Shown: piece after piece, positions 1 through 64,000 of the stretch
Layout of the letters: every line of letters starts with the position of its first letter
Numbering within the stretch: position 1 is the stretch's first letter
From: Agromyces seonyuensis
GTDB lineage: Bacteria; Actinomycetota; Actinomycetes; Actinomycetales; Microbacteriaceae
Direction of reading: 5' to 3'
Assembly (NCBI RefSeq): GCF_009789225.1
Contig: NZ_WSTA01000002.1
Span: forward strand, 1 to 64,000
DNA: 64,000 nt
Translations under genes and position numbers: made by a program
Notes under the pieces: model-generated
Seen by the model: the letters and a program-made list of their open reading frames with translations, nothing else
The model's database searches: none
What the model was told of the DNA's origin: nothing

Positions 1-77
1 CCGCGGCGGGCCGAGCGGGGGGACCGGGGGGCCGGGCCCGCGGTGGCGGGCCCGGCCGATTCGAGGAGTGCGGTCAT
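1..77 (-). CDS. Partial CDS: probable sugar ABC transporter permease (N-terminus only)
   Basis: An open frame begins with ATG at 77, three bases after the stop of the upstream binding-protein gene, and runs off the left edge. Only about 25 residues are visible: a Pro/Ala-rich start followed by Arg pairs, which is common for the cytoplasmic N-tail of MalF/UgpA-type permeases. No membrane segment is visible yet. The call rests mainly on position, since a permease usually follows the binding protein in CUT1 sugar transporter operons. No clear ribosome binding site precedes the ATG, so a different start just outside the window is possible. Confidence 0.4.
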   Translation of the reverse strand, partial: MTALLESAGPATAGPAPRSPRSARR

Positions 78-80
78 GGC

Positions 81-1376
81 TCAGAGCGTCGCCGCGGCGT
101 CCTGCATCTTGGTGACGATGTCCTCCGCGCTGCCGGCGCCGCCGAAGAGGTTCACGATGCCCTCGTTCATGGCGTTGCCGACGGTGGTGCCGAAGGCCGT
201 GTCGAACCAGAGCTGCACGTAGGAGGCATCCGCGAGGCCCTCGGCCACCAGGGCGAGGTTCGGGTCCTCGATGGAGCCCATCGCGCTCGCGACGGTGGGG
301 ATGCCCGCGCCGCTCGCGGCGAAGCGCGCCTGCACGTCGTCGCTCATGATGTACGCGAGCAGTTCGGCGCACTCCGGGGGCGCGTCGGCCGAGCAGGCGA
401 AACCGTCGCCGCCGCCGAGGGCCGCGGTCGGGTCGCCCGACGAACCGGGGATGCCGGGGAAGGGGAACCAGCCGAGGAACTCGGGCACCTGCTGGTCGGC
501 CGTCAGGCCGCCGATGACGCCGGCGTTCCAGTGGCCCATGAGCTCCATGGCGGCCTGCCCGTTGGCGATGAGGCCCGCCGACGAACCGGCGCCCGTCTGC
601 GCGGGGGTGCCGAGGAAGCCGTCCTGGAACGGCTCGACGCCGATGAACTCCTCGAGCTGCTCGCCCGCCTCGACCCAGCACGGGTCGTCGAAGTCGTTGT
701 CGGTTTCGGCGGCCTGCAGGGCGTCGGCCGAGCAGGAGTGGAGGGCGAACTGGTACCACCAGTGCGCGGCCGGCCACTTGTCGCCCGCGCCGACGGCGAT
801 CGGGGTGATGCCGGCGTCGCGCAGCTTCGCGACGTCGTCGACGAGCTCGTCGAGGGTCGTCGGCGGCGCGTCGATGCCGGCCTGCTCGAACAGGTCGGTG
901 TTGTACCAGAAGCCCTCGATGCCGAAGGTGAAGGGGATGCCGTAGGTGGCCCCGTCGACCTGCCACGGGCCGACCGTGCTGCCGACGGCGGTGACGGTGT
1001 CGGGGATCGCGTCGTCGAGCGGCATGAGGTAGTCGTTGGCGACCTGGTCGCGCAGCTCGCCGCCCGGCCAGACCTGGAAGAGGTCCGGCGGGTCGCCGGC
1101 GGCCAGGGCGTTGGGGATGAGGGTGCGCTGCAGGTCTTCGTTCTGGTAACCGGTCTGCTCGACCGTGACGCCGGGGTGGTCGGCCTCGAACTCGGCGGCG
1201 ACCTCCTCCCAGACGGCGGGCAGGGGACCGGACGTGGCGTTGTGCCACCACGTGAGGGTGACGTCGCCTCCGGCGTCGCCGCCCTCGCTCGCGCCGCTGC
1301 ACCCGGCGAGGGCGACCATGGCGGCCGCGGCGGTCGCCGCCCCGATCGCCCTCCTGATGCTGCTGTGCTGGTTCAT
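81..1376 (-). CDS. Extracellular sugar-binding lipoprotein of an ABC transporter (CUT1 family)
   Basis: This 431-residue protein should bind a carbohydrate outside the membrane and deliver it to a MalF/MalG-type permease. A lipoprotein signal peptide ends in LAGC with the lipidated Cys at about residue 26, followed by a Gly/Ser/Asp linker. The mature part begins LTWWHN and has the alternating-lobe pattern of the bacterial solute-binding family 1, including a PDLFQVW stretch and a Trp-rich sugar site. Length is normal. The start is supported by an AGAGGTG ribosome binding site. It has its own promoter and a palindromic operator just upstream, and a permease fragment follows. The transported sugar cannot be told from sequence. 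Confidence 0.9.
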   Translation of the reverse strand: MNQHSSIRRAIGAATAAAAMVALAGCSGASEGGDAGGDVTLTWWHNATSGPLPAVWEEVAAEFEADHPGVTVEQTGYQNEDLQRTLIPNALAAGDPPDLFQVWPGGELRDQVANDYLMPLDDAIPDTVTAVGSTVGPWQVDGATYGIPFTFGIEGFWYNTDLFEQAGIDAPPTTLDELVDDVAKLRDAGITPIAVGAGDKWPAAHWWYQFALHSCSADALQAAETDNDFDDPCWVEAGEQLEEFIGVEPFQDGFLGTPAQTGAGSSAGLIANGQAAMELMGHWNAGVIGGLTADQQVPEFLGWFPFPGIPGSSGDPTAALGGGDGFACSADAPPECAELLAYIMSDDVQARFAASGAGIPTVASAMGSIEDPNLALVAEGLADASYVQLWFDTAFGTTVGNAMNEGIVNLFGGAGSAEDIVTKMQDAAATL

Positions 1377-1389
1377 CGTTGAACACCTC

Positions 1390-1402
1390 TCGAAAGTTTC
1401 GA
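1390..1402 (-). promoter_or_regulatory. Palindromic operator TCGAAAGTTTCGA upstream of the sugar-binding gene
   Basis: A perfect 13-bp palindrome lies 14-26 bp upstream of the binding-protein start codon, between the promoter and the ribosome binding site. GAAAnTTTC-type sites are typical of LacI-family sugar repressors in actinobacteria. A further TTTCGACG-like half-site lies just upstream. It differs from the CG-centred TGAA...TTCA sites near 47.8, 54.6 and 57 kb, so a different repressor is inferred. Confidence 0.6.
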
Positions 1403-1430
1403 CTTCTGCGTCGAAATGCGGACGTCGCCG

Positions 1431-1459
1431 AGTGTACGGATGCGGGGTGCACCGGTCAA
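1431..1459 (-). promoter_or_regulatory. Sigma70-type promoter of the sugar ABC transporter operon
   Basis: Read on the minus strand, TTGACC (1454-1459) and TACACT (1431-1436) are separated by exactly 17 bp. This is one of the best vegetative promoters in the window. Transcription would start near 1424 and run through the palindrome at 1390-1402, so a repressor bound there could block elongation or initiation. Confidence 0.65.
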
Positions 1460-1668
1460 GCGGAACGGCGTCGGCGCGGATCGGCGTCGGGTGCTGAGGA
1501 ATTGTCGGCGGTGGGGCGGAGACTGGAGGCAGCGGTCACCACTACATGTGGGGGTCGGAAGCGGGGTCGACACGAGATGTGCGGTCGGTGAAGGCGAGGG
1601 AAACTCGCGACACGCCGACGACACGCCCAGGAGGCATCCACAGGCCGAAACCGCCGACTGCCCCGAGC

Positions 1669-1753
1669 TGTGGACAACATGCCCGACCGGCCCGGAATTC
1701 CGGCCCTCGCGGCGCCGGCGGCTGTTGATGGACCGGTGGAAAGCTGTGGAAAA
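1669..1753. promoter_or_regulatory. Cluster of DnaA-box-like sites upstream of nrdHIEF
   Basis: The 504-bp gene-free stretch 1377-1880 holds a minus-strand promoter at its left and this cluster in its middle. TTGTCCACA, the actinobacterial DnaA box, is present on the minus strand at 1669-1677. TTTTCCACA lies at 1745-1753 and a weaker CTTTCCACC at 1735-1743, in the same orientation. DnaA is known to regulate nrd genes in E. coli and B. subtilis. Its role here is inferred. There is no dnaA, dnaN or AT-rich unwinding region, so this is not read as a replication origin. Confidence 0.45.
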
Positions 1754-1767
1754 CTACACCTTTGTAA

Positions 1768-1815
1768 CTACTGCATCTAGGGGTCGTTCCCGATGTCCGG
1801 CACTAGATGTAGTAT
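1768..1815 (+). promoter_or_regulatory. Tandem NrdR boxes and overlapping promoter of nrdHIEF
   Basis: Two 16-bp sites fit the NrdR consensus. The box at 1800-1815 has core CTAGATGTAG, and the box at 1768-1783 has core CTGCATCTAG. The cores are 32 bp apart, about three helical turns, which is the usual spacing for NrdR box pairs. A -10 element TAGTAT (1810-1815) lies inside the downstream box, with a weak -35 (TTCCCG, 1787-1792) 17 bp before it, so bound NrdR would block RNA polymerase. NrdR is the ATP/dATP-sensing repressor of ribonucleotide reductase genes. Confidence 0.7.
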
Positions 1816-1880
1816 CGAAGCCCAAGAGGAACCCGGGGGGACGGGGGACTCGGAACGACTTTCAACGAGGGGAAACCGAC

Positions 1881-2111
1881 ATGACCGTCACGGTGTACAC
1901 GAAGCCGTCCTGCGTCCAGTGCGCAGCCACCTACCGCGCCCTCGACAGCAAGGGAATCGAGTACGAAGTGCTCGACGTCTCGGCCGACGAGCTCGCCCTC
2001 CAGACGGTCAAGGACCTCGGCTACCTGCAGGCGCCCGTCGTCATCACCGATGAAGATCACTGGTCGGGCTTCCGCCCCGACAAGATCGCCGAGCTGGCCG
2101 CCCGCATCTGA
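1881..2111 (+). CDS. nrdH: Glutaredoxin-like NrdH redoxin
   Basis: NrdH donates electrons to the class Ib ribonucleotide reductase NrdEF, and is itself reduced by thioredoxin reductase. The 76-residue protein starts MTVTVYTKPSC and carries the redox-active CVQC at residues 11-14. Near the end it has the SGFRPDKI stretch typical of NrdH. Size is normal. The ATG at 1881 has a GAGGGG ribosome binding site. The frame stays open upstream to about 1416, but that part is not NrdH-like and overlaps the control sites. It is the first gene of nrdHIEF and lies directly behind the NrdR boxes. Confidence 0.95.
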   Translation: MTVTVYTKPSCVQCAATYRALDSKGIEYEVLDVSADELALQTVKDLGYLQAPVVITDEDHWSGFRPDKIAELAARI

Positions 2112-2195
2112 TCGGGTCGGCCCGCGGCCGGCGGTCGGTCATCCGTTCGATCGGATGACTCGGAAGCCGGCCGACGAGCGCGAGCAGGAGGAATC

Positions 2196-2624
2196 ATGGC
2201 GGATCTCGTCTACTTCTCGAGCGTCTCGGGCAACACGCATCGCTTCGTGGAGAAGCTCGGGATCCCCGCACTGCGGATCCCGGTCTTCCCGCGCGAGGAA
2301 CCGATCCAGGCCGACGAACCCTACGTGCTGATCGTGCCGACCTACGGCGGCGGCGACGGCAAGGGCGCCGTCCCGAAGCAGGTCATCAAGTTCCTCAACG
2401 ATCCGCACAACCGATCGCTCCTACGCGGCGTCATGGCCGCGGGCAACACCAACTTCGGTTCGGCCTACGGACTCGCCGGCGATGTGATCGCCGCGAAGAC
2501 CGGGGTGCCGCACCTCTACCGCTTCGAACTCTTCGGAACTCCCGACGACGTGCGCGTCGTCATCGACGGATTGGACGCATTTTGGTCAACTCAGCGGCGA
2601 ACGCACCGGCAGCAGACGGCGTAG
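2196..2624 (+). CDS. nrdI: Flavodoxin-like NrdI, activator of class Ib ribonucleotide reductase
   Basis: NrdI is an FMN protein that supplies the oxidant used to assemble the Mn(III)2-tyrosyl radical cofactor in NrdF. The 142-residue protein begins [17 protein letters not shown], whose SSVSGNT is the FMN phosphate loop. Later it has [15 protein letters not shown] and the [12 protein letters not shown] segment of the family. A strong ribosome binding site (AGGAGG) precedes the ATG. It lies between nrdH and nrdE, five bases before the preferred nrdE start, which suggests coupled translation. Confidence 0.95.
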
Positions 2625-2629
2625 CCCTC

Positions 2630-4756
2630 ATGGAAGCGCCGCGCCAGGCGATGGACTACCACTCGCTCAACGCGATGCTCAACCTGTACGGCGCGGACGG
2701 GCAGATCCAGTTCGAGAAGGACCGCGAGGCGGCTCGGGAGTACTTCCTGCAGCACGTCAACCAGAACACGGTCTTCTTCCACTCCCTCAAGGAGCGCCTC
2801 GACTACCTCGTCGAGAAGGAATACTACGAGCCGGAGGTGCTCGCGCAGTACGACTTCGCGTTCATCCAGCAGCTCAACGACCTCGCGTACTCGAAGAAGT
2901 TCCGGTTCGAGACCTTCCTCGGCGCGTTCAAGTACTACACGAGCTACACGCTCAAGACCTTCGACGGCAAGCGCTACCTCGAGCGCTTCGAGGACCGCGT
3001 CGTCATGACCGCCCTCGGCCTCGCGCAGGGCGACGAGCAGCTCGCGATCGACCTCGTCGAGGAGATCATCGGCGGCCGGTTCCAGCCGGCGACCCCGACG
3101 TTCCTCAACACGGGCAAGGCCCAGCGCGGCGAGCTCGTCTCCTGCTTCCTGCTCCGCATCGAAGACAACATGGAGTCGATCGCGCGCGGCATCAACTCGG
3201 CGCTGCAGCTCTCCAAGCGCGGCGGCGGCGTGGCGCTGCTGCTCTCGAACATCCGCGAGTCGGGCGCCCCGATCAAGCAGATCGAGAACCAGTCGAGCGG
3301 CATCATCCCCGTGATGAAGCTGCTCGAAGACTCGTTCTCCTACGCGAACCAGCTCGGCGCGCGCCAGGGCGCCGGCGCCGTGTACCTGTCGGCGCACCAC
3401 CCCGACATCATGAAGTTCCTCGACACCAAGCGCGAGAACGCGGACGAGAAGATCCGCATCAAGACGCTCTCGCTCGGCGTCGTCGTGCCCGACATCACGT
3501 TCGAGCTCGCCAAGAACAACGAGGACATGTACCTCTTCTCCCCGTACGACGTCGAGCGCGTCTACGGCAAGCCGTTCGGCGACGTGCCCCTCACCGAGAA
3601 CTACCGGGCCATGGTCGACGACGCGCGCATCAAGAAGACGAAGATCAACGCGCGCGACTTCTTCCAGACGCTCGCCGAGATCCAGTTCGAGTCGGGCTAC
3701 CCGTACATCGTGTTCGAGGACACGGTGAACAAGGCGAACCCGATCAAGGGCCGCATCAACATGTCGAACCTGTGCTCGGAGATCCTGCAGGTCAACACCC
3801 CGACGACGTACAACGAAGACCTCAGCTACGCGAACATCGGCAAGGACATCTCCTGCAACCTGGGTTCGCTCAACATCGCGCTGACGATGGATGCCCCGGA
3901 CTTCGGCAAGACCGTCGAGACGGCCATCCGCGGCCTGACCTCGGTGTCGAACCAGTCGCACATCACGTCGGTGCGCTCCATCGAGGACGGCAACGACAAG
4001 TCGCACGCCATCGGCCTCGGCCAGATGAACCTGCACGGCTACCTCGCCCGCGAGCGCATCTTCTACGGCAGCGAAGAGGGCATCGACTTCACGAACCTCT
4101 ACTTCTACACGGTGCTGTTCCACTCCCTGCGGGCATCCAACAACATCGCGATCGAGCGCGGTGAGACCTTCGAGGGCTTCGCCGACTCGAAGTACGCCTC
4201 GGGCGAGTTCTTCGACAAGTACACCGAGCAGGAGTGGGTGCCGGCCACGGCGCGCGTCGCCGAGCTCTTCGAGACGTCGAACGTGCACATCCCCACGCAG
4301 GACGACTGGCGCGCGCTGAAGGCGAGCATCCAGGAGCACGGCATCTACAACCAGAACCTGCAGGCGGTGCCGCCGACCGGCTCGATCTCGTACATCAACA
4401 ACTCGACGGCGTCGATCCACCCGATCGCCTCGAAGATCGAGATCCGCAAGGAAGGCAAGCTCGGCCGCGTCTACTACCCGGCGGCGTTCATGACGAACGA
4501 CAACCTGGAGTACTACCAGGACGCCTACGAGATCGGCTACGAGAAGATCATCGACACGTACGCCGCGGCGACGCAGCACGTCGACCAGGGCCTCTCGCTG
4601 ACGCTGTTCTTCAAGGACACCGCGACCACGCGCGACATCAACCGGGCGCAGATCTACGCCTGGAAGAAGGGCATCAAGACCATCTACTACATCCGCCTGC
4701 GGCAGATGGCGCTCGAGGGCACGGAGCTCGACATGTGCGTCTCCTGCATGCTCTAA
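2630..4756 (+). CDS. nrdE: Class Ib ribonucleoside-diphosphate reductase, alpha subunit NrdE
   Basis: NrdE reduces ribonucleoside diphosphates to deoxyribonucleotides using the radical generated by NrdF. The protein has the conserved [13 protein letters not shown] start and [11 protein letters not shown]. It also has [21 protein letters not shown] around the allosteric/active-site region, and the NLCSEI segment. The C-terminal CVSC pair, three residues from the end, shuttles electrons from NrdH. Two starts are possible: a TTG at 2582 overlapping nrdI, or the ATG at 2630. The ATG is preferred because the extra 16 residues look unstructured; neither has a strong ribosome binding site. Confidence 0.95.
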
Positions 4757-4789
4757 TGGCGCGTTGATCTGGTCTTTTTCCGAGAATAG

Positions 4790-5782
<993 letters not shown>

Positions 5783-5815
5783 TCCCGAGCCTCCCCTCGC
5801 GCTGATGGCGTGAAT

Positions 5816-5861
5816 CGAAGGGGCGGGCGGATGCTGCTTGGAGCATCCGCCCGCCCCTTCG
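5816..5861. terminator. Perfect 20-bp hairpin terminator after nrdF
   Basis: The arms at 5816-5835 and 5842-5861 are exact reverse complements with a 6-nt loop. It sits between the convergent nrdF and esterase genes and can end transcription from both sides. There is no long T tract, as is usual in high-GC actinobacteria. The inner end of the stem is GGATGCT/AGCATCC, a core shared with other terminators in this window. Confidence 0.85.
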
Positions 5862-5882
5862 TGCGTCCGCGCGTGCCGCGGA

Positions 5883-6908
5883 TCAGGAGCCGGTGCCGGT
5901 GCCGGGGGCCGGCGCGCCCGCCGCGGTGGTGTTCTCGGCTTCGGTCGAGCGCGGATGCTGTTCGGCGAGCGTGCGGACGAGCCAGCCGTCCCTGGCGGCG
6001 ATCGCCTGCTTCGTGAGCGTCGCATCCGGGGCGATGCTGTCGAACGCGTGGAACGCGCCCGGCCAGACGTGCAGTTCGGCTCGGCCCCCGGCCGCCCAGA
6101 TGCGGCTCGCGAAGGCGACGTCCTCGTCGCGGAAGACCTCGCTGCTGCCGCAATCGAGGTAGGTGGGCGGCAGGCCGGCGAGGTCGCCGGCGCGGGCCGG
6201 CGCGGCGTAGATCGAGACGTCGTCGCCGCCGCGGCGGTCGCCGAGCAGCGCCGTCCAGCCGGTGACGTTGCTCGTGCGGTCCCACACCCCGACGCCGTCG
6301 ATCTGCTGCGTCGAGACGGTGCGGTCGCGGTCGTCGAGCATCGGGGAGGTCAGCAGCAGTGCGGCGATGCGCGGGCCGCCCCGATCGCGCGCGAGCAGCG
6401 CGGTGCCCGCGGCGAGCCCGCCGCCCGCGCTGGTCCCGGCGACGACGAGACGATCGGGGCGGATGCTCAGTTCGGCCGTGTGCGCGACCGTCCACTCGAG
6501 CGCGGCGAAGCAGTCCTCGACCGGGATCGGATCCGGATGCTCCGGGGCGAGCCGGTAGCCGACCCCCACGACGACCGCGCCGAGTTCGCTCGCCCAGCGC
6601 AGCAGCAGCGCCGGGAACGCGCGCCGGTCGCCGCCGATCATGCCGCCGCCGTGGAGGAAGAGGAAGCCGACGCCGGACGGTTCCGTCGGCTCGACGACAG
6701 TGAGGTCGACCCCGCCGCCCTCGAAACCGGCGATCCGCACCTCGCGGGCGCCGAGACCGAGGGTTGCGAGCGCCTCGTCGGTGATGCCGCGGGCCGCGCT
6801 CCGCCGCGCCGGAATCATGTCGGCCGTGATCGTCGCCGGCATGGCGGACCGTGCGAGGGCCGCGGCGAGCTCGGGGTCGAACGGCGGGTGGGGCGGTGTC
6901 GCCGACAT
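5883..6908 (-). CDS. Alpha/beta hydrolase, hormone-sensitive-lipase-type esterase
   Basis: This 341-residue cytosolic protein is a carboxylesterase of the bacterial HSL family (family IV), acting on short acyl esters. The oxyanion-hole motif HGGG is at 86-89. The nucleophile Ser160 lies in GTSAG, a variant of the usual GDSAG, and the catalytic His287 is in FHAFD. The acid position in GSSEVFRDED shows Glu where Asp is more usual. A C-terminal tail rich in Ala, Gly and Thr is probably disordered. It lies 141 bp downstream of an SDR gene on the same strand. A TACGGT -10-like element is visible upstream. Natural substrate unknown. Confidence 0.88.
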   Translation of the reverse strand: MSATPPHPPFDPELAAALARSAMPATITADMIPARRSAARGITDEALATLGLGAREVRIAGFEGGGVDLTVVEPTEPSGVGFLFLHGGGMIGGDRRAFPALLLRWASELGAVVVGVGYRLAPEHPDPIPVEDCFAALEWTVAHTAELSIRPDRLVVAGTSAGGGLAAGTALLARDRGGPRIAALLLTSPMLDDRDRTVSTQQIDGVGVWDRTSNVTGWTALLGDRRGGDDVSIYAAPARAGDLAGLPPTYLDCGSSEVFRDEDVAFASRIWAAGGRAELHVWPGAFHAFDSIAPDATLTKQAIAARDGWLVRTLAEQHPRSTEAENTTAAGAPAPGTGTGS

Positions 6909-7049
6909 CCAGGGCCTCCGCTCTCTCCTGGAGGCAGACCGTAGCCGTTCGAGCCGCCGTGCGGTGCCGGTTCGGGACCTTCGGCCGGCTCACGAAGGGC
7001 GAGCGCGTTCGCGGAAATCGGTCGTCGGCGCACGTCGAACGATCTCCGA

Positions 7050-7886
7050 TCAGCCGCCGACGCCGACGCGACGCGCACTCTCAACCCAGAAGGCGTCCAT
7101 GAGGGCCGTGTCGTCCTGCTGGGGGTGCGGGCGGCGGGGGAGGCGGCCGGGTGCCGAGTAGTACGCACCGGACTGCCAGTCGGCGCCGGGCGTGCCGTCG
7201 ACGGCCCAGAGGAGGCGGTGCGCACCCGCCTCGGGGGACTGCAGGAACGCGGCGAGCGGACTCGCGTAGAAGAAGCGCACCAGGCCGCCGCCGGTGTCCT
7301 TGGCGAAGTTCGACGCGATGTCGCCGGGGTGGAAGGCGACGGCGCTGAGCCCACGCGAGCGGTAGCGGGCGTCGAGGCCGGCGGTGAAGAGGATGTTCGC
7401 GAGCTTCGAGTCGCCGTAGGCGCGCATCGCGGCGTACTTGCCGTCGTGCTCGAGGTCGTCCAGATCGAGCTCGCCGAACTTGCCCGCAGCGGCGCTCGAG
7501 GTGTTCACGACCTTCGCCCCGCTCGTGACCAGCGTGTCGAGCAGCAGGTGGGTGAGCAGGAACGCCGCGTCGTGGTTCACCTGCATGGTGCGCTCGTTGC
7601 CGTCGACGGTGACGACGCGCTCGGCGAAGACGCCGCCCGCATTGTTGGCGAGCACGTCGATGCGGTCGGTACGTTCCTGCACCCACTGCGCGAGTGCCCG
7701 CACCTCGTCGAGGCGCGCGAAGTCGGCCGCGAAGCGCTCGGCGCCGAGCGGTTCGGCGACGGCCGCCAACTTCTCGGGCGACCGGCCGACGAGCAGCAGC
7801 CGTTCGCCCCGTGCGGCGAGTGCACGAGACGCGGCGGCGCCGATGCCGTCGGACGCCCCGGTGATGATGATCGTGCGCCGGTCCAT
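7050..7886 (-). CDS. Short-chain dehydrogenase/reductase (retinol-dehydrogenase-like)
   Basis: This 278-residue NAD(P)-dependent oxidoreductase has the glycine-rich cofactor motif TGASDGIG at its N-terminus, the structural NNAGG motif, and a catalytic Ser followed by YGDSK (Tyr-x-x-x-Lys). The order and spacing resemble the retinol dehydrogenase/WW-domain oxidoreductase-like branch. The ATG at 7886 has an AGGGAG ribosome binding site; the open frame continues far upstream only as a shadow of the sulfatase gene. Substrate cannot be inferred. Confidence 0.88.
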   Translation of the reverse strand: MDRRTIIITGASDGIGAAASRALAARGERLLLVGRSPEKLAAVAEPLGAERFAADFARLDEVRALAQWVQERTDRIDVLANNAGGVFAERVVTVDGNERTMQVNHDAAFLLTHLLLDTLVTSGAKVVNTSSAAAGKFGELDLDDLEHDGKYAAMRAYGDSKLANILFTAGLDARYRSRGLSAVAFHPGDIASNFAKDTGGGLVRFFYASPLAAFLQSPEAGAHRLLWAVDGTPGADWQSGAYYSAPGRLPRRPHPQQDDTALMDAFWVESARRVGVGG

Positions 7887-8092
7887 GCGCTCCCTGCTCG
7901 AAGATCGGATGCGGCGAGCCGCGTGTCGACTCGGTCTCCGAACGATTCGCATCGGTGGAGTTCGCCTCGGTCGGCCTCGCCCGCCCTGCCGGGCAGCATC
8001 CCGGCGGCGTCGAAGGCGGATACTCCGACCGTACTTGCCGGGCGAGTTCGGGCCGCGCGATGGCGCGGCCCAAACCGCCTTCGATGCGGAGG

Positions 8093-9574
8093 TTATCCGG
8101 CGGAGGAGAGCCCGTGGAGCATCTTGGCGATCTGCTCTTGGACTTGGGCGTCGTCGGTCTCGAAGATGGCGTAGCTGATACCGGCGGTCTGGATGGGCCG
8201 GTTGGGATACTGCTTGTAGGTGGGGAGCACGCCGAGCAAACGGTCGGCCATCTGCGGCAGCTGCCAGGTCTTCTCCGCGAAGCTGTTCATGAAGATGTCG
8301 TACCGCTCCTGCGGGTCTTGCCACAGGTCGAACAACTCGGGGACGATCGCGGTGTAGGACGCGGGTCCGCGCCATCCATCGCGCACATTCCAGACGGCCT
8401 TCCACTTGCCGAGCCGGATGGCGCCGGGGATCATCTCGGTTTCGGTCATGTAGAACCAGTGGTCCCGGGCGGAGGGCCCCTCGCCCTTGAGCAGGGCGGT
8501 CTGGTCGTAGCTGTCGAAAATGGTGGGCTCGCCCTCGCGGTCGACGGTGGGGAGCTCGAGCCCCGCGAGGCTCGCGAAGGTGGCCATCAGATCCAGCGAA
8601 CCCACGATGTCGGAGTTGCGACGCCCCGCTTCGATGGTTCCCGGCCACCAGGCGATCGCGGGGACACGACTGCCGCCTTCGTAGTCGGTGCCCTTCGTGC
8701 CGCGATACGGCGTGTATCCGCAATCGGGGTAGACGTCCTGCCAGGCGCCGTTGTCGGTCGTCCAGACGATCAGGGTGTTCTCGGCGATGCCGAGTTCGCG
8801 GACCTTGTCGACGACCTGTCCGACACGATGGTCGAGCTCGACGAGCGAATCGAGGTACTTCGACTTCGCAAGGGATGCGCCCTCGAAGTCCGGATGCGGC
8901 AGGTTCGGCTGGTGCAGTTTCGCGGTGTTCAAGTAGAGGAAGAACGGGTTGTCGCCGTTCGCGTGGTTCTCGATGTAGTCGAGCGCGAAGTCGGTGGATT
9001 TCTCGTCGATGAGGGGGATGTTCGACGAGTCGACCTTCTCCACCTCGTGCGCCGCCTCGCCGGCCTTGCCCTCCAGCGCGCCGACGACGTCGCCCCACAT
9101 CTTCATCGTCGCCGGGTCGTCGAACGGGAAGTCCGGGTTGTAGGCCTTGTCGGTGTAGGTGTACGCGTTCAGGTGGTACAGCGTCGTGTTGTACATCTCG
9201 TCGAAGCCGTGCGAGGTCGGCATCGCGTAGTCGGCCTCGCCGAGATGCCACTTCCCGATGTGGCAGGTGTCGTACTGCGCCTGCTTCAGCACGCTGGCGA
9301 GCGTCCACTCGCCGGACGGGAGGCCGCCGCCCTGACCGGGGAACGCGACCGTGGTCATGCCGCTGCGAATCGGAAGTCGCCCGGTGATCGCCGCGGCGCG
9401 CCCCGGGGTGCAACTGGGCTGCCCGTAGAACGAGAGGAACTGCAGGCCTTCGGCGGCGAGACGGTCGAGGTGCGGCGTGGGCGCGCCGCGGTTCTCACCG
9501 CCGCCGTAGCAGCCCAGGTCTCCCCACCCGACGTCGTCGGACATGAACAGGATGATGTTCGGCTTTTCGGTCAT
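8093..9574 (-). CDS. Arylsulfatase, type I (formylglycine-dependent)
   Basis: This 493-residue protein hydrolyses a sulfate ester. The metal-binding start NIILFMSDDVGWGD is followed by CTPGR at residues 55-59. The Cys there fits the C-x-P-x-R consensus for conversion to formylglycine, and TGR follows as expected. Downstream, GKWHLG and the TDNGAW metal motif of the alkaline-phosphatase fold are present. No signal peptide is seen, so it is probably cytosolic. The ATG at 9574 has a GGGGGGATC ribosome binding site; codons further upstream overlap the divergent kinase gene and are not sulfatase-like. No formylglycine-generating enzyme lies in the window. Confidence 0.9.
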   Translation of the reverse strand: MTEKPNIILFMSDDVGWGDLGCYGGGENRGAPTPHLDRLAAEGLQFLSFYGQPSCTPGRAAAITGRLPIRSGMTTVAFPGQGGGLPSGEWTLASVLKQAQYDTCHIGKWHLGEADYAMPTSHGFDEMYNTTLYHLNAYTYTDKAYNPDFPFDDPATMKMWGDVVGALEGKAGEAAHEVEKVDSSNIPLIDEKSTDFALDYIENHANGDNPFFLYLNTAKLHQPNLPHPDFEGASLAKSKYLDSLVELDHRVGQVVDKVRELGIAENTLIVWTTDNGAWQDVYPDCGYTPYRGTKGTDYEGGSRVPAIAWWPGTIEAGRRNSDIVGSLDLMATFASLAGLELPTVDREGEPTIFDSYDQTALLKGEGPSARDHWFYMTETEMIPGAIRLGKWKAVWNVRDGWRGPASYTAIVPELFDLWQDPQERYDIFMNSFAEKTWQLPQMADRLLGVLPTYKQYPNRPIQTAGISYAIFETDDAQVQEQIAKMLHGLSSAG

Positions 9575-9664
9575 TCTCGAGATCCCCCCATTGGCTCGGA
9601 TTGCGATTCGGACGCTAGCAGAGCGACCGGGCGTTGGCCACGATCCCCGATCGGTGCCGACGGC

Positions 9665-9670
9665 TACGGT
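9665..9670 (+). promoter_or_regulatory. -10 element TACGGT placed for a leaderless gluconokinase mRNA
   Basis: TACGGT ends seven bases before the ATG at 9678, and no ribosome binding site is present. Transcription would begin at or next to the start codon, the usual arrangement for leaderless actinobacterial mRNAs. No convincing -35 is visible. Confidence 0.4.
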
Positions 9671-9677
9671 GATCACC

Positions 9678-10199
9678 ATGCCCGCCGTGTCCGAACCTCG
9701 TCGCACCGCGCCGCAGATCGTCGTCATGGGGGTGTCCGCGTCGGGGAAGTCCTCGATGGGGATCGCGCTCGCCGCGCGGCTCGGAGTGCCCTTCGTGGAT
9801 GCCGACGACCTGCATCCGCGAGCGAACGTCGAGAAGATGGCCGCGGGCATCCCGCTCGACGACGAGGATCGTCGGCCCTGGCTCGACCTCGTCGGTCAGC
9901 GGCTCGCCGCCGGCGGGGATGACGGCGGTGTCGTCATCGCCTGTTCGGCGCTCAAGCGCGCCTACCGGGACCGGCTGCGCGCCGCGGCACCGGGTACGGC
10001 GTTCGTGCATCTGACCGGCACGCCCGACCTGCTCGCCGAGCGGGCTCAGGGCCGGGCCGGCCACTTCATGCCGCCGAGCCTGCTGGCGTCGCAGCTCGCG
10101 ACGCTCGAGGTGCTCGGCGACGACGAAGCGGGCGTCGTGCTCGACATCGTGCATCCGCTCGGCGAGTTGGTGCAGGAGGCGCTCGAGCGGCTCGGCTGA
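9678..10199 (+). CDS. gntK: Gluconokinase
   Basis: This 173-residue P-loop kinase phosphorylates D-gluconate to 6-phosphogluconate for the pentose phosphate pathway. The Walker A motif GVSASGKS is at 18-25. It is followed by DADDLHP, which positions gluconate, then CSALKRAYRDRLR and the GHFMPPSLLASQ segment of the GntK family. Length is normal. A longer open frame begins upstream, but the ATG at 9678 gives the standard N-terminus. Its promoter appears leaderless. It is divergent from the arylsulfatase, and no gluconate permease lies nearby. Confidence 0.93.
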   Translation: MPAVSEPRRTAPQIVVMGVSASGKSSMGIALAARLGVPFVDADDLHPRANVEKMAAGIPLDDEDRRPWLDLVGQRLAAGGDDGGVVIACSALKRAYRDRLRAAAPGTAFVHLTGTPDLLAERAQGRAGHFMPPSLLASQLATLEVLGDDEAGVVLDIVHPLGELVQEALERLG

Positions 10200-10312
10200 A
10201 CGGCGGGCGCTCGGCGCCACTCCGGCGAGCGGGAGCGTCCGGATACTCCGTTCGCCTCGCGTTCACTTCGGGGTCGCCTCCGAGTCCTGCGGCGTCGTTA
10301 CGTTCGGGGCCT

Positions 10313-13078
10313 GTGAGACTTCAACTTCCCCGCACCGTCGCGGCCGTCGCCGCGGCCGCCACCGCCGGCGCGGCGTTCGCGATCGCGCTGCCCCTGACCG
10401 CCCAGGCGGCGGACGCCTCCGACGTCCGCATCACCGAGTGGATGTACAACCCGGTGAACTCCTCCGGCGAGTTCATCGAGTTCACGAACCTCGGCGACGC
10501 CCCCGTGAGCCTCGCCGGGTGGTCGTTCGACGACGACAGCCGCACTCCCGGCGCGGTCGCGCTCGACGGCCTCGGCACGCTCGCCGCCGGGCAGTCCGTG
10601 ATCATCACCGAGTCGGCGGATGCGACCTTCCGCAGCGAGTGGAAGCTCGGCGCCGACGTGAAGGTCCTCGCCGGCAACACGACCAACCTCGGTCGCGCCG
10701 ACGAGATCAACCTCTTCGACGGCGCCGACCCGGTGGCGAACCTCGTCGACCGGCTCGCCTACGGCGACAACACGGTGGGCGGTCCGCGCACCCAGGGCGT
10801 CGCGGGCATCCCGAAGACCGAGGCCGCGCTCGGCGCGAACGACGCGACGCAGTGGCAGCTCTCGGTCGCCGGTGACGCCGAGGGCACGTGGGCCTCCACC
10901 GCGGGCGACCTCGGCTCGCCCGGCACGAGCCGGTTCGCGCCCGAGGGCGAGCCGACTCCTTCGTGGGCCGCGGTCCGCATCAACGAGATCTCCTCCGACA
11001 ACGGGAACACCCCCGTCGGCGATGCGATCGAGCTCGTCAACACGGGCGACGTGGACGTCGACCTCACGGGCTGGCTGCAGATCGACAGCGGCGACCTCTC
11101 TGCCGCGAAGACGTTCGCGACGAAGCTCGCCGACGGCACCGCGACCACGGTCGTCCCGGCGCACGGCTACGTCTACTTCTCCTCGACCAAGGGCCTCGGC
11201 TCGGGCGGCGACGGCGTGAAGGTCTACCTCGCCGACGGCACGCTCGTCGACTCGGCCGCGTACACCGCCGGCGAGGCCGGCAGCGACGAGTCGAACGAGT
11301 TCGGGGCGGGCGCCTTCGCGCGCTGCGGCGACGGCACGGGCGCGTTCGCGTCGGTCGCCCTGAAGAGCTTCGGCGCCTCGAACGCCACCGCGTGCGAGAA
11401 CATCCTGACCAACCCGGGCGAGGAGCCCACGCCGAGCCTCGACTGCCAGCCCGAGGCCGCCTCCGGCACCGGGGCGCTCCCTGCGGGGGCGCTCGCCTGG
11501 CCGGGCAGCGCCGACGTCGGCGTCGCCGACGCGGTGTGCGCATGGAAGACCACGACCGGCCCCGAGGGCCGCGACATCAGCGGCCTCGTCTTCGACCCGA
11601 CCGACGCGAACGTGCTCTACGCGGTGAAGAACAAGAGCTGGGTCTACCGCCTCGTGCAGCAGGACGGCCTCTGGGTCGCCGACACCGCGAACGACTGGGC
11701 CGCGGGCAAGCAGATCTTCTTCCCCGGCTCGACCGACTCGGCCACGAACCAGCCCGACTCCGAGGGCCTGACCGTCGGCCCCGACGGCGCGCTCTACATC
11801 ACGTCGGAGCGCAACAACGCGGCCAACGACATCCCGCTGAACTCGATCCTGCGGATCGACCCGACGCAGCCGGGCACCCGGCTCGTCGCGACGGCGCAGT
11901 GGAACCTGACCGCCGAGTTCCCCGAGCTCCACGCCGGCAACAAGACCGAGGCGAACCTCGGCTTCGAGGGCGTCGCGTTCGTGCCCGACTCGTACCTGAC
12001 GGCCAACGGCTTCGTCGACCAGTCGACGGGCACGACGTACCGCCCGGCGGACTACCCGTTGCACGGCACCGGCCTCTACTTCGCGGCGCTCGAGAACGAC
12101 GGCAAGCTCTACGCCTACGCGCTCGACTCCGACGGCTCGTTCCACCGCGTCTCGGTCGTCGACAGCGGCATGGGCCACGCCATGGAGGTGCAGTTCGACG
12201 CGGACGCCCAGCGCATCTGGGCGGTCTGCGACAACACCTGCGGCGTCGCCGCCACGGTGCTGAAGGTCGACGCCACGGGTGCGATCGTGCCCGAGCCCGT
12301 CTACGCGAAGCCCGCCGGCCTGCCCGTGAACAACTTCGAGGGCTTCGCGATCGCGCCGAACTCGACGTGCGTCGACGGCACGAAGACGGTGGTCTGGGGC
12401 GACGACGGCATCGCGGGCACCGGTGCCGGCAGCGCGACCGAGGGCCACGCGCTCTACACGAGCCGCATCGACTGCGACCTGCACCTCGGCGAGCAGGGCG
12501 TGCCGAAGCCCGACACGACGCGTCCGCTGGTGACCTTCGTCACCCCGACGACGGCCGGTCCGTTCCAGCAGCTCCAGGTGCGCGTCGACGCGACCGACGA
12601 GGTCGGACTCAAGCGCATCGTGGCGAACGTCTACGACGCGGCGGGCACGCTCGTGAAGTCGACGCAGTCGGCCGTGGCGAACGGCGCGACCTCGGGCACG
12701 CACTCGGCCACCGTGACGCTCCCGACGGGTGCGTACTTCGTCAAGTACAACGCGCAGGACCTCGCCGGCAACATCTCGACGACGGGCCGGTTCGAGTTCA
12801 CGATCGACGCGACCAAGCCGACCGCGACGATCAAGGACGGCGCGGGCTTCACGGTCAAGACCGGTGAGGCCTACGGCCTGATCAGCTTCAAGCTGTACGA
12901 CGCCCAGAAGATCGACAAGGTCACGATCAACGGCAAGGTGAAGGACCTCACCGACAACCAGTGGTCGGACGTGAACTTCATCAAGCCGGGCGTCTTCGGC
13001 GCCGTGGCGGGTGCGAACACCCTGGTCGTCTACGACCTGGCCGGCAACGCCTCGACGTACGAGTTCAACCTCGGCTGA
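10313..13078 (+). CDS. Large secreted protein: two lamin-tail domains, phytase-like propeller, C-terminal Ig-like module
   Basis: This 921-residue protein starts at a GTG and has a Sec signal peptide of about 32 residues. Two lamin-tail domains follow (about 36-205 and 218-365; each has IxEW or INEI with EFxNxGD). A region around 390-730 (DISGLVFDPTDANVLYAV, GLTVGPDGALYITSE) resembles the esterase-like-activity-of-phytase propeller family. Residues 734-921 form an Ig-like module nearly the same as that ending the GH3 enzyme at 57-60 kb. Function is not known; an extracellular phosphoesterase or a surface-binding role are both possible. It ends at a perfect 22-bp hairpin. Confidence 0.8.
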   Translation: MRLQLPRTVAAVAAAATAGAAFAIALPLTAQAADASDVRITEWMYNPVNSSGEFIEFTNLGDAPVSLAGWSFDDDSRTPGAVALDGLGTLAAGQSVIITESADATFRSEWKLGADVKVLAGNTTNLGRADEINLFDGADPVANLVDRLAYGDNTVGGPRTQGVAGIPKTEAALGANDATQWQLSVAGDAEGTWASTAGDLGSPGTSRFAPEGEPTPSWAAVRINEISSDNGNTPVGDAIELVNTGDVDVDLTGWLQIDSGDLSAAKTFATKLADGTATTVVPAHGYVYFSSTKGLGSGGDGVKVYLADGTLVDSAAYTAGEAGSDESNEFGAGAFARCGDGTGAFASVALKSFGASNATACENILTNPGEEPTPSLDCQPEAASGTGALPAGALAWPGSADVGVADAVCAWKTTTGPEGRDISGLVFDPTDANVLYAVKNKSWVYRLVQQDGLWVADTANDWAAGKQIFFPGSTDSATNQPDSEGLTVGPDGALYITSERNNAANDIPLNSILRIDPTQPGTRLVATAQWNLTAEFPELHAGNKTEANLGFEGVAFVPDSYLTANGFVDQSTGTTYRPADYPLHGTGLYFAALENDGKLYAYALDSDGSFHRVSVVDSGMGHAMEVQFDADAQRIWAVCDNTCGVAATVLKVDATGAIVPEPVYAKPAGLPVNNFEGFAIAPNSTCVDGTKTVVWGDDGIAGTGAGSATEGHALYTSRIDCDLHLGEQGVPKPDTTRPLVTFVTPTTAGPFQQLQVRVDATDEVGLKRIVANVYDAAGTLVKSTQSAVANGATSGTHSATVTLPTGAYFVKYNAQDLAGNISTTGRFEFTIDATKPTATIKDGAGFTVKTGEAYGLISFKLYDAQKIDKVTINGKVKDLTDNQWSDVNFIKPGVFGAVAGANTLVVYDLAGNASTYEFNLG

Positions 13079-13088
13079 TCCAGCGCGC

Positions 13089-13136
13089 CCGACGGGGCGC
13101 GTGGATGCTCCTGCGAGCATCCACGCGCCCCGTCGG
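13089..13136. terminator. Perfect 22-bp hairpin terminator between the lamin-tail protein and TetR
   Basis: The arms 13089-13110 and 13115-13136 are exact complements around a 4-nt loop (CTGC). It lies 10 bp past the stop of the lamin-tail protein gene and before the convergent TetR gene, so it can serve both. The stem ends in GGATGCTC/GAGCATCC. Confidence 0.85.
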
Positions 13137-13197
13137 CGTCACGGAGCCCGACGATCCGGCGCGGGCGCGGGCGCGGCCGCGGGGGGCCCGACGTCCG

Positions 13198-13902
13198 TCA
13201 GTCGTGCCAGGCGCCGAGCCACTCGGCCCAGTCGGGGCCGTCGTCGACCGGGATGCCGGCGCGCGCCTGTTCGACGAGCCCCCGCATCACGAATCCCAGA
13301 TAGCGCAGGTGGAGCTCGTCGGCGCGTGAACGCGGGATGGGCAGTACTGGGCGCAGGTGCAGGAGGAGCTGCATGACGTCGGCCGCGGTGAAGCCCGCGG
13401 GGACGAGCCCGTGGGCGAGGTCGCGCGCGACGAGGCGTTCCAACCCCTCGTGCAGGTAGTCGGACGCCGCCGCGAGCGCCGCCGAGCTCTTGCCCGCGCC
13501 GCCGCCCGTCGGCTGGAGATTCGGTCCTGCGGCGCCGAGGATTTGGCGCCGGAGGAAGGTCGCGACCGCTCCGCCCGACTCGGCGATCGTGTCCGAGTCG
13601 GCGCCTGCGTCGGAGCCGGCGTCGGTCTGCGCGTCGGCGTCGGCCGCGACCTCGTGGGCGAGTGCCGCGGCCTCGCTCACGGCGCTCACACGAAGCGCTT
13701 CGATGAGTGCCTCTTTGGTGGGGTAGCGGCGGTAGACCGAGCCGACGCCGACGCCGGCCCGCTGCGCGACTTCGGCCATCGAGGCGTCGGAGCCGCGGGT
13801 GGAGAACACCTCGCGGGCGGCGGCGAGCACTGCGGAATCGTTCGACCGGGCCTCCTGCTGGCGTCCCGGCAGTCGACGGTGGGGGACGTCGGGCACTTGC
13901 AT
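13198..13902 (-). CDS. TetR-family transcriptional repressor of the adjacent MFS pump
   Basis: This 234-residue protein has an N-terminal TetR helix-turn-helix (about 20-66: VLAAAREVFSTRGSDASMAEVAQRAGVGVGSVYRRYPTKEALIE is the region, key residues G-x-GS-x-YR-x-Y). A divergent ligand-binding domain follows, with an Ala/Asp-rich stretch near 85-105. It starts within 75 bp of a divergent MFS transporter. A GAGGA ribosome binding site precedes the ATG. A perfect inverted repeat at 13936-13954 between the genes is its probable operator, which suggests control of both itself and the pump. The effector is unknown. Confidence 0.85.
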   Translation of the reverse strand: MQVPDVPHRRLPGRQQEARSNDSAVLAAAREVFSTRGSDASMAEVAQRAGVGVGSVYRRYPTKEALIEALRVSAVSEAAALAHEVAADADAQTDAGSDAGADSDTIAESGGAVATFLRRQILGAAGPNLQPTGGGAGKSSAALAAASDYLHEGLERLVARDLAHGLVPAGFTAADVMQLLLHLRPVLPIPRSRADELHLRYLGFVMRGLVEQARAGIPVDDGPDWAEWLGAWHD

Positions 13903-13935
13903 TCCTCAAGTCTAGGAGGATGCTACGCTCAGATT

Positions 13936-13954
13936 GGAACGGAACCTCCGTTCC
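13936..13954. promoter_or_regulatory. Operator GGAACGGA-ACC-TCCGTTCC between tetR and the MFS gene
   Basis: This is a perfect 8+8 bp inverted repeat with a 3-bp centre. It lies just downstream of a TACGCT -10-like element (13924-13929) that faces the MFS gene. Size and symmetry are typical for TetR dimers, and it is the only strong palindrome in the intergenic region. Confidence 0.65.
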
Positions 13955-13973
13955 GATCGAATTTCGATCCCCG

Positions 13974-15443
13974 ATGACTCTCGAGAGCGAGCCGCCCATG
14001 CCCCCCGCGATCACCGCTTCGGAGACGCCAGAGCGCGCCGCCGTGCGTCGCGCCGGCCACCCCGCCGCGCCGGCCCGTCCCGGACGCTTCACCTTCGCGC
14101 TCAGCGCCGCCGTGCTCGTGTTCTCCCTCATGCAGACGCTCTCGGTGCCCGCGCTGCCGACGATCGGCCGTGAGCTCGGGGCGAGCAGCCTCGGCACTGG
14201 GTGGATCCTCACGGCCTTCCTCCTCGCCGGCGCGGTCTTCTCGCCCGTGATCGGCAACCTCGGCGACCGCTTCGGCCACCGACGCATCATGCTGATCGCG
14301 ATGCTCGTCTTCGCCGCGGCGACGCTCGTCGCCGCCGTCGCGCCGAACCTCGGTGTGCTGCTCGCGGCGCGGGTCGCGCAGGGCGTCAGCACGGCGACCT
14401 TCCCCCTCGCGCTCGCGCTCGTGCGCGCCGAGCTGACCGGCCCCAGGCTCGCGGCGGCGTTCGGCTGGATCCCGGGCATGATCGGCCTCGGCGCCGGACT
14501 CGCGCTCGTGATGGGCGGCCTCGTCGTCGACGCGCTCGGCTGGCGTTGGATCTTCTTCATCGGCGCCGCGCTCATCCTCGTCGCGGTGGCGTTCGTGCTC
14601 GCGTGGGTGCCGAGCGGCGGCACGGGCGCCTCCGCCCGCAGAACCGACTGGCCCGGCATCCTGCTGCTCGCGGGCGGCCTCGTGGGCGTGCTGCTCGCCG
14701 TCTCCCAGGGCGGCGCGTGGGGCTGGGCGTCACCGTGGACGATCGGCGTCGGCATTGCGGGAATCCTGCTGCTGGCCGCGCTCGTGGTCGTCGAGCTGCG
14801 CAGCCCGGCGCCCGTGGTCGACGTGCGCACGTTCCGGCACGGCCCGATCGTGCTCGTGAGCCTGCTCACCGTCGTCGTCGGCTTCGTTCCCTACGTGTTC
14901 TACGTCGCCCTCCCGATCCTCATGCAGGCCCCCGCCGGGACCGGCTACGGGCATGGCATGAGCGTGACCGCTTCCGCCCTGGCGATGCTGCCGAGCGCGG
15001 TCCTCGTCTTCCTCGGCGGCAGGCTCTCGCCGTGGCTCGCCGCCCGACTCGGCGGCGGCGGCGCGGCCGTGATCGCGGCGGCCGTCATGGGGATCGGGGC
15101 TGGGGCCCTGGCGATCTGGCCGACGGTGCCGTGGCTCGTGGTCGTGGCGTTCGGGGTGCTCGGCTTCGGCAACGGCATCGGGTACGCGATCTGCTCGCAG
15201 CTCGTCGTGACCGCGTCGCCCGCGAACGAGGTCGGGGCGGCGACGGGTCTGAACGGTGTCGTCCGTACCATCGGGTCTGCGTCGGCGGCGCCGGTCGTCT
15301 CCGCGCTCCTCGCCGCGGCCGCGGTCGGCGCGTCGGATCCGGCGAACGTGTTCTCGGCGGCGTTCTGGGTCGCGGCCGGGGCGTGCGTGCTCGGCGTCGT
15401 CGTCTCGATCGGGCTGCGCGGCACGACCCGTCGGACGGCCTGA
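13974..15443 (+). CDS. MFS drug efflux transporter (DHA2/EmrB-like, 14 membrane segments)
   Basis: This 489-residue integral membrane protein probably exports drugs by proton antiport. Repeated hydrophobic helices begin at about residue 40 (FALSAAVLVFSLMQTLSVPALP). A GNLGDRFGHRR loop, matching the MFS motif between helices 2 and 3, follows. Total length and the number of hydrophobic stretches fit the 14-helix DHA2 group. The first 35 residues are a Pro/Ala-rich cytoplasmic tail. The start may be the ATG at 13974 or that at 13998. It is divergent from, and probably repressed by, the TetR protein. The cargo cannot be predicted. Confidence 0.88.
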   Translation: MTLESEPPMPPAITASETPERAAVRRAGHPAAPARPGRFTFALSAAVLVFSLMQTLSVPALPTIGRELGASSLGTGWILTAFLLAGAVFSPVIGNLGDRFGHRRIMLIAMLVFAAATLVAAVAPNLGVLLAARVAQGVSTATFPLALALVRAELTGPRLAAAFGWIPGMIGLGAGLALVMGGLVVDALGWRWIFFIGAALILVAVAFVLAWVPSGGTGASARRTDWPGILLLAGGLVGVLLAVSQGGAWGWASPWTIGVGIAGILLLAALVVVELRSPAPVVDVRTFRHGPIVLVSLLTVVVGFVPYVFYVALPILMQAPAGTGYGHGMSVTASALAMLPSAVLVFLGGRLSPWLAARLGGGGAAVIAAAVMGIGAGALAIWPTVPWLVVVAFGVLGFGNGIGYAICSQLVVTASPANEVGAATGLNGVVRTIGSASAAPVVSALLAAAAVGASDPANVFSAAFWVAAGACVLGVVVSIGLRGTTRRTA

Positions 15444-15466
15444 AGGAAGTTCCGCGTTCGCCGGGT

Positions 15467-17200
15467 CTATTCGACGAGCTTGCCGACCGTCTCGACCTCG
15501 CGCATGAGCGCGGCGATCTCCTCGGGGATCTCCGGGATCGACTCGCGCGCGACTCCGTCGCGGGGCGACCACACGAGGTTCACCTGCAACGACTCGTCGA
15601 GGTCGGGGAAGTCGCTGCGGTTGTGGCAGCCGCGGGTCTCGCGGCGCTCGAGGGCGGCCTCGAGGGTCGCGCGGGCCGCGAGGGCCGCGGACTTCAGGTC
15701 GAACGCGTGGGCGAGGTCCTGGTAGCCGGCGATGTCGGGGTGCACGCCGATCTGCGTCATCCTCGCCTCGATCGCATCGAGTTCGGCGAGGCCGGCGCGC
15801 AGGCCCGCCTCGTCGCGCACGACGCCGGCGTGTTCGGTCATCGTGTTGCGGATGGCGCGCTGGAGGGCGCGCACGTTCTCGGCGCCGTCGGAGGCCAGGA
15901 GGCCGGCGATCTCGTCGCGCGCGGACTGCACGGCGGCGGCCGAGCGGGGCTGCGCGGGCAGGGCTCGGGAGTAGTCGATCGCCGCCTGTCCGACGATGCG
16001 GCCGAAGACGAGCAGTTCGATGAGGGAGTTGCCGCCGAGCCGGTTCGCACCGTGCAGGCCCGACGAGGCTTCGCCGATCGCGTAGAGGCCGGGCACGTCG
16101 GTGCCGTGGTCGTCGGGGCGCACCCAGACCCCGCCCATCGAGTAGTGCGCGGTCGGCGCGATCTCGATCGGCGCCGTCGTGATGTCGAGCATCTGGAGTT
16201 CGAGCATCGTCTGGTAGACGCGGGGGAGGCGCCGCATGATCGTCTCGCGCGGCAGGTGCGAGACATCCAGCCACACCCCGCCGTTCGGGGTGCCGCGCCC
16301 CTCCTTGATCTCGGTGTAGCAGGCCAGGGCGACGCGGTCGCGGGTCGAGAGCTCCAGGCGCTCGGGGTCGTACTTCGCCATGAAGCGCTCGCCGAGGGCG
16401 TTGGTGAGGATGCCGCCCTCGCCTCGGGCGGCCTCGCTGATGAGGGTGCCGGCGGCGTTCTCGGGCTCGATGATGCCCGACGGGTGGAACTGCACGAGCT
16501 CGGGGTCGCGCACCCGGCCGCCGGCCTCGACGGCGAGCCGCCACGAGTCGCCCGTGTTCTCGTCGCGCCGGGAGGACGTGCGCCGCCAGATGCGGTTGTG
16601 GCCGCCGGCGGCGAGGATGACCGCGTCGGCGTGGATGAGGTAGCCCGTGCCGTCGTCGAGGTCGAAGCCGTAGGCGCCGAAGACGGCGCCGTCCTCGTCG
16701 ACGAGGATGCGGGTGATGTAGACGGTGTCGAGGATCGGCACGTCGAGCTGCACGGCGCGGTTGACGAGGGTGCGCTGGATCTCGAGGCCGGTGTAGTCGC
16801 CGGCGAAGGCCGTGCGGCGGTAGGTGTGGGCGCCGAAGAAGCGTTGCGAGATGCGGCCGTCGTCCTCGCGGGCGAAGGGCATCCCGTAGCGCTCGAGGTC
16901 CTCGATGCCGCGGGCTGCGCCCTCGGTGACGGTCTGCACGACGCGCGGGTCGGCGAGCAGGTAGCTCTCCTTCAGGGTGTCGGCGGCATGCTGCTGCCAG
17001 CTGTCGTCGGCGTCCATGGTGGCGAGCGCGGCGTTGATGCCGCCGGCGGCGAGGGAGGTGTGGGCGTCGGACTTGGGGCGCTTGCCGACGGCGAGCACGT
17101 CGACCCCGGCCTCGGCGATCTCGATGGCGGCGCGCAGTCCCGAACCGCCGGTGCCGATGACGAGCACGGTGGTGGAGAGCTGGCGTTCAGAAGCGGTCAT
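15467..17200 (-). CDS. FAD-dependent fumarate reductase/succinate dehydrogenase-type flavoprotein
   Basis: This 577-residue flavoprotein has the N-terminal dinucleotide motif VIGTGGSGLRAAIE. It has an SLAAGGINAA segment near the covalent or tight FAD site, AAGGHNR, and the QFHPSG active-site region. The C-terminal helical domain includes ETRGCHNRSDFP, comparable to the SdhA/FrdA/NadB end. No iron-sulfur or membrane-anchor subunit is nearby, so it may act as a soluble fumarate-reductase-like or aspartate-oxidase-like enzyme. L-aspartate oxidase is less likely because nadA and nadC are absent. A LysR gene is divergent from it, with a shared 76-bp control region. Confidence 0.82.
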   Translation of the reverse strand: MTASERQLSTTVLVIGTGGSGLRAAIEIAEAGVDVLAVGKRPKSDAHTSLAAGGINAALATMDADDSWQQHAADTLKESYLLADPRVVQTVTEGAARGIEDLERYGMPFAREDDGRISQRFFGAHTYRRTAFAGDYTGLEIQRTLVNRAVQLDVPILDTVYITRILVDEDGAVFGAYGFDLDDGTGYLIHADAVILAAGGHNRIWRRTSSRRDENTGDSWRLAVEAGGRVRDPELVQFHPSGIIEPENAAGTLISEAARGEGGILTNALGERFMAKYDPERLELSTRDRVALACYTEIKEGRGTPNGGVWLDVSHLPRETIMRRLPRVYQTMLELQMLDITTAPIEIAPTAHYSMGGVWVRPDDHGTDVPGLYAIGEASSGLHGANRLGGNSLIELLVFGRIVGQAAIDYSRALPAQPRSAAAVQSARDEIAGLLASDGAENVRALQRAIRNTMTEHAGVVRDEAGLRAGLAELDAIEARMTQIGVHPDIAGYQDLAHAFDLKSAALAARATLEAALERRETRGCHNRSDFPDLDESLQVNLVWSPRDGVARESIPEIPEEIAALMREVETVGKLVE

Positions 17201-17232
17201 GCGGACACGCTAGGCAGCCGCGCCCCATTCCT

Positions 17233-17270
17233 CCAATGCATATTGATTGGGATGACCATGCGCCTAGAGT
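17233..17270 (+). promoter_or_regulatory. LysR-type dyad overlapping the lysR promoter
   Basis: CCAAT-N8-ATTGG (17233-17250) is an interrupted dyad of the T-N11-A class bound by LysR proteins. It overlaps the -35 TTGATT (17243-17248). A 16-bp spacer leads to the -10 TAGAGT (17265-17270). Transcription would begin near 17277, where an ATG sits, giving a leaderless lysR message. The site lies between two divergent genes, so it could autorepress lysR and activate the flavoprotein gene. Confidence 0.6.
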
Positions 17271-17276
17271 ATGGAT

Positions 17277-18221
17277 ATGAACCTCGAGCAGTTGCAGGCG
17301 TTCGTCGCGGTCGCGCAGACCGGCAACTTCACGCGAGCTGCCGACCGGCTCTATCTCGCGCAGCCGACCCTGAGCCGGCAGATCGGCGCCCTCGAGCAGG
17401 ACCTCGGTGCGCCGCTCTTCCATCGCGACCGCGCCGGCAGCACGCTGACGGAGGCCGGGGCGTCGCTCCTCCCGCTCGCACGGCGCATGCTCGCCGATGC
17501 GGACTCCGTGCGCCGCGAACTGGCCGAACTCGCGGGCCTCCAGCGCGGGCGGGTGCGCCTCGGCGCGACGCCGACCCTCTGCATCAGCCTCGTCGCCGAG
17601 GTGCTGAGCGCCTTCCATGTGAAGCATCCGGGGGTCGAGCTGCACCTGTCCGAGCACGGCTCGCGGCGCCTGCTCGACGAACTCGCGGCGGGCGAACTCG
17701 ACCTCGCGCTCGTCACGACCTCCGAGGCCACCGCGGCCCCGACGCGCTTCGAGGCGACCCCGCTGCTCGTCGAGGAGCTCGTCGTGATCTCCGCGGCATC
17801 CGCCCCGGCGATCGTCGACGCTGAGACCGTCGGGCTCTCGACAGTCGCCGGCCTGCCGCAGATCGTCTTCAGTTCGGCGTACGACCTCCGCGGGGCGACC
17901 GATGCCGCGTTCCGCGCCGCGGGCCTCACGTCCGACGTCGTGCTCGAGGGCGCCGAGATGGATGCCGTGCTGCGCTTCGTCGAACGCGGGCTCGGCGTCG
18001 CGATCGTGCCCGCGATGGTGCTCGTCGGCCGGCCGGGCCTGCGCGCGGCCCGTCTCGACGCCTCGGCGCTCGAGCGCACGATCAGCCTCGTGCGCCCGGC
18101 CGGCGTCGCGCCGACCGCCGCCGTCGGCGTCATGGCGCAGACGATCGCCGCGACCGCGATCGAGTTCGCCGCGCGGGCGGGCGCGACCATGCGGCTCGCG
18201 GCGCCCACCGGCCTGCGCTGA
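17277..18221 (+). CDS. LysR-family transcriptional regulator
   Basis: This 314-residue DNA-binding protein has the winged helix-turn-helix at residues 1-60 (MNLEQLQAFVAVAQTGNF, then AADRLYLAQPTLSRQI). A periplasmic-binding-protein-like effector domain follows. The ATG at 17277 is chosen over the one at 17271. A -10 element ends six bases before it and the product then begins at the usual LysR position. It is divergent from the fumarate-reductase-type flavoprotein, its likely target, and the dyad at 17233-17250 is its likely site. The effector is probably a small organic acid related to the enzyme's substrate, which is inference. Confidence 0.9.
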   Translation: MNLEQLQAFVAVAQTGNFTRAADRLYLAQPTLSRQIGALEQDLGAPLFHRDRAGSTLTEAGASLLPLARRMLADADSVRRELAELAGLQRGRVRLGATPTLCISLVAEVLSAFHVKHPGVELHLSEHGSRRLLDELAAGELDLALVTTSEATAAPTRFEATPLLVEELVVISAASAPAIVDAETVGLSTVAGLPQIVFSSAYDLRGATDAAFRAAGLTSDVVLEGAEMDAVLRFVERGLGVAIVPAMVLVGRPGLRAARLDASALERTISLVRPAGVAPTAAVGVMAQTIAATAIEFAARAGATMRLAAPTGLR

Positions 18222-18312
18222 CACCGATCTTCGGCGAACGGTCAGACGGCGGGCGTTGGATGGATCGTCGCCGCCGGATCCTCGCGCGGCGCGGAACAGG
18301 AGAGCGACGAAC

Positions 18313-19305
18313 ATGGCGGACCAGACGATGCGGGCACTCGTGCACGAGACCTTCGGCGATGCGGCGGAGGTGCTCGAAGTGCGCGACGTGCCGGTGCCCG
18401 AGCCCGGCCCCGGCCAGGTGCGCGTGCGGCTGCTGGCCTCGCCCATCCACAACCACGACATCTGGACGGTTCGCGGCACCTACGGCGTCAAGCCCGAGCT
18501 GCCCGCGATCGGCGGCACCGAGGCGGTCGGTGTGATCGACGCGCTCGGCGAGGGCGTCGAAGGGCTCGCCGTCGGCACCCGGGTCGCCACGGGCGGCACC
18601 CCCGGCGCGTGGGCGGAGTTCTTCGTCTCGCCGGCCGGCGGCCTCATCCCTGTGCCGGAGGGCGTGCCCGACGAGGTCGCGGCGCAGCTCGTCGCGATGC
18701 CGTTCAGCGCGATCAGCCTCCTCGACTCGCTCGGTCTCGAAGCCGGCGACTGGCTCGTGCAGAACGCCGCCAACGGCGCCGTCGGCCGGTTGCTCGCGCA
18801 GCTCGCCCCGGCCCGGGGCATCCACGTGCTCGGTCTCGTGCGCCGCGCCGCGGGCGTCGAGGAACTCGCCGCCCAGGGCATCGGGAACATCGTCGCGACG
18901 GACGACCCCGCCTGGCGCGATCGCGTCGCGGAGCTCACGGGCGGCGCGCCGATCCGCGTCGGCGTCGAGTCGGTCGGCGGCACCGCGGCGGGCGACGTGC
19001 TCTCCCTCCTGGCCGAGCACGGCACCCTCGTCGTCTTCGGCGCGATGGCCTCGCCGACGCTGGAGATCCCCTCCGGCCAGGTGATCTTCAAGCAGGCCAC
19101 GGTGAAGGGGTTCTGGGGCAACCGGGTGAGCGCCGCGATGGCGCCCGCGCAGCGCGCCGCACTCATGGGCGAGGTCTTCGAGCGGCTCCGCTCGGGCGCG
19201 ATGACGCTGCCCGTCGAGGCGACGTTCGGCTTCGACGGCATCGCCGAGGCGGCCCGCGCCAACTTCGCCCCCGGCCGCGCCGGCAAGATCCTGCTGCGCC
19301 CGTAG
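18313..19305 (+). CDS. Zinc-independent alcohol dehydrogenase / quinone oxidoreductase (MDR family)
   Basis: This 330-residue NADPH-dependent medium-chain reductase has the N-terminal GroES-like domain (VPEPGPGQVRVRL, then IGGTEAVGVI). A Rossmann domain follows, with the modified motif NAANGAVGRLLAQLA in place of the usual GAAGGVG. The Zn ligands of classical alcohol dehydrogenases are missing, so a quinone or enoyl reductase role is more likely (MECR/ETR-like branch). It has a GGAG ribosome binding site and lies 91 bp after lysR on the same strand. It faces the AlkD-like gene with only 24 bp between the stops. Confidence 0.85.
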   Translation: MADQTMRALVHETFGDAAEVLEVRDVPVPEPGPGQVRVRLLASPIHNHDIWTVRGTYGVKPELPAIGGTEAVGVIDALGEGVEGLAVGTRVATGGTPGAWAEFFVSPAGGLIPVPEGVPDEVAAQLVAMPFSAISLLDSLGLEAGDWLVQNAANGAVGRLLAQLAPARGIHVLGLVRRAAGVEELAAQGIGNIVATDDPAWRDRVAELTGGAPIRVGVESVGGTAAGDVLSLLAEHGTLVVFGAMASPTLEIPSGQVIFKQATVKGFWGNRVSAAMAPAQRAALMGEVFERLRSGAMTLPVEATFGFDGIAEAARANFAPGRAGKILLRP

Positions 19306-19329
19306 CGGGATGCGCGGCTCGGCGGCCGA

Positions 19330-19803
19330 TCAGGCGCTGAGCCGCTCCGCCGCCGCACGGAGCCGTGGGTCGTCGGCGTCGGCCCACCGGGCCAGCACCG
19401 CCGACGCCCGCGTCCGCGCGGCGCCGTCGAGCCCGTCGACGAGCGGCCGCACGACGTCGTCGACGAGCGGGCTGAACAGGGCGTCGACGGATGCCTCGCG
19501 GAGGAAGCCCTCGAGGCGCGTCAGATCGTTGTGTCCGAGCATCCGCACCCGCGACTGCAGGAGCACGATGGCGGCGAGCCGGCGCTCGAAGACGGGCACG
19601 GACCACAGCTCCGAGGCGAGGGCCGTGATCTCGTCGTGCCCGAGGCCGCGATAGCGGTTGCCGGCGTCGCGGATCGTGCCGCGGACGGCGCCCACAGAGG
19701 CCCCGTACGAGTCGAGCCCGAGGGCGTCGCGCACGTCCTCGGCGCGGTACTCGTCGCCCTCGTACCGCAGACGCTCGTCCACGAACTCGCCGGCCTCGCT
19801 CAT
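19330..19803 (-). CDS. Short AlkD-like HEAT-repeat protein (DNA alkylation repair family, C-terminally shortened)
   Basis: The 157 residues match the front part of the DNA alkylation repair (AlkD) family. GLGHDEITALASELW and the following FERRLAAIVLLQ are the helical-repeat signature. The family usually has about 220-240 residues. Here the protein stops just after DDPRLRAAAE, where AlkD continues into the second half of the solenoid. The convergent oxidoreductase gene ends 24 bp beyond. The start ATG at 19803 fits the conserved N-terminus; the longer upstream frame does not. It may be a natural short form or a decayed gene. Confidence 0.6.
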   Translation of the reverse strand: MSEAGEFVDERLRYEGDEYRAEDVRDALGLDSYGASVGAVRGTIRDAGNRYRGLGHDEITALASELWSVPVFERRLAAIVLLQSRVRMLGHNDLTRLEGFLREASVDALFSPLVDDVVRPLVDGLDGAARTRASAVLARWADADDPRLRAAAERLSA

Positions 19804-19906
19804 CCGTTCATTCTCCCCGCCGAGCGGTGCGGCCCGGCGACCGTGGACCGACGGCGGCTGTGGACACGTGCGCGGCCCGGCATGCCGTCCGTGGTTGAGT
19901 GACCGA

Positions 19907-21076
19907 ATGGGCACGACGGCGACCGCATACCTCACCGGCTTCGGCTCGTATCTCCCGGGGGACCCGGTCGACAACGACGGCATCGCGGCGCGGCTCGGGG
20001 GCACCGACGCGGTTTCGGAGCGCATCCGCCGGCGCATCCTCGACGCCAACGGCATCCGGCAGCGTCACTACGCCCTCGACGAGCACGGCGAGCCGACGGC
20101 GCTCAACGAAGAGCTCGCCGTCGCGGCGCTCACCGCTGCGCTCGAAGACCGCGGCATCGCCGCATCCGACCTCCGGATGCTCGCGTGCGCCACGACCATG
20201 GGCGACGTCCTCGTGCCGGGCTTCGCGTCGATGGTGCACGGCCGGCTCGGCGGCGGGCCGATGCAGCTGCTTTCGGCGTCGGGCGTGTGTGCATCGAGCC
20301 TCGCCGCCCTCGACGCTGCGGTCAGCAAGATCCGGCTGGGCGACCACCCGCGCGCGGCCGTCGTCGGTTCGGAGCTCGCGAGCCGCAGCCTCCGCCAGCG
20401 CCGCTACGACGGCATCCGGGCCGGCATGGACTCGCATTTCCTGCGCTGGATGCTCTCCGACGGCGCGGGCGCGGTGGTCGTCGAGTTCCAGCCCCACCCC
20501 GACCGGCCGTCGTTGCGGGTCGACTGGGTGCGCCACGTCTCGCTCGCCCACGAGCACGACGTGTGCATGCGCGCCGGTATGGACGGCATCGACCCGGCCG
20601 TCGGCGCCACCTGGCAGGACGTCGACCTCGCCGAGGCGGAGGCCAGGGGCATGTTCCTGCTCCGGCAGGACGTCGGCGTGCTCGACGACCTCGCGGGCGC
20701 CGGACTCGCGCAGTTCGAGGAACTCGTGGATCTCGGCCTCGTCGACGTCGGCCATCTCGACCACGTGCTCTGCCACTACAGCACCAACGCCTTCCGCGAC
20801 CTCGCGTTCGAGGGCCTCCGCAAGCGGCTGCCGACTCTCGAGGCCGATCGCTGGTACTCCAACCTCGAGACTCGCGGCAACACGGGCTCGGCGAGCATCT
20901 TCATCGCCCTCGAAGAGGCCTGGCGCACCGGCCGCTTCGCCCCCGGCGAGACGATCCTGCTCGCCGTGCCCGAGTCCGGCCGCTTCTCGTTCGCGTTCGC
21001 ACACCTCACCGTCGTCGCACCGCCCGCGCGTCTCGCGCCGTCCGCACCGCCCGCCGAACAAGGAGAACCGGTATGA
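19907..21076 (+). CDS. 3-oxoacyl-ACP synthase III-like ketosynthase
   Basis: This 389-residue thiolase-fold enzyme carries the full FabH-type catalytic triad. Cys128 is in SASGVCASSL, His290 in CHYSTN, and Asn325 in RGNTGSAS. MLSDGAGAVVVE is a further family block. It should form a C-C bond or transfer an acyl group from CoA or carrier protein. The mid-region (RAGMDSHFLRWML) differs from housekeeping FabH, and no fab genes are nearby, so a secondary pathway is inferred. Its TGA overlaps the ATG of the next gene by 4 bp. The 103-bp region before it, shared with the divergent AlkD-like gene, shows no clear ribosome binding site. Confidence 0.85.
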   Translation: MGTTATAYLTGFGSYLPGDPVDNDGIAARLGGTDAVSERIRRRILDANGIRQRHYALDEHGEPTALNEELAVAALTAALEDRGIAASDLRMLACATTMGDVLVPGFASMVHGRLGGGPMQLLSASGVCASSLAALDAAVSKIRLGDHPRAAVVGSELASRSLRQRRYDGIRAGMDSHFLRWMLSDGAGAVVVEFQPHPDRPSLRVDWVRHVSLAHEHDVCMRAGMDGIDPAVGATWQDVDLAEAEARGMFLLRQDVGVLDDLAGAGLAQFEELVDLGLVDVGHLDHVLCHYSTNAFRDLAFEGLRKRLPTLEADRWYSNLETRGNTGSASIFIALEEAWRTGRFAPGETILLAVPESGRFSFAFAHLTVVAPPARLAPSAPPAEQGEPV

Positions 21077-21774
21077 CCATCGACGCCACGACCACGGCCC
21101 CCGACACCGCCGGAGGCGGTGTCGCGATCCTCGCCGAGCGGCTCGCCGCCGTCTGGGCCGACCTCGATGCACGGCTCGACCGCGTGCCTGTTCTCCGCGC
21201 GCTCGCCGAGGGCACGGTGACCCTCGACGACTACCGGCGCCTGCTCTTCAACCTCCGTCAGCAGGTCGTCGACGGCTCGCCCTGGATCGCGCGCGCGGCC
21301 TCCAACTTCGACGTCGACCACTTCGACCTGCGCTCGGCCGCGATCCGACACGCGGAGGAGGAGCACCGCGACCACCTCATGCTCGAGCGCGACTACGTCG
21401 CCATCGGCGGTTCGCTCGCCGAACTGCGCACCGGCCGCAAAAACCTCGGCTCCGAGGCGCTGTCCGGCTACCTCTTCCACTACGCCGATCGGCCGAACCC
21501 CGCGGGCCTGCTCGGCGCGATGTTCGTCATCGAGGGGCTCGGCGCGAACAAGGCCGCCGGTTGGGCGAGCCGCTTCCAGGAGGTGCTCGGCCTGGCCGAC
21601 AACCAGGTGCACTTCATGCAGTACCACCAGGAGGCCGACGGGCAGCACACGGGCGCGATGGAGGCGATCCTCTACTCCGGGCTCATCGATGACGCGACTG
21701 CCGACGAGATCGTGCGCTGCGCCCAGGTCGTCGCCCGCCTCTACGTGCTGCAGCTGGAAGAACTGGATCGCTGA
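21073..21774 (+). CDS. Heme-oxygenase-fold, iron-containing redox enzyme (putative diiron oxidase)
   Basis: This 233-residue all-helical protein belongs to the TenA/heme-oxygenase-like superfamily. Residues match the metal ligands of heme-oxygenase-like diiron oxidases such as CADD and UndA. A Glu/His-rich helix (HAEEEHRDH, residues 93-101) is followed by Glu154 in VIEG. His185, Asp189 and His192 then follow in the H-x3-D-x2-H pattern. The spacings agree closely with CADD, except for the first Glu-His pair. Such enzymes cleave or desaturate C-C or C-N bonds with O2. Translation is coupled to the ketosynthase by an ATGA overlap and it carries an AGGAG site. The substrate is probably the ketosynthase product (inference). 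Confidence 0.75.
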   Translation: MTIDATTTAPDTAGGGVAILAERLAAVWADLDARLDRVPVLRALAEGTVTLDDYRRLLFNLRQQVVDGSPWIARAASNFDVDHFDLRSAAIRHAEEEHRDHLMLERDYVAIGGSLAELRTGRKNLGSEALSGYLFHYADRPNPAGLLGAMFVIEGLGANKAAGWASRFQEVLGLADNQVHFMQYHQEADGQHTGAMEAILYSGLIDDATADEIVRCAQVVARLYVLQLEELDR

Positions 21775-21775
21775 G

Positions 21776-22591
21776 GTGAACGACCCGGAGCTGTGGGAGG
21801 CGGTCGCCGCCGACCCGTCGATCCCCCTCGACCGTTCGCTGGTGCGGCAGATCGTCGACGACCAGCGCCGGCTCTCGCGGCGTTGGCTCTACCCCGTCGC
21901 CCGGGTCGTCTCGCGCGTGCTCGTCGCCGTGGTCTCGATCCTCAAGCGCGTGCTGCCGTTCCGGTGGATGCCGCTGGCGACGATGGATGCGCTCTGCGTC
22001 TGGTTCCTGCGCCGCTTCGTCTCCCCTGACGCCGTCGAGCTGCTCATCCGGCACTTCGTCGTCGAGACGAACCTCGTGAACTTCGTGCTGCGGAACACCC
22101 CGGCGACCCTCGCGCCGGTCACGCTCCGCCCGACGACGCTCGCCGGCCTCGGCGACCACGCCGTCGTCGAGCACGACGTCAACGTCTACGACGTGCTGAT
22201 CGCGCTCGACGGCGTCGACCCGGCGCCGCCCGTGCGATTCGACTTCGCCGAGCTCGACGTGCCGCCGCTCGACGCCGAACGCCGGCGCGTGCGGCTGCTG
22301 CGCCTCGACATCCAGACGGCGCTCTGCCTCATGAACATCCCGTTCTCGATCGCGCTCACCCTCGGGGAGTACCGCCGCGCGGTGCACTCGATGCGCTTCG
22401 ACGACTCGTTCCTCGAGATCCTCGCGCGCGTCACCGGCGACGACGGGTTCCGGCAGTGGAAGACCGGGATGCTGAGCCTGCGGATGGATTCCAACGTCGA
22501 CGTGCCCGAGACCGTCTACCGGCACGCGATCCTCTGCGAGTTCGCCCACGCACGGCTCGTGCGCTTCGCGGCGGACGCCTCTGCCGGTTGA
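21776..22591 (+). CDS. Unrecognised protein of the ketosynthase/diiron operon
   Basis: I do not recognise this 271-residue protein. It starts with GTG two bases after the stop of the diiron-oxidase gene, so it is certainly part of the operon. The first 90 residues are rich in Val, Leu, Trp and Arg, with hydrophobic stretches around residues 37-55 and 61-80 that may be membrane-attached helices. A conserved-looking VETNLVNFVLRN follows. The middle is acidic (VEHDVNVYDVLIALDGV). The C-terminal half is soluble and helical, with LRLDIQTALCLMNIP. No cofactor motif is visible. A role as partner or delivery protein for the upstream enzymes is only a guess from context. Confidence 0.8.
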   Translation: MNDPELWEAVAADPSIPLDRSLVRQIVDDQRRLSRRWLYPVARVVSRVLVAVVSILKRVLPFRWMPLATMDALCVWFLRRFVSPDAVELLIRHFVVETNLVNFVLRNTPATLAPVTLRPTTLAGLGDHAVVEHDVNVYDVLIALDGVDPAPPVRFDFAELDVPPLDAERRRVRLLRLDIQTALCLMNIPFSIALTLGEYRRAVHSMRFDDSFLEILARVTGDDGFRQWKTGMLSLRMDSNVDVPETVYRHAILCEFAHARLVRFAADASAG

Positions 22592-22708
22592 GCCGGTCTC
22601 GCGATCGCTCTCGGGAGACGGAGGCCGTTATCTCCCCGTCATCCGCGCCTGTCACACTGCTCTCCGACATCCGTCGTAAATCTCGCGATCGAGCAGGAGC
22701 ATCCCCGA

Positions 22709-23521
22709 ATGGACATCAACGGCAAGGTCTTCGTCGTCACCGGCGCCGGCAACGGCATGGGGCGCGAGGTCGCCCTGCAGCTGCTCGGCGCGGGAGCCCG
22801 CGTCGCCGGCGTCGACCTCAGCGAGGCGGGGCTCGCCGAGACGGCGGAGCTCGCGGGCGCGGCGGAGAACTTCTCGCTGCACCCGACCAACATCACCGAC
22901 CGCGAGGCCGTCGCAGCCCTCCCGGCGGCCGTGATCGCCGCCCACGGTCAGGTCGACGGCCTGCTCAACATCGCGGGCGTCATCCAGAAGTTCGTCAAGG
23001 TGCTCGACCTCCCGTTCGAGGAGGTCGACAAGGTCATGGCCGTCAACTTCGGCGGCACGATGAACACGGTCAAGGCGTTCCTGCCCGTGCTGCTCGAGCG
23101 GCCGACGGCCGCCATCCTCAACGTCGCGAGCATGGGCGCCTACGCGCCGGTCCCCGGTCAGGCCGTCTACGGCGCCTCCAAGGCGGCCGTCGTGCTGCTC
23201 ACCGAGGCGCTCTACGCCGAGCTGCTCGGCTCGAACGTGCAGATCTCCGTCGTCTACCCCGGCGCGATCGCGACGAACATCGCCAAGAACTCGGGCGTCT
23301 CGATCGGCGGGGCCGAGCAGGGCGCCGAGGCCGCGAAGGACTCCAAGCACAAGACCACCTCCGTCGACGTCGCCGGCCGCGTCATCGTCGACACCCTGGT
23401 CAAGGGCAAGTTCCGGGCGACCATCGGCTCGGACGCGACCATGATGGACCGCATCGCCCGCCTCAGCCCGAAGCGCGCGACCGAGCTCATCGCCAAGCAG
23501 ATGGGCGACCTGCTCGGCTGA
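22709..23521 (+). CDS. Short-chain dehydrogenase/reductase
   Basis: This 270-residue classical SDR has the cofactor motif TGAGNGMG at residues 11-18. It also has NIAGV in place of NNAG, a catalytic Ser in NVASMGAYAP, and Tyr-x-x-x-Lys in YGASK. The C-terminal region includes DVAGRVIVDTLVKGKF, typical of SDRs acting on bulky or lipid-like substrates. It lies 117 bp after the unknown gene on the same strand, so co-transcription with the ketosynthase operon is possible. However, that gap contains a CACACT -10-like element, so it may have its own promoter. It is followed by a strong hairpin. Confidence 0.88.
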   Translation: MDINGKVFVVTGAGNGMGREVALQLLGAGARVAGVDLSEAGLAETAELAGAAENFSLHPTNITDREAVAALPAAVIAAHGQVDGLLNIAGVIQKFVKVLDLPFEEVDKVMAVNFGGTMNTVKAFLPVLLERPTAAILNVASMGAYAPVPGQAVYGASKAAVVLLTEALYAELLGSNVQISVVYPGAIATNIAKNSGVSIGGAEQGAEAAKDSKHKTTSVDVAGRVIVDTLVKGKFRATIGSDATMMDRIARLSPKRATELIAKQMGDLLG

Positions 23522-23534
23522 TCGGCGACGCACG

Positions 23535-23576
23535 ACGGGCGGGTCGGATGCCTCGAGGCATCCGGCCCGCTCGTCG
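23535..23576. terminator. Hairpin terminator after the SDR gene
   Basis: A palindrome CGGATGCC-TCGA-GGCATCCG is extended outward by one G-T pair and GCGGG/CCCGC. It lies between the convergent SDR and DUF2255 genes, and again contains the GGATGC/GCATCC core. Confidence 0.8.
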
Positions 23577-23608
23577 CCGTTCCCCGTCCCCGAGCGCGCG
23601 ACGGCGGC

Positions 23609-23974
23609 TCAGGCCGGGTCGACCCGGAGCGTCGTCGCGACGGCGCCGGGAGCGATCATCGTGCGGCTCGAACTCGTGTCCCCGTACTTGGCGAAGTACG
23701 CGGCGTCGACCGCCTCGTCCGCCGAGGAGTCGGAAGCGTAGACGACGTCGCGCGGGGTGCCGTCCCACTCGAGCGCGCCGCCCGTCCCGGCGAGGACGCC
23801 GCGGTACCACCCGCCCTCGGCTCCCCGCGCGGAGCGCACGTAGACCGCGCCGTCGACGACCACGTCCCAGATCGTGACGAGGGGCCGGAGCGTGCCGTCG
23901 GCGCGTCGGCCCGCCACGCGCACCTCGCGTGCGCGTTCGAGGGCGCTCAGGTCGTCGGGATTCCAGGTGCTCAT
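23609..23974 (-). CDS. DUF2255 family protein
   Basis: This 121-residue protein matches the DUF2255 pattern. WNPDDLSALERAREV is followed by TLRPLVTIWDVVVDGAVYVRS, then a glycine-rich GAEGGWYRGVL and a C-terminal Tyr-rich segment. The fold resembles small split-barrel proteins related to flavin-binding nitroreductase-like families, but no function is established. Start at the ATG at 23974 is supported by a GGAGGGG ribosome binding site; an extended upstream frame is not family-like. It is transcribed towards the SDR terminator, and no partner gene is evident. Confidence 0.8.
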   Translation of the reverse strand: MSTWNPDDLSALERAREVRVAGRRADGTLRPLVTIWDVVVDGAVYVRSARGAEGGWYRGVLAGTGGALEWDGTPRDVVYASDSSADEAVDAAYFAKYGDTSSSRTMIAPGAVATTLRVDPA

Positions 23975-24112
23975 CGTGCGTTCCCCTCCGACGGCGGGCG
24001 TTCGCCGCCGCCGGTATCCAGCATGCGTCCGCTGGGTGATTCGAGCCAGGGTCTGCGCGTACCCCCTCGCAGGCCGTGCGCCGACTGCGCCGAAGCTCTC
24101 ATCTTCCGGCTC

Positions 24113-24141
24113 TTGTGAATCGCGGTTCACATCCGTAAGTT
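24113..24141 (+). promoter_or_regulatory. Promoter with embedded palindrome TGTGAATCGCGGTTCACA for the MpaB-like oxygenase
   Basis: TTGTGA (24113-24118) and TAAGTT (24136-24141) are 17 bp apart. A perfect TGTGAA-N6-TTCACA dyad (24114-24131) covers the -35 and most of the spacer. A further TTCACA half-site follows at 24150-24155. This suggests tight repression of the downstream oxygenase gene. The spacing between TGTGA and TCACA is 8 bp, not the 6 bp of a CRP/GlxR site, so the regulator is unknown. Confidence 0.6.
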
Positions 24142-24240
24142 AACGAGCATTCACATCAGTGCGGATGGGACGCGGTGCTTTCGCGGCGGCGACGACGCCG
24201 GCGTGACGACGCCCCGCCGCTTCGAAGAGCAGGAGGCAAC

Positions 24241-25494
24241 GTGGCCGACTTGAATCGACGTTCCGTCTTGACCCTGGGGGCCGTCTTCGGCCTCGGCGGG
24301 GCCATCGTACCCGGGGCCGCCCAGGCCGCGACCCGGGAGTGGACCTGGTCGGCCGCCAATTCCGTCGTCCCCACCGCCCTCGGCGGCGGGTCGACCGTCG
24401 ACCCCGCCTGGGTGTGGGACGAGCCGATCGACACGATCATCGCCCAGGCCATCCAGCGCGGCGAGACGGCCCAGATCAACGCGGCGCTGCTGCCGTGGGT
24501 GCACCACTACGACCCCGTGCCGAGCGCGGGCCTGCCCGCCGACCTCGCCGCGTGGCTGCAGGAGAGCGTCCAGATGCCGGCCTGGGCCGACATGACGAAG
24601 CTCCGCCGCGCCGCCGACTTCAACCGTCGCAAGGACACCTACCTCTTCATGCTCTACGGCGTCGGCGGCGGCATCATGTCGACGGTCATCCCTCGGGAGG
24701 CGAAGTCGGTCTACTGGTCCAAGGGCGGTGCCGACATGCAGGACCGCGCCGCGAAGACCTTCTCGTTCGGCTACGACCTCTCCGACATCGACGCGTTCGA
24801 GAACACGGGCGAGTTCCGCGTCACCTCGAACAAGACGCGCATGACGCACGCGGCCGTGCGCCACCTGCTGCCGCAGTCGCCCCACTGGCTCGCCGTCCGC
24901 GACGAGTCGATCCCGATCTCCAACCAGGACATCCTCGTCACCTTCCACTCCACCGGCACGTTCGCGTACCAGAAGCTCAAGGAATGGCGCATCCCGATGT
25001 CGACCCGCGACGAGGAGGCGTTCCTCCACTCGTGGCAGGTCGCGCTGCACTTCCTCGGGGTGCGCGACGAGTACATCCCGGCGACGTGGAAGGCGGCGAC
25101 CCAGCAGGCCTCCGAGATCCTCTACCCCCGGCTCACCTGGACGCAGGAGGGGCAGTACCTCGCCGAGGTGCTGCTCGGCCTCGTCGCCCAGGTCGACCGC
25201 GGCCTCACCCGCGGGTTCCTCAACGAGTTCGTGCGCTACCTCCTCGGCAACGAGATCGGCGACTGGCTGGGGCTGCCGCGCGACTACGTCTCCGCCGCGA
25301 CGATCCGCGTCGGCTGGCCGGCGTTCATCCTGTTCCGCGAGGGGTTGAACCCGATCATGCCGGCGAACTTCTACCTGTTCGACCAACTCGTCCGCGCCAT
25401 CGCGATGGCGTTCCTCAACCGGGCGACCTCGCCCACGACGACGCCCATCGTGATCCCCGACATGAACCGGCCCGACCCCGGCTACAACGGCTGA
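24241..25494 (+). CDS. Tat-exported oxygenase of the MpaB / latex-clearing-protein (DUF2236) family
   Basis: This 417-residue protein starts at a GTG with an AGGAGG site. The N-terminus NRRSVLTLG plus a hydrophobic stretch ending AQA is a twin-arginine signal, so the enzyme is folded before export. The mature part matches the DUF2236/MpaB family, which includes heme-b rubber oxygenase Lcp. The conserved block TRMTHAAVRHLLPQSP and a later His in LVTFHSTG are candidate heme-environment residues. Lcp cleaves polyisoprene double bonds with O2; the substrate here is not known. It has its own palindrome-containing promoter and ends at a strong hairpin. Confidence 0.8.
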   Translation: MADLNRRSVLTLGAVFGLGGAIVPGAAQAATREWTWSAANSVVPTALGGGSTVDPAWVWDEPIDTIIAQAIQRGETAQINAALLPWVHHYDPVPSAGLPADLAAWLQESVQMPAWADMTKLRRAADFNRRKDTYLFMLYGVGGGIMSTVIPREAKSVYWSKGGADMQDRAAKTFSFGYDLSDIDAFENTGEFRVTSNKTRMTHAAVRHLLPQSPHWLAVRDESIPISNQDILVTFHSTGTFAYQKLKEWRIPMSTRDEEAFLHSWQVALHFLGVRDEYIPATWKAATQQASEILYPRLTWTQEGQYLAEVLLGLVAQVDRGLTRGFLNEFVRYLLGNEIGDWLGLPRDYVSAATIRVGWPAFILFREGLNPIMPANFYLFDQLVRAIAMAFLNRATSPTTTPIVIPDMNRPDPGYNG

Positions 25495-25507
25495 GCCGCA
25501 CGCCGCT

Positions 25508-25547
25508 CCGAACGGGCCGGATGCCGGGTGGCATCCGGCCCGTTCGG
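25508..25547. terminator. Perfect 18-bp hairpin terminator after the MpaB-like gene
   Basis: The arms 25508-25525 and 25530-25547 are exact complements with a GGGT loop. It lies between the convergent oxygenase and LLM-oxidoreductase genes. The stem tip is GGATGCC/GGCATCC, as in the other bidirectional hairpins. Confidence 0.85.
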
Positions 25548-25569
25548 CGTCCCGGCGGTGCTCCCGCCG

Positions 25570-26454
25570 TCAGCGGAGGCCGGGCAGCAGCGCCGCGACT
25601 TCCTCGAGCACCGACTCGTCGCCCGCGTACAGCCCGGACTCGCGCGGGAAGTGGGCGACGACGTCGGTGAAGCCGAGCCCGGCGGCGCGGCCGACGGCGT
25701 CCTCGTAGGCGGCCGTGCTTGCCAGCGAGTAGCCGTGGACGCCGTCGAGCGAGAGGATGCTCCGCGCCTCGCCGGCGCGCCCGGTCGCCGCCCACGCGTC
25801 GGCGTAGCGGGCCGCGAGGGCGGCGACGCCCGCCCACCACGCCTCCGCCTCGTCGGCCTCGCCGCCGGTGGTCACCCAGCCGTCGCCGACCTCCGCCGCG
25901 AAGCGGATCGACTTCGGGCCGTTGCCGGCGAGCAGGAGCGGCATCCGGGGCTCGCGGGCGGGCGCGCCGACCATGCGGGCGTCCTTCGCCTCGAACCAGT
26001 CGCCCGCGAACGAGATGCCGCCAGAGCCCGGCTCCTCGAAGCGCAGCAGCGCGTCGAGGCCGCGCACGAACTCGACGTAGCGCTCGTGGCGCTGCCGCGG
26101 CGTGAGCTCCTCCTGGCCGAGCACGAACGCGTCGAAGCCGGTGCCGCCCGAGCCGACGCCGAGCAGCAGGCGCCCCCCGGCGAGGTCGTCGACGGTGCCG
26201 AGCTCCTTGGCGAACGGCACGGGGTGGCGGAAGTTCGGGCTCGTGACGAAGAGGCCGAGCTCGATGCGCTCCGTCGACAGGGCGGCCGCCGTGAGCGTCG
26301 GGATCGTCGCGTGCCAGCGCTCGCCGGCGAGGCCGCGCCACGCGAGGTGGTCGTACGTCCAGGCGTGGTTGAAGCCGAACTCCTCGGCCGCCCGCCAGCG
26401 GCGGAAGACTTCGGGTCGGTCGTACTGGGGCAAGATGACGAGACCGTGGCGCAT
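25570..26454 (-). CDS. LLM-class flavin-dependent oxidoreductase (luciferase-like)
   Basis: This 294-residue TIM-barrel enzyme uses FMN or F420. The N-terminal pattern (AAEEFGFNHAWTYDHLAWRG) is followed by the LFVTSPNFRHPVPFAKELGTVDDL segment. GRLLLGVGSGG and LLLAGNGPKSIRFAAEVGDGW are family blocks. The F420-dependent branch is favoured by overall similarity to actinobacterial paralogues, but cofactor choice cannot be proven from sequence. It is divergent from the aldehyde dehydrogenase gene. Substrate unknown. Confidence 0.87.
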   Translation of the reverse strand: MRHGLVILPQYDRPEVFRRWRAAEEFGFNHAWTYDHLAWRGLAGERWHATIPTLTAAALSTERIELGLFVTSPNFRHPVPFAKELGTVDDLAGGRLLLGVGSGGTGFDAFVLGQEELTPRQRHERYVEFVRGLDALLRFEEPGSGGISFAGDWFEAKDARMVGAPAREPRMPLLLAGNGPKSIRFAAEVGDGWVTTGGEADEAEAWWAGVAALAARYADAWAATGRAGEARSILSLDGVHGYSLASTAAYEDAVGRAAGLGFTDVVAHFPRESGLYAGDESVLEEVAALLPGLR

Positions 26455-26544
26455 CCTCCGAGGCTAGCCCGGGCCGCCCTGCGCCGGGCCCGCGCGAACG
26501 GGCGCGCGGCGTCGTACGCTTTCGGCACACCTGAAGGAGCATCC

Positions 26545-28017
26545 ATGACCCTCATCGACGAGACCGAACTGCTCGCCGCCGTCCCCGACGGACTCTTCAT
26601 CGACGGCGCGTGGCGTCCGGCGTCCGGTGGCGCGACCCTCGACGTCCGGGACCCCGCGACCGGCGAGGTCGTCAAGGCCATCGCGAGCGCGACGAGCGCC
26701 GACGGCATCGCCGCCCTCGCCGCCGCCGACGCGGCCTTCCCCGGGTGGGCCGCGACCCCCGCCCGCACGCGGGCCGAGGTGCTCCGCCGGGCCTTCGACC
26801 TGTTGCAGGAGCGCAAGGAGGAGTTCGCCCTCCTCATGACCGTCGAGATGGGCAAGCCGCTCGCGGAGGCCCGCGGCGAGGTCGCCTACGGCGGCGAGTT
26901 CCTGCGCTGGTTCAGCGAGGAGGCGGCGCGGGTGCAGGGCCGCTACGGCGCGAACCCCGAGGGCACCGGCCGCATGATCGTCACCCAGCACCCCGTCGGC
27001 CCGTGCTTCCTCATCACGCCGTGGAACTTCCCGCTCGCGATGGCGACGCGCAAGATCGCACCGGCGCTCGCCGCGGGCTGCACCGTCGTCGTCAAGCCGG
27101 CGTCGCTGACCCCGCTCACGACGCTGTACTTCGTGAAGCTCCTCGAGGACGCGGGCGTCCCGTCGGGCGTCGTCAATGTCGTCACGACGGCGCATTCGGG
27201 CGAGGTGTCCGATGCGATCCTCGCCGACCGTCGGCTCCGCAAGCTCTCCTTCACCGGTTCGACGCCCGTCGGGCAGGCGCTGCTCAAGCAGGCCGCCGAC
27301 GGCGTGCTGCGCACGAGCATGGAGCTCGGCGGCAACGCCCCCTTCGTCGTGTTCGACGACGCCGACCTCGACAAAGCCGTCGACGGGGCGATCGCCGCGA
27401 AGTTCCGCAACATCGGACAGGCCTGCACCGCGGCGAACCGCTTCATCGTGCACCGCTCGCTCGTCGAGGAGTTCGCCGCGCGCGTCACCGCGCGCGTCGA
27501 GTCGTTCGCCACCGGTCGCGGCACCGAGGACGGCGTCGTCATCGGCCCGCTCATCGACGACCGCGCCGTCGCCAAGGCCGACGCGCTCGTCACGGATGCC
27601 GTGGACCGCGGCGCGGTGCTGCGAACGGGCGGCGCGGCGATCGAGGGGCCGGGCACGTTCTACGCGGCGACCGTGCTCACCGACGTGGCTGCGGGCAGCG
27701 ACATCCTGCGCGAGGAGATTTTCGGGCCGGTGCTCGCGATCGTGCCGTTCGACGACGAGGACGAGGCGGTGGCGCTCGCGAACTCGACCGAGTACGGCCT
27801 CGTCTCCTACGTCTACACCGAGAGCCTCTCGCGCGGGCAGCGCATGATCGAGCGTCTCGAGACGGGGATGATGGGCCTCAACGTCGGGGTGGTCTCGAAC
27901 GCGGCGGCGCCCTTCGGCGGGTGGAAGTTCTCCGGCCTCGGCCGCGAGGGCGGCGCCGAGGGCATCCACGAGTACCTGCAGACGAAGTACACGCTCACGC
28001 CGAACCCGTTCGCCTGA
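26545..28017 (+). CDS. NAD(P)-dependent succinate-semialdehyde dehydrogenase family protein
   Basis: This 490-residue aldehyde dehydrogenase has Asn161 in PWNFP, Lys184 in VVKPAS, general base Glu260 in MELGG and nucleophile Cys294 in GQACTAANR. GQxCTAANR and VFDDADLDKAVDGA are typical of the GabD group, which oxidises succinate semialdehyde to succinate in 4-aminobutyrate breakdown. No gabT lies nearby, so a different aldehyde is possible. The ATG at 26545 has a GAAGGAG ribosome binding site. A TACGCT -10-like element lies upstream, and an extended hairpin follows the stop. Confidence 0.88.
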   Translation: MTLIDETELLAAVPDGLFIDGAWRPASGGATLDVRDPATGEVVKAIASATSADGIAALAAADAAFPGWAATPARTRAEVLRRAFDLLQERKEEFALLMTVEMGKPLAEARGEVAYGGEFLRWFSEEAARVQGRYGANPEGTGRMIVTQHPVGPCFLITPWNFPLAMATRKIAPALAAGCTVVVKPASLTPLTTLYFVKLLEDAGVPSGVVNVVTTAHSGEVSDAILADRRLRKLSFTGSTPVGQALLKQAADGVLRTSMELGGNAPFVVFDDADLDKAVDGAIAAKFRNIGQACTAANRFIVHRSLVEEFAARVTARVESFATGRGTEDGVVIGPLIDDRAVAKADALVTDAVDRGAVLRTGGAAIEGPGTFYAATVLTDVAAGSDILREEIFGPVLAIVPFDDEDEAVALANSTEYGLVSYVYTESLSRGQRMIERLETGMMGLNVGVVSNAAAPFGGWKFSGLGREGGAEGIHEYLQTKYTLTPNPFA

Positions 28018-28047
28018 GCGGCCGCCGCTCGCCCTGCCGCGTCGCGG

Positions 28048-28119
28048 TACCGAGGAGATCCGCCGATCTGAGGATGCTCCGGCGAGCATTCGTCCTCAGG
28101 AATGCAGATCTCCTCGGTA
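28048..28119. terminator. Extended two-part hairpin after the aldehyde dehydrogenase gene
   Basis: An outer 13-bp stem pairs 28048-28060 with 28107-28119. It encloses an inner imperfect stem, TGAGGA plus TGCTC pairing with GAGCA and TCCTCA around a CGGC loop. It lies between convergent genes and can act as a bidirectional terminator. It is longer and less regular than the other terminators. Confidence 0.65.
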
Positions 28120-28148
28120 GGGGCGGGGAAGGGCGGGGAGGAACGGGC

Positions 28149-28952
28149 TCAGGCGGCCGGGTCGTTCCACGACCAGATGTCGTCGCCGCGCAGCGTCGCG
28201 TCGGCGCCGCCGTCGTCGTAGATGGTCTGACCCGCCATGTGCGTGTTCTCGACGCTCGTGAGGAAGATCAGCAGGTTCGCGATCGACTCCGCCGGCTGGT
28301 GGGAGTTCAGCGGCATCGGCACGGCGGCGTCGACCATGGCGAGGCCCTCGGGGTTGTCGAGGAGGGCCGCGGTCATCGGCGTGATGACGGTGCCGGGGGC
28401 GACCGCGTTGAGCGGGATGCCGGCGCCGGCCCACGCCTCGGTGATGGACTCGCGACGCACCCAGCGCGAGAGCGCGCGCTTGGACGACGGGTAGACGAGG
28501 TAGCCGAGTTCGGGTCCCTGCTCGGCGGTCGCCGCGGCAACCGCGAGGGCGCGCTCCTCGTCGCCGGCGAGGGCGGCCTCGACCATCGCGGGCACGACGG
28601 GCTGGAGCGAGGCCATCGAGGACACCACGGCCGCGCGCGGGGCGTCGGAGGCGCGGAGCGCGGGGAGCAGTCCCTCGAGCACCTCGGTGACGCCGAAGAA
28701 GTTGACCGAGATCGTCGCCGGGATCGGCGCGGAGATGCCGGCGCACGCGATGACGCCGTCGACGACGCCGCCGGAGAGCTCGGCGACCCGCTCGACCGCG
28801 GCGAGGCGGCCCTCGCGGGTGGACAGGTCGGCCTCGACGTCGGCGTCGCGCAGGTCGACGCCGATCACGCGCTCGCCCCGTTCGGCGAGGAGGCGGGCGG
28901 TGGCGGCACCGATGCCGGATGCGGCGCCGGTGACGACGTAGGTGCGGGTCAT
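28149..28952 (-). CDS. SDR family oxidoreductase (3-alpha-hydroxysteroid-dehydrogenase-like)
   Basis: This 267-residue SDR has TGAASGIG at the N-terminus and short loops before VIACAGI. A long insertion (about residues 118-150) separates the catalytic Ser from YPSSK. This insertion and the LRDADVEADLSTREGR segment are typical of 3-alpha-hydroxysteroid dehydrogenase/carbonyl reductase-like members. A GGAAGGAAC ribosome binding site supports the ATG at 28952. A TetR-family gene is divergent and is its likely regulator. The substrate may be a steroid or another bulky ketone; this is inference. Confidence 0.85.
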   Translation of the reverse strand: MTRTYVVTGAASGIGAATARLLAERGERVIGVDLRDADVEADLSTREGRLAAVERVAELSGGVVDGVIACAGISAPIPATISVNFFGVTEVLEGLLPALRASDAPRAAVVSSMASLQPVVPAMVEAALAGDEERALAVAAATAEQGPELGYLVYPSSKRALSRWVRRESITEAWAGAGIPLNAVAPGTVITPMTAALLDNPEGLAMVDAAVPMPLNSHQPAESIANLLIFLTSVENTHMAGQTIYDDGGADATLRGDDIWSWNDPAA

Positions 28953-29005
28953 GGGGTGGTTCCTTCCGAATCGCGACCGGGCGCTCCGTCGCGCCTCGGC
29001 TGATA

Positions 29006-29024
29006 TTTGACACCGTACGCCAAA
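29006..29024. promoter_or_regulatory. Imperfect palindrome between the SDR and tetR genes
   Basis: TTTGACACCGTACGCCAAA has complementary ends (TTTG/CAAA) plus one further pair inside. It is the only AT-containing symmetric site in the 154-bp divergent intergenic region. It is a candidate TetR operator, but the symmetry is partial. Confidence 0.35.
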
Positions 29025-29106
29025 AATAGAGGGAGGAGCCTGGGAGAATCGGGCGTCGGGATCGCTCCGAGAACGGATCGGTCCCCGAGCAGGGGAGGAA
29101 CGCGCG

Positions 29107-29709
29107 ATGGACGACGGGACCCGCGGCCGCGGCCGGCCGAGCGTCATCGACCCCGACGCGGTCGCCGAGGCCGCACTCCGGCTCTGGGCGGAGCGGGGGT
29201 ACGCCGCGACCGGGTGGAAGGAGCTCGCCGAGGCGACCGGCGTCAGTGCGCGCACGCTCATGCGGCACTACGGCACGCGCGACCGCATCGCCTGGACCGA
29301 GGTGGAATCCGCCAACGGGCGCCTCGCCGGGGCGATCGAGCACCTCGATCCCGATCTGCCGATCGCCGAGGCGCTGCGGCGCATCGTCGTCGCCTCGATC
29401 TCCCATGACCCGTTCATGCGTTCCGGCGTGCCCGCGTGGGTGCGCCTCATCGCGAGCGAGCCGGAGTTCGCCGCGACGGCGGCCGCCGCCAACCGCGCCT
29501 GGACCGGCCTGCTCGAGGACTTCCTCGATCGACGGCTGCCGGGCGCTCCCCGTGCCGCCAGGCAGGCGATCGCCGCGGCCTACGAGGCGGCGACGATCAC
29601 CGCGCTCGCCGCGTGGGCGGATGCCGGCGCGGCGGTCGAGCCCGCCGACGCGGTCGACGCGGCGCTCCGCTGGCTCGGGGTCGCCGAGGTCGCCGGCGGC
29701 GCGCCGTAG
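29107..29709 (+). CDS. TetR-family transcriptional regulator
   Basis: This 200-residue regulator has the TetR helix-turn-helix in residues 20-65 (ALRLWAERGYAATGWKELAEATG, then SARTLMRHYGTRDRI as separate helices). A mostly helical ligand domain follows. The N-terminus GRGRPSVID is the usual basic arm. It is divergent from the hydroxysteroid-dehydrogenase-like SDR, which is the probable target. The ATG at 29107 has a GAGGAACGCGCG leader. The effector is unknown. Confidence 0.85.
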   Translation: MDDGTRGRGRPSVIDPDAVAEAALRLWAERGYAATGWKELAEATGVSARTLMRHYGTRDRIAWTEVESANGRLAGAIEHLDPDLPIAEALRRIVVASISHDPFMRSGVPAWVRLIASEPEFAATAAAANRAWTGLLEDFLDRRLPGAPRAARQAIAAAYEAATITALAAWADAGAAVEPADAVDAALRWLGVAEVAGGAP

Positions 29710-29769
29710 CACGCGGCGCCCGGGCATCCTTCTCGTGCCGGCATCCGCTCGCCCGCTCCGAACGACCGC

Positions 29770-31062
29770 TCAGCGCAAACCGGCGAAGCGCACCGGGCCG
29801 CCGTTCGGCGGAGCGCCCGGCTTCAGCGCGAGCAGGTGCGCGACGACGTACGGGATGTCCGTCTGGCGATGCCACTCCGTCGGGAAGTGCGTGTGCAGGC
29901 GCGAGACCTGGAAGCGGGCCTCGATCTCCGGCACGTACCGCGTGTAGTTCTCGTCGGAGTAGTACCAGAACGAGTTCTCGTTGTAGAAGGCGACATGCGT
30001 CGGATCCTGGAAGGCGCCGCGGCCGTCGGTGCTCGGGGTCCGCGTGATCAGCACGCCGCCCGGCACGAGCAGCCGGTGGAGCTCGTTGATGAGCCCGATC
30101 TTGTCGGCGACGTGCTCGAAGAAGTCGACGGCGCGGATGACCCCCACCGAGCTGTCGGGCAGGTCGAGCCGCTCGGGCAGCCGCGCCACGACGTCGACGC
30201 CCGGTCCGTCGTGCTGGTCGACGCCGAGGTAGCCCTGCGGCTTCGCGTGCGCGGCGCCGAGGTCGAGGCAGGCGAGGCCCTCGCGACGGGCCCACGCGAG
30301 CGCGTTCGCTTCGAAGTGCCGGTCGTAGAGGTCGACCGTGCGCTGCTGGATCTCGGCGTTCACCCCCGCGATGCGGTGCGTGTTGCCGTCGTGGATGCGC
30401 TGGAGGTAGAGGCACTCGTCGATCGCGACGAACGGGCCCGCCTGGTAGAGCCGGCTCATGAGCTCGTGGTCGTCGAGCACGGCGAGGCTCGCGTCGTGCC
30501 CCCCGACCGCGACGTACGCATCCCGTCGGAACGCGCGCACGTGATTCGGGGCGAACCAGATGTACGAGACGTTGTGCGGCGTCGGCGGGAAGGAGACCGG
30601 ATACCGGTAGTGCACGCCGTCGACGTCGGTCTCGGCGTACTGCCACCCCATCTCCTGGTTGTAGGCAACGTCGAGCGGGTCGCCGGCGGAGTCGATCGAG
30701 GCCGCGTGCGAATAGACGAGCGATGCCTCGGGATGCGCCTCGAAGGTCTCGACGACGCGTTCGAGCGCCCCGGGGAGCAGCACGTCGTCGTGGTCGAACT
30801 CCACGAGGACGTCGCCGCGCGCGTACCCGTTCGCGAACCGCTTCGCCTCGCCGACCCCGGAGACGGGCCGATCGTGACGGATGACCCGGATGCGCTCGTC
30901 GGGCTCCGCCGGCGCCCACTCGGCCGGACCGTTGAGGAGCACGATCCATTCCCACTCCTCGAGCGTCTGGGTGCGGAGCGACGCGGCGGCGGCGTCGAGG
31001 AAGCGCGGATCGTGCGACGGCGTGACGACCGATGCCCGGGGCATCCGATCGCGCGGACTCAC
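29770..31062 (-). CDS. Fusion protein: family 2 glycosyltransferase and class I methyltransferase
   Basis: This 430-residue protein has two enzyme domains. Residues 8-240 form a GT-A glycosyltransferase (SVVTPSHDPRFLDAAAASL, then EFDHDD at 88-93 as the metal/nucleotide-sugar site). Residues from about 264 form a SAM methyltransferase-like domain (LDLGAAH, GYLGVD, VIRAVDFFEHV, then ELHRLLVPGGVLI). The start GTG overlaps the stop of the TPR lipoprotein gene by 4 bp, so expression follows the collagen-like protein. A plausible role is to build and methylate a sugar on that protein, which has many Thr in Gly-X-Thr triplets. This is inference. Confidence 0.82.
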   Translation of the reverse strand: MSPRDRMPRASVVTPSHDPRFLDAAAASLRTQTLEEWEWIVLLNGPAEWAPAEPDERIRVIRHDRPVSGVGEAKRFANGYARGDVLVEFDHDDVLLPGALERVVETFEAHPEASLVYSHAASIDSAGDPLDVAYNQEMGWQYAETDVDGVHYRYPVSFPPTPHNVSYIWFAPNHVRAFRRDAYVAVGGHDASLAVLDDHELMSRLYQAGPFVAIDECLYLQRIHDGNTHRIAGVNAEIQQRTVDLYDRHFEANALAWARREGLACLDLGAAHAKPQGYLGVDQHDGPGVDVVARLPERLDLPDSSVGVIRAVDFFEHVADKIGLINELHRLLVPGGVLITRTPSTDGRGAFQDPTHVAFYNENSFWYYSDENYTRYVPEIEARFQVSRLHTHFPTEWHRQTDIPYVVAHLLALKPGAPPNGGPVRFAGLR

Positions 31063-31625
31063 TCGTCGCTCGCGGGGGCGTCCGTCAGCGTCGGGTCGAT
31101 CGCGAGGGCGCGCTCGCGCGCCTCCGCGGCACCCGCCGCATCGCCCTGCGCCTCGAGCAGCGACGAGAGCCGGTAGTAGGCGGTCGCGGCCTGATCGTCG
31201 AGCGACACGATCTGCCGGTAGAGGGCGACGGCGGCGTCCTGGTCGGCGTCCTCGAGGAGGATCGCCTTGTTGTACATCGCCGACGTGAACGCCGGATCGG
31301 TCTCGATCGCCTTGTCGTAGTAGCCCATGGCCGCATCGGCGTCGCCGTTCTGCTGTGCGAGCACCCCGAGGTTGTAATTGGCGAATGCATTGCCGGGATC
31401 GAGGGCGAGCACGTTCTCGAAGGTCGCTTTCGCCTGATCGGTCTCGCCGGCGTTCGCGGAGGCGATGCCCAGCTGCACGAGATCATCCACGCTGATGGCG
31501 CCGGCCGACGACGTCGCCGAAGGGCCGGCGCTGTCCGGGGCATCCTGCGTCGAGTCGGTGCACCCCGAGAGCACGAGCGTTGCCGCCAGCAAGGCGGCAG
31601 CTGCACCGCCGATGCGTGGATTCAT
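31059..31625 (-). CDS. TPR-repeat lipoprotein
   Basis: This 188-residue lipoprotein has a short signal ending LSGC with lipidated Cys22, then a Ser/Ala/Asp linker. At least three tetratricopeptide repeats follow between about 60 and 175 (for example FANYNLGVLAQQNGDADAAM and SAMYNKAILLEDADQDAA). TPRs bind partner proteins, so it may hold or organise the collagen-like protein at the cell surface. The ATG at 31625 has an AGAGGAA site. Starts at 31646 (ATG) or 31649 (TTG), overlapping the collagen gene's end, are less likely. Its stop overlaps the glycosyltransferase start. Confidence 0.85.
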   Translation of the reverse strand: MNPRIGGAAAALLAATLVLSGCTDSTQDAPDSAGPSATSSAGAISVDDLVQLGIASANAGETDQAKATFENVLALDPGNAFANYNLGVLAQQNGDADAAMGYYDKAIETDPAFTSAMYNKAILLEDADQDAAVALYRQIVSLDDQAATAYYRLSSLLEAQGDAAGAAEARERALAIDPTLTDAPASDE

Positions 31626-31645
31626 GAAGTTCCTCTCGTGGTTCA

Positions 31646-34393
31646 TCAATACCGGACGATCTGCACCCAGGTGCGGCCGAGGCCGATCGAGGCGGCGGTC
31701 CCGAAGTCGAGCGGCGACGAGATCTGATTCGCCGCGGTCACCGAAACGAGCCGCAGTTGCACCGTGATCACGCTCGTGGTGGTGAAGGCCACCGTGGCCG
31801 GTCCTTCGGGACCTGCGTCGTTGTCGGCCAGGTTGGACGACTCGTTCGCGCCGCCCTGACCGATCCAGGCCCCGTTCGTGACGCTGTAGAAGCCGAAATA
31901 GACGCTCGCGCCGCCGGCGACTCCGGTGACGCCGCCGATCGAACCGCTGAGGGCGTACGTGCCGGGGGCGAGGGTGATCGAGTTCCCGGAGCGGGAGATG
32001 AACTCGGTCGCCGTATTCACGTCGTTGGAGTTGAGGTTGACGATGGTGTTCGCCGCAATCGATCCCTGCGCTGCAGTGTTGGAGAAGCGGGCGAGCGCGC
32101 CGGCGACCGAGCCTTGCTCGCCCTGAGTTCCCTGCGGGCCGGCACCACCGGCCGCGCCCTGGAACCCCTGGCTGCCCTGGGGGCCCGCGCTGCCGGCCGC
32201 GCCGGTCGCGCCGGTCGCGCCGGGGGCGCCCTGCAGACCCCGGAGACCCTGTGATCCGGCCGCGCCGGCCGACCCCGCGGTGCCCTGCGCGCCGGTCGCA
32301 CCCTGCGCTCCGGCAGCGCCGACGAGGCCTTGGGGCCCGATGCCGCCGTTCGCGCCCTGCGCTCCGGTCGCGCCCGTCACTCCTTGGAAGCCTTGGAATC
32401 CGCGGGCTCCCTGCGCTCCTGCCGCCCCGGCGCTTCCCTGCGCTCCGGTTGCGCCCGGGGTTCCTTGGAAGCCCTGGAGTCCGCGGAGACCCTGGGCTCC
32501 CGTCGCCCCGGCCGCGCCCTGGGCACCGGTCGCCCCGGCTGCGCCCTGGGCACCGGTCGAACCCGCAAGCCCTTGGAAGCCCTGGAGCCCGCGGAGACCC
32601 TGGGCTCCCGTCGCCCCGGCCGCGCCCTGCGCACCGTCGGCACCGTCAGAGCCTTGGAGGCCCCGGAGGCCCTGCGCACCGGCAAGCCCCTGGAAGCCAC
32701 TCGCGCCTTGTGCGCCTTGCGCTCCGGTTGCGCCCTGTGCGCCGGTGTCGCCTTGTGCTCCGGTGTCGCCCTGTGGGCCCTGCGGGCCGACATCCCCGGG
32801 TGCGCCTTCTCCGCCGTCGGCGCCTTGTGCGCCGGTTGCTCCCTGTGCGCCGACGGCTCCTTGTGCGCCGTCGGCTCCTTGTGCGCCGTCGGCTCCGGTG
32901 TCGCCTTGTGCGCCGTCGGCTCCGGTGTCGCCTTGTGCTCCGTCGGCTCCGGTGTCGCCCTGTGCTCCGGTCGCTCCTTGGAAGCCTTGCGGTCCGGCGG
33001 CACCGTCTGCGCCCTGTGCGCCGTCTGCGCCTTGTGCTCCGTCGGCTCCGGTGTCGCCTTGTGCGCCGGTTGCGCCCTCAGCGCCTTGTGCTCCGTTGGC
33101 TCCGGTGTCGCCTTGTGCGCCGGTTGCGCCGTCTGCGCCTTGTGCTCCGTTGGCTCCGGTGTCGCCCTGTGCTCCGGTCGCTCCTTGGAAGCCTTGCGGT
33201 CCGGCAGCTCCGTCTGCTCCTTGTGCGCCGTCGGCTCCGGTGTCGCCCTGAGCTCCCTGTGCGCCCTCAGCGCCTTGTGCTCCGTCGGCTCCGGTGTCGC
33301 CTTGTGCGCCGGTTGCGCCTTCGGCTCCTTGTGCTCCGTTGGCTCCGGTGTCGCCCTGTGCTCCGGTCGCTCCTTGGAAGCCTTGCGGGCCGGCGGCACC
33401 GTCGGCGCCTTGTGCTCCGTCGGCGCCTTGTGCGCCGTCTGCGCCTTGTGCTCCGTCCGCGCCTTGTGCTCCGTCGGCGCCAGTTGCGCCGTCTGCGCCT
33501 TGTGCTCCGTCGGCTCCGATGTCGCCCTGTGCTCCGGTCGCTCCTTGGAAGCCTTGCGGTCCGGCAGCTCCGTCTGCTCCTTGTGCGCCGTCGGCTCCGG
33601 TGTCGCCCTGAGCTCCCTGTGCGCCCTCAGCGCCTTGTGCTCCGTCGGCTCCGGTGTCGCCCTGTGCTCCGGTTGCGCCGTCTGCGCCTTGGGCGCCGTC
33701 GGCGCCTGCGTCGCCTTGTGCGCCGGTTGCGCCCTCAGCACCTTGTGCTCCGTCGGCTCCGGTGTCGCCCTGTGCTCCGGTCGCTCCTTGGAAGCCTTGC
33801 GGTCCGGCGGCACCGTCGGCGCCTTGCACCCCAGCGGCGCCATCCGCGCCGTCGGTGCCGGCGTCGCCCTGCGCTCCGTCCGCGCCCTCCGAGCCCTGCG
33901 GTCCGCTCGGACCGATCACACCCTGCGGGCCAGCGGCTCCCGCCGCGCCCTGCGGGCCTGCAGCTCCCGCCGCCCCCTGCGGGCCAGCGGCTCCCGCCGC
34001 CCCCTGCGGTCCGGCGGCTCCCGTCGCGCCGGTCGTGCCGTCAGCTCCGTCGGCACCGTCGGTTCCGTCCGCGCCACTGGCGCCTTGGGCTCCGGTCGTG
34101 CCGGTGCCCGTGCCGGTGCCGTTCGCGCCGGTGAGCCCGACCGGCCCCTGCGGGCCGATGGATCCCTGCGGTCCCTCGGGTCCGGCCTCGCCGATGCAGT
34201 ACCCGAAGCCGAACGGCGCCAGGCCCTGCGGGCCGATCGCGGAGTCGCCCGAGGCCACGCTGAAGGCCGGCGCGCATCCATCTGCGGCGCTGCCCGCCCA
34301 GGGCATCGCGTGCGCGGCCGATGTCGGCAGGAATGCCGTACCGAGCACGATGGCGGCCGGTACCGCCAACGACCGACGTCGGTCCGGTGTCAC
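31646..34393 (-). CDS. Secreted collagen-like protein with jelly-roll C-terminal domain
   Basis: This roughly 915-residue protein starts at a GTG (34393) behind a GGGGGGTGG site. It has a signal peptide ending about residue 29, a short head with two Cys, and a collagen region from about residue 68 to 761. That region holds some 230 Gly-X-Y triplets rich in GAQ, GAD, GPQ and GAT. The last 154 residues resemble a C1q/TNF-like jelly roll as in Bacillus BclA, and probably nucleate trimers. There is no LPxTG motif or membrane anchor, so attachment must be indirect. It is the first gene of an operon with a TPR lipoprotein and a glycosyltransferase-methyltransferase. Confidence 0.9.
32111..34192. 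repeat. Gly-X-Y coding repeat region of the collagen-like gene
   Basis: About 2.1 kb of low-complexity DNA has a 9-nt coding period (one Gly-X-Y triplet) and longer modules. The landmark for [14 protein letters not shown] starts at 32974, 33181, 33370, 33541 and 33784. The distances are 207, 189, 171 and 243 bp, all multiples of 9, so copy changes keep the triplet phase. The repeats are likely to expand and contract by slippage or recombination. Confidence 0.9.
33160..33301. repeat. 142-bp exact direct repeat, copy 1 (copy 2 at 33520-33661)
   Basis: The 142 bases at 33160-33301 recur without mismatch at 33520-33661, exactly 360 bp (120 residues) away, inside the collagen region. The 39 bases on the left flank differ at three positions. 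Identity at synonymous sites suggests a recent duplication or gene conversion. Confidence 0.9.
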
Positions 34394-34430
34394 GTCCACC
34401 CCCCAACGAACGAGCGACACGGTTCGGGGG

Positions 34431-34459
34431 AGTATTGCAAAGGGCCCATCGAGCCGCAA
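34431..34459 (-). promoter_or_regulatory. Promoter of the collagen-like protein operon
   Basis: On the minus strand, TTGCGG (34454-34459) and AATACT (34431-34436) are separated by 17 bp. The -10 lies 38 bp before the GTG start. The 229-bp gap between this operon and the divergent ABC transporter holds no other clear element. Confidence 0.5.
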
Positions 34460-34622
34460 CGATCTGCACCGAGCGTCGCACAAGGGCTGCGGTTACTCCG
34501 CCGTACCGCGACCGCGGTATGCGAGGAGCATCCTCCGGGGGGACGTGCGAGCGCGCGTCGCCGCGTTGACTGGAACACGACCCGGCAGCCGGCCAGCGGC
34601 CCGGGATCGTGGAAGGAACCCG

Positions 34623-35342
34623 ATGACCACCCCCGTGCTGCAGGTCGAGGACCTGCGCAAGTCCTACGGTCGGGGCGCCACGCGCTTCGACGCCCTCAAG
34701 GGGGTGAGCTTCGAGGTGCGCCAGGGCGAGTCGCTCGCGATCGTCGGCAAGTCCGGCTCCGGCAAATCGACCCTCATGCACCTGCTCGCCCTGCTCGACC
34801 GGCCCACCGAGGGCCGCGTGCTGCTCCACGGCGAACCCGCCGAGCGGCTGCAGGGCGCCGCGCTGAACCGCGCCCGCAACAAGACGTTCGGGTTCGTCTT
34901 CCAGCAGTTCTTCCTGACGCCCGGCCAGAGCGTGCTGGAGAACGTCATCCTGCCGTTGAAGATCGCCGGTGTCGGCCGGGCCGAGCGCAAGCGCCGCGGG
35001 ATGGCGGCGCTCGCGCAGCTCGACCTCGCCGACAAGGCGAAGAACAAGGCCTCCGACCTCTCCGGCGGGCAGAAGCAGCGCGTCGTCATCGCGCGCGCCC
35101 TGGTCAACGACCCGGCGCTCATCTTCGCCGACGAGCCGACGGGCAACCTGGACTCCGCCACGGGGAGCTCCGTCGAGGAGATCCTGTTCCGGTTGAACCG
35201 CGAGCAGGGCATCACGCTCGTCGTGGTCACGCACGACGAGGACCTCGCGGCCCGCTGCGACCGCCGCATCACGGTGCGCGACGGCCTGCTCGTCGACGTC
35301 GACGCCGAGGCCGACGCCGAACTCGGGGAGGCGGCCGCGTGA
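34623..35342 (+). CDS. ABC transporter ATP-binding protein (MacB/LolD type)
   Basis: This 239-residue ATPase powers the permease encoded next to it. Walker A GKSGSGKST (about 42-50), the Q-loop FQQFF, the signature LSGGQKQR and Walker B ALIFADEP with GNLDSATG are all intact. This set, with a single FtsX-type permease, is typical of MacB/LolD/YknY-like systems that move peptides, lipoproteins or antibiotics. Ribosome binding site GGAAGGAA. Its TGA overlaps the GTG of the permease by 4 bp. A two-component system follows. Confidence 0.92.
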   Translation: MTTPVLQVEDLRKSYGRGATRFDALKGVSFEVRQGESLAIVGKSGSGKSTLMHLLALLDRPTEGRVLLHGEPAERLQGAALNRARNKTFGFVFQQFFLTPGQSVLENVILPLKIAGVGRAERKRRGMAALAQLDLADKAKNKASDLSGGQKQRVVIARALVNDPALIFADEPTGNLDSATGSSVEEILFRLNREQGITLVVVTHDEDLAARCDRRITVRDGLLVDVDAEADAELGEAAA

Positions 35343-36643
35343 AGACCGCAGACGTCCTCGGCACTGCCGTCGGCAACACGTTCCGTTCGCGCACCCGCAC
35401 GATCCTGACGATCCTCGCGATCTTCATCGGCGGGTTCACCCTCACGATCACGACCGGCCTCGGCACGGGCATTAACCAGTACATCGATCAGACGGTCGCC
35501 GGGATCGGCGCCGAGGACGTCATGACCGTCACCCACGAGCAGGCGGACGCCGGGCTCGACAGCGGGCCGACCGAATACGACCCCGACGCCGTCGAGCTCA
35601 ACGGGCCGGGCGGCGCAACTGCGCCCGGGAGGTCGGCGATCGACCCGATCACCGCGGACGACCTCGACATGATCGCCGGGATCGACGGCGTCGAGAGCGT
35701 GGAGCCGTCCAAGCGGGTGAGCGTCGACTACGCGCAGGTCGGTGACGGCACTCCGTACACGATGAGCGTCGGCACGTTCGTGCCCGGCATGGAGGTCGAG
35801 CTCGCTGCCGGTTCGCAGCCCGACCTCGACGCGACCGCGAACGAGATCGCCATCCCGGTCGACTACGTCGAGGCGTTCGGCTTCGATTCCGATGCGGATG
35901 CCGTGGGCGCGACGATCGAGCTCGGGCTGACGGACGCCGTCGGCGGCACGCACGTCGTCGACGCCGAGATCGTGGGCGTCTCCGAGGCGGGCCTCGCGGG
36001 CAGCCTCGGCGCATCGCCGAACCCGGCGCTCACCGACGCGCTGTACGAGGCACAGCAGACCGGTGCGCCCGCCGCGCAGGCGGAGCGCTACGGCTCGGCG
36101 ATCGTGCGCTTCGACCCGGCCGCGGGTGACGACGCGACGCAGGCGCTCAAGGACGACCTCGCCGACGCGGGCTTCGCCGCGACGACCGTCGAGGACCAGA
36201 TCGGCGCCTTCAAGACCGTCATCGACGCCATCGTGCTCGTGCTCAACGCCTTCGCGGTCATCGCGCTCGTCGCGGCCGGCTTCGGCATCGTGAACACGCT
36301 GCTGATGTCGGTGCAGGAGCGCACTCGCGAGATCGGCCTCATGAAGGCCATGGGCATGAGCTCCGGCAAGGTGTTCGGGCTCTTCTCGACCGAGGCGACT
36401 TTCATCGGACTGCTCGGCGCGGCCGTCGGCGTCGGTGCGGGCATGGCCGTCGGTCTCGGCCTCGGCAACGTCCTCGCGACAACGCTATTCGCCGACCTGC
36501 CCGGGTTGATGCTGTTCGCCTACGAGCCTCTCGGCGTGCTCTCGATCGTGCTGCTCATCATGGCGATCGCGTTCCTCGCCGGCACCATCCCGGCCGCCCG
36601 GGCGGCCCGGCAAGACCCCATCGAGTCGCTGCGCTACGAGTAG
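35339..36643 (+). CDS. ABC transporter permease of the FtsX/MacB family
   Basis: This 434-residue membrane protein starts at a GTG overlapping the ATPase stop. It has one membrane helix near residues 20-40 (TILTILAIFIGGFTLTI) and a large extracytoplasmic domain to about 300. Three C-terminal helices carry the FtsX signature (GIVNTLLMSVQERTREIGLMKAMGM is the loop region). The last residues (RAARQDPIESLRYE) are the usual end of MacB-type permeases. With the ATPase it forms a mechanotransmission-type transporter rather than a classical importer. The cargo is unknown; the adjacent sensor suggests response to a cell-envelope stress. Confidence 0.9.
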   Translation: MKTADVLGTAVGNTFRSRTRTILTILAIFIGGFTLTITTGLGTGINQYIDQTVAGIGAEDVMTVTHEQADAGLDSGPTEYDPDAVELNGPGGATAPGRSAIDPITADDLDMIAGIDGVESVEPSKRVSVDYAQVGDGTPYTMSVGTFVPGMEVELAAGSQPDLDATANEIAIPVDYVEAFGFDSDADAVGATIELGLTDAVGGTHVVDAEIVGVSEAGLAGSLGASPNPALTDALYEAQQTGAPAAQAERYGSAIVRFDPAAGDDATQALKDDLADAGFAATTVEDQIGAFKTVIDAIVLVLNAFAVIALVAAGFGIVNTLLMSVQERTREIGLMKAMGMSSGKVFGLFSTEATFIGLLGAAVGVGAGMAVGLGLGNVLATTLFADLPGLMLFAYEPLGVLSIVLLIMAIAFLAGTIPAARAARQDPIESLRYE

Positions 36644-36650
36644 CGGGCCG

Positions 36651-38006
36651 ATGGATGAGACGGGCGGCCCGGACGCGCGACACCGCGACCGGGTCGCCCG
36701 CACCATGAGCGGGATGGACGAGGATCGGCACATGGATGCACGCACGGCGCCGCCGCCGCTCGGACCGGACCGGATGCCGATGCGGCATCGGGTGCCGGCG
36801 TGGGTCTGGGACGTGCTCGTCGTGGGATTCTCGCTCGTCGGGGCCTTCGCGCCGTACCGCGATCCGGGGGCCCGCGCTCACGCCTCCCTGCCCGACCTGC
36901 CCGGCGTCGCCCTCCCGGTGCTCCTCTACGTCGTCGTGGGCCTGCAGGCCGGCGCGCTGCTGCTCCGCCGACGTCTGCCGTTGGCGGTGTTCGTCGGGGA
37001 ATCCGTGCTGCTCCTCGTCGGCAGCGCCCTCGCCGGGGTCGGAATGCCGTTCGCGATCCCGGTGGCGCTCGCCGTCTACGGCCTCGCCAAGCGCCGTCCG
37101 CGCCGGGTCGGACTCATCGCGGTGGGCTCGGTCGTGGTCGCGTACGTCGTCGTCGAGTACGCCACGGGCAATGCCGTCGGCCTCGACCCGCGGGTCTTCC
37201 CCGGGCCGGTCATCATCGCCTTCGCGGGCGCCGCGGGCGACGGCAACCGGTCCCGTCGCGCCTACGTCGCGATGCTCGCCGAACGCGCGGAACGCGCGGA
37301 GGCGACACGGGAGTCCGAGGCGAAGCGACGTGTGGCGGAGGAGCGGCTGCGGATCGCCCAGGACCTCCACGACGCCGTGGCCCATGAGGTCGCGGTCGTG
37401 AACCTGCAGGCGGGCGTGGCCGCTCGCGCGATCGCCCCGGACCGCGAGCCCGACCTGCCGCGCGCGCGGGAGGCCGTCGACACGGTCGGCCGGGCCGCGC
37501 GCGGCGTGCTCGAGCAGATCGGCACGCTGCTCTCGGCGCTGCGGGCGGACAGCGCCGGCGGGTCGGCGCCGACGGGACCGATGCCGGGCCTCGGCGCCCT
37601 CGACGAGCTCGTCGCCGACTTCGCCGAGTCCGGTCTGCAGGTCGGCGTGCGCCGCGAGGGGAGGTCCGCGTCCGTACCGGCCGACGTCGACCGCGTCGCG
37701 TACCTCGTCGTGCGCGAGGCGCTCACCAACGCCCACAAGCACGGTGCCGAGCATCGGGCGCACGTGCTCGTCGAACAGGATGACGCGTCGCTCGAGCTGA
37801 GCGTCGTCAACCCGGTCGGACCGGATCGCTCCGGAGGAGCCCCGAGCGGCTACGGCCTCGTCGGCCTCCGCGAACGCGTCGGCGGGGTCGGCGGGGTCCT
37901 GATCGCCGAACGCGACGGCGGTGTCTTCCGGCTGCGGGTGCGAGTGCCGCTCGGCGGCGGCGCGGGGCATCCCGGAACCGACGAGTCGGGGGAGGTCGTC
38001 GGATGA
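36651..38006 (+). CDS. Sensor histidine kinase (NarL/LiaS-type, HisKA_3)
   Basis: This 451-residue kinase begins 8 bp after the permease. A Pro-rich cytoplasmic start is followed by several membrane helices between about 50 and 195, with no large sensing domain. This is typical of intramembrane-sensing kinases that work with an ABC exporter. The HisKA_3 dimerisation motif LRIAQDLHDAVAHEVAVV places the phosphorylated His at about residue 240. The HATPase domain has REALTNAHKH and GYGLVGLRERV. The ATPs come from the cytosol. The start could also be an internal Met. It overlaps the regulator gene by 4 bp. Confidence 0.9.
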   Translation: MDETGGPDARHRDRVARTMSGMDEDRHMDARTAPPPLGPDRMPMRHRVPAWVWDVLVVGFSLVGAFAPYRDPGARAHASLPDLPGVALPVLLYVVVGLQAGALLLRRRLPLAVFVGESVLLLVGSALAGVGMPFAIPVALAVYGLAKRRPRRVGLIAVGSVVVAYVVVEYATGNAVGLDPRVFPGPVIIAFAGAAGDGNRSRRAYVAMLAERAERAEATRESEAKRRVAEERLRIAQDLHDAVAHEVAVVNLQAGVAARAIAPDREPDLPRAREAVDTVGRAARGVLEQIGTLLSALRADSAGGSAPTGPMPGLGALDELVADFAESGLQVGVRREGRSASVPADVDRVAYLVVREALTNAHKHGAEHRAHVLVEQDDASLELSVVNPVGPDRSGGAPSGYGLVGLRERVGGVGGVLIAERDGGVFRLRVRVPLGGGAGHPGTDESGEVVG

Positions 38007-38692
38007 CCGTGCGCGTGCTCCTCGTCGACGACCAGCCGCTCATCCGCGGCGCCGTCGCCGCCCTGCTCGACGTCGAGCCGGATATCGAGATCGTCGGCGA
38101 AGCGGGCGACGGGCGGCGGGGCGTCGAACTCGCCGGCACGCTGGTGCCCGATGTCGTCGTCATGGATCTGCGGATGCCCGTGCTCGACGGGATCGCCGCG
38201 ACGCGCGCCATCACGCACGATCCGGCGCTCGCCTCGGTGCGGGTGCTCGTGCTCACGACGTTCGAGGACGACGAGAACGTCGCGCTCGCGCTGCGCGCCG
38301 GGGCATCCGGGTTCATCGGCAAGGGCACCGACCCGGCCGACCTCGTCGAGGCGGTGCGCACCGTGCACGCGGGCGACGCGCTGCTCTCCCCGCAGGCGAC
38401 CCGGGTGCTCATCGAGCGCTACGTGCACGGCGGCGGGGTGCCGGCCCCCGAGGCATCCTCGCCGCTCGGACGCGCACTGGCGACCCTCACCGAACGCGAG
38501 CGGGAAGTGCTCGTCCTCGTCGCGTCCGGCCGCTCGAACGAGGGCATCGCCGGGCGCCTGGTCATCTCGCCGCACACCGCGAAGACCCACGTCAACCGCG
38601 TGATGGCCAAGCTCGGCGCGCACGACCGCGCCCAGCTCGTGATCGCGGCCTACGAGGCCGGGCTCGTGCGACCGGGCGACCGCGCGGACTGA
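38003..38692 (+). CDS. NarL/LuxR-family response regulator
   Basis: This 229-residue DNA-binding regulator is the partner of the preceding kinase. The receiver domain has acidic residues at 9-10, the phosphorylated Asp55 in VVMDLRMP, and the later Thr and Lys switch residues (LTTFED, IGKGTD). The C-terminal LuxR helix-turn-helix is at about 155-215 (LTEREREVLVLVASGRSNEGIA, with TAKTHVNRVMAKL as recognition part). The ATG overlaps the kinase stop, so the two are produced together. It probably controls the ABC transporter. Confidence 0.93.
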   Translation: MTVRVLLVDDQPLIRGAVAALLDVEPDIEIVGEAGDGRRGVELAGTLVPDVVVMDLRMPVLDGIAATRAITHDPALASVRVLVLTTFEDDENVALALRAGASGFIGKGTDPADLVEAVRTVHAGDALLSPQATRVLIERYVHGGGVPAPEASSPLGRALATLTEREREVLVLVASGRSNEGIAGRLVISPHTAKTHVNRVMAKLGAHDRAQLVIAAYEAGLVRPGDRAD

Positions 38693-38744
38693 GCGCGGCG
38701 TCCGGCGGTTGAGGGCGTCGGCGGTGCGTGGCAGCATCCGGAGG

Positions 38745-39194
38745 GTGACCGCTCCCGCCGACCGCGCTCAACGGCTCCGCGACCTCGCCGTGCTGCGGCG
38801 GGTGCGCGACCGCATCGACCGCGAGTACGCCCAGCCGCTCGACGTCGAGTCGCTCGCGCGCGGCGCCAACATGTCCGCCGGGCACTTGAGCCGGCAGTTC
38901 AAGGCCGCCTTCGGCGAATCGCCCTACTCGTACCTCATGACGCGGCGCATCGAGCGGGCCATGTCCCTGCTGCGCCGCGGCGACCTCTCGGTGACCGACG
39001 TCTGCTTCGCAGTCGGATCGTCGTCCCTCGGCACCTTCTCGACGCGCTTCACCGAGCTCGTCGGCGTGAATCCGAGCGAGTACCAGCGCCAGCATGCGGA
39101 TGCCACCGAGGGGCTGCCGACCGTCGTCACGAAGCACGCGGGCCGACCGATCAGGAATCGAGAAGCGGGCTTCGACCTCGCGTCCCTACGGTGA
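38745..39194 (+). CDS. Short AraC-family transcriptional regulator
   Basis: This 149-residue protein consists almost only of the two AraC helix-turn-helix motifs. DVESLARGANMSAGHLSRQFK is followed by SYLMTRRIERAMSLL and VTDVCFAVGSSSLGTFSTRF. No effector domain is present. The start is taken as the GTG at 38745, with a TTG at 38709 as alternative. It is followed after 4 bp by a glyoxalase-like gene. This pairing is common in actinobacteria, and the regulator probably controls its neighbour. Confidence 0.85.
   Translation: MTAPADRAQRLRDLAVLRRVRDRIDREYAQPLDVESLARGANMSAGHLSRQFKAAFGESPYSYLMTRRIERAMSLLRRGDLSVTDVCFAVGSSSLGTFSTRFTELVGVNPSEYQRQHADATEGLPTVVTKHAGRPIRNREAGFDLASLR
39187..39192 (+). promoter_or_regulatory. 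-10 element TACGGT inside the end of the araC gene, for a leaderless VOC gene
   Basis: TACGGT ends six bases before the ATG at 39199, with no ribosome binding site between. The same motif and spacing occur before gntK at 9665. This indicates an internal, probably leaderless, promoter for the glyoxalase-like gene. Confidence 0.4.
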
Positions 39195-39198
39195 AGCC

Positions 39199-39609
39199 AT
39201 GGACATCACGATTCAGAACTCCTTCCTCCCGCACGTCGACCCCGACGAGTCGATCGCGTTCTATCGCGAGGTGCTCGGCTTCGAGGTGCGAATGGACATC
39301 GGCCACGGCCCGATCCGCTGGGTGACGATCGGCTCGCCCGCCCAGCCCGACACGGCGATCGTGCTCTACCCGCCGTCGGCGACCCCCGGACTCACCGACG
39401 ACGAGCAGCAGACGATCGCCGAGCTCATGGCGAAGGGCTCGTTCGGCACGGTGGTGCTCGCCTCCGACGATGTGGACGGCGCCTTCGAGCAGGCCGTCGC
39501 GGGCGGTGCGGAGATCGCGCAGGAACCGATCGACCAGCCCTACGGCGTGCGCGACTGCGCGCTGCGCGACCCGGCGGGCAACATGATCCGCATCCAGGCG
39601 GCACACTGA
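39199..39609 (+). CDS. VOC family protein (glyoxalase/bleomycin-resistance-like)
   Basis: This 136-residue protein has the beta-alpha-beta-beta-beta repeat of the vicinal-oxygen-chelate fold. It has SIAFYREVLGFEVRMD, WVTIGSP, and a C-terminal DCALRDPAGNMIRIQ block. His11 near the N-terminus and a late acidic residue could be metal ligands, but the full set is not certain. These proteins bind or modify small toxic compounds. It follows the short AraC regulator by 4 bp, and the UvrA-like gene starts 4 bp after it. Confidence 0.85.
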   Translation: MDITIQNSFLPHVDPDESIAFYREVLGFEVRMDIGHGPIRWVTIGSPAQPDTAIVLYPPSATPGLTDDEQQTIAELMAKGSFGTVVLASDDVDGAFEQAVAGGAEIAQEPIDQPYGVRDCALRDPAGNMIRIQAAH

Positions 39610-39613
39610 TCGC

Positions 39614-41998
39614 ATGACGGACAACGCCGCCCCGCCCGCTGCCGCCCAGCATCCCGCCGACGCCCACGACCGCATCAGCGTCGTCGGGGCGCGCGAGCAC
39701 AACCTCCAGGACGTCTCGCTCGACCTGCCCAAGCGCCGCCTCACCGTCTTCACCGGGGTGTCGGGATCGGGCAAGAGCTCGCTCGTCTTCGCGACGATCG
39801 CCGCCGAGTCGCAGCGCATGATCAACGAGACGTACTCGTCGTTCGTGCAGGGCTTCATGCCCTCGCTCGCGCGCCCGGAGGTCGACCGGCTCGAGGGCCT
39901 CACGACCGCGATCATCGTCGATCAGGAACGGCTCGGCGCGAATCCGCGCTCGACCGTCGGCACGGTCACCGACGCGAACGCGATGCTGCGCATCCTCTTC
40001 AGCCGGCTCGGGCAGCCGCACGTCGGGGCGCCGCAGGCGTTCTCGTTCAACGTGCCCTCGGTCTCGGGCAAGGGGGCGATCTCGGTCGGCGGCGCCGAGA
40101 AGGAGGTGCGGGAGTTCAACCAGCTCGGCGGCATGTGCCCGCGCTGCGAGGGCACCGGGCGGGTGAACGACATCGACGTGACCCAGCTCTACGACGCGAC
40201 GAAGTCGCTCAACGACGGCGCGATCACCATCCCCGGCTACACGGCCGGCGGCTGGAGCGTCAAGCAGTACAGCGAGTCCGGTCTCCTCGATCCCGACAAG
40301 GCCATCGGCGAGTACACCGAGAGCGAGCTCGCCGACTTCCTCCACAAAGAGCCCGTCAAGGTCAAGATCAACGGCATCAACATCACCTACGAAGGCCTCG
40401 TCTCGCGCATCCGCAAGTCGATGCTCTCGAAGGATCCCGAGTCGATGCAGCCGCACATCCGCGCCTTCGTCGAGCGGGCCGTCGCCTTCGCGACCTGCCC
40501 CGAGTGCGAGGGCACCCGGCTCGCTCCGCACGCGCGGGCATCCAAGATCGACGGCAAGAGCATCGCGGATGCCTGCGCGATGCAGATCTCCGACCTCGCC
40601 GAGTGGGTGCGCGGGCTCGACGAGCCGACCGTGGCCCCGCTGCTCGAGACGCTCGCGCAGACGCTCGAGTCCTTCGTCGACATCGGCCTCGGCTACCTCT
40701 CGCTCGACCGGCCCTCGGGCACGCTCTCCGGCGGCGAGTCGCAGCGCACGAAGCTCATCCGCCATCTCGGCTCGGCCCTCACCGACGTCACCTACGTCTT
40801 CGACGAGCCCACGATCGGGCTGCACCCGCACGACATCCAGCGCATGAACTCGCTGCTCGTCGCGCTGCGCGACAAGGGCAACACGGTGCTCGTCGTCGAG
40901 CACAAGCCCGAGACGATCGAGATCGCCGACCACGTCGTCGACCTCGGACCGGGTGCGGGTTCGGCCGGCGGCCGGATCATGTTCGAGGGCTCCGTCGCAG
41001 GGCTGCGCGCGAGCGGCACGCTCACCGGCCGCCACCTCGACGACCGCGCCAAGGTGCGCGAGTCGGTGCGCGAGCGCACGGGCGCCATCGAGGTGCGCGG
41101 GGCGACGAGCCACAACCTGCAGGGCGTCGACGTCGACGTGCCGCTCGGGCAGCTCGTCGTCGTCACGGGCGTCGCCGGCTCCGGCAAGAGCTCGCTCATC
41201 CACGGTTCGGTCGCGGGGCGGCCGGGCGTCGTCGCCATCGACCAGAGCGCCATCCGCGGCTCGCGCCGCTCGAACCCGGCGACCTACACGGGGATGCTCG
41301 AGCCGATCCGGTCGGCGTTCGCGAAGGCGAACGGGGTCAAGCCGGCCCTGTTCAGCGCGAACTCCGCGGGCGCGTGCCCGAACTGCAACGGCGCCGGCAT
41401 CGTCTACACGGAGCTCGGCCCCATGGCGACCGTCGAGACGGTCTGCGAGGTCTGCGAGGGCAAGCGCTTCGACGCCTCCGTGCTCGACTACAAGTTCGGC
41501 GGCCGCGACATCAGCGAGGTGCTCGGGATGCCCGTCGCCGAGGCGCGGGAGTTCTTCGCCGCGAGTGAGTCGAAGGTGCCGAAGGCCGCGACGATCCTCG
41601 GCCGCCTCGTCGATGTCGGGCTCGGGTACGTCAGCCTCGGGCAGTCCCTCACGACGCTCTCCGGCGGCGAGCGCCAGCGGCTCAAGCTCGCGACCCAGAT
41701 GGCCGAGCAGGGCGACGTCTACGTGCTCGACGAGCCGACCGCGGGGCTGCACCTCGCCGACGTCGAGCAGTTGCTCGGCCTGCTCGACCGGCTCGTCGAG
41801 TCGGGCAAGTCGGTCATCGTGATCGAGCACCACCAGGCCGTCATGGCGCACGCCGATTGGATCATCGACCTCGGGCCGGGTGCCGGCCACGACGGCGGCC
41901 GCATCGTGTTCGAGGGCACCCCGGCCGAACTCGTCGCGGCCCGCTCGACCCTCACCGGGCAGCATCTCGCGGAGTACGTGGCTTCGTCGGTCGAGTAG
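39614..41998 (+). CDS. UvrA-like ABC ATPase (short paralogue, drug-resistance type)
   Basis: This 794-residue protein has two ABC modules (Walker A GVSGSGKSS at 48-56 and GVAGSGKSS in the second; signatures LSGGESQR and LSGGERQR). CxxC zinc pairs are visible (CPRC, CPEC, CPNC, CEVC). Housekeeping UvrA has about 950 residues and a UvrB-binding insertion, which is largely missing here. This is the short class found with antibiotic producers (DrrC-like) and in many actinobacteria. The last residues ASSVE and the TAG stop are encoded by the terminal repeat of an inserted element. Confidence 0.85.
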   Translation: MTDNAAPPAAAQHPADAHDRISVVGAREHNLQDVSLDLPKRRLTVFTGVSGSGKSSLVFATIAAESQRMINETYSSFVQGFMPSLARPEVDRLEGLTTAIIVDQERLGANPRSTVGTVTDANAMLRILFSRLGQPHVGAPQAFSFNVPSVSGKGAISVGGAEKEVREFNQLGGMCPRCEGTGRVNDIDVTQLYDATKSLNDGAITIPGYTAGGWSVKQYSESGLLDPDKAIGEYTESELADFLHKEPVKVKINGINITYEGLVSRIRKSMLSKDPESMQPHIRAFVERAVAFATCPECEGTRLAPHARASKIDGKSIADACAMQISDLAEWVRGLDEPTVAPLLETLAQTLESFVDIGLGYLSLDRPSGTLSGGESQRTKLIRHLGSALTDVTYVFDEPTIGLHPHDIQRMNSLLVALRDKGNTVLVVEHKPETIEIADHVVDLGPGAGSAGGRIMFEGSVAGLRASGTLTGRHLDDRAKVRESVRERTGAIEVRGATSHNLQGVDVDVPLGQLVVVTGVAGSGKSSLIHGSVAGRPGVVAIDQSAIRGSRRSNPATYTGMLEPIRSAFAKANGVKPALFSANSAGACPNCNGAGIVYTELGPMATVETVCEVCEGKRFDASVLDYKFGGRDISEVLGMPVAEAREFFAASESKVPKAATILGRLVDVGLGYVSLGQSLTTLSGGERQRLKLATQMAEQGDVYVLDEPTAGLHLADVEQLLGLLDRLVESGKSVIVIEHHQAVMAHADWIIDLGPGAGHDGGRIVFEGTPAELVAARSTLTGQHLAEYVASSVE

Positions 41999-42310
41999 GC
42001 GCGCACACCACGCTGGTCGAGTAGGCGCGCAGCGCCGTATCGAGACCCCGTTGGTCTGCTCGCGGTGGTCTCGATACGCTTCGCTACTCGACCGGCGCAC
42101 TGTTGGTCGAGTAGGCGCGCAGCGCCGTATCGAGACCCCGCAGGTCCGCTCGCGGTGGTCTCGATACGCTTCGCTACTCGACCGGCGCACTGTTGGTCGA
42201 GTAGGCGCGCAGCGCCGTATCGAGACCCTGATCGGCTTGCGGGGTCTCGATACGCGGCTTCGCCGCTACTCGACCAGCGGGCGGCTTCGCCGCTACTCGA
42301 CCGACGAAGC
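41981..42310. repeat. 330-bp repeat element with perfect 18-bp terminal inverted repeats
   Basis: The ends GCTTCGTCGGTCGAGTAG (41981-41998) and its exact reverse complement (42293-42310) bound this element. The inside has tandem 90-bp units (GGTCGAGTAGG near 42015, 42105, 42195), each with GGTCGAGTAG...TATCGAGACC and the inverted GGTCTCGATACG...CTACTCGACC. These can fold into hairpins. No open reading frame of its own is supported. Each end supplies codons Ala-Ser-Ser-Val-Glu and a TAG stop, for the UvrA-like gene on the plus strand and rhaB on the minus strand. Confidence 0.85.
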
Positions 42311-43735
42311 GCGCGGGTCGTAGCGCAGCGGCGGGAAGGCCGTCGCGACGATCGCGCGCAGTTCCTCGAGGCTCGCGCCCGTCGCCCCCTGCGCGCGGGC
42401 CTGCACGAGGACGTTGCCGATCGCGGTCGCCTCGACGGGGCCGGCGAGCACCGGGATGCCCGATCGGTCGGCCGTGCGGCGGCAGAGCAGCGTGTTGAGC
42501 GAGCCGCCGCCGACGAGGTGGATGACGTCGACGTCGCGGCCCGTGAGCTCGGCGGCCGTCTGCACCGTCTTCGCGAAGGCCTCCGCGAGCGACTCGATGA
42601 TCGACCGGGTGAACTCCGCCCACGAGGCCGGCACCGGCTCGCCGTGCTCGCGGCACCACTCGGCGATGCGCGCCGGGAGATCGCCGGGGGCCGCGAAGCG
42701 GGCGTCATCCGGATCGAAGACGGCCACGGGCGTCGTGATGGCGCCGGCTTCCGCGATGAGCGTCGGCAGGTCGATCGCGGAGCCGGACTCGAGCTCCCAC
42801 TGGCGCACCGACTCCGAGAGGAGCCAGAGGCCCATGACGTTGTGCAGGAAGCGCACGCGTCCGTCGACGCCGCCCTCGTTCGTGAAGTTCGCCTCGCGGG
42901 CGGCGTCGCTCGTCACCGGGTGCTCGAGCTCGAGCCCCACGAGTCCCCACGTGCCGCACGAGATGTACGCGGCGCGCGAGGCATCCTGCATCGGGATGCC
43001 TACGACGGCGGACGCCGTGTCGTGCGAGCCGACCGCGACGACGTCGATCGGGCGGTCCGCGCCGATCTCGCGTTGGACGTACGGCAGCGTCGCGCCGATG
43101 CGCTCGCCCGGGTCGACGAGCCCGGGGAAGATGCCGCGCGGCAGGCCGAGCAGCTCGATGAGCCCGTCGTCCCATTGCCCGGTCGAGACGTCCACGAGCC
43201 CCGTCGTCGACGCGTTCGTGCGCTCGGCGACGGCATTGCCCGTGAGGAAGTAGCCGAACAGGTCGGGCACGAGCAGCAGCGCGTCGGCGAGGCCGAGCAG
43301 CGGTCCCTCGGCGCGCTCCGCCGCGAGCTGGTAGAGCGTGTTGAACGGCAGGAACTGCAGCCCGTTGCGGCGGTAGAGCTCGGCGAACGGCACGAGCGCG
43401 TGCGCCGCCTCGACGCCGGCCGCGGTGCGGGCGTCCCGGTAGTGGTACGGGGTGCCGAGCATCCGGCCGCCGCCGAAGAGCGCGTAGTCGACGGCCCACG
43501 AGTCGACCCCGATCGAGGCGATCGACGGATGCTCGCGCACGGCCGCCGCGAGGCCCGTGAGGGCCCCGCGGTAGAGGCCGAGCATGTCCCAGTGCAAGCC
43601 GTTCGGCGTCGGCACGGCGCGGTTCTCGAAGCGGCCGAGGGTGCGCATCGACAGCTCGCCGCCGCCGACCTTCCCTACGATGACGCGGCCGCTCGTCGCG
43701 CCGAGGTCGACGGCGGCGACCTCCACGGGGGTCAT
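42293..43735 (-). CDS. rhaB: L-rhamnulokinase
   Basis: RhaB phosphorylates L-rhamnulose for aldol cleavage. This 480-residue protein is an FGGY-family sugar kinase. It has the N-terminal phosphate site VDLGATSGRVIVG, the sugar-site segment FNTLYQL, VGSHDTASAV, YISCGTWGLVGLE, and the adenosine motif HLVGGGSLNTLLCRR. The ATG at 43735 has a GGAAGC site. The C-terminal ASSVE plus TAG come from the neighbouring repeat element. It is the most distal gene of the rhamnose locus and is separated from the aldolase gene by another repeat. Confidence 0.92.
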   Translation of the reverse strand: MTPVEVAAVDLGATSGRVIVGKVGGGELSMRTLGRFENRAVPTPNGLHWDMLGLYRGALTGLAAAVREHPSIASIGVDSWAVDYALFGGGRMLGTPYHYRDARTAAGVEAAHALVPFAELYRRNGLQFLPFNTLYQLAAERAEGPLLGLADALLLVPDLFGYFLTGNAVAERTNASTTGLVDVSTGQWDDGLIELLGLPRGIFPGLVDPGERIGATLPYVQREIGADRPIDVVAVGSHDTASAVVGIPMQDASRAAYISCGTWGLVGLELEHPVTSDAAREANFTNEGGVDGRVRFLHNVMGLWLLSESVRQWELESGSAIDLPTLIAEAGAITTPVAVFDPDDARFAAPGDLPARIAEWCREHGEPVPASWAEFTRSIIESLAEAFAKTVQTAAELTGRDVDVIHLVGGGSLNTLLCRRTADRSGIPVLAGPVEATAIGNVLVQARAQGATGASLEELRAIVATAFPPLRYDPRASSVE

Positions 43736-43748
43736 CGGGTGCTTCCAT

Positions 43749-43888
43749 CCGCTGGTCGAGTAGCGAGGCACGAGCGTATCGAGACCTGGTGAGGATCCCC
43801 GCCGGGCCCCGGCAGGCTTGTCACGAGGTCTCGATACGCGGCTTCGCCGCTACTCGAACAGCCGGAGGCGCGCCGACTCGACCAGCGG
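43749..43888. repeat. Repeat element between rhaB and the aldolase gene
   Basis: The outer ends CCGCTGGTCGAG (43749-43760) and CTCGACCAGCGG (43877-43888) are perfect inverted repeats. The inside has the same GTCGAGTAGCG...CGTATCGAGACC and GGTCTCGATACG...CGCTACTCGA modules as at 42 kb. It fills nearly all of the 160-bp gap and may attenuate or stabilise the operon transcript. Confidence 0.8.
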
Positions 43889-43895
43889 AACGCGC

Positions 43896-45932
43896 TCATC
43901 GGAGGAACGCCGCCGCGACGCCGGAGTCGACCGGGATGTGCAGGCCGGTCGTGCGGCTGAGCTCGGGGCCGGTGAGCACGTAGACCGCGTCGGCGACGTT
44001 CTCGGGGACGACCTCGCGCTTGAGGATCGTGCGGTTCGCGTAGAACTGCCCGAGGTCCTCTTCCTTCACGCCGTAGGTCGCGGCGCGGTTCGCGCCCCAG
44101 CCGGCGGCGAAGATGCCCGAGCCGCGCACGACGCCGTCGGGGTTGATGCCGTTGACGCGCACGCCGTGCTCGCCGAGCTCGACCGCGAGGAGGCGCACCT
44201 GGTGCGCCTGGTCGGCCTTCGTCGCGGAGTACGCGATGTTGTTCGGGCCGGCGAAGACCGAGTTCTTCGAGGAGATGTAGATGACGTCGCCGCCCATCTG
44301 CTGCTCGATGAGGGCCTTCGCGGCGGCCTTCGCGACGAGGAACGAGCCCTTCGCCATCACGTCGTGCTGGAGGTCCCAGTCGGCCTCGGTGGTGTCGAGG
44401 AGCGACTTCGAGAGGGAGAGGCCGGCGTTGTTGACGACGAGGTCGATGCCGCCGAAGGCGAGCACGGTGGCGTCGATCGCGGCCTGCACGCCCGCGGCGT
44501 CCGCGACGTTCGCGGCGACGCCGATCGCCACGTCGGTGCCGCCGAGCTCGGCGGCCGAGGCCTGCGCCTTCGCCAGGTCGAGGTCGGCGACGACGACGCA
44601 CGCGCCCTCGGCCGCGAGGCGGGTCGCGATGGCCTTGCCGATGCCGGAGGCGGCGCCGGTGACGAACGCGATGCGGCCCTGATGGGTCTTCGGCTTCGGC
44701 ATCCGCTGGAGCTTGGCCTCCTCGAGGGCCCAGTACTCGATCGCGAACTTCTCGGCGTCGGAGATCGGCGTGTAGGTCGAGACCGACTCGGCGCCATGCA
44801 TGACGTTGATCGCGTTGACGTAGAACTCGCCGGCGACGCGGGCGGTCTGCTTGTTCGCGCCGAAGCTGAACATGCCCACGCCCGGCACGAGCACGATGAG
44901 CGGGTCGGCGCCGCGGATCGCGGGGGACTCGGCCGTCGCGTGGGCGTCGTAGTAGGCCTGGTAGTCGGCGCGGTACACCTCGTGCAGCTCCTGCAGGCGG
45001 GCGAGCTGGTCTTCGACGGATGCCGTCGCCGGCAGATCGAGGATCATCGGCTTGACCTTGGTGCGCAGGAAGTGGTCGGGGCAGCTCGTGCCGAGCGCCG
45101 CGAGCTCGGGCGCCCGCTCGGATGCCAGGAAGTCGAGCACGACCTCGGCATCGGTGTAGTGGCCGACCATGGGCTTGTCGGTCGACGCGAGGCCGCGGAT
45201 CGTCGGCGCGAGGGCGGCGGCGCGGGCGCGGCGCTCTTCCTCGGGCAGGGCCTCGAAGCCGGCGCGGACGCCGCCGAACGGATCGGCCGCGCCGTGCTCG
45301 GCGAGGTACGCCGCCGCGGTGTCGATGATCCAGCGCGAGTTGGCCTCGGCCTCCTCGGACGTGTCGCCCCACGCGGTGATGCCGTGGCCGCCGAGGATCG
45401 TGCCGATCGCCTGCGGGTTCGCGGCCTTGACGCCCGCGATGTCGAGCCCGAGCTGGAAGCCCGGGCGGCGCCAGGGCACCCACACGACCTTGTCGCCGAA
45501 GATCTTGCCCGTGAGCTCCTCGCCGTCGGCGGCCGTCGCGATCGCGATGCCCGAGTCGGGGTGGAGGTGGTCGACGTGCGCGGCATCCACGAGCCCGTGC
45601 ATGGCGGTGTCGATCGAAGGGGCCGCGCCGCCCTTGCCGTGCAGGCAGTAGTCGAACGCGGCGACCATCTCGTCCTCGCGGTCGAGGCCGGGGTAGACGT
45701 CGACGAGGGCGCGCATGCGGTCGAGGCGCAGCACGGCCAGGCCCGACTCGGTGAGCGTGCCGAGGTCGCCGCCCGAGCCCTTCACCCAGAGCAGCTCGAC
45801 GGGCTCGCCCGTGACCGGGTCGGTCGCGGTGCCCTTGGCGGACGTGTTGCCGCCCGCGTAGTTCGTGTTCTTCGGATCGGCGCCGAGGCGGTTCGAGCGG
45901 GCGATGAGCTCGGCGGCGGTGGGGTTCGTCAT
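43896..45932 (-). CDS. rhaEW: Bifunctional rhamnulose-1-phosphate aldolase / short-chain dehydrogenase
   Basis: This 678-residue fusion cleaves L-rhamnulose-1-phosphate to dihydroxyacetone phosphate and L-lactaldehyde and oxidises the aldehyde. The N-terminal part (to about 400) is a class II aldolase with NYAGGNTSAK, VKGSGGDLGTL and the zinc-site HVDHLHPDSG. The C-terminal part is an SDR with VTGAASGIGKAIA, NNAGLS and YSATK. This architecture is typical of rhamnose loci in actinobacteria, Bacillus and alpha-proteobacteria. Length is normal. It lies between repeat elements on both sides. Confidence 0.93.
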   Translation of the reverse strand: MTNPTAAELIARSNRLGADPKNTNYAGGNTSAKGTATDPVTGEPVELLWVKGSGGDLGTLTESGLAVLRLDRMRALVDVYPGLDREDEMVAAFDYCLHGKGGAAPSIDTAMHGLVDAAHVDHLHPDSGIAIATAADGEELTGKIFGDKVVWVPWRRPGFQLGLDIAGVKAANPQAIGTILGGHGITAWGDTSEEAEANSRWIIDTAAAYLAEHGAADPFGGVRAGFEALPEEERRARAAALAPTIRGLASTDKPMVGHYTDAEVVLDFLASERAPELAALGTSCPDHFLRTKVKPMILDLPATASVEDQLARLQELHEVYRADYQAYYDAHATAESPAIRGADPLIVLVPGVGMFSFGANKQTARVAGEFYVNAINVMHGAESVSTYTPISDAEKFAIEYWALEEAKLQRMPKPKTHQGRIAFVTGAASGIGKAIATRLAAEGACVVVADLDLAKAQASAAELGGTDVAIGVAANVADAAGVQAAIDATVLAFGGIDLVVNNAGLSLSKSLLDTTEADWDLQHDVMAKGSFLVAKAAAKALIEQQMGGDVIYISSKNSVFAGPNNIAYSATKADQAHQVRLLAVELGEHGVRVNGINPDGVVRGSGIFAAGWGANRAATYGVKEEDLGQFYANRTILKREVVPENVADAVYVLTGPELSRTTGLHIPVDSGVAAAFLR

Positions 45933-45986
45933 GAAAGTGGTCCTTCGATGCTTCGTTCGCGATGGATGCTTCGTGCAGCGGGTGTT

Positions 45987-46146
45987 CCGCCGGTCGAGTA
46001 GCGGCGGAGCCGCGTATCGAGACCTCGCAGGGTCCTCGCGGGGGTCTCGATACGCTTCGCTACTCGACCGGCGGAAGGGCGACGGCGCTTCGCGCCGGCT
46101 CGACCGGCGGAGGAGCGACGGCGCTTCGCGCCGGCTCGACCGGCGG
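45987..46146. repeat. Repeat element between the aldolase and isomerase genes
   Basis: The outer ends CCGCCGGTCGAG (45987-45998) and CTCGACCGGCGG (46135-46146) are perfect inverted repeats. Inside is the GTCGAGTAGCG/CGTATCGAGACC and GGTCTCGATACG/GCTACTCGACC pair. A 36-bp direct repeat (GACGGCGCTTCGCGCCGGCT-type) follows, in two copies. The isomerase stop codon lies only 6 bp outside. Confidence 0.8.
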
Positions 46147-46151
46147 GAAGC

Positions 46152-47318
46152 TCACGCGCCCCAGCCCGCCTGGGTGCCGCCGACGCGCTCCGCGGAGACG
46201 CGGGCGAGATAGCCCGAGTCGGCGAAGGCGCGCATCGGGTCGGCCGGGAGGCCGCGGGACTCGCGCCACTCGGCGAGGGCGGGGCGGACGTCGGTGTAGA
46301 AGGCATCCATGAAGACGCGGTTGGCCTCGAGCACGTCGCCGGAGACCTGGGCGGCGCGCAGCGCCTCGTCATCCACGAGCAGGGCGCGGGCCGTCATCTC
46401 CTGGACGTTCAGCACCGAGCGGATCTGGCCCGGGATCTTGTCTTCGACGTTGTGGCACTGGTCGAGCATGAACGCGACGTCGGGGTTGTTCAGGCCGCCG
46501 CCGCGCAGCACCTCGTAGATGATGCGGAAGAGCTGGAACGGGTCGGCGGCGCCCACGATGAGGTCGTCGTCGGCGTAGAAGCGCGAGTTGAAGTCGAACG
46601 AGCCGAGCTTGCCGAGGCGCAGCAGCTGCATGACGATGAACTCGATGTTCGTGCCGGGGGCGTGGTGGCCGGTGTCGAGGCAGACCATGGCCTGCTCGCC
46701 GAGGGCGGCGACCTGGGCGTAGCTCGTGCCCCAGTCCGGCACGTCGGTGTGGTAGAACGCCGGCTCGAAGAACTTGTACTCGAGCACGAGGCGCTGCTCG
46801 TCGCCGAGGCGCGCGTAGATCTCCTGGAGGGACTCCTGCAGGCGGTCCTGGCGGCCGCGGAGGTCGGCCTGGCCCGGGTAGTTCGAGCCCTCGGCGAGCC
46901 AGATCTTCAGGTCGCGCGAACCGGTCGCGTGCATGATGTCGATGCACTCGAAGTGGTGGTCGATCGCCTTGCGGCGCACGGCCGGGTCCTCGTGAGTGAG
47001 GGCGCCGAACTTGTAGTCCTCGTCCTGGAACGTGTTCGAGTTGATCGTGCCGAGGGCGACGCCCAAGTCCTCCGCGTGCTTGCGCAGGTCGTCGTAGGAG
47101 TCGACCTTGTCCCACGGGATGTGCAGTGCGACGCTCGGCGCGAGCGCGGTGTAGCGGTGCACCTGGGCGGCGTCCGCGATCTTCTCGTAAGGGTCGCGCG
47201 GGGTGCCGGGCGTCGTGAAGACGCGGAAGCGGGTGCCCGAGTTGCCGAACGCCCAGGAGGGCAGCTCGATGGCCTGGGCTTCGAGCTGCTGACTGACGTC
47301 GTCGGTGAAGGTCGTCAT
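46152..47318 (-). CDS. rhaI: L-rhamnose isomerase (non-RhaA, Pseudomonas stutzeri-like type)
   Basis: This 388-residue TIM-barrel enzyme converts L-rhamnose to L-rhamnulose with a divalent metal. It resembles the P. stutzeri-type isomerase with broad sugar range rather than E. coli RhaA. Family blocks are VALHIPWDKV, the metal-site region LEYKFFEPAFYHTDVPDWGTS, CLDTGHHAPGTNIEF and SFDFNSRFYADDDL. A His in MLDQCHN is also conserved. It starts 64 bp after the mutarotase gene on the same strand and is probably co-transcribed with it. Confidence 0.93.
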   Translation of the reverse strand: MTTFTDDVSQQLEAQAIELPSWAFGNSGTRFRVFTTPGTPRDPYEKIADAAQVHRYTALAPSVALHIPWDKVDSYDDLRKHAEDLGVALGTINSNTFQDEDYKFGALTHEDPAVRRKAIDHHFECIDIMHATGSRDLKIWLAEGSNYPGQADLRGRQDRLQESLQEIYARLGDEQRLVLEYKFFEPAFYHTDVPDWGTSYAQVAALGEQAMVCLDTGHHAPGTNIEFIVMQLLRLGKLGSFDFNSRFYADDDLIVGAADPFQLFRIIYEVLRGGGLNNPDVAFMLDQCHNVEDKIPGQIRSVLNVQEMTARALLVDDEALRAAQVSGDVLEANRVFMDAFYTDVRPALAEWRESRGLPADPMRAFADSGYLARVSAERVGGTQAGWGA

Positions 47319-47382
47319 GATCGTCGCTTTCGTGTAGGTAGTGCGGGTCGGTCGGTCGGGGAGGTCGACGCGGGGCCGACGG

Positions 47383-47778
47383 TCAGTGGGGCGGTTCGGT
47401 CGGAGCGGGCGCGTCGTCGGCGAGCGCCGCGAGCTGGTCTTCGAGGTGGAACACCTCGGTCAGACGGAGGAAACCCTCGTCGGGCGGCACATCGAGATCG
47501 ACGAAGAATTCGCCCATCTCGGTCTGCCAGCGCTCGTTGACCTCGGTCTGCGCCATGGCGGCCTGCGCATCCGCGATCGACGGCGTCTCGACGTAGCCGA
47601 TGAGCAGACCGTCCTCGCGGAGGAAGAGGGAGTAGTTGTTCCACCCCGTGCGCTTGAGGGCGACGAGCATGTCCGGCCAGACGGCCGCGTGACGCTGCCG
47701 GTACTCGGCGATGCGGTCGGGTTTGACCTGCAGCTGGAAGCAGACGCGCTCCATCGCGGCGTCCGTGCGTTCGCTCAT
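47383..47778 (-). CDS. rhaM: L-rhamnose mutarotase
   Basis: RhaM interconverts the alpha and beta forms of L-rhamnose to speed isomerisation. The 131-residue protein has the ferredoxin-like RhaM pattern: VCFQLQVKPDRIAEYRQRHAAVWPDML (read as its key H and W positions), then NYSLFLREDGLLIGY, and a central ERWQTEM. The C-terminal tail is Pro-rich. The ATG at 47778 lies 22 bp after a LacI-type operator, so this is the first gene of a rhaM-I-EW-B transcription unit. Confidence 0.92.
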   Translation of the reverse strand: MSERTDAAMERVCFQLQVKPDRIAEYRQRHAAVWPDMLVALKRTGWNNYSLFLREDGLLIGYVETPSIADAQAAMAQTEVNERWQTEMGEFFVDLDVPPDEGFLRLTEVFHLEDQLAALADDAPAPTEPPH

Positions 47779-47800
47779 CGTCGAGCCCTTTCTGTCTGAA

Positions 47801-47812
47801 TGAATCGTTTCA
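47801..47812 (-). promoter_or_regulatory. LacI-type operator TGAATCGTTTCA upstream of rhaM
   Basis: A 12-bp CG-centred near-palindrome lies 23-34 bp upstream of rhaM. It closely matches the perfect site TGAATCGATTCA before the rhamnose ABC transporter operon at 54.58 kb. The same LacI protein (54791-55837) probably controls both. Confidence 0.65.
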
Positions 47813-47865
47813 AAGCGTAACCCGATCCGGGAGCCCCTGCAACCCGGCGAGCTCGGCGCGAGTCC

Positions 47866-48186
47866 TCAGCCGACGACGCCGCGCCGCTCGTCTCCGAGCG
47901 GGACGGCGTCGAGGAACCACACGTCGTACGGCCTGACGAGCAAGCCGTCGTTGAGCTCGTTCAGGCGCGCGAGCGCTGCGCCGGCCGCATGGGCATCGAG
48001 TTCCTCCCGTGAGGACCACCGTTCCACCATGACGACCGTGTCGCCGCCGAGTTCGAGGTGCGCCGCGTACAGTTCGCAACCCGGCTCGGCGTGGACGAGC
48101 GGCGAGACCTCGCGGAAGGACTCGATGACCTGCGCGCCCAGTCCGGGCTTCGCCTGGAGCACGGCGACCACGCTGACGGCGGACAC
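47866..48186 (-). CDS. Antibiotic-biosynthesis-monooxygenase-fold (ABM) protein
   Basis: This 106-residue protein has the dimeric alpha-beta ABM fold: VVAVLQAKPGLGAQVIESF, then HAEPGCELYAAH and MVERWSSREELDAHAAG. Members include the quinol monooxygenase YgiN and small isomerase-like proteins. Its start GTG lies directly after the stop of the isomerase-like gene, so it belongs to the rhamnose locus. Since the fold is shared with sugar mutarotases, a sugar-anomer or lactone-related role is possible. This is inference. Confidence 0.8.
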   Translation of the reverse strand: MSAVSVVAVLQAKPGLGAQVIESFREVSPLVHAEPGCELYAAHLELGGDTVVMVERWSSREELDAHAAGAALARLNELNDGLLVRPYDVWFLDAVPLGDERRGVVG

Positions 48187-48187
48187 C

Positions 48188-49633
48188 TCACACCTGCCGG
48201 AAGTCGATGCCGAGCAGCGACGCCGCCGCGCGGTAGTCGCCCGCCCGGTGCCCGAGCGAGAGCGACCAGTGGTGGCCGATGCCGGTCGCCGACCATTCGT
48301 CGACCCACTCGCCGGGGTCGCGCCCGAAGTCGACCCGGCTCGTCGTGTTGCCGATCGCGAGCAGCGGTCCCGGCACCACTGTGCCCTCGGAGGCCACGAA
48401 CGACAACGCGCCGTCGCGATCCTGGCCGAGACCGAGGAGCGTCACCGGTCCGGCCTGCACGTCGAACTCGACCGAGACGCCCCAGCCGCGCTTGCCGTGG
48501 TAGACGCCGAGCCCGCGCAGGAGCGGGTCGCGGCTCGACACGGCGAGGTGCGCCGGACCGTCGTGGCCCATCTCGACGACGTCGTCCTCGAAGTTCAACG
48601 CCTGGATCTCGCAGAACGAGCCGCCGGCGCCGACGACCTGCGTCGCGAGCTGCGCGACCGTCGTGCGGAGCTCGTACTCGCCGGTCGTCGGGATCCCGCG
48701 GCCGGTCAGGAGCGACGCGCCGAGGATCATGCCGGCACCGAGTCGCTCGTGCTGCTCGCCGGCGAGGCCGCGGTGGTAGTACGCGAGCGAGTCGAGGTCG
48801 AAGTCCTCGACGAGCCGGTCGAGGCCGACCGAGACCCGCGCGCCCCACTCGAAGTCCGCTTCCTGCACGGTCTCGTCGAGCGTGAAGATCTCCCGAGCCA
48901 GCGTCATGCGCTCCGCGGTCTGGGCGTCGGTGACCTCCTCGACCCGCACGCGGAGGTCGTCGAACTCCAGCACCTCGACGTGCGAGCCGAACGTCGTCGG
49001 CAGCAGGGTGAGGTCGGTCGAGACGTCGAGCATGCCCGGGTAGAGGTGGCCCATCAGGCCGTGGCGCGCGTGGCGCAGCGCGGCACGCACATGGGCCGCG
49101 TTGATCCAGCGTTCGATGCGCGTCCAGGCCGACTCCTGGCGCAGCCACCCCGAGACCGAGCGGAACGGGATGCCCGCTCGGCGGAAGACGTTGCCGACCT
49201 CGGGCACCGGGCACTGCCCGCAGTAGGCGAGCCACTGGCCGGTGTCGAATGCCGCGTGGTCCATCTTCTCGGTGGGCTGCAGGTCGATGACGAGCACCGG
49301 GGTGTTCGTGCGCTGGGCGATCGGCAGCACCATCGACGACGTCAGGTACGTCGTGAGGAAGAGCACGATGAGGTCGCAGTCGGCCTGGCGCAGCCGCTCG
49401 GCCGCGACGACGCCCTCGGGGGCGTCGGAGATGAACCCGACGTCGGTGACCTCGGCGTCCATCGCCTGGAAGCGCGACGAGACGTATCGAGCCGACTCCC
49501 GCAGTTGCGGCAGCAGGTCTGGGAACTGGGGCCAGTAGGTGCCGAGGCCGCCGGCGACGAGCCCGATGCGGGGCTTGCGCCGGGTTTTCGGGGGCAGGAG
49601 CGCGCTGACGCTCGCTGCAGCAGGGGTGTCCAT
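48188..49633 (-). CDS. L-fucose/L-arabinose isomerase family protein
   Basis: This 481-residue protein has the FucI/AraA-type N-terminal Rossmann-like domain (KPRIGLVAGGLGTYWPQFPDL). A long middle domain includes LFLTTYLTSSMVLPIAQRTNTPVLVIDLQP. Possible metal residues lie in FEWGARVSVGLDRLV and TTGEYELRTTVAQLA, and in VEMGHDGPAHLAV. The rhamnose locus already has a dedicated isomerase, so this may serve another 6-deoxy or pentose sugar or an epimerisation. The ATG has a GAAGGAC site. A hairpin separates it from the binding-protein gene upstream. Confidence 0.82.
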   Translation of the reverse strand: MDTPAAASVSALLPPKTRRKPRIGLVAGGLGTYWPQFPDLLPQLRESARYVSSRFQAMDAEVTDVGFISDAPEGVVAAERLRQADCDLIVLFLTTYLTSSMVLPIAQRTNTPVLVIDLQPTEKMDHAAFDTGQWLAYCGQCPVPEVGNVFRRAGIPFRSVSGWLRQESAWTRIERWINAAHVRAALRHARHGLMGHLYPGMLDVSTDLTLLPTTFGSHVEVLEFDDLRVRVEEVTDAQTAERMTLAREIFTLDETVQEADFEWGARVSVGLDRLVEDFDLDSLAYYHRGLAGEQHERLGAGMILGASLLTGRGIPTTGEYELRTTVAQLATQVVGAGGSFCEIQALNFEDDVVEMGHDGPAHLAVSSRDPLLRGLGVYHGKRGWGVSVEFDVQAGPVTLLGLGQDRDGALSFVASEGTVVPGPLLAIGNTTSRVDFGRDPGEWVDEWSATGIGHHWSLSLGHRAGDYRAAASLLGIDFRQV

Positions 49634-49737
49634 GTGAGTCCTTCGATCCGGTGCTGTCGGTGGATTCCACGGCTGCGTTCGGGCGCGATCACCCGGTGCA
49701 GCCGTCGAAACGATCGGCAGCGGGATCGGGGGAGGGA

Positions 49738-49770
49738 GCGGATGCCCCGGCGCAGCGCCGGGGCATCCGC
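49738..49770 (-). terminator. Hairpin after the rhamnose-binding protein gene
   Basis: The 16-nt arms 49738-49753 and 49755-49770 are exact complements around one base (effective loop 3-5 nt). The outer part is GCGGATGCC/GGCATCCGC. It lies 10 bp past the stop of the binding-protein gene and before the isomerase-like gene. It probably ends or trims the transporter transcript so that the two parts are made at different levels. Confidence 0.75.
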
Positions 49771-49779
49771 CCGGGTCGA

Positions 49780-50838
49780 CTAGAAGTCGTAGTCGTCGAT
49801 GTTGTCGGCGTCGAAGACGGTCGGCGGACCGACGATCACGATGCCGTCCGCTCCGACCTCGCGCTCGCCGAGGTCGCCGGCCTCGAACGTGTCGCCTTCG
49901 GCGCCCGTGATGTCGCCGTCGGCCAGCGCCTTGCCGGCGAAGGCCGCGACGTAGCCGAGCTGCGCCGGGTCCCACAGCGCGAACTCGGTGACGGTGCCGT
50001 CCTTGACGAACGGACGCATCTCGTTCGGCAGACCGAGGCCCGTCAGCGCGACCTTGCCCTTGTACTCCGAGGTCGAGAGGTAGCGGGCGGTGGCGGCGAT
50101 GCCGACCGTCGTGGGCGAGATGATGCCCTTGAGGTCGGGGTAGGCCTGCATCAGGCCCTGGGCCTCCTGGAACGACTTGGTGTCGTCGTCGTCGCCGTAG
50201 ACCTTCGCGACCAGCTCGATGTCGGGGTAGTTCGCGGCGAGGTCCTCCTCCATGTACTTGATCCACTCGTTCTGGTTCGTCGCGTTCGCCGTCGCCGACA
50301 GGATCGCGATCTGGCCCGAGCCGCCGATCTGCTCGGCGATGAGCTTGGTCTGGATCAGCGCGACGTCCTTGGCGACGACCTGGCTGATGAAGACGTCGCG
50401 GCAGTCGGGGTTCGTGTCGGAGTCGAACGCCACGATCTTGGCGCCGCCCGAACGGGCCTCCTCGAGCGCGGAGCAGACCGCATCGGGGTCGTTCGCCGCG
50501 ATCACGATGACGTTCGTGCCCGCCTGCGTCTCGGCGTTGATGAACGAGACCTGGCTCGAAGCGCTCGCGTCGAGCGGGCCGACGACCTCGCTCGAGGCGA
50601 AGCCCGCGGCGTCCGCGCCCTCTTCGCCGCCGCCGAGGACGACGTCGGTGTAGGGGTTGTTGAGCTGCTTGGGGATGAACGTGATGGTCTGGCTGCCGTC
50701 GGCGCCGGAGCCCCCGTCAGATCCGGAGTCACCGGCGGCGCAGCCGGTGGCGATGAGCGCGACGGTCGCGGTCACCGCGGCGAACGTCGCGATGCGACGG
50801 GCTCGGCGGCCCCCCGCGCGGTTGCGGAACAACTCCAT
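49780..50838 (-). CDS. rhaS: Rhamnose ABC transporter substrate-binding lipoprotein
   Basis: This 352-residue lipoprotein has a signal ending LIATGC with lipidated Cys33. A periplasmic-binding-protein type I fold follows (ITFIPKQLNNPYTDVV, then VIVIAANDPDAVCSALEEA). The pattern matches RhaS, the binding protein of the CUT2-type rhamnose importer, and later segments SPTTVGIAATARYL and ALTGLGLPNEM fit. It lies next to two permeases and a double ATPase in the usual order, in a locus with all rhamnose catabolic enzymes, so the substrate is well supported. Confidence 0.92.
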   Translation of the reverse strand: MELFRNRAGGRRARRIATFAAVTATVALIATGCAAGDSGSDGGSGADGSQTITFIPKQLNNPYTDVVLGGGEEGADAAGFASSEVVGPLDASASSQVSFINAETQAGTNVIVIAANDPDAVCSALEEARSGGAKIVAFDSDTNPDCRDVFISQVVAKDVALIQTKLIAEQIGGSGQIAILSATANATNQNEWIKYMEEDLAANYPDIELVAKVYGDDDDTKSFQEAQGLMQAYPDLKGIISPTTVGIAATARYLSTSEYKGKVALTGLGLPNEMRPFVKDGTVTEFALWDPAQLGYVAAFAGKALADGDITGAEGDTFEAGDLGEREVGADGIVIVGPPTVFDADNIDDYDF

Positions 50839-50902
50839 TGTTTCTTCCTTTCATCGTGCGCCGGGTGCGTGGCGCGTGGTGGTCCCGAGGCCGGAGCGCT
50901 GG

Positions 50903-51982
50903 CTAGGCCTGAGGGAGGGAGCGCCGAAGGCGCTGATCATGGCGCCGTCGCCGGATGGCGTCGGCGATGCTCGGGGTGATGACGGACGCGATCAGCAGGG
51001 TGCCCGTCACGATGATGAGGACGACGTCGGAGACCCGGCCGAGGCGCAGGGCGTAGTTGATCGTGCCGATGAGCAGCACGCCGGCGACGACGCCGGGGAT
51101 CGAGCCCTTGCCGCCGAAGATCGACACGCCGCCGAGCAGCACCGCCGCGATCACCGCGAGTTCGAGGCCGCTCGCGTTGTCCGAACGGGCGCTCGAGTAG
51201 CGCAGCGTCCAGAAGATGCCGGCGAGCGCCGAGACGCCGCCGGAGGCGACGTAGAGCCAGAACTTCGATCGCGCGACGTGGATGCCGACGAAGCGGGCGG
51301 CCTCGGGGCTGTAGCCGAGGGCGTAGAGGCCGCGGCCGAACGGGGTGAAGTGGAGCACCACGCCGAACGCCAGCACGATGATCACCACGCCGATCATGAC
51401 GGTCGGGATGCCCGTGGCGCCGAGCTTCGAGGTGAAGAACCCGGTCAGCTCCGGCGGGAAGTTCGCGACCGCATTGTCGCCGATGACGACGAGCGCGAGT
51501 CCGCGGAAGAGGGCGAGCGTGCCGATCGTGACGGCGAGCGACGGCAGCCCGATCACGGCGACGAGGAAGCCGTTGAATGCGCCCGCGACGAGGCCGATCA
51601 CGACGCCGAGCACGAGCACGAGGCCGATGTCGAAGCCCGCCTGCCAGAGCACGCCGATGCTGGCGCTCGTGAGGCCCGCGATCGAGGCGACCGAGAGGTC
51701 GATCTCGCCCGTGATGATGATGAGCGTCATCGGCATGGCGATGAGCAGCACCGGGATGACGTCGAGCAGGAGGAAGCCCGTCGTCACGGGCGACGCGAAC
51801 CGGGGGACCGAGATCATGGCGACGACGATCGTCGCGATGAGCGCGTAGATCATGATGGCGTCGCGCCCGAGCAGGATGCGGCTCCAGCCGGTGCGCCCGC
51901 GCGGCTCGTCGCGGAGCGTCTTCGTCGTGTCGGCGCTCAGCACCGAGGTCGCGGTCGATTCCTTCGTGTTCGTCTCAGACAT
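50903..51982 (-). CDS. rhaQ: Rhamnose ABC transporter permease (second, RhaQ/RhaP type)
   Basis: This 359-residue CUT2 permease has about ten membrane helices from residue 45 onward. It carries the family block TGEIDLSVASIAGLTSASIGV and the C-terminal AVIAAVLLGGVSIFGGKGSIPG loop, which contacts the ATPase. The first 35 residues are polar and cytoplasmic. The ATG lies 8 bp inside the end of the first permease gene, so translation is coupled. The RhaP/RhaQ names are assigned by order and are interchangeable. Confidence 0.9.
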   Translation of the reverse strand: MSETNTKESTATSVLSADTTKTLRDEPRGRTGWSRILLGRDAIMIYALIATIVVAMISVPRFASPVTTGFLLLDVIPVLLIAMPMTLIIITGEIDLSVASIAGLTSASIGVLWQAGFDIGLVLVLGVVIGLVAGAFNGFLVAVIGLPSLAVTIGTLALFRGLALVVIGDNAVANFPPELTGFFTSKLGATGIPTVMIGVVIIVLAFGVVLHFTPFGRGLYALGYSPEAARFVGIHVARSKFWLYVASGGVSALAGIFWTLRYSSARSDNASGLELAVIAAVLLGGVSIFGGKGSIPGVVAGVLLIGTINYALRLGRVSDVVLIIVTGTLLIASVITPSIADAIRRRRHDQRLRRSLPQA

Positions 51983-53030
51983 CCCGTGCCTCGCTGATTC
52001 GGAGTCGGCGTGCGGTGCGGAGGCTCGCGACGCGGTCGATGATGATCGCGGCGAGGATGAGCACGCCCACGATCGCCTGCTGCCAGAACTTGTCGACGCG
52101 CATGGCCGCCAGCGCGCTCGTGATGGTGGTGAGGAGCACCGCGCCGAGCGCGGCTCCCACGACCGAGCCGCTTCCGCCGAAGATCGCGACGCCGCCGACG
52201 ACGGCCGCCGCGACGACGTCGAGCTCGAGGCCGTTGCCGGTCGTGGCGCCGACCGAGTTGAAGCGCGAGGCGTAGAGCACGCCCGCGAGCCCGGCGAGCA
52301 GGCCGTTGACGGCGAACGCCGTGAAGACGCGTCGGCCGACGGGGATGCCGAAGAGCTTCGCCGCATCCGGATCGGAACCGATGGCGTAGAGGTCGCGCCC
52401 GCCTCGCGTGCCCGCCATGACGACGGCGACGATCACGACGACGGCGAGGGCAAGCAGCGTGATCACCGGGAAGCCGAGGAACGTGTCGACCGACAGGTTG
52501 CCGAACGCTTCGGGGCGGTCGTCGGCGAAGTACTGCGTGCCGCCCGCCCACGCGTTGCTGAGACCGCGGTAGATGTACAGCGTTCCGAGCGTGATGACGA
52601 GGGCGGGCACCTTCGCGATGGTGACGAGCAGACCGTTGATCGCGCCGAGGAGCATGCCGAACGCGAGCCCGATGAGGAAGACGACCGGAATCGGGATGCC
52701 CGGGAAGGTCGCGAACAGGCTGCCCGTTCCGAAGGCGACGAGGCCGAGGATCGAGCCGACCGAGAGGTCGACGTTCCGGGTGATGATCACGATCGCCTGC
52801 CCGACGGCGAGGATGATCATGATCGTCGAGTTGAGCAGGAGGTCTTTCGTGCCCTGCGGCGAGAGGAAGAGCGGGTTCGCCGCGTAGGTCACGACGACGA
52901 GGACGATGAGGGCGAACGCGACGGGGAGTTCGCGGAGCCGCAGGATGCCGCCGAAGCGGCTGCGTCCCGCGCGTCTCGCGGTCGGCGCCGGCGCGTTCGG
53001 CGCGGGGCTGGGCGGGGCGGTCTGGGTCAT
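51975..53030 (-). CDS. rhaP: Rhamnose ABC transporter permease (first, RhaP/RhaQ type)
   Basis: This 351-residue CUT2 permease is paralogous to the next gene. A Pro/Ala-rich tail (to about 30) is followed by repeated membrane helices. It has [21 protein letters not shown] and the ATPase-contact block [22 protein letters not shown]. Its ATG overlaps the stop of the ATPase gene by 4 bp. The open frame extends further upstream inside the ATPase gene, but that part is a shadow. Confidence 0.92.
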
Positions 53031-54559
53031 GCGCTGTGCTCCATCGAGGCGGTGGCCGCGTGCATCACGGCTTCGGGGGTGGCGTCCGCGCGGTCGAGGC
53101 GGGCGGTGATGCGGCCTTCGTGCATCACGAGCACGCGGTCGGCCATGCCGAGCACCTCGGGCAGCTCGGACGAGATCATGAGGATCGCGATGCCGCGGCC
53201 GGCGAGATCGGAGAGCAGCCGGTGCACCTCGGACTTGGTGCCGACGTCGATGCCGCGGGTCGGCTCGTCGACGATGAGGAACTTCGGCTCCGTCGCGAGC
53301 CATTTCGCGAGCACGACCTTCTGCTGGTTGCCGCCCGAGAGCGTGGAGACCGCGTAGTCGGGCGATCCGGTCTTCACCTGCAGGCGCTGCGACCACTCGG
53401 CGGCCTCGCGGCGCTCGCGCGCCCCGTTGATGAGGCCGAACCGGGCGAGCGTGTTGCGGAGCGTGAGGGAGACGTTGCGCGTGACCGAGAGGTCCATGAC
53501 GAGGCCCTGCTTGCGACGGTCCTCGGGGACGAATCCCATGCCGGCGTCGATGGCCGCCTGCGGGTTTCGGGCGCGCACCTGCGCGCCGAGCAGCCGCACC
53601 GAGCCGCGGTCGTACGCGTCGATGCCGAACACGGCGCGCGCGACCTCCGTGCGGCCCGCCCCCACGAGACCCGCGAGCGCGACGATCTCGCCCGCCCGCA
53701 CCTCGAAGTCGATGTCGGCGAACACGCCGGCACGGGTGAGCCCCGCGACCTCGAGGACGACTTCGCCGATCTCCGCGGGCTCCTTGGGGAAGAGTTGGGC
53801 GATGTCGCGGCCGACCATCTCGCGCACGATCTCCGGGGCGGAGACGGCGGCGGTGTCGTGCGTGGCGATGTACCGGCCGTCGCGCATCACGGTGATGCGG
53901 TCGGTCAGCGCGAAGATCTCGTCGAAGCGGTGGGAGATGAAGAGGATGCCCGCGCCGCGGTCGCGAAGGTTCCGCGCGACCGCGAAGAGGCGGTCGACCT
54001 CGACCCCCGAGAGGGCCGCGGTCGGCTCGTCCATGATGAGGACCTTGGCGTCGAGGGAGATGGCCTTCGCGATCTCGATGATCTGCTGGTCGGCGATCGA
54101 GAGGCCCTCGGCGATGCGGTCGGGGTCGATCGGCACGCCGAGTCGTTCGAAGAGCCGATCGGCCTGGGCGCGCATCTCGTTGCGGCTGATGAGGCCGAGG
54201 CGGCCTCGCGGCTGCCGCCCTATGAAGATGTTCTCGGCGACCGTGAGGTCGGGGAAGAGGGTCGGCTCCTGGTAGATCACCGAAATGCCGACCGCCTTGC
54301 TATCGGCGACGGTGCGGAAGGAGACCGGCCGGCCCTCAACCTCGAACTCGCCCGCGTCGGGGTGGTAGAGCCCGGCGAGGATCTTCACGAGCGTCGACTT
54401 GCCCGCGCCGTTCTCGCCGACCAGCGCGTGGATCTCGCCGGGGCGGATCTCGACCGTGCCGTCGGCCAGCGCGACGACCGGGCCGAAGGTCTTCACTGCT
54501 CCGGAGAGGGAGAGCACCGGGGGTGGCGGCGATTCCAGACCGGGGGTGTCGTCTCGCAT
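53027..54559 (-). CDS. rhaT: Rhamnose ABC transporter double ATP-binding protein
   Basis: This roughly 510-residue protein has two fused ATPase domains, as in RbsA/AraG-type CUT2 importers. The first has [16 protein letters not shown] and MDEPTAAL. The second has a degenerate Walker A (GLVGAGRTE) and an intact LSGGNQQ with VDEPTRGID. That asymmetry is normal for the family. The ATG at 54559 has an AGGAG site. A start at 54580 would run into the operator at 54581-54592 and is less likely. It is the first gene of the transporter operon and is divergent from its probable LacI regulator. Confidence 0.93.
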
Positions 54560-54580
54560 CGGTGTCCATCTCCTCGTCAT

Positions 54581-54592
54581 TGAATCGATTCA
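54581..54592 (-). promoter_or_regulatory. Perfect LacI operator TGAATCGATTCA before the rhamnose transporter operon
   Basis: A perfect 12-bp palindrome with the central CG typical of LacI-family operators lies 22 bp upstream of the chosen rhaT start. Related sites are at 54651-54664, 54771-54782 and 47801-47812. Confidence 0.75.
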
Positions 54593-54650
54593 GGCTGACG
54601 ATAGAGCGCCCCGCTCGGCTCGTCAAGATCTGCGTCGGAACCGTAACCTA

Positions 54651-54664
54651 TTCAATCGATTCAA
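54651..54664. promoter_or_regulatory. Second LacI operator-like site TTCAATCGATTCAA
   Basis: The AATCGATT core is a perfect palindrome. The flanks read TCA...TCA, not TGA...TCA, so one half is weaker. It lies about 70 bp from the first operator in the divergent region, a distance suitable for DNA looping. Confidence 0.55.
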
Positions 54665-54770
54665 TCCAGTCAAGGCGGAAGTCGAGCGAGAGCGACCCGC
54701 ATTCGCGGGGCTCTCCGTTGGCCAGCCCGAGCGCCTCGCGGTGGGCTACGATCACCGGAACCGGATTTCT

Positions 54771-54782
54771 TGAATCGATTGG
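54771..54782 (+). promoter_or_regulatory. Third LacI operator-like site TGAATCGATTGG before the lacI-type gene
   Basis: A TGAATCGATT half-perfect operator lies just before the ATG at 54791 of the regulator gene, overlapping its transcript start region. A TACGAT -10-like element is at 54747-54752. This suggests autorepression. Confidence 0.55.
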
Positions 54783-54790
54783 ATCGCAGG

Positions 54791-55837
54791 ATGGCACCGA
54801 CGCAGGGCATCGGCCTCGCCGAGGTCGCGCGCGTCGCCGGCGTCTCCGTCGCGACCGTGTCGAACGCCCTGAACCGCCCCGAGATCGTCGCCGTCGCGAC
54901 CCGGGATCGCGTGTTCGAAGCGATCCGCGAGCTCGACTTCGTGCCGAACCGGGCCGCCGCGACGCTGCGGCGAGGCACCAACCACCTCATCGCCCTCTTC
55001 GTGCCCGAAGTCGCCAACGCCTTCTACAGCGAGATCGTGAGCGCCGTCGCCGACGAGGCGGCACGGCACGACTTCGTGATCGGGCTCTGCGTCACCCACG
55101 ACGAACCCGAGCGCGAAGTGTTCTTCGCGAACTCGCTCGCCGAGCAGCGCGCTGCCGCCGCCATCGTCGTGCCGATCACCGCCGACGCCCCCCGGCTCTC
55201 CCAACTGCGACGGGTCGGCACCCGCCTCGTGCTGCTCGACCGCATCGCTGCGAACGCCGACGGCTGCTCCGTCGGGATCGACGACGTGCTCGGCGGCGAA
55301 CTCGCCGTGCGGCACCTGCTGTCCTCCGGTGCCGCCGCGGTGACCCTGGTGAACGGGCCGCACTCCGTCCAGCAGTGCGCGGACCGCCACGCCGGTGCGC
55401 TCCGGGCGCTTGCCGCGGCCGGGCTCCCGGCATCGGCCCTGCACGAGATCGTCGTCGACGCGATGACCGTCGACGCCGGCCGCCGCGTCGGCCGGCAGCT
55501 CGCGGCGGGCCCGAACCGCCCCGCGGTCTTCTGCGTGAACGACCAGCTCGCCGTCGGCATCATCGGCGGACTGCGCGAGCACGGCGTGGACGTCCCCTCG
55601 CAGGCCCTCGTGGTCGGCTACGGCGACCAGTCCCTCGCGCTCGACGGGCCCGTGCCGCTCACCTCGGTCGCGCAGCCGACGCACCAGATGGGCGTCGAGG
55701 CGGTGCGGTGCGCGCTCGCCGAAGTCAACGAGGGAGCCGAGCACGTGCACCGCACCGTGCAGCTGCGCCCTCGGCTGGTCGTCCGGGGCAGTGCTCCGGC
55801 GATCCCCGAGCCCGGCCGCGGTGCACCGGCTCGATGA
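54791..55837 (+). CDS. LacI-family regulator, probable repressor of rhamnose genes
   Basis: This 348-residue protein has the LacI helix-turn-helix at residues 7-60 (GLAEVARVAGVSVATVSNALNRP, with hinge-helix RAAATLRRG). A periplasmic-binding-protein-like sugar domain follows (NHLIALFVPEVANAFYSEIV; later VVGYGDQSLALDG). It is divergent from the rhamnose transporter operon. The intergenic region has three sites around AATCGATT, so it is the likely controller. The ATG at 54791 is preferred over an upstream TTG at 54770, which would lie in the operator. The inducer is probably L-rhamnose or a pathway intermediate. Confidence 0.88.
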   Translation: MAPTQGIGLAEVARVAGVSVATVSNALNRPEIVAVATRDRVFEAIRELDFVPNRAAATLRRGTNHLIALFVPEVANAFYSEIVSAVADEAARHDFVIGLCVTHDEPEREVFFANSLAEQRAAAAIVVPITADAPRLSQLRRVGTRLVLLDRIAANADGCSVGIDDVLGGELAVRHLLSSGAAAVTLVNGPHSVQQCADRHAGALRALAAAGLPASALHEIVVDAMTVDAGRRVGRQLAAGPNRPAVFCVNDQLAVGIIGGLREHGVDVPSQALVVGYGDQSLALDGPVPLTSVAQPTHQMGVEAVRCALAEVNEGAEHVHRTVQLRPRLVVRGSAPAIPEPGRGAPAR

Positions 55838-55945
55838 ACACGACCTCGGCGCCGTCCACCCGCGGGCATCCGTTCGCGCGGTCGGCTGGTCGGACATACT
55901 GAACGGGGTCGACGGCGGCGTCGACAACGAGACGGGAGGATCGCG

Positions 55946-56965
55946 ATGGCAGTCAGTGTCCGCGACGTCGCCGCGCTCGCCGAGGTCTCGGTGGGCACGG
56001 TCTCGAATGTGCTCAATCGCCCCGAGAAGGTGTCGCCGACGACCGTCGAGCGCGTGCACGCCGCCATCGCCGAGCTCGGCTTCGTGCGCAACGACGCCGC
56101 CCGCCAGCTCCGCGCCGGCCGCAGCCGCTCGATCGGGCTCGTCGTGCTCGACGTGCGCAACCCGTTCTTCACCGACGTCGGTCGCGGAGCCGAGGAGCGC
56201 GCCGCCGAGGCCGGGATGACCGTGCTGCTCGGCAACTCCGACGACGACGCCGACCGCGAGCGCGCCTACCTCGAACTGTTCGAGGAGCAGCGCGTCGCCG
56301 GGGTGCTCATCACCCCGTTCGCCGATGACCTGCCGCGGCTCGACCGGCTGCGCGCGAGCGGCATCCCGGTCGTGCTCGTCGACCGCGAGGCCGGCGATGC
56401 CCGCTTCTCCTCGGTCTCCGTCGACGACGTCGCCGGCGGGCGCCTCGCCGCCGAGCACCTGCTGCGCAGCGGCCGACGACGCCTCGCCTTCGTCGGCGGC
56501 CCTCGCAGCATCCGACAGGTCGAAGACCGCCTCGCGGGCGCGCGCAGCGCGGTCGAGGCGACCCCCGGCGCGACGCTCGAGATCGTCGAGACATCGGCGC
56601 TCACCGTGATCGAGGGCCGCGCCGCCGGCGCCGCGCTGCGCGACCGCGACGAGCACGCCCGCCCGGACGCCGTGTTCGCCGCCAACGACCTGCTCGCCAT
56701 GGGCGTGCTCCAGGCCCTCGCGATGTCGGGCGTCGACCGCCTGCGCGTGCCCGAGGACATCGCCCTGATCGGCTACGACGACATCGACTTCGCGAGTGCC
56801 GCCGTCGTGCCGCTCTCCTCCATCCGCCAGCCGGCGGCCCTCATCGGCCGCACGGCCCTCGATCTGCTCCTGCTCGAGGCGGCGGAGGCGGTCGTACCCC
56901 GGGAGCAGATCGTGTTCCAGCCCGAGCTCGTGGTGCGGGAGTCGACCGGCGGATCGGCGAGCTGA
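55946..56965 (+). CDS. LacI-family transcriptional regulator
   Basis: This 339-residue repressor has a classic N-terminus (VSVRDVAALAEVSVGTVSNVLNRPEKVS) and the sugar-binding domain with GIPVVLVDREAGDARFSSVSVDD and ALIGYDDIDFASAAVVPLSS. The start at 55946 has a GGGAGG ribosome binding site. It lies 108 bp after the first lacI-type gene and 202 bp before the GH3 gene on the same strand. Its target is not certain. It may act on the GH3 gene, whose control region has several TGAA-CG-TTCA-like sites, or on genes elsewhere. Confidence 0.88.
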   Translation: MAVSVRDVAALAEVSVGTVSNVLNRPEKVSPTTVERVHAAIAELGFVRNDAARQLRAGRSRSIGLVVLDVRNPFFTDVGRGAEERAAEAGMTVLLGNSDDDADRERAYLELFEEQRVAGVLITPFADDLPRLDRLRASGIPVVLVDREAGDARFSSVSVDDVAGGRLAAEHLLRSGRRRLAFVGGPRSIRQVEDRLAGARSAVEATPGATLEIVETSALTVIEGRAAGAALRDRDEHARPDAVFAANDLLAMGVLQALAMSGVDRLRVPEDIALIGYDDIDFASAAVVPLSSIRQPAALIGRTALDLLLLEAAEAVVPREQIVFQPELVVRESTGGSAS

Positions 56966-57038
56966 TCGGAGTTCGCCGCGCCCTGGCGGCGGCAGCACAG
57001 TACGGTCGCGATCGACGCGGATCGACGCGGATCGGCGT

Positions 57039-57135
57039 TGAAACGGTTCATGGAAATCCTTGACACGCGTTGCGGCACCCTGCCATCGTGAACCGGTCTA
57101 CAGGACGGAGTCGCTCCGTGTGTAGAACGGTTTAC
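57039..57135 (+). promoter_or_regulatory. Control region of the GH3 gene: promoter and three LacI-type sites
   Basis: A consensus -35 TTGACA (57060-57065) is followed by a weak -10 CATCGT at 57084-57089. Three CG-centred sites surround it. TGAAACGGTTCA (57039-57050) lies upstream, TGAACCGGTCTA (57089-57100) lies at the start point, and GTAGAACGGTTTAC (57122-57135) lies in the leader. The last differs from the rhamnose sites and resembles GTAGAACGTT at the right end of the window. A tandem GATCGACGCG repeat precedes them. Confidence 0.6.
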
Positions 57136-57167
57136 GATCCGCACCTTCAAGGAAGAGGGGAACAACG

Positions 57168-60026
57168 ATGTCGTTGTCTGCACAATTCCGGACGTACGCC
57201 CCGCGCGCACGCCGGGGAACGACCGCGCTGCTGCTCGGCGCAGCCCTGATCGCGTCGGGAGGGGCTGTCGCGTTCGCGGCGCCGGCCGCCGCCGTCGACT
57301 GCTCCGCCGTGCCGTGGATGGACACGGGAAAGACCGCCGACGAACGTGCCCAGGCCCTGCTCGACGCGAGCTCGCAGCATCAGAAGTACCGCTGGCTCGT
57401 CGAGCAGCCGGCGACGCAGCCCACCGTGACCACCTGGTCGCCCGGCTTCAGCGGCGAGGCGAACGTGGTCTACCCGGCGCAGGTCGACTGCACGCCCAAC
57501 ATCACCTACGTCGACGGCCCCGAGGGCGTCCGTGCGTCGGGCGTCACCGACTTCCCGTCGCAGATCGCGCTCGCCTCGGCGTGGGACGCCGAGCTCGCCT
57601 ACGAGAAGGGCGCCCGCGAGGGCGAAGAGGCCTACCTCAAGCAGAAGAACGTGGTCCTCGCGCCAGGTATCGGCAGCGGCCGCACACCGCTCGCCGGCCG
57701 CACTCCGGAGTACTTCGGCGAGGACGCACTCATCAATGGCCTGCTCGCCGCCGAGCAGGCCGAGGGCCTCGAGTCCACCGGCAAGGTCATGGCGAACCTC
57801 AAGCACTTCGTCGCGAACGAGCAGGAACTCGACCGCCAGACGAGCTCGTCGAACATGGACGAGCGCACGCTCCGCCAGGTCTACGGCCTGCCCTACGAGA
57901 TCGCCGCTGCGAACAGCGACGCCGAGAGCCTCATGTGCTCCTTCAACCAGGTCAACGGCGTCTTCGCCTGCGAGAACGACCTGATCCGCGATGTACTCAA
58001 GGGCGACTACGGTTTCGACGGCTTCGTGATGAGCGACTTCGGATCGGTGCACTCCACCGCCGCCACGCTCAACAACGGCATGGACCAGGAGCTCAACCGG
58101 CCGATCTGGTTCACGCCCGCCCGTCTCGACGCGGCGCTCGAGGCGGGAGAGATCACGCAGGCGCGCATCGAGGAAGCCGCGACGAAGGTCATCGTCGGCT
58201 ATCTCGAGGCCGGCCTGTTCGACCACGCGCTGCCCGCGACCGCCGCCGCCGACGCGTCGTCGCCGGAGGGCGAGGCCATCGCCCAGGAGATCGCCGAGGA
58301 CGGCAGCGTCCTGCTGAAGAACGAGGGCATCCTGCCCCTCGACGTCGCCGAAGGCGACACGATCGCCCTCATCGGTCCGACGGCCTCGCGCTCGGTCACC
58401 CAGGTCGGCGGCATCGCGACGAGCGCGGTCTCGGTCTGCAGCCTCACGCTGCAGTTCCGTCCGACGTTCCCGCCGAGCAACACCCTGCCCTGCGAGGACG
58501 TCGTCTCCGCGGAGACGGCGCTCACCGCCCGCGCCGCGGAGGTCGGCGCGACCGTCGTCTGGAACGACGGCCAGGATCTCGCGGCCGCCGCGGCGCTCGC
58601 CGCGAGCGCCGACGCGGCGATCGTCGTCGGCTACCAGCGCATGGGCGAGTTCAACGACCTGACGAACCTGCGGCTGCAGGGCGGCGGCGACGCCCTCGTA
58701 TCGGCCGTCGCTGCCGCGAACCCCGAGACCGTCGTGGTCGTGCAGTCGGGCAGCGCGGTCGAGATGCCGTGGATCGACGACGTCGACGCGGTGCTCGAGG
58801 CCTGGTACGGCGGCGAGCAGCAGGGCCCGGCCCTCGCGTCGCTGCTCTTCGGCGACGTGAATCCGTCGGGCAAGCTCACGATGACGTTCCCGAAGTCGCT
58901 GGCGGACACGCCCACGAACACGCCCGAGCAGTACCCGGGCGTCTTCTCCGACGGCTCGACGACGCGCCCTGCGGGCTCCTCGGAGATCCGGCAGGTCAAC
59001 TACACCGAGGGCCTCGAGGTCGGCTACAAGTGGTACGACGAGCAGGGCATCGAGCCGCTGTTCGAGTTCGGCCACGGCCTCTCCTACACCTCGTTCGAGT
59101 ATTCGGACCTCGCGGTCTCGACGGCGATCGCCGACGGCACTCCCGTGACCACGGTCGGCTTCGACGTGACGAACTCCGGTGAGCGTGCAGGCACGGAGAT
59201 CCCCCAGGTGTACCTGACGCTGCCCGAGGCGGCGGACGAGCCCGGCAAGCGGCTGGTCGGCTTCGACCGCATCTCGCTCGAGGCAGGCCAGACCCAGCGG
59301 GTCGAGGTCGTCGTCGACGGCGCCGCGAGCAATCACCCGTTCGAGATCTGGGACGCCGACGCCGACGAGTGGACGATCGTGGACGGCGACTACGGCGTCT
59401 CGGTCGGAGCATCCTCGCGGAACCTGCCGCTCGCGGCCGGGTTCGCACTCGACCTCGGCGCGGACACGACCCGTCCGACCGCGACGCTCGTCGCCCCGAC
59501 GACCGCCGGCCCGACCCCGGCGCTCGAGGTGCAGGTCGACGCGACCGACGCCGGCGGTCTGAACCGCATCGTCGCGAACGTCTACCAGGGCACCAAGCTC
59601 GTCAAGAGCACCCAGACGAAGGTCGGCGGCGCGACGGCGGGCTCGCACACCGCGACGGTGAACCTCCCCGACGGCTCGTACACGGTGCGCTACAACTCGC
59701 AGGACCTCGCGGGCAATATCTCGCAGACCCGCGAGTTCGCGTTCACGATCGACGGCACCAAACCGACGGCGACGGTCAAGGCCGGTGCGGAGTTCACCGT
59801 CGTCGGCGCGAACGGCGCCTACGACAAGGTCAGCTTCAAGCTGTACGACGCTCAGAAGGTCGACAAGGTCGTCCTGAACGGCGTCGTCAAGGACCTGACG
59901 AACAACCCCTGGTCGGACGTGAACTTCATCAAGCCGGGCGTCTTCGGCGCGGTCGCGGGCGCGAACACGCTCGTCGTGCACGACGTCGCGGGCAACACCG
60001 AGACGGTGACGTTCACGTTGAACTGA
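57168..60026 (+). CDS. Secreted glycoside hydrolase family 3 enzyme with C-terminal Ig-like module
   Basis: This 952-residue enzyme has a signal peptide ending AAPAAA. The GH3 N-terminal barrel follows (about 50-310: VDGPEGVRAS, KHFVANEQE, and nucleophile Asp290 in GFVMSDFGS). A second domain (about 345-600) and an FnIII-like domain (to about 755) come next. Residues 766-952 are the same Ig-like module as in the lamin-tail protein at 10-13 kb. It probably cleaves beta-glucosides or beta-xylosides outside the cell. Operators around its promoter indicate LacI control. It ends before two back-to-back hairpins. Confidence 0.9.
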   Translation: MSLSAQFRTYAPRARRGTTALLLGAALIASGGAVAFAAPAAAVDCSAVPWMDTGKTADERAQALLDASSQHQKYRWLVEQPATQPTVTTWSPGFSGEANVVYPAQVDCTPNITYVDGPEGVRASGVTDFPSQIALASAWDAELAYEKGAREGEEAYLKQKNVVLAPGIGSGRTPLAGRTPEYFGEDALINGLLAAEQAEGLESTGKVMANLKHFVANEQELDRQTSSSNMDERTLRQVYGLPYEIAAANSDAESLMCSFNQVNGVFACENDLIRDVLKGDYGFDGFVMSDFGSVHSTAATLNNGMDQELNRPIWFTPARLDAALEAGEITQARIEEAATKVIVGYLEAGLFDHALPATAAADASSPEGEAIAQEIAEDGSVLLKNEGILPLDVAEGDTIALIGPTASRSVTQVGGIATSAVSVCSLTLQFRPTFPPSNTLPCEDVVSAETALTARAAEVGATVVWNDGQDLAAAAALAASADAAIVVGYQRMGEFNDLTNLRLQGGGDALVSAVAAANPETVVVVQSGSAVEMPWIDDVDAVLEAWYGGEQQGPALASLLFGDVNPSGKLTMTFPKSLADTPTNTPEQYPGVFSDGSTTRPAGSSEIRQVNYTEGLEVGYKWYDEQGIEPLFEFGHGLSYTSFEYSDLAVSTAIADGTPVTTVGFDVTNSGERAGTEIPQVYLTLPEAADEPGKRLVGFDRISLEAGQTQRVEVVVDGAASNHPFEIWDADADEWTIVDGDYGVSVGASSRNLPLAAGFALDLGADTTRPTATLVAPTTAGPTPALEVQVDATDAGGLNRIVANVYQGTKLVKSTQTKVGGATAGSHTATVNLPDGSYTVRYNSQDLAGNISQTREFAFTIDGTKPTATVKAGAEFTVVGANGAYDKVSFKLYDAQKVDKVVLNGVVKDLTNNPWSDVNFIKPGVFGAVAGANTLVVHDVAGNTETVTFTLN

Positions 60027-60044
60027 TCGACGGTCGCAACGCAG

Positions 60045-60076
60045 TGCGCCCCCTCCCCGAAACGGGAGGGGGCGCA
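60045..60076. terminator. Hairpin terminator after the GH3 gene
   Basis: The 13-bp arms 60045-60057 and 60064-60076 are exact complements (TGCGCCCCCTCCC type) with a 6-nt loop. It lies 19 bp after the GH3 stop. Confidence 0.8.
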
Positions 60077-60113
60077 TTCGTGCCGGCAGGGTGCATCCGT
60101 CGATCGGAACGCC

Positions 60114-60145
60114 GACGGGGGCCCGGCATCGGCCGGGCCCCCGTC
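60114..60145. terminator. Hairpin terminator after the GH78 gene
   Basis: The 14-bp arms 60114-60127 and 60132-60145 are exact complements with an ATCG loop. It lies just past the GH78 stop (minus strand) and is the second of two hairpins between the convergent glycosidase genes. Confidence 0.8.
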
Positions 60146-60158
60146 GTCGTGCGTCGGA

Positions 60159-62831
60159 TCAGGCGAGGCGCGCGGCGACCGCCAGCGGGTCGGCGATGCG
60201 GATGCCCGTCGCGCGCACGGTGTGCGTTCCGGGACCGATCGGGCCGCCGTCGTGGAGGGCGCCGTCGACCTCGACCACGCCGTCCTCGGAGCGGGCGAGG
60301 TCGAGCACGGCCTCCGAGCCGAACGGCACGACGAGGTCGATCTCGAGCGCGTCGTCGGCGTCGAGGCGCCAGTCGACGGATGCCGTGCCGAGTCGCGTGT
60401 CCACCGACGCGCGACCCCAGCGCACGGACGTCGCCGGTCGCGGGGCGACGATCATGCGCCGGTACCCGGGGGCGTCGGGCGTCGTGCCGAGGCCGCCGAC
60501 ATGACGGTAGACCCAGTCGATGACCGCGCCGTAGGCGTAGTGGTTGAAGGAGAGCATGCCGGAGCTGTCGCCCGTGGCCATCTCGCCGGTGTGGATCGAG
60601 CCGTCGGGCGCGAGCGCGTCCCAACGCTCCCACACCGTCGTCGCGCCCATCTCGACCTGGTACAGCCACGAGGGCGCCTCACTGCGCAGCAGCATGAGAT
60701 AGGCCTCGTCGAGGTGGCCGAAGCGCGCGAGGGCGGGCAGCACGAGCGGCGTGCCGAGGAAGCCGGTCGCGATACGGCCCCGCTCGACGGCGACGTTGCG
60801 GGCGAGCCCGGCGGCGATCCGCTCGTGCTCCGCTTCGGGGGCGAGGGCGAACACGATCGCGACCGCGGCACCCGTCTGCGTCTCGACCGCCGCCTCGCCG
60901 TAGCGCGCCCAGGTCAGGTCGCGGATGCGGTCCGCGAGCGCGTGCGCGTGCGCGGCGCGGTCGGGGTCGCCGACGAGCTCTTCGGCCCGCCCGAGCAGGC
61001 GCGCACTGTGTGCGAAGAAGGCGTTCGCCATGAAGTCGCGGCTGACCTTCGCCTCCCAGGGCTTGTCTCCGGGGGCGTCGGGGTCGAGCCAGTCGCCGAA
61101 CTGGAACGCGCTCGGGAGCAGGTCGTCGCCGGCGCGCGCCTCGAGGCTGCGCACCCAGCGCCGCATGCTGTCGAGCTGTCGGACGAGCACCTCGTCGCTG
61201 CCGTAGGACTCGTACACCGCCCAGGGGACGAACGTCGCGGCGTCGCCCCAACCGGCGCGGCCCATCGTGGTCCAGGCGTCAGGGTCGGCGTCCGGGTCGT
61301 CGACGAGGATGTTCGGGACGACGGCCGGCACCGAGCCGTCGGTGTCCTGCTCGAGTTCGAGGTCGCGCAGCCACGACATCCAGAAGGCTTCGACGTCGAA
61401 GAGGGTGGAGGCCGTCGGTGCGAAGGCCTGGGCGTCGCCGGTCCAGCCGAGGCGCTCATCGCGCTGCGGGCAGTCCGTCGGGAGCGAGACGAAGTTGTCG
61501 AGCTGCGACCACGCGACGTTCGCGTGCAGACGATCGAGCCGTGGCTCCGCCGAGGCGAAACTCGAACGCTCCCGGACGGCGCTCGAGATCGCCACGGCGG
61601 TGGCCTCGAGCACGTCGGCACCGGTGACCTCGGCGTACTGGAAGCCGTGGAAGGTGAACAGCGGCTCGAGGACGCTCTCGCCGTCCACGGCGAGGATGTA
61701 GGTGTCCGTCGCCTTCGCCGTGCGGAGGGCGAAGGTGTGGATGGAGCCGTCCGGCTCGAGGATCTCCGCGTGGCGGACGACGACGCGGTCCCCGGCCTTG
61801 CCGGTCACGCGCAGACGCAGCCAGCCGGCGATGTTCTGTCCGGCGTCGAGGAACACCCGATCGGGCCGCTGCTCGTGGCGGACGCCCCATTCGCCGACGG
61901 TCACGACGCCGCCGGCGAGGCGGGGTTCGACGGCTGAGAGATCGCGTTCAGCGGCGACGGCGGGGGGCCAGACGGCGTCATCGAATCCCGGAACGTCCCA
62001 GCCGGCCGGCTCGTCGCGGAGGTCGACCTCGACGCCGTCGTAGAGGCTCGCCGACTTGATCGCGCCCGTCGAACGCTTCCAGTCGGGAGAGGTGCCGACC
62101 ACGACGCTCGAGCCGTCGGCGAGGTCGACGTCGAGCTGCACGAGCGCGGCCGTCTGCGTGCCGTAGTGCTCGGCCTGGTCGAGCCAGCCGAGGCGCGTGC
62201 GGTACCAGCCGTCGCCGAGCAGCACGCCGAGGGCGTTCTCGCCTTCGTGCAGCAGGTCGGTGACATCCCACGTGCCGAACACCAGCCGGTCCTGGTAGGA
62301 GGTCCAGCCGGGGTTCAGGTGCTCGGCGACCGCGCGGGCGCCGTTGATGCGGAGGTCGCCGACGCCCCAGAACGTCGCTCGGAGCCGGGCGCGCACCGGC
62401 GCCGCGGGCAGGGTGAAGCCGGTGCGGAAGAGCTCGACCGGGCCGTCCACCGATGCGGTGCCGGCGATCGGGCGGGCGACGAGGGAGTCGGCGGGAACGG
62501 CGGCCTCGACGACGAGGGCGTCGCTCCAGTCCGACCAGCCGGCCTCGGTCGCGATGCGCACGGAGTACCGCCGCTCCGCGCCCGCCGTCAGCGCGCCGCC
62601 GGGCGCCGCGACGCCGATCGAGTCCGCCGAGGCGACCGGTTCCGCGATGCCGTCGGCGTCGCCGCTCCAGCGCACCTGGTAGCCGAGCTGCGCCGAGCCG
62701 GCGTCGGCCCGCCACGTGAGGCGGAGCCCGTCGAGGGGCACGCCGAGCAGGTCCGCGGGGTACTGGGTGCGCACGGCGAGCACGCGGGCACCGACGTCGG
62801 TCGCGTCGATGCTGGGCAGAGTCGGAGACAT
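60159..62831 (-). CDS. Alpha-L-rhamnosidase, glycoside hydrolase family 78
   Basis: This 890-residue enzyme releases terminal L-rhamnose from plant glycosides and polysaccharides. The N-terminal beta domains include the sequence around NGARAVAEHLNPGWTSYQDRL. The (alpha/alpha)6 barrel carries the GH78 block PTDCPQRDERLGWTGDAQ, whose acidic residues act as general acid and bind the sugar, and ERWDAL with its Trp/Glu. A C-terminal beta domain closes the protein. There is no signal peptide, so it probably acts in the cytosol on imported oligosaccharides. It follows a lacI-type gene by 45 bp. Its product feeds the rhamnose locus. Confidence 0.93.
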   Translation of the reverse strand: MSPTLPSIDATDVGARVLAVRTQYPADLLGVPLDGLRLTWRADAGSAQLGYQVRWSGDADGIAEPVASADSIGVAAPGGALTAGAERRYSVRIATEAGWSDWSDALVVEAAVPADSLVARPIAGTASVDGPVELFRTGFTLPAAPVRARLRATFWGVGDLRINGARAVAEHLNPGWTSYQDRLVFGTWDVTDLLHEGENALGVLLGDGWYRTRLGWLDQAEHYGTQTAALVQLDVDLADGSSVVVGTSPDWKRSTGAIKSASLYDGVEVDLRDEPAGWDVPGFDDAVWPPAVAAERDLSAVEPRLAGGVVTVGEWGVRHEQRPDRVFLDAGQNIAGWLRLRVTGKAGDRVVVRHAEILEPDGSIHTFALRTAKATDTYILAVDGESVLEPLFTFHGFQYAEVTGADVLEATAVAISSAVRERSSFASAEPRLDRLHANVAWSQLDNFVSLPTDCPQRDERLGWTGDAQAFAPTASTLFDVEAFWMSWLRDLELEQDTDGSVPAVVPNILVDDPDADPDAWTTMGRAGWGDAATFVPWAVYESYGSDEVLVRQLDSMRRWVRSLEARAGDDLLPSAFQFGDWLDPDAPGDKPWEAKVSRDFMANAFFAHSARLLGRAEELVGDPDRAAHAHALADRIRDLTWARYGEAAVETQTGAAVAIVFALAPEAEHERIAAGLARNVAVERGRIATGFLGTPLVLPALARFGHLDEAYLMLLRSEAPSWLYQVEMGATTVWERWDALAPDGSIHTGEMATGDSSGMLSFNHYAYGAVIDWVYRHVGGLGTTPDAPGYRRMIVAPRPATSVRWGRASVDTRLGTASVDWRLDADDALEIDLVVPFGSEAVLDLARSEDGVVEVDGALHDGGPIGPGTHTVRATGIRIADPLAVAARLA

Positions 62832-62876
62832 CGTCGTCCTGTCTTTCTGTGGTTCGGTGATGGCGGTGCGGTTCGC

Positions 62877-63899
62877 TCAGACCATCGGGGCGGGGCGGCT
62901 GGAGGATCGAGTCCGGAGCACGGGCTCCACGACGTGATGCACGGGCTCGGTGCGTCCGGCGATGCGTTCGAGCAGCAGTCGGACGGCGCGCTCGCCCATC
63001 GCCTCGCCGGCCTGGCTCACGGTCGTGAGCGAGATCGCGGGATGGGCTGCGATGGTCACGTCGTCGTATCCGACGAGGGAGATCCGCGTCGCCAGGCCGG
63101 GACGCTCGAGGATCGCGCGCTGCGCGCCGAAGGCGAGCTCGTCGTTGCCGGCGAAGATCGCACTCGGCGTCGCCGATGCGAGGAGATCCCGGGTCGCGCC
63201 GTGCGCCGCGTCCTCGCTGAGTCCCGAACGGACGACGCGGATGCGGTCGCCGAGCCCCGCGTCCCGCATCGCCCGCTCGTACTCCTGGAGCCGGACGGCG
63301 TGCGGCGTCCCGCTGCCGGGGACCGTGACCGCTTCGCTGCGGGTGAGGTGCACGATGTCCCGGTGCCCGAGATCGAACAGGTGCCGCATGACGAGGCGGG
63401 TGCCGGCGACGTCGTCGCCCGTGACGGTGTCGTAGGCGTCGGTGTCGTCGTGGCGGCCGAGCATCACGATCGGAACGCTGCCGGCGAGTCGTTCGAGCCA
63501 CTCCCGCGAGACGAGCGGCGAGATCGCGATGATGCCGTCGACCTGCCGGTCGGCGAGGGCGCCGAGGGCGCGGACGCCCTCTTCGGTGTCGGTCTCGGCG
63601 GGGGCGATGATGAGTTGGTACGGCGTGTCCTGCAGTGCGGCGGCGGCGCCGGCGATGATGCGGGAGAAGAAAGGGTTGCCGAGGTTCGGCAGCTCGATCC
63701 CGAGCGTGAAGCTCGAGCCGCGCATCGCACGGGCGGCGATGCGCGGGCGGTAGTCGAGTTCCGCGATGGCCGTGTTGACGCGTTCGCGCATCGCGGGGCT
63801 GACGCCGTAGGCGTCGCGGATGACCTTGGACACGGCAGCGCGGGAGACTCCGGCCAGGCGTGCGACGTCATCGATGGTCGCGGCGTGCGTTCCCGGCAT
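62877..63899 (-). CDS. LacI-family regulator of the rhamnosidase gene
   Basis: This 340-residue repressor has the N-terminal helix-turn-helix (TIDDVARLAGVSRAAVSKVIRD) and a sugar-binding domain (LGIELPNLGNPFFSRIIAG, later ISLVGYDDVTIAAHPAISLTTV). A GGAAGGAG ribosome binding site precedes the ATG. It lies directly upstream of the GH78 gene on the same strand, so both are probably one transcript. A GTAGAACGTT sequence at the window's right end may be part of its own operator. Confidence 0.9.
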   Translation of the reverse strand: MPGTHAATIDDVARLAGVSRAAVSKVIRDAYGVSPAMRERVNTAIAELDYRPRIAARAMRGSSFTLGIELPNLGNPFFSRIIAGAAAALQDTPYQLIIAPAETDTEEGVRALGALADRQVDGIIAISPLVSREWLERLAGSVPIVMLGRHDDTDAYDTVTGDDVAGTRLVMRHLFDLGHRDIVHLTRSEAVTVPGSGTPHAVRLQEYERAMRDAGLGDRIRVVRSGLSEDAAHGATRDLLASATPSAIFAGNDELAFGAQRAILERPGLATRISLVGYDDVTIAAHPAISLTTVSQAGEAMGERAVRLLLERIAGRTEPVHHVVEPVLRTRSSSRPAPMV

Positions 63900-63990
63900 G
63901 GCGTCTCCTTCCTCGTTGACGATCGGTGAAGGGAATCCTTGCAGAAGCCCGGCGGCGTAGACCGATCGACGTTGGTGGCCGGACTCGATC

Positions 63991-64000
63991 GTAGAACGTT
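63991..64000. promoter_or_regulatory. Possible operator GTAGAACGTT cut by the window edge
   Basis: The sequence matches the left part of GTAGAACGGTTTAC at 57122-57135 before the GH3 gene. It lies 92 bp upstream of the lacI-GH78 unit. Because the window ends here, its other half is not visible. Confidence 0.4.

Follow-up and report, generated by a model that had tools for sequence, protein, structure and literature searches.

The three-gene locus

The window is a 64,000-nucleotide stretch of Agromyces seonyuensis DNA, and three consecutive genes within it (Table 1) encode a StlD/DarB-type ketosynthase (KS), a candidate heme-oxygenase-like dimetal oxidase (HDO), and a protein of the DUF6999 family. 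The KS gene opens with ATG and its end overlaps the start of the oxidase gene in an ATGA, while the DUF6999 gene has a GTG start one base past the TGA of the oxidase gene. A sequence-only reading had described a compact operon at this position, and re-examination of the three open reading frames bears out its coordinates, overlaps, and residues. The three genes are one operon and a genuine module, a conserved cassette that travels as a unit. A promoter and terminator scan of positions 19600-22800 found none.

Table 1. Genes of the trio in the Agromyces seonyuensis window
Gene product	Positions	Strand	Identified by
StlD/DarB-type ketosynthase (KS), 389 aa	19907..21076	+	NCBIfam NF005293, resorcinol_DarB, StlD 5gk0 match
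Heme-oxygenase-like dimetal oxidase candidate, 233 aa	21073..21774	+	PF14518, AF2 model, Foldseek
DUF6999 protein, 271 aa	21776..22591	+	Pfam PF22523, E 2e-86

Downstream of the trio, positions 22709-25494 hold an SDR and a protein with an MpaB/rubber-oxygenase domain (PF09995), which are not conserved with it. Positions 15467-18221 hold genes for a FAD flavoprotein and a divergently oriented LysR regulator. Several Agromyces genomes have this pair within a few kb of the trio, but its side and distance vary among them, as would fit local rearrangement or a loose partner.

Conservation and gene fusion

The order and orientation KS, oxidase, DUF6999 is kept in 36 of 36 full loci in Actinobacteria, which are all the full loci found with the DUF6999 protein as query. 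These represent eight genera: Agromyces, Microbacterium, Leifsonia, Schumannella, Demequina, Cellulomonas, Glycomyces, and Phytomonospora. Across 100 relatives (a count that takes in the window's own genome as one row) inheritance is all-or-none, with all three genes in the same 19 genomes and none in the remaining 81. The KS and oxidase are joined in one stop-free open reading frame of about 600-640 codons in every one of the 19 Glycomyces and Phytomonospora loci. Outside Actinobacteria the trio is known from one plasmid, the 801-kb plasmid of Pseudoalteromonas sp. THAF3, which has the same gene order and copies with about 42% (KS), 43% (oxidase), and 26% (DUF6999) identity. The sequence-only reading had allowed that the trio might be confined to one strain; instead, its order is widely conserved. 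Adjacency, all-or-none inheritance, fusion, and an order common to two phyla therefore point to a joint function of the three proteins, which is close to certain. Chance neighbours are ruled out by the co-occurrence and the KS-oxidase fusion.

In a neighbourhood comparison across genera, the trio is the sole common unit and no flanking gene is present in all loci. DNA homology with most relatives runs from the KS start codon to a point inside the DUF6999 gene. One upstream gene is common to the Phytomonospora and Glycomyces loci, and some Agromyces also have neighbouring genes in common, in rearranged positions. The flanking SDR, quinone-oxidoreductase-like, and LysR/flavoprotein genes were considered as parts of the module and rejected, since they are not conserved across genera. 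Directly upstream of the Pseudoalteromonas trio (L062:12642-13199) is a gene for a 185-aa His/Glu-rich membrane protein with no Pfam or NCBIfam match; it was set aside as a fourth part because it is absent from the Actinobacteria loci. Besides its complete trio (L017), Cellulomonas sp. KH9 has an incomplete DUF6999 reading on another contig (L039:8001-8627), with neither KS nor oxidase.

The ketosynthase

The first protein had been called ketosynthase III-like, but a more specific name is appropriate. Its best NCBIfam models are NF005293 (StlD/DarB), with 320 bits and an E of 1.5e-95, and resorcinol_DarB, with 285 bits, whereas the next models, including every FabH model, give 96 bits or less. 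Generic FabH identity is rejected on this difference, and the protein is better described as a StlD/DarB-type ring-forming KS. Both scores, obtained by profile search, are under the curated cut-offs (450 for NF005293 and 550 for resorcinol_DarB). On these matches, the KS is placed within the StlD/DarB ring-forming superfamily and outside the curated family, and because its scores are under both cut-offs its substrates may differ.

The best PDB match is StlD of Photorhabdus (5gk0), a stilbene/cyclohexanedione KS, with an E of 1.2e-64 and an alignment over residues 6-370. The two proteins have the motifs FLRWMLSDGAGA, PES-x-RF, and NGI--RHYALD in common, the first two of which are missing from the same genome's own FabH-like protein. 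They also have the same catalytic triad, which the sequence-only reading had placed at Cys128-His290-Asn325 and which does not vary in any of 38 homologues, that of Pseudoalteromonas among them. Despite this likeness, the trio KS is 36% identical to StlD (with the StlD sequence taken from the PDB-match alignment), does not have the StlD insertion around residues 166-180, and has other partner genes.

The profile matches also bear on the product. The sequence-only reading had proposed a ketone or alkene, for which the KS would condense chains without ring closure and the oxidase would cleave or decarboxylate the beta-keto acid. Beta-keto acids are known from OleA-type KSs (PMC4578411) and UndA yields alkenes from fatty acids (PMC13108848); however, the KS fits StlD/DarB far better than FabH or other KSIII families, and no OleA- or PpyS-named model is among its profile matches. 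A ketone or alkene product is very unlikely on this evidence. Since the KS is of the StlD/DarB type, a cyclised and aromatised product is the more likely one.

Lone StlD/DarB-type KS genes are also found on Prevotella and Bacteroides plasmids (L065:7989-9125 and L066:7989-9131), beside a TetR or helix-turn-helix regulator and with no DarA or oxidase gene annotated alongside.

The oxidase and its putative metal site

The second protein matches Pfam PF14518 (“iron-containing redox enzyme”) with 41.6 bits (cut-off 28.9, E 1.5e-10), while the Pseudoalteromonas copy is under this cut-off. An AlphaFold (AF2) model built with 31 homologues from the fetched loci has a pLDDT of 92.1, and Foldseek matches it to Sden_3740 (3dde; TM 0.82-0.84), CADD (0.73-0.79), and UndA (about 0.7), as well as to TenA-type proteins. 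The oxidase is thus predicted to fold as an HDO, in support of the dimetal oxidase candidate of the sequence-only reading. Of the two nearest solved folds, CADD is a self-sacrificing pABA synthase and 3dde has no assigned function.

About 85% of HDO groups have the six-ligand motif E-H-X-H-D/E-H (PMC11363339). The X-H-D-H half of this motif is present in the trio oxidase as E154, H185, D189, and H192, which are invariant in 38 of 38 homologues including that of Pseudoalteromonas; further invariant residues are H93, E96, E97, H98, and D100. The first half-site is not an E-H pair but H93-x3-E97-x2-D100, with the three residues about one helical turn apart and again invariant in 38 of 38 sequences. 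The CADD/UndA-type metal spacing claimed earlier therefore stands for E154 and H-x3-D-x2-H, which are canonical, and does not stand for the first half-site. The same helix reads E-x2-H in 3dde and in plasmid-borne relatives from Salinivibrio, Pantoea, Variovorax, and Citrobacter, and the first half-site of CADD is also unlike that of the trio oxidase. Position 100 is Asp in all 38 trio oxidases but His in all four of the nearest plasmid-borne relatives and in 3dde. Either D100 replaces the histidine in a 2H/4C ligand set, or H93, one turn earlier, makes good the loss. UndA, a fatty-acid oxidative decarboxylase and HDO, resembles the trio oxidase in its heme-oxygenase fold and in its Glu and H-x3-D-x2-H half. 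The two are 13-15% identical, and the trio oxidase differs in its KS partner and in having H93-x3-E97-x2-D100 in place of the E-x2-H first half-site of UndA.

From the fold match and their placement on corresponding helices, the candidate metal residues are likely to cluster. The Asp at position 100, where the nearest relatives and 3dde have His, could instead indicate an oxidase without a dimetal centre, which would bind a single metal like FlcD, use a different metal, or have a role in binding substrate. FlcD, which has lost ligands, is indeed a mononuclear enzyme (PMC11363339). However, the losses in FlcD are in the alpha-3 helix, whereas the trio oxidase keeps all four residues of its canonical half invariant, and the invariant H93, one turn ahead of E97, could give the missing nitrogen ligand. 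The absence of a dimetal centre is therefore quite unlikely.

The DUF6999 protein

The third protein, previously described as unknown, belongs to a named family, with 289.9 bits against Pfam PF22523 (DUF6999; gathering score 27). Its AF2 model is helical with a pLDDT of 82.6. Searches of the PDB and BFVD with this fold gave noise only (E above 0.9), and sequence profiles gave no match in the PDB. The residues H93, E97, E132, H133, D134, E168, E198, H250, and E255, along with several Arg, Lys, and Asn, are invariant in 38 sequences, and this large number of invariant residues suggests an enzyme. There is one hydrophobic segment, at residues 38-56, and the protein is perhaps membrane-associated. 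DUF6999 is present in the control genome Caulobacter vibrioides; scans of viral contigs found neither DUF6999 nor relatives of the oxidase.

DarA-like proteins in other ketosynthase contexts

DarB-type KSs make 4-carboxy-2,5-dialkylcyclohexane-1,3-diones, according to PMC5515871, which cites Fuchs 2013, and in a characterised cluster darB adjoins darA, the gene for a “DAR-aromatase” (PMC3949708). The trio resembles this dialkylresorcinol pathway, known for flexirubin, arcuflavin, and hexyl-propylresorcinol, in having a StlD/DarB-type KS, which would draw on two fatty-acid-derived thioesters, and an adjacent gene for the second step. DarA converts the carboxy-cyclohexanediones to resorcinols. 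The trio differs in having no DarA-like protein; the place is taken by an HDO-fold oxidase, in some loci fused to the KS, and DUF6999 is present as well, with neither ACP nor aryl-polyene genes close by.

Two other actinobacterial DarB-type KSs, from a Streptomyces plasmid and from genome G245, are each directly followed by a protein with the flavodoxin-like start YSQ[ST]GQL, and these two proteins are 47% identical. From their position and start motif, we take them to be DarA-like. Near these KSs are ACPs, PKS, and aromatic-ring hydroxylases (FAD_binding_3 + Rng_hyd_C), and in G245 there is also a gene for an O-methyltransferase. The protein with this start, DarA-like by position and start motif only, is absent from 20 of 20 trio genomes in a search that detected it in the positive control G245. 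In these genomes, the place directly after the KS is taken by the oxidase.

The hydroxylases and O-methyltransferase show that ring oxidation is common in such contexts, and the oxidase could accordingly be a hydroxylase. The KS would form the ring, as a cyclohexanedione or resorcinol, and the oxidase would hydroxylate it to give a hydroxy-resorcinol or quinone-type redox lipid, with aromatisation being spontaneous or due to a gene elsewhere. The non-canonical first half-site may support other oxygen chemistry of this kind. However, the 20 trio genomes have no DarA-like aromatase, the KS-oxidase fusion suggests direct action of the oxidase on what the KS makes, and ring hydroxylation is not among the reactions listed for characterised HDOs, which are N-oxygenation, C-C cleavage, desaturation, and rearrangement (PMC13108848). 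Taken together, these points make hydroxylation unlikely.

Proposed pathway

The reading that we prefer, by analogy with the DarB/DarA pathway and with a probability of roughly 0.48, is that the three genes form a self-contained set for the biosynthesis of a small ring lipid, in which the oxidase aromatises the KS product to a dialkylresorcinol in the stead of DarA. The product is probably a small aromatic lipid, either a dialkylresorcinol or a close relative. Judging from its family, the KS would draw two thioesters from ordinary fatty-acid metabolism, one beta-ketoacyl and one alpha,beta-unsaturated acyl, and join them by Claisen and Michael condensation into a 4-carboxy-2,5-dialkylcyclohexane-1,3-dione. 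The oxidase, either a neighbour of the KS or joined to it, would bind the ring carboxylate through iron. In UndA, the fatty-acid carboxylate ligates Fe1, the C3-H is close to the cluster, and an alkene forms with loss of CO2 (PMC13108848). A similar oxidative decarboxylation with O2 would remove the C5 hydrogen, beta to the carboxylate, along with CO2. This hydrogen of the KS product corresponds to the C3-H of the UndA substrate, and its removal would create a C4=C5 bond; tautomerisation would then complete the aromatic ring, so that 2,5-dialkylresorcinol arises in one step. In this scheme the aromatising role of DarA falls to the oxidase. DUF6999, with its possible membrane association, would act next on the product, in tailoring, hand-over, or protection, and this is the weakest step.

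The position of the oxidase in the place of a DarA-like protein, fused to the KS in 19 loci, speaks for an aromatase. Against it, HDOs run many other reactions, the unusual first half-site may alter the chemistry or metal of the oxidase, and DUF6999 has no place in a simple route of KS and aromatase. A wider claim is more tentative and somewhat doubtful: that an HDO with a non-canonical H-x3-E-x2-D first half-site, coupled and in places fused to a KS, aromatises a DarB-type carboxy-cyclohexanedione by O2-dependent oxidative decarboxylation. HDOs would then have a new reaction class, the DarA step would have been solved a second time by independent evolution, and DUF6999 would be a third enzyme, with a new fold.

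Relation to known pathways

DarB-type ring chemistry is already known; what would be new is DarB-type ring biosynthesis with an HDO as the second enzyme. DarB-type KSs are reportedly surveyed in Fuchs 2013. A search of open-licence papers found no paper on DUF6999, no description of a set of KS, HDO, and DUF6999, and no characterised pathway that matches it, in line with the sequence-only reading, which knew of no described pathway with these three genes. If the proposed pathway is true, then dialkylresorcinol-type lipids, which include signals, radical scavengers, and antibiotics, extend to many Actinobacteria without a DarA-like gene, and the aromatase has undergone non-orthologous replacement by an iron oxidase.

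Of more than 10,000 HDOs, functions have been assigned to only about a dozen, and most of these act on amino and fatty acids (PMC13108848). The trio ties an HDO, in some loci by fusion, to a KS whose chemistry can be predicted, and so suggests possible substrates for DUF6999 and for an uncharacterised clade of HDOs; at three genes and 2.7 kb it is also easy to express and test. A separate operon is conserved on the Salinivibrio, Pantoea, Variovorax, and Citrobacter plasmids (L067, L068, L069, and L070), where an HDO with the E-x2-H half-site is found with an AMP-binding enzyme, an SDR, and a “thermostable hemolysin,” and it looks like another uncharacterised HDO pathway.
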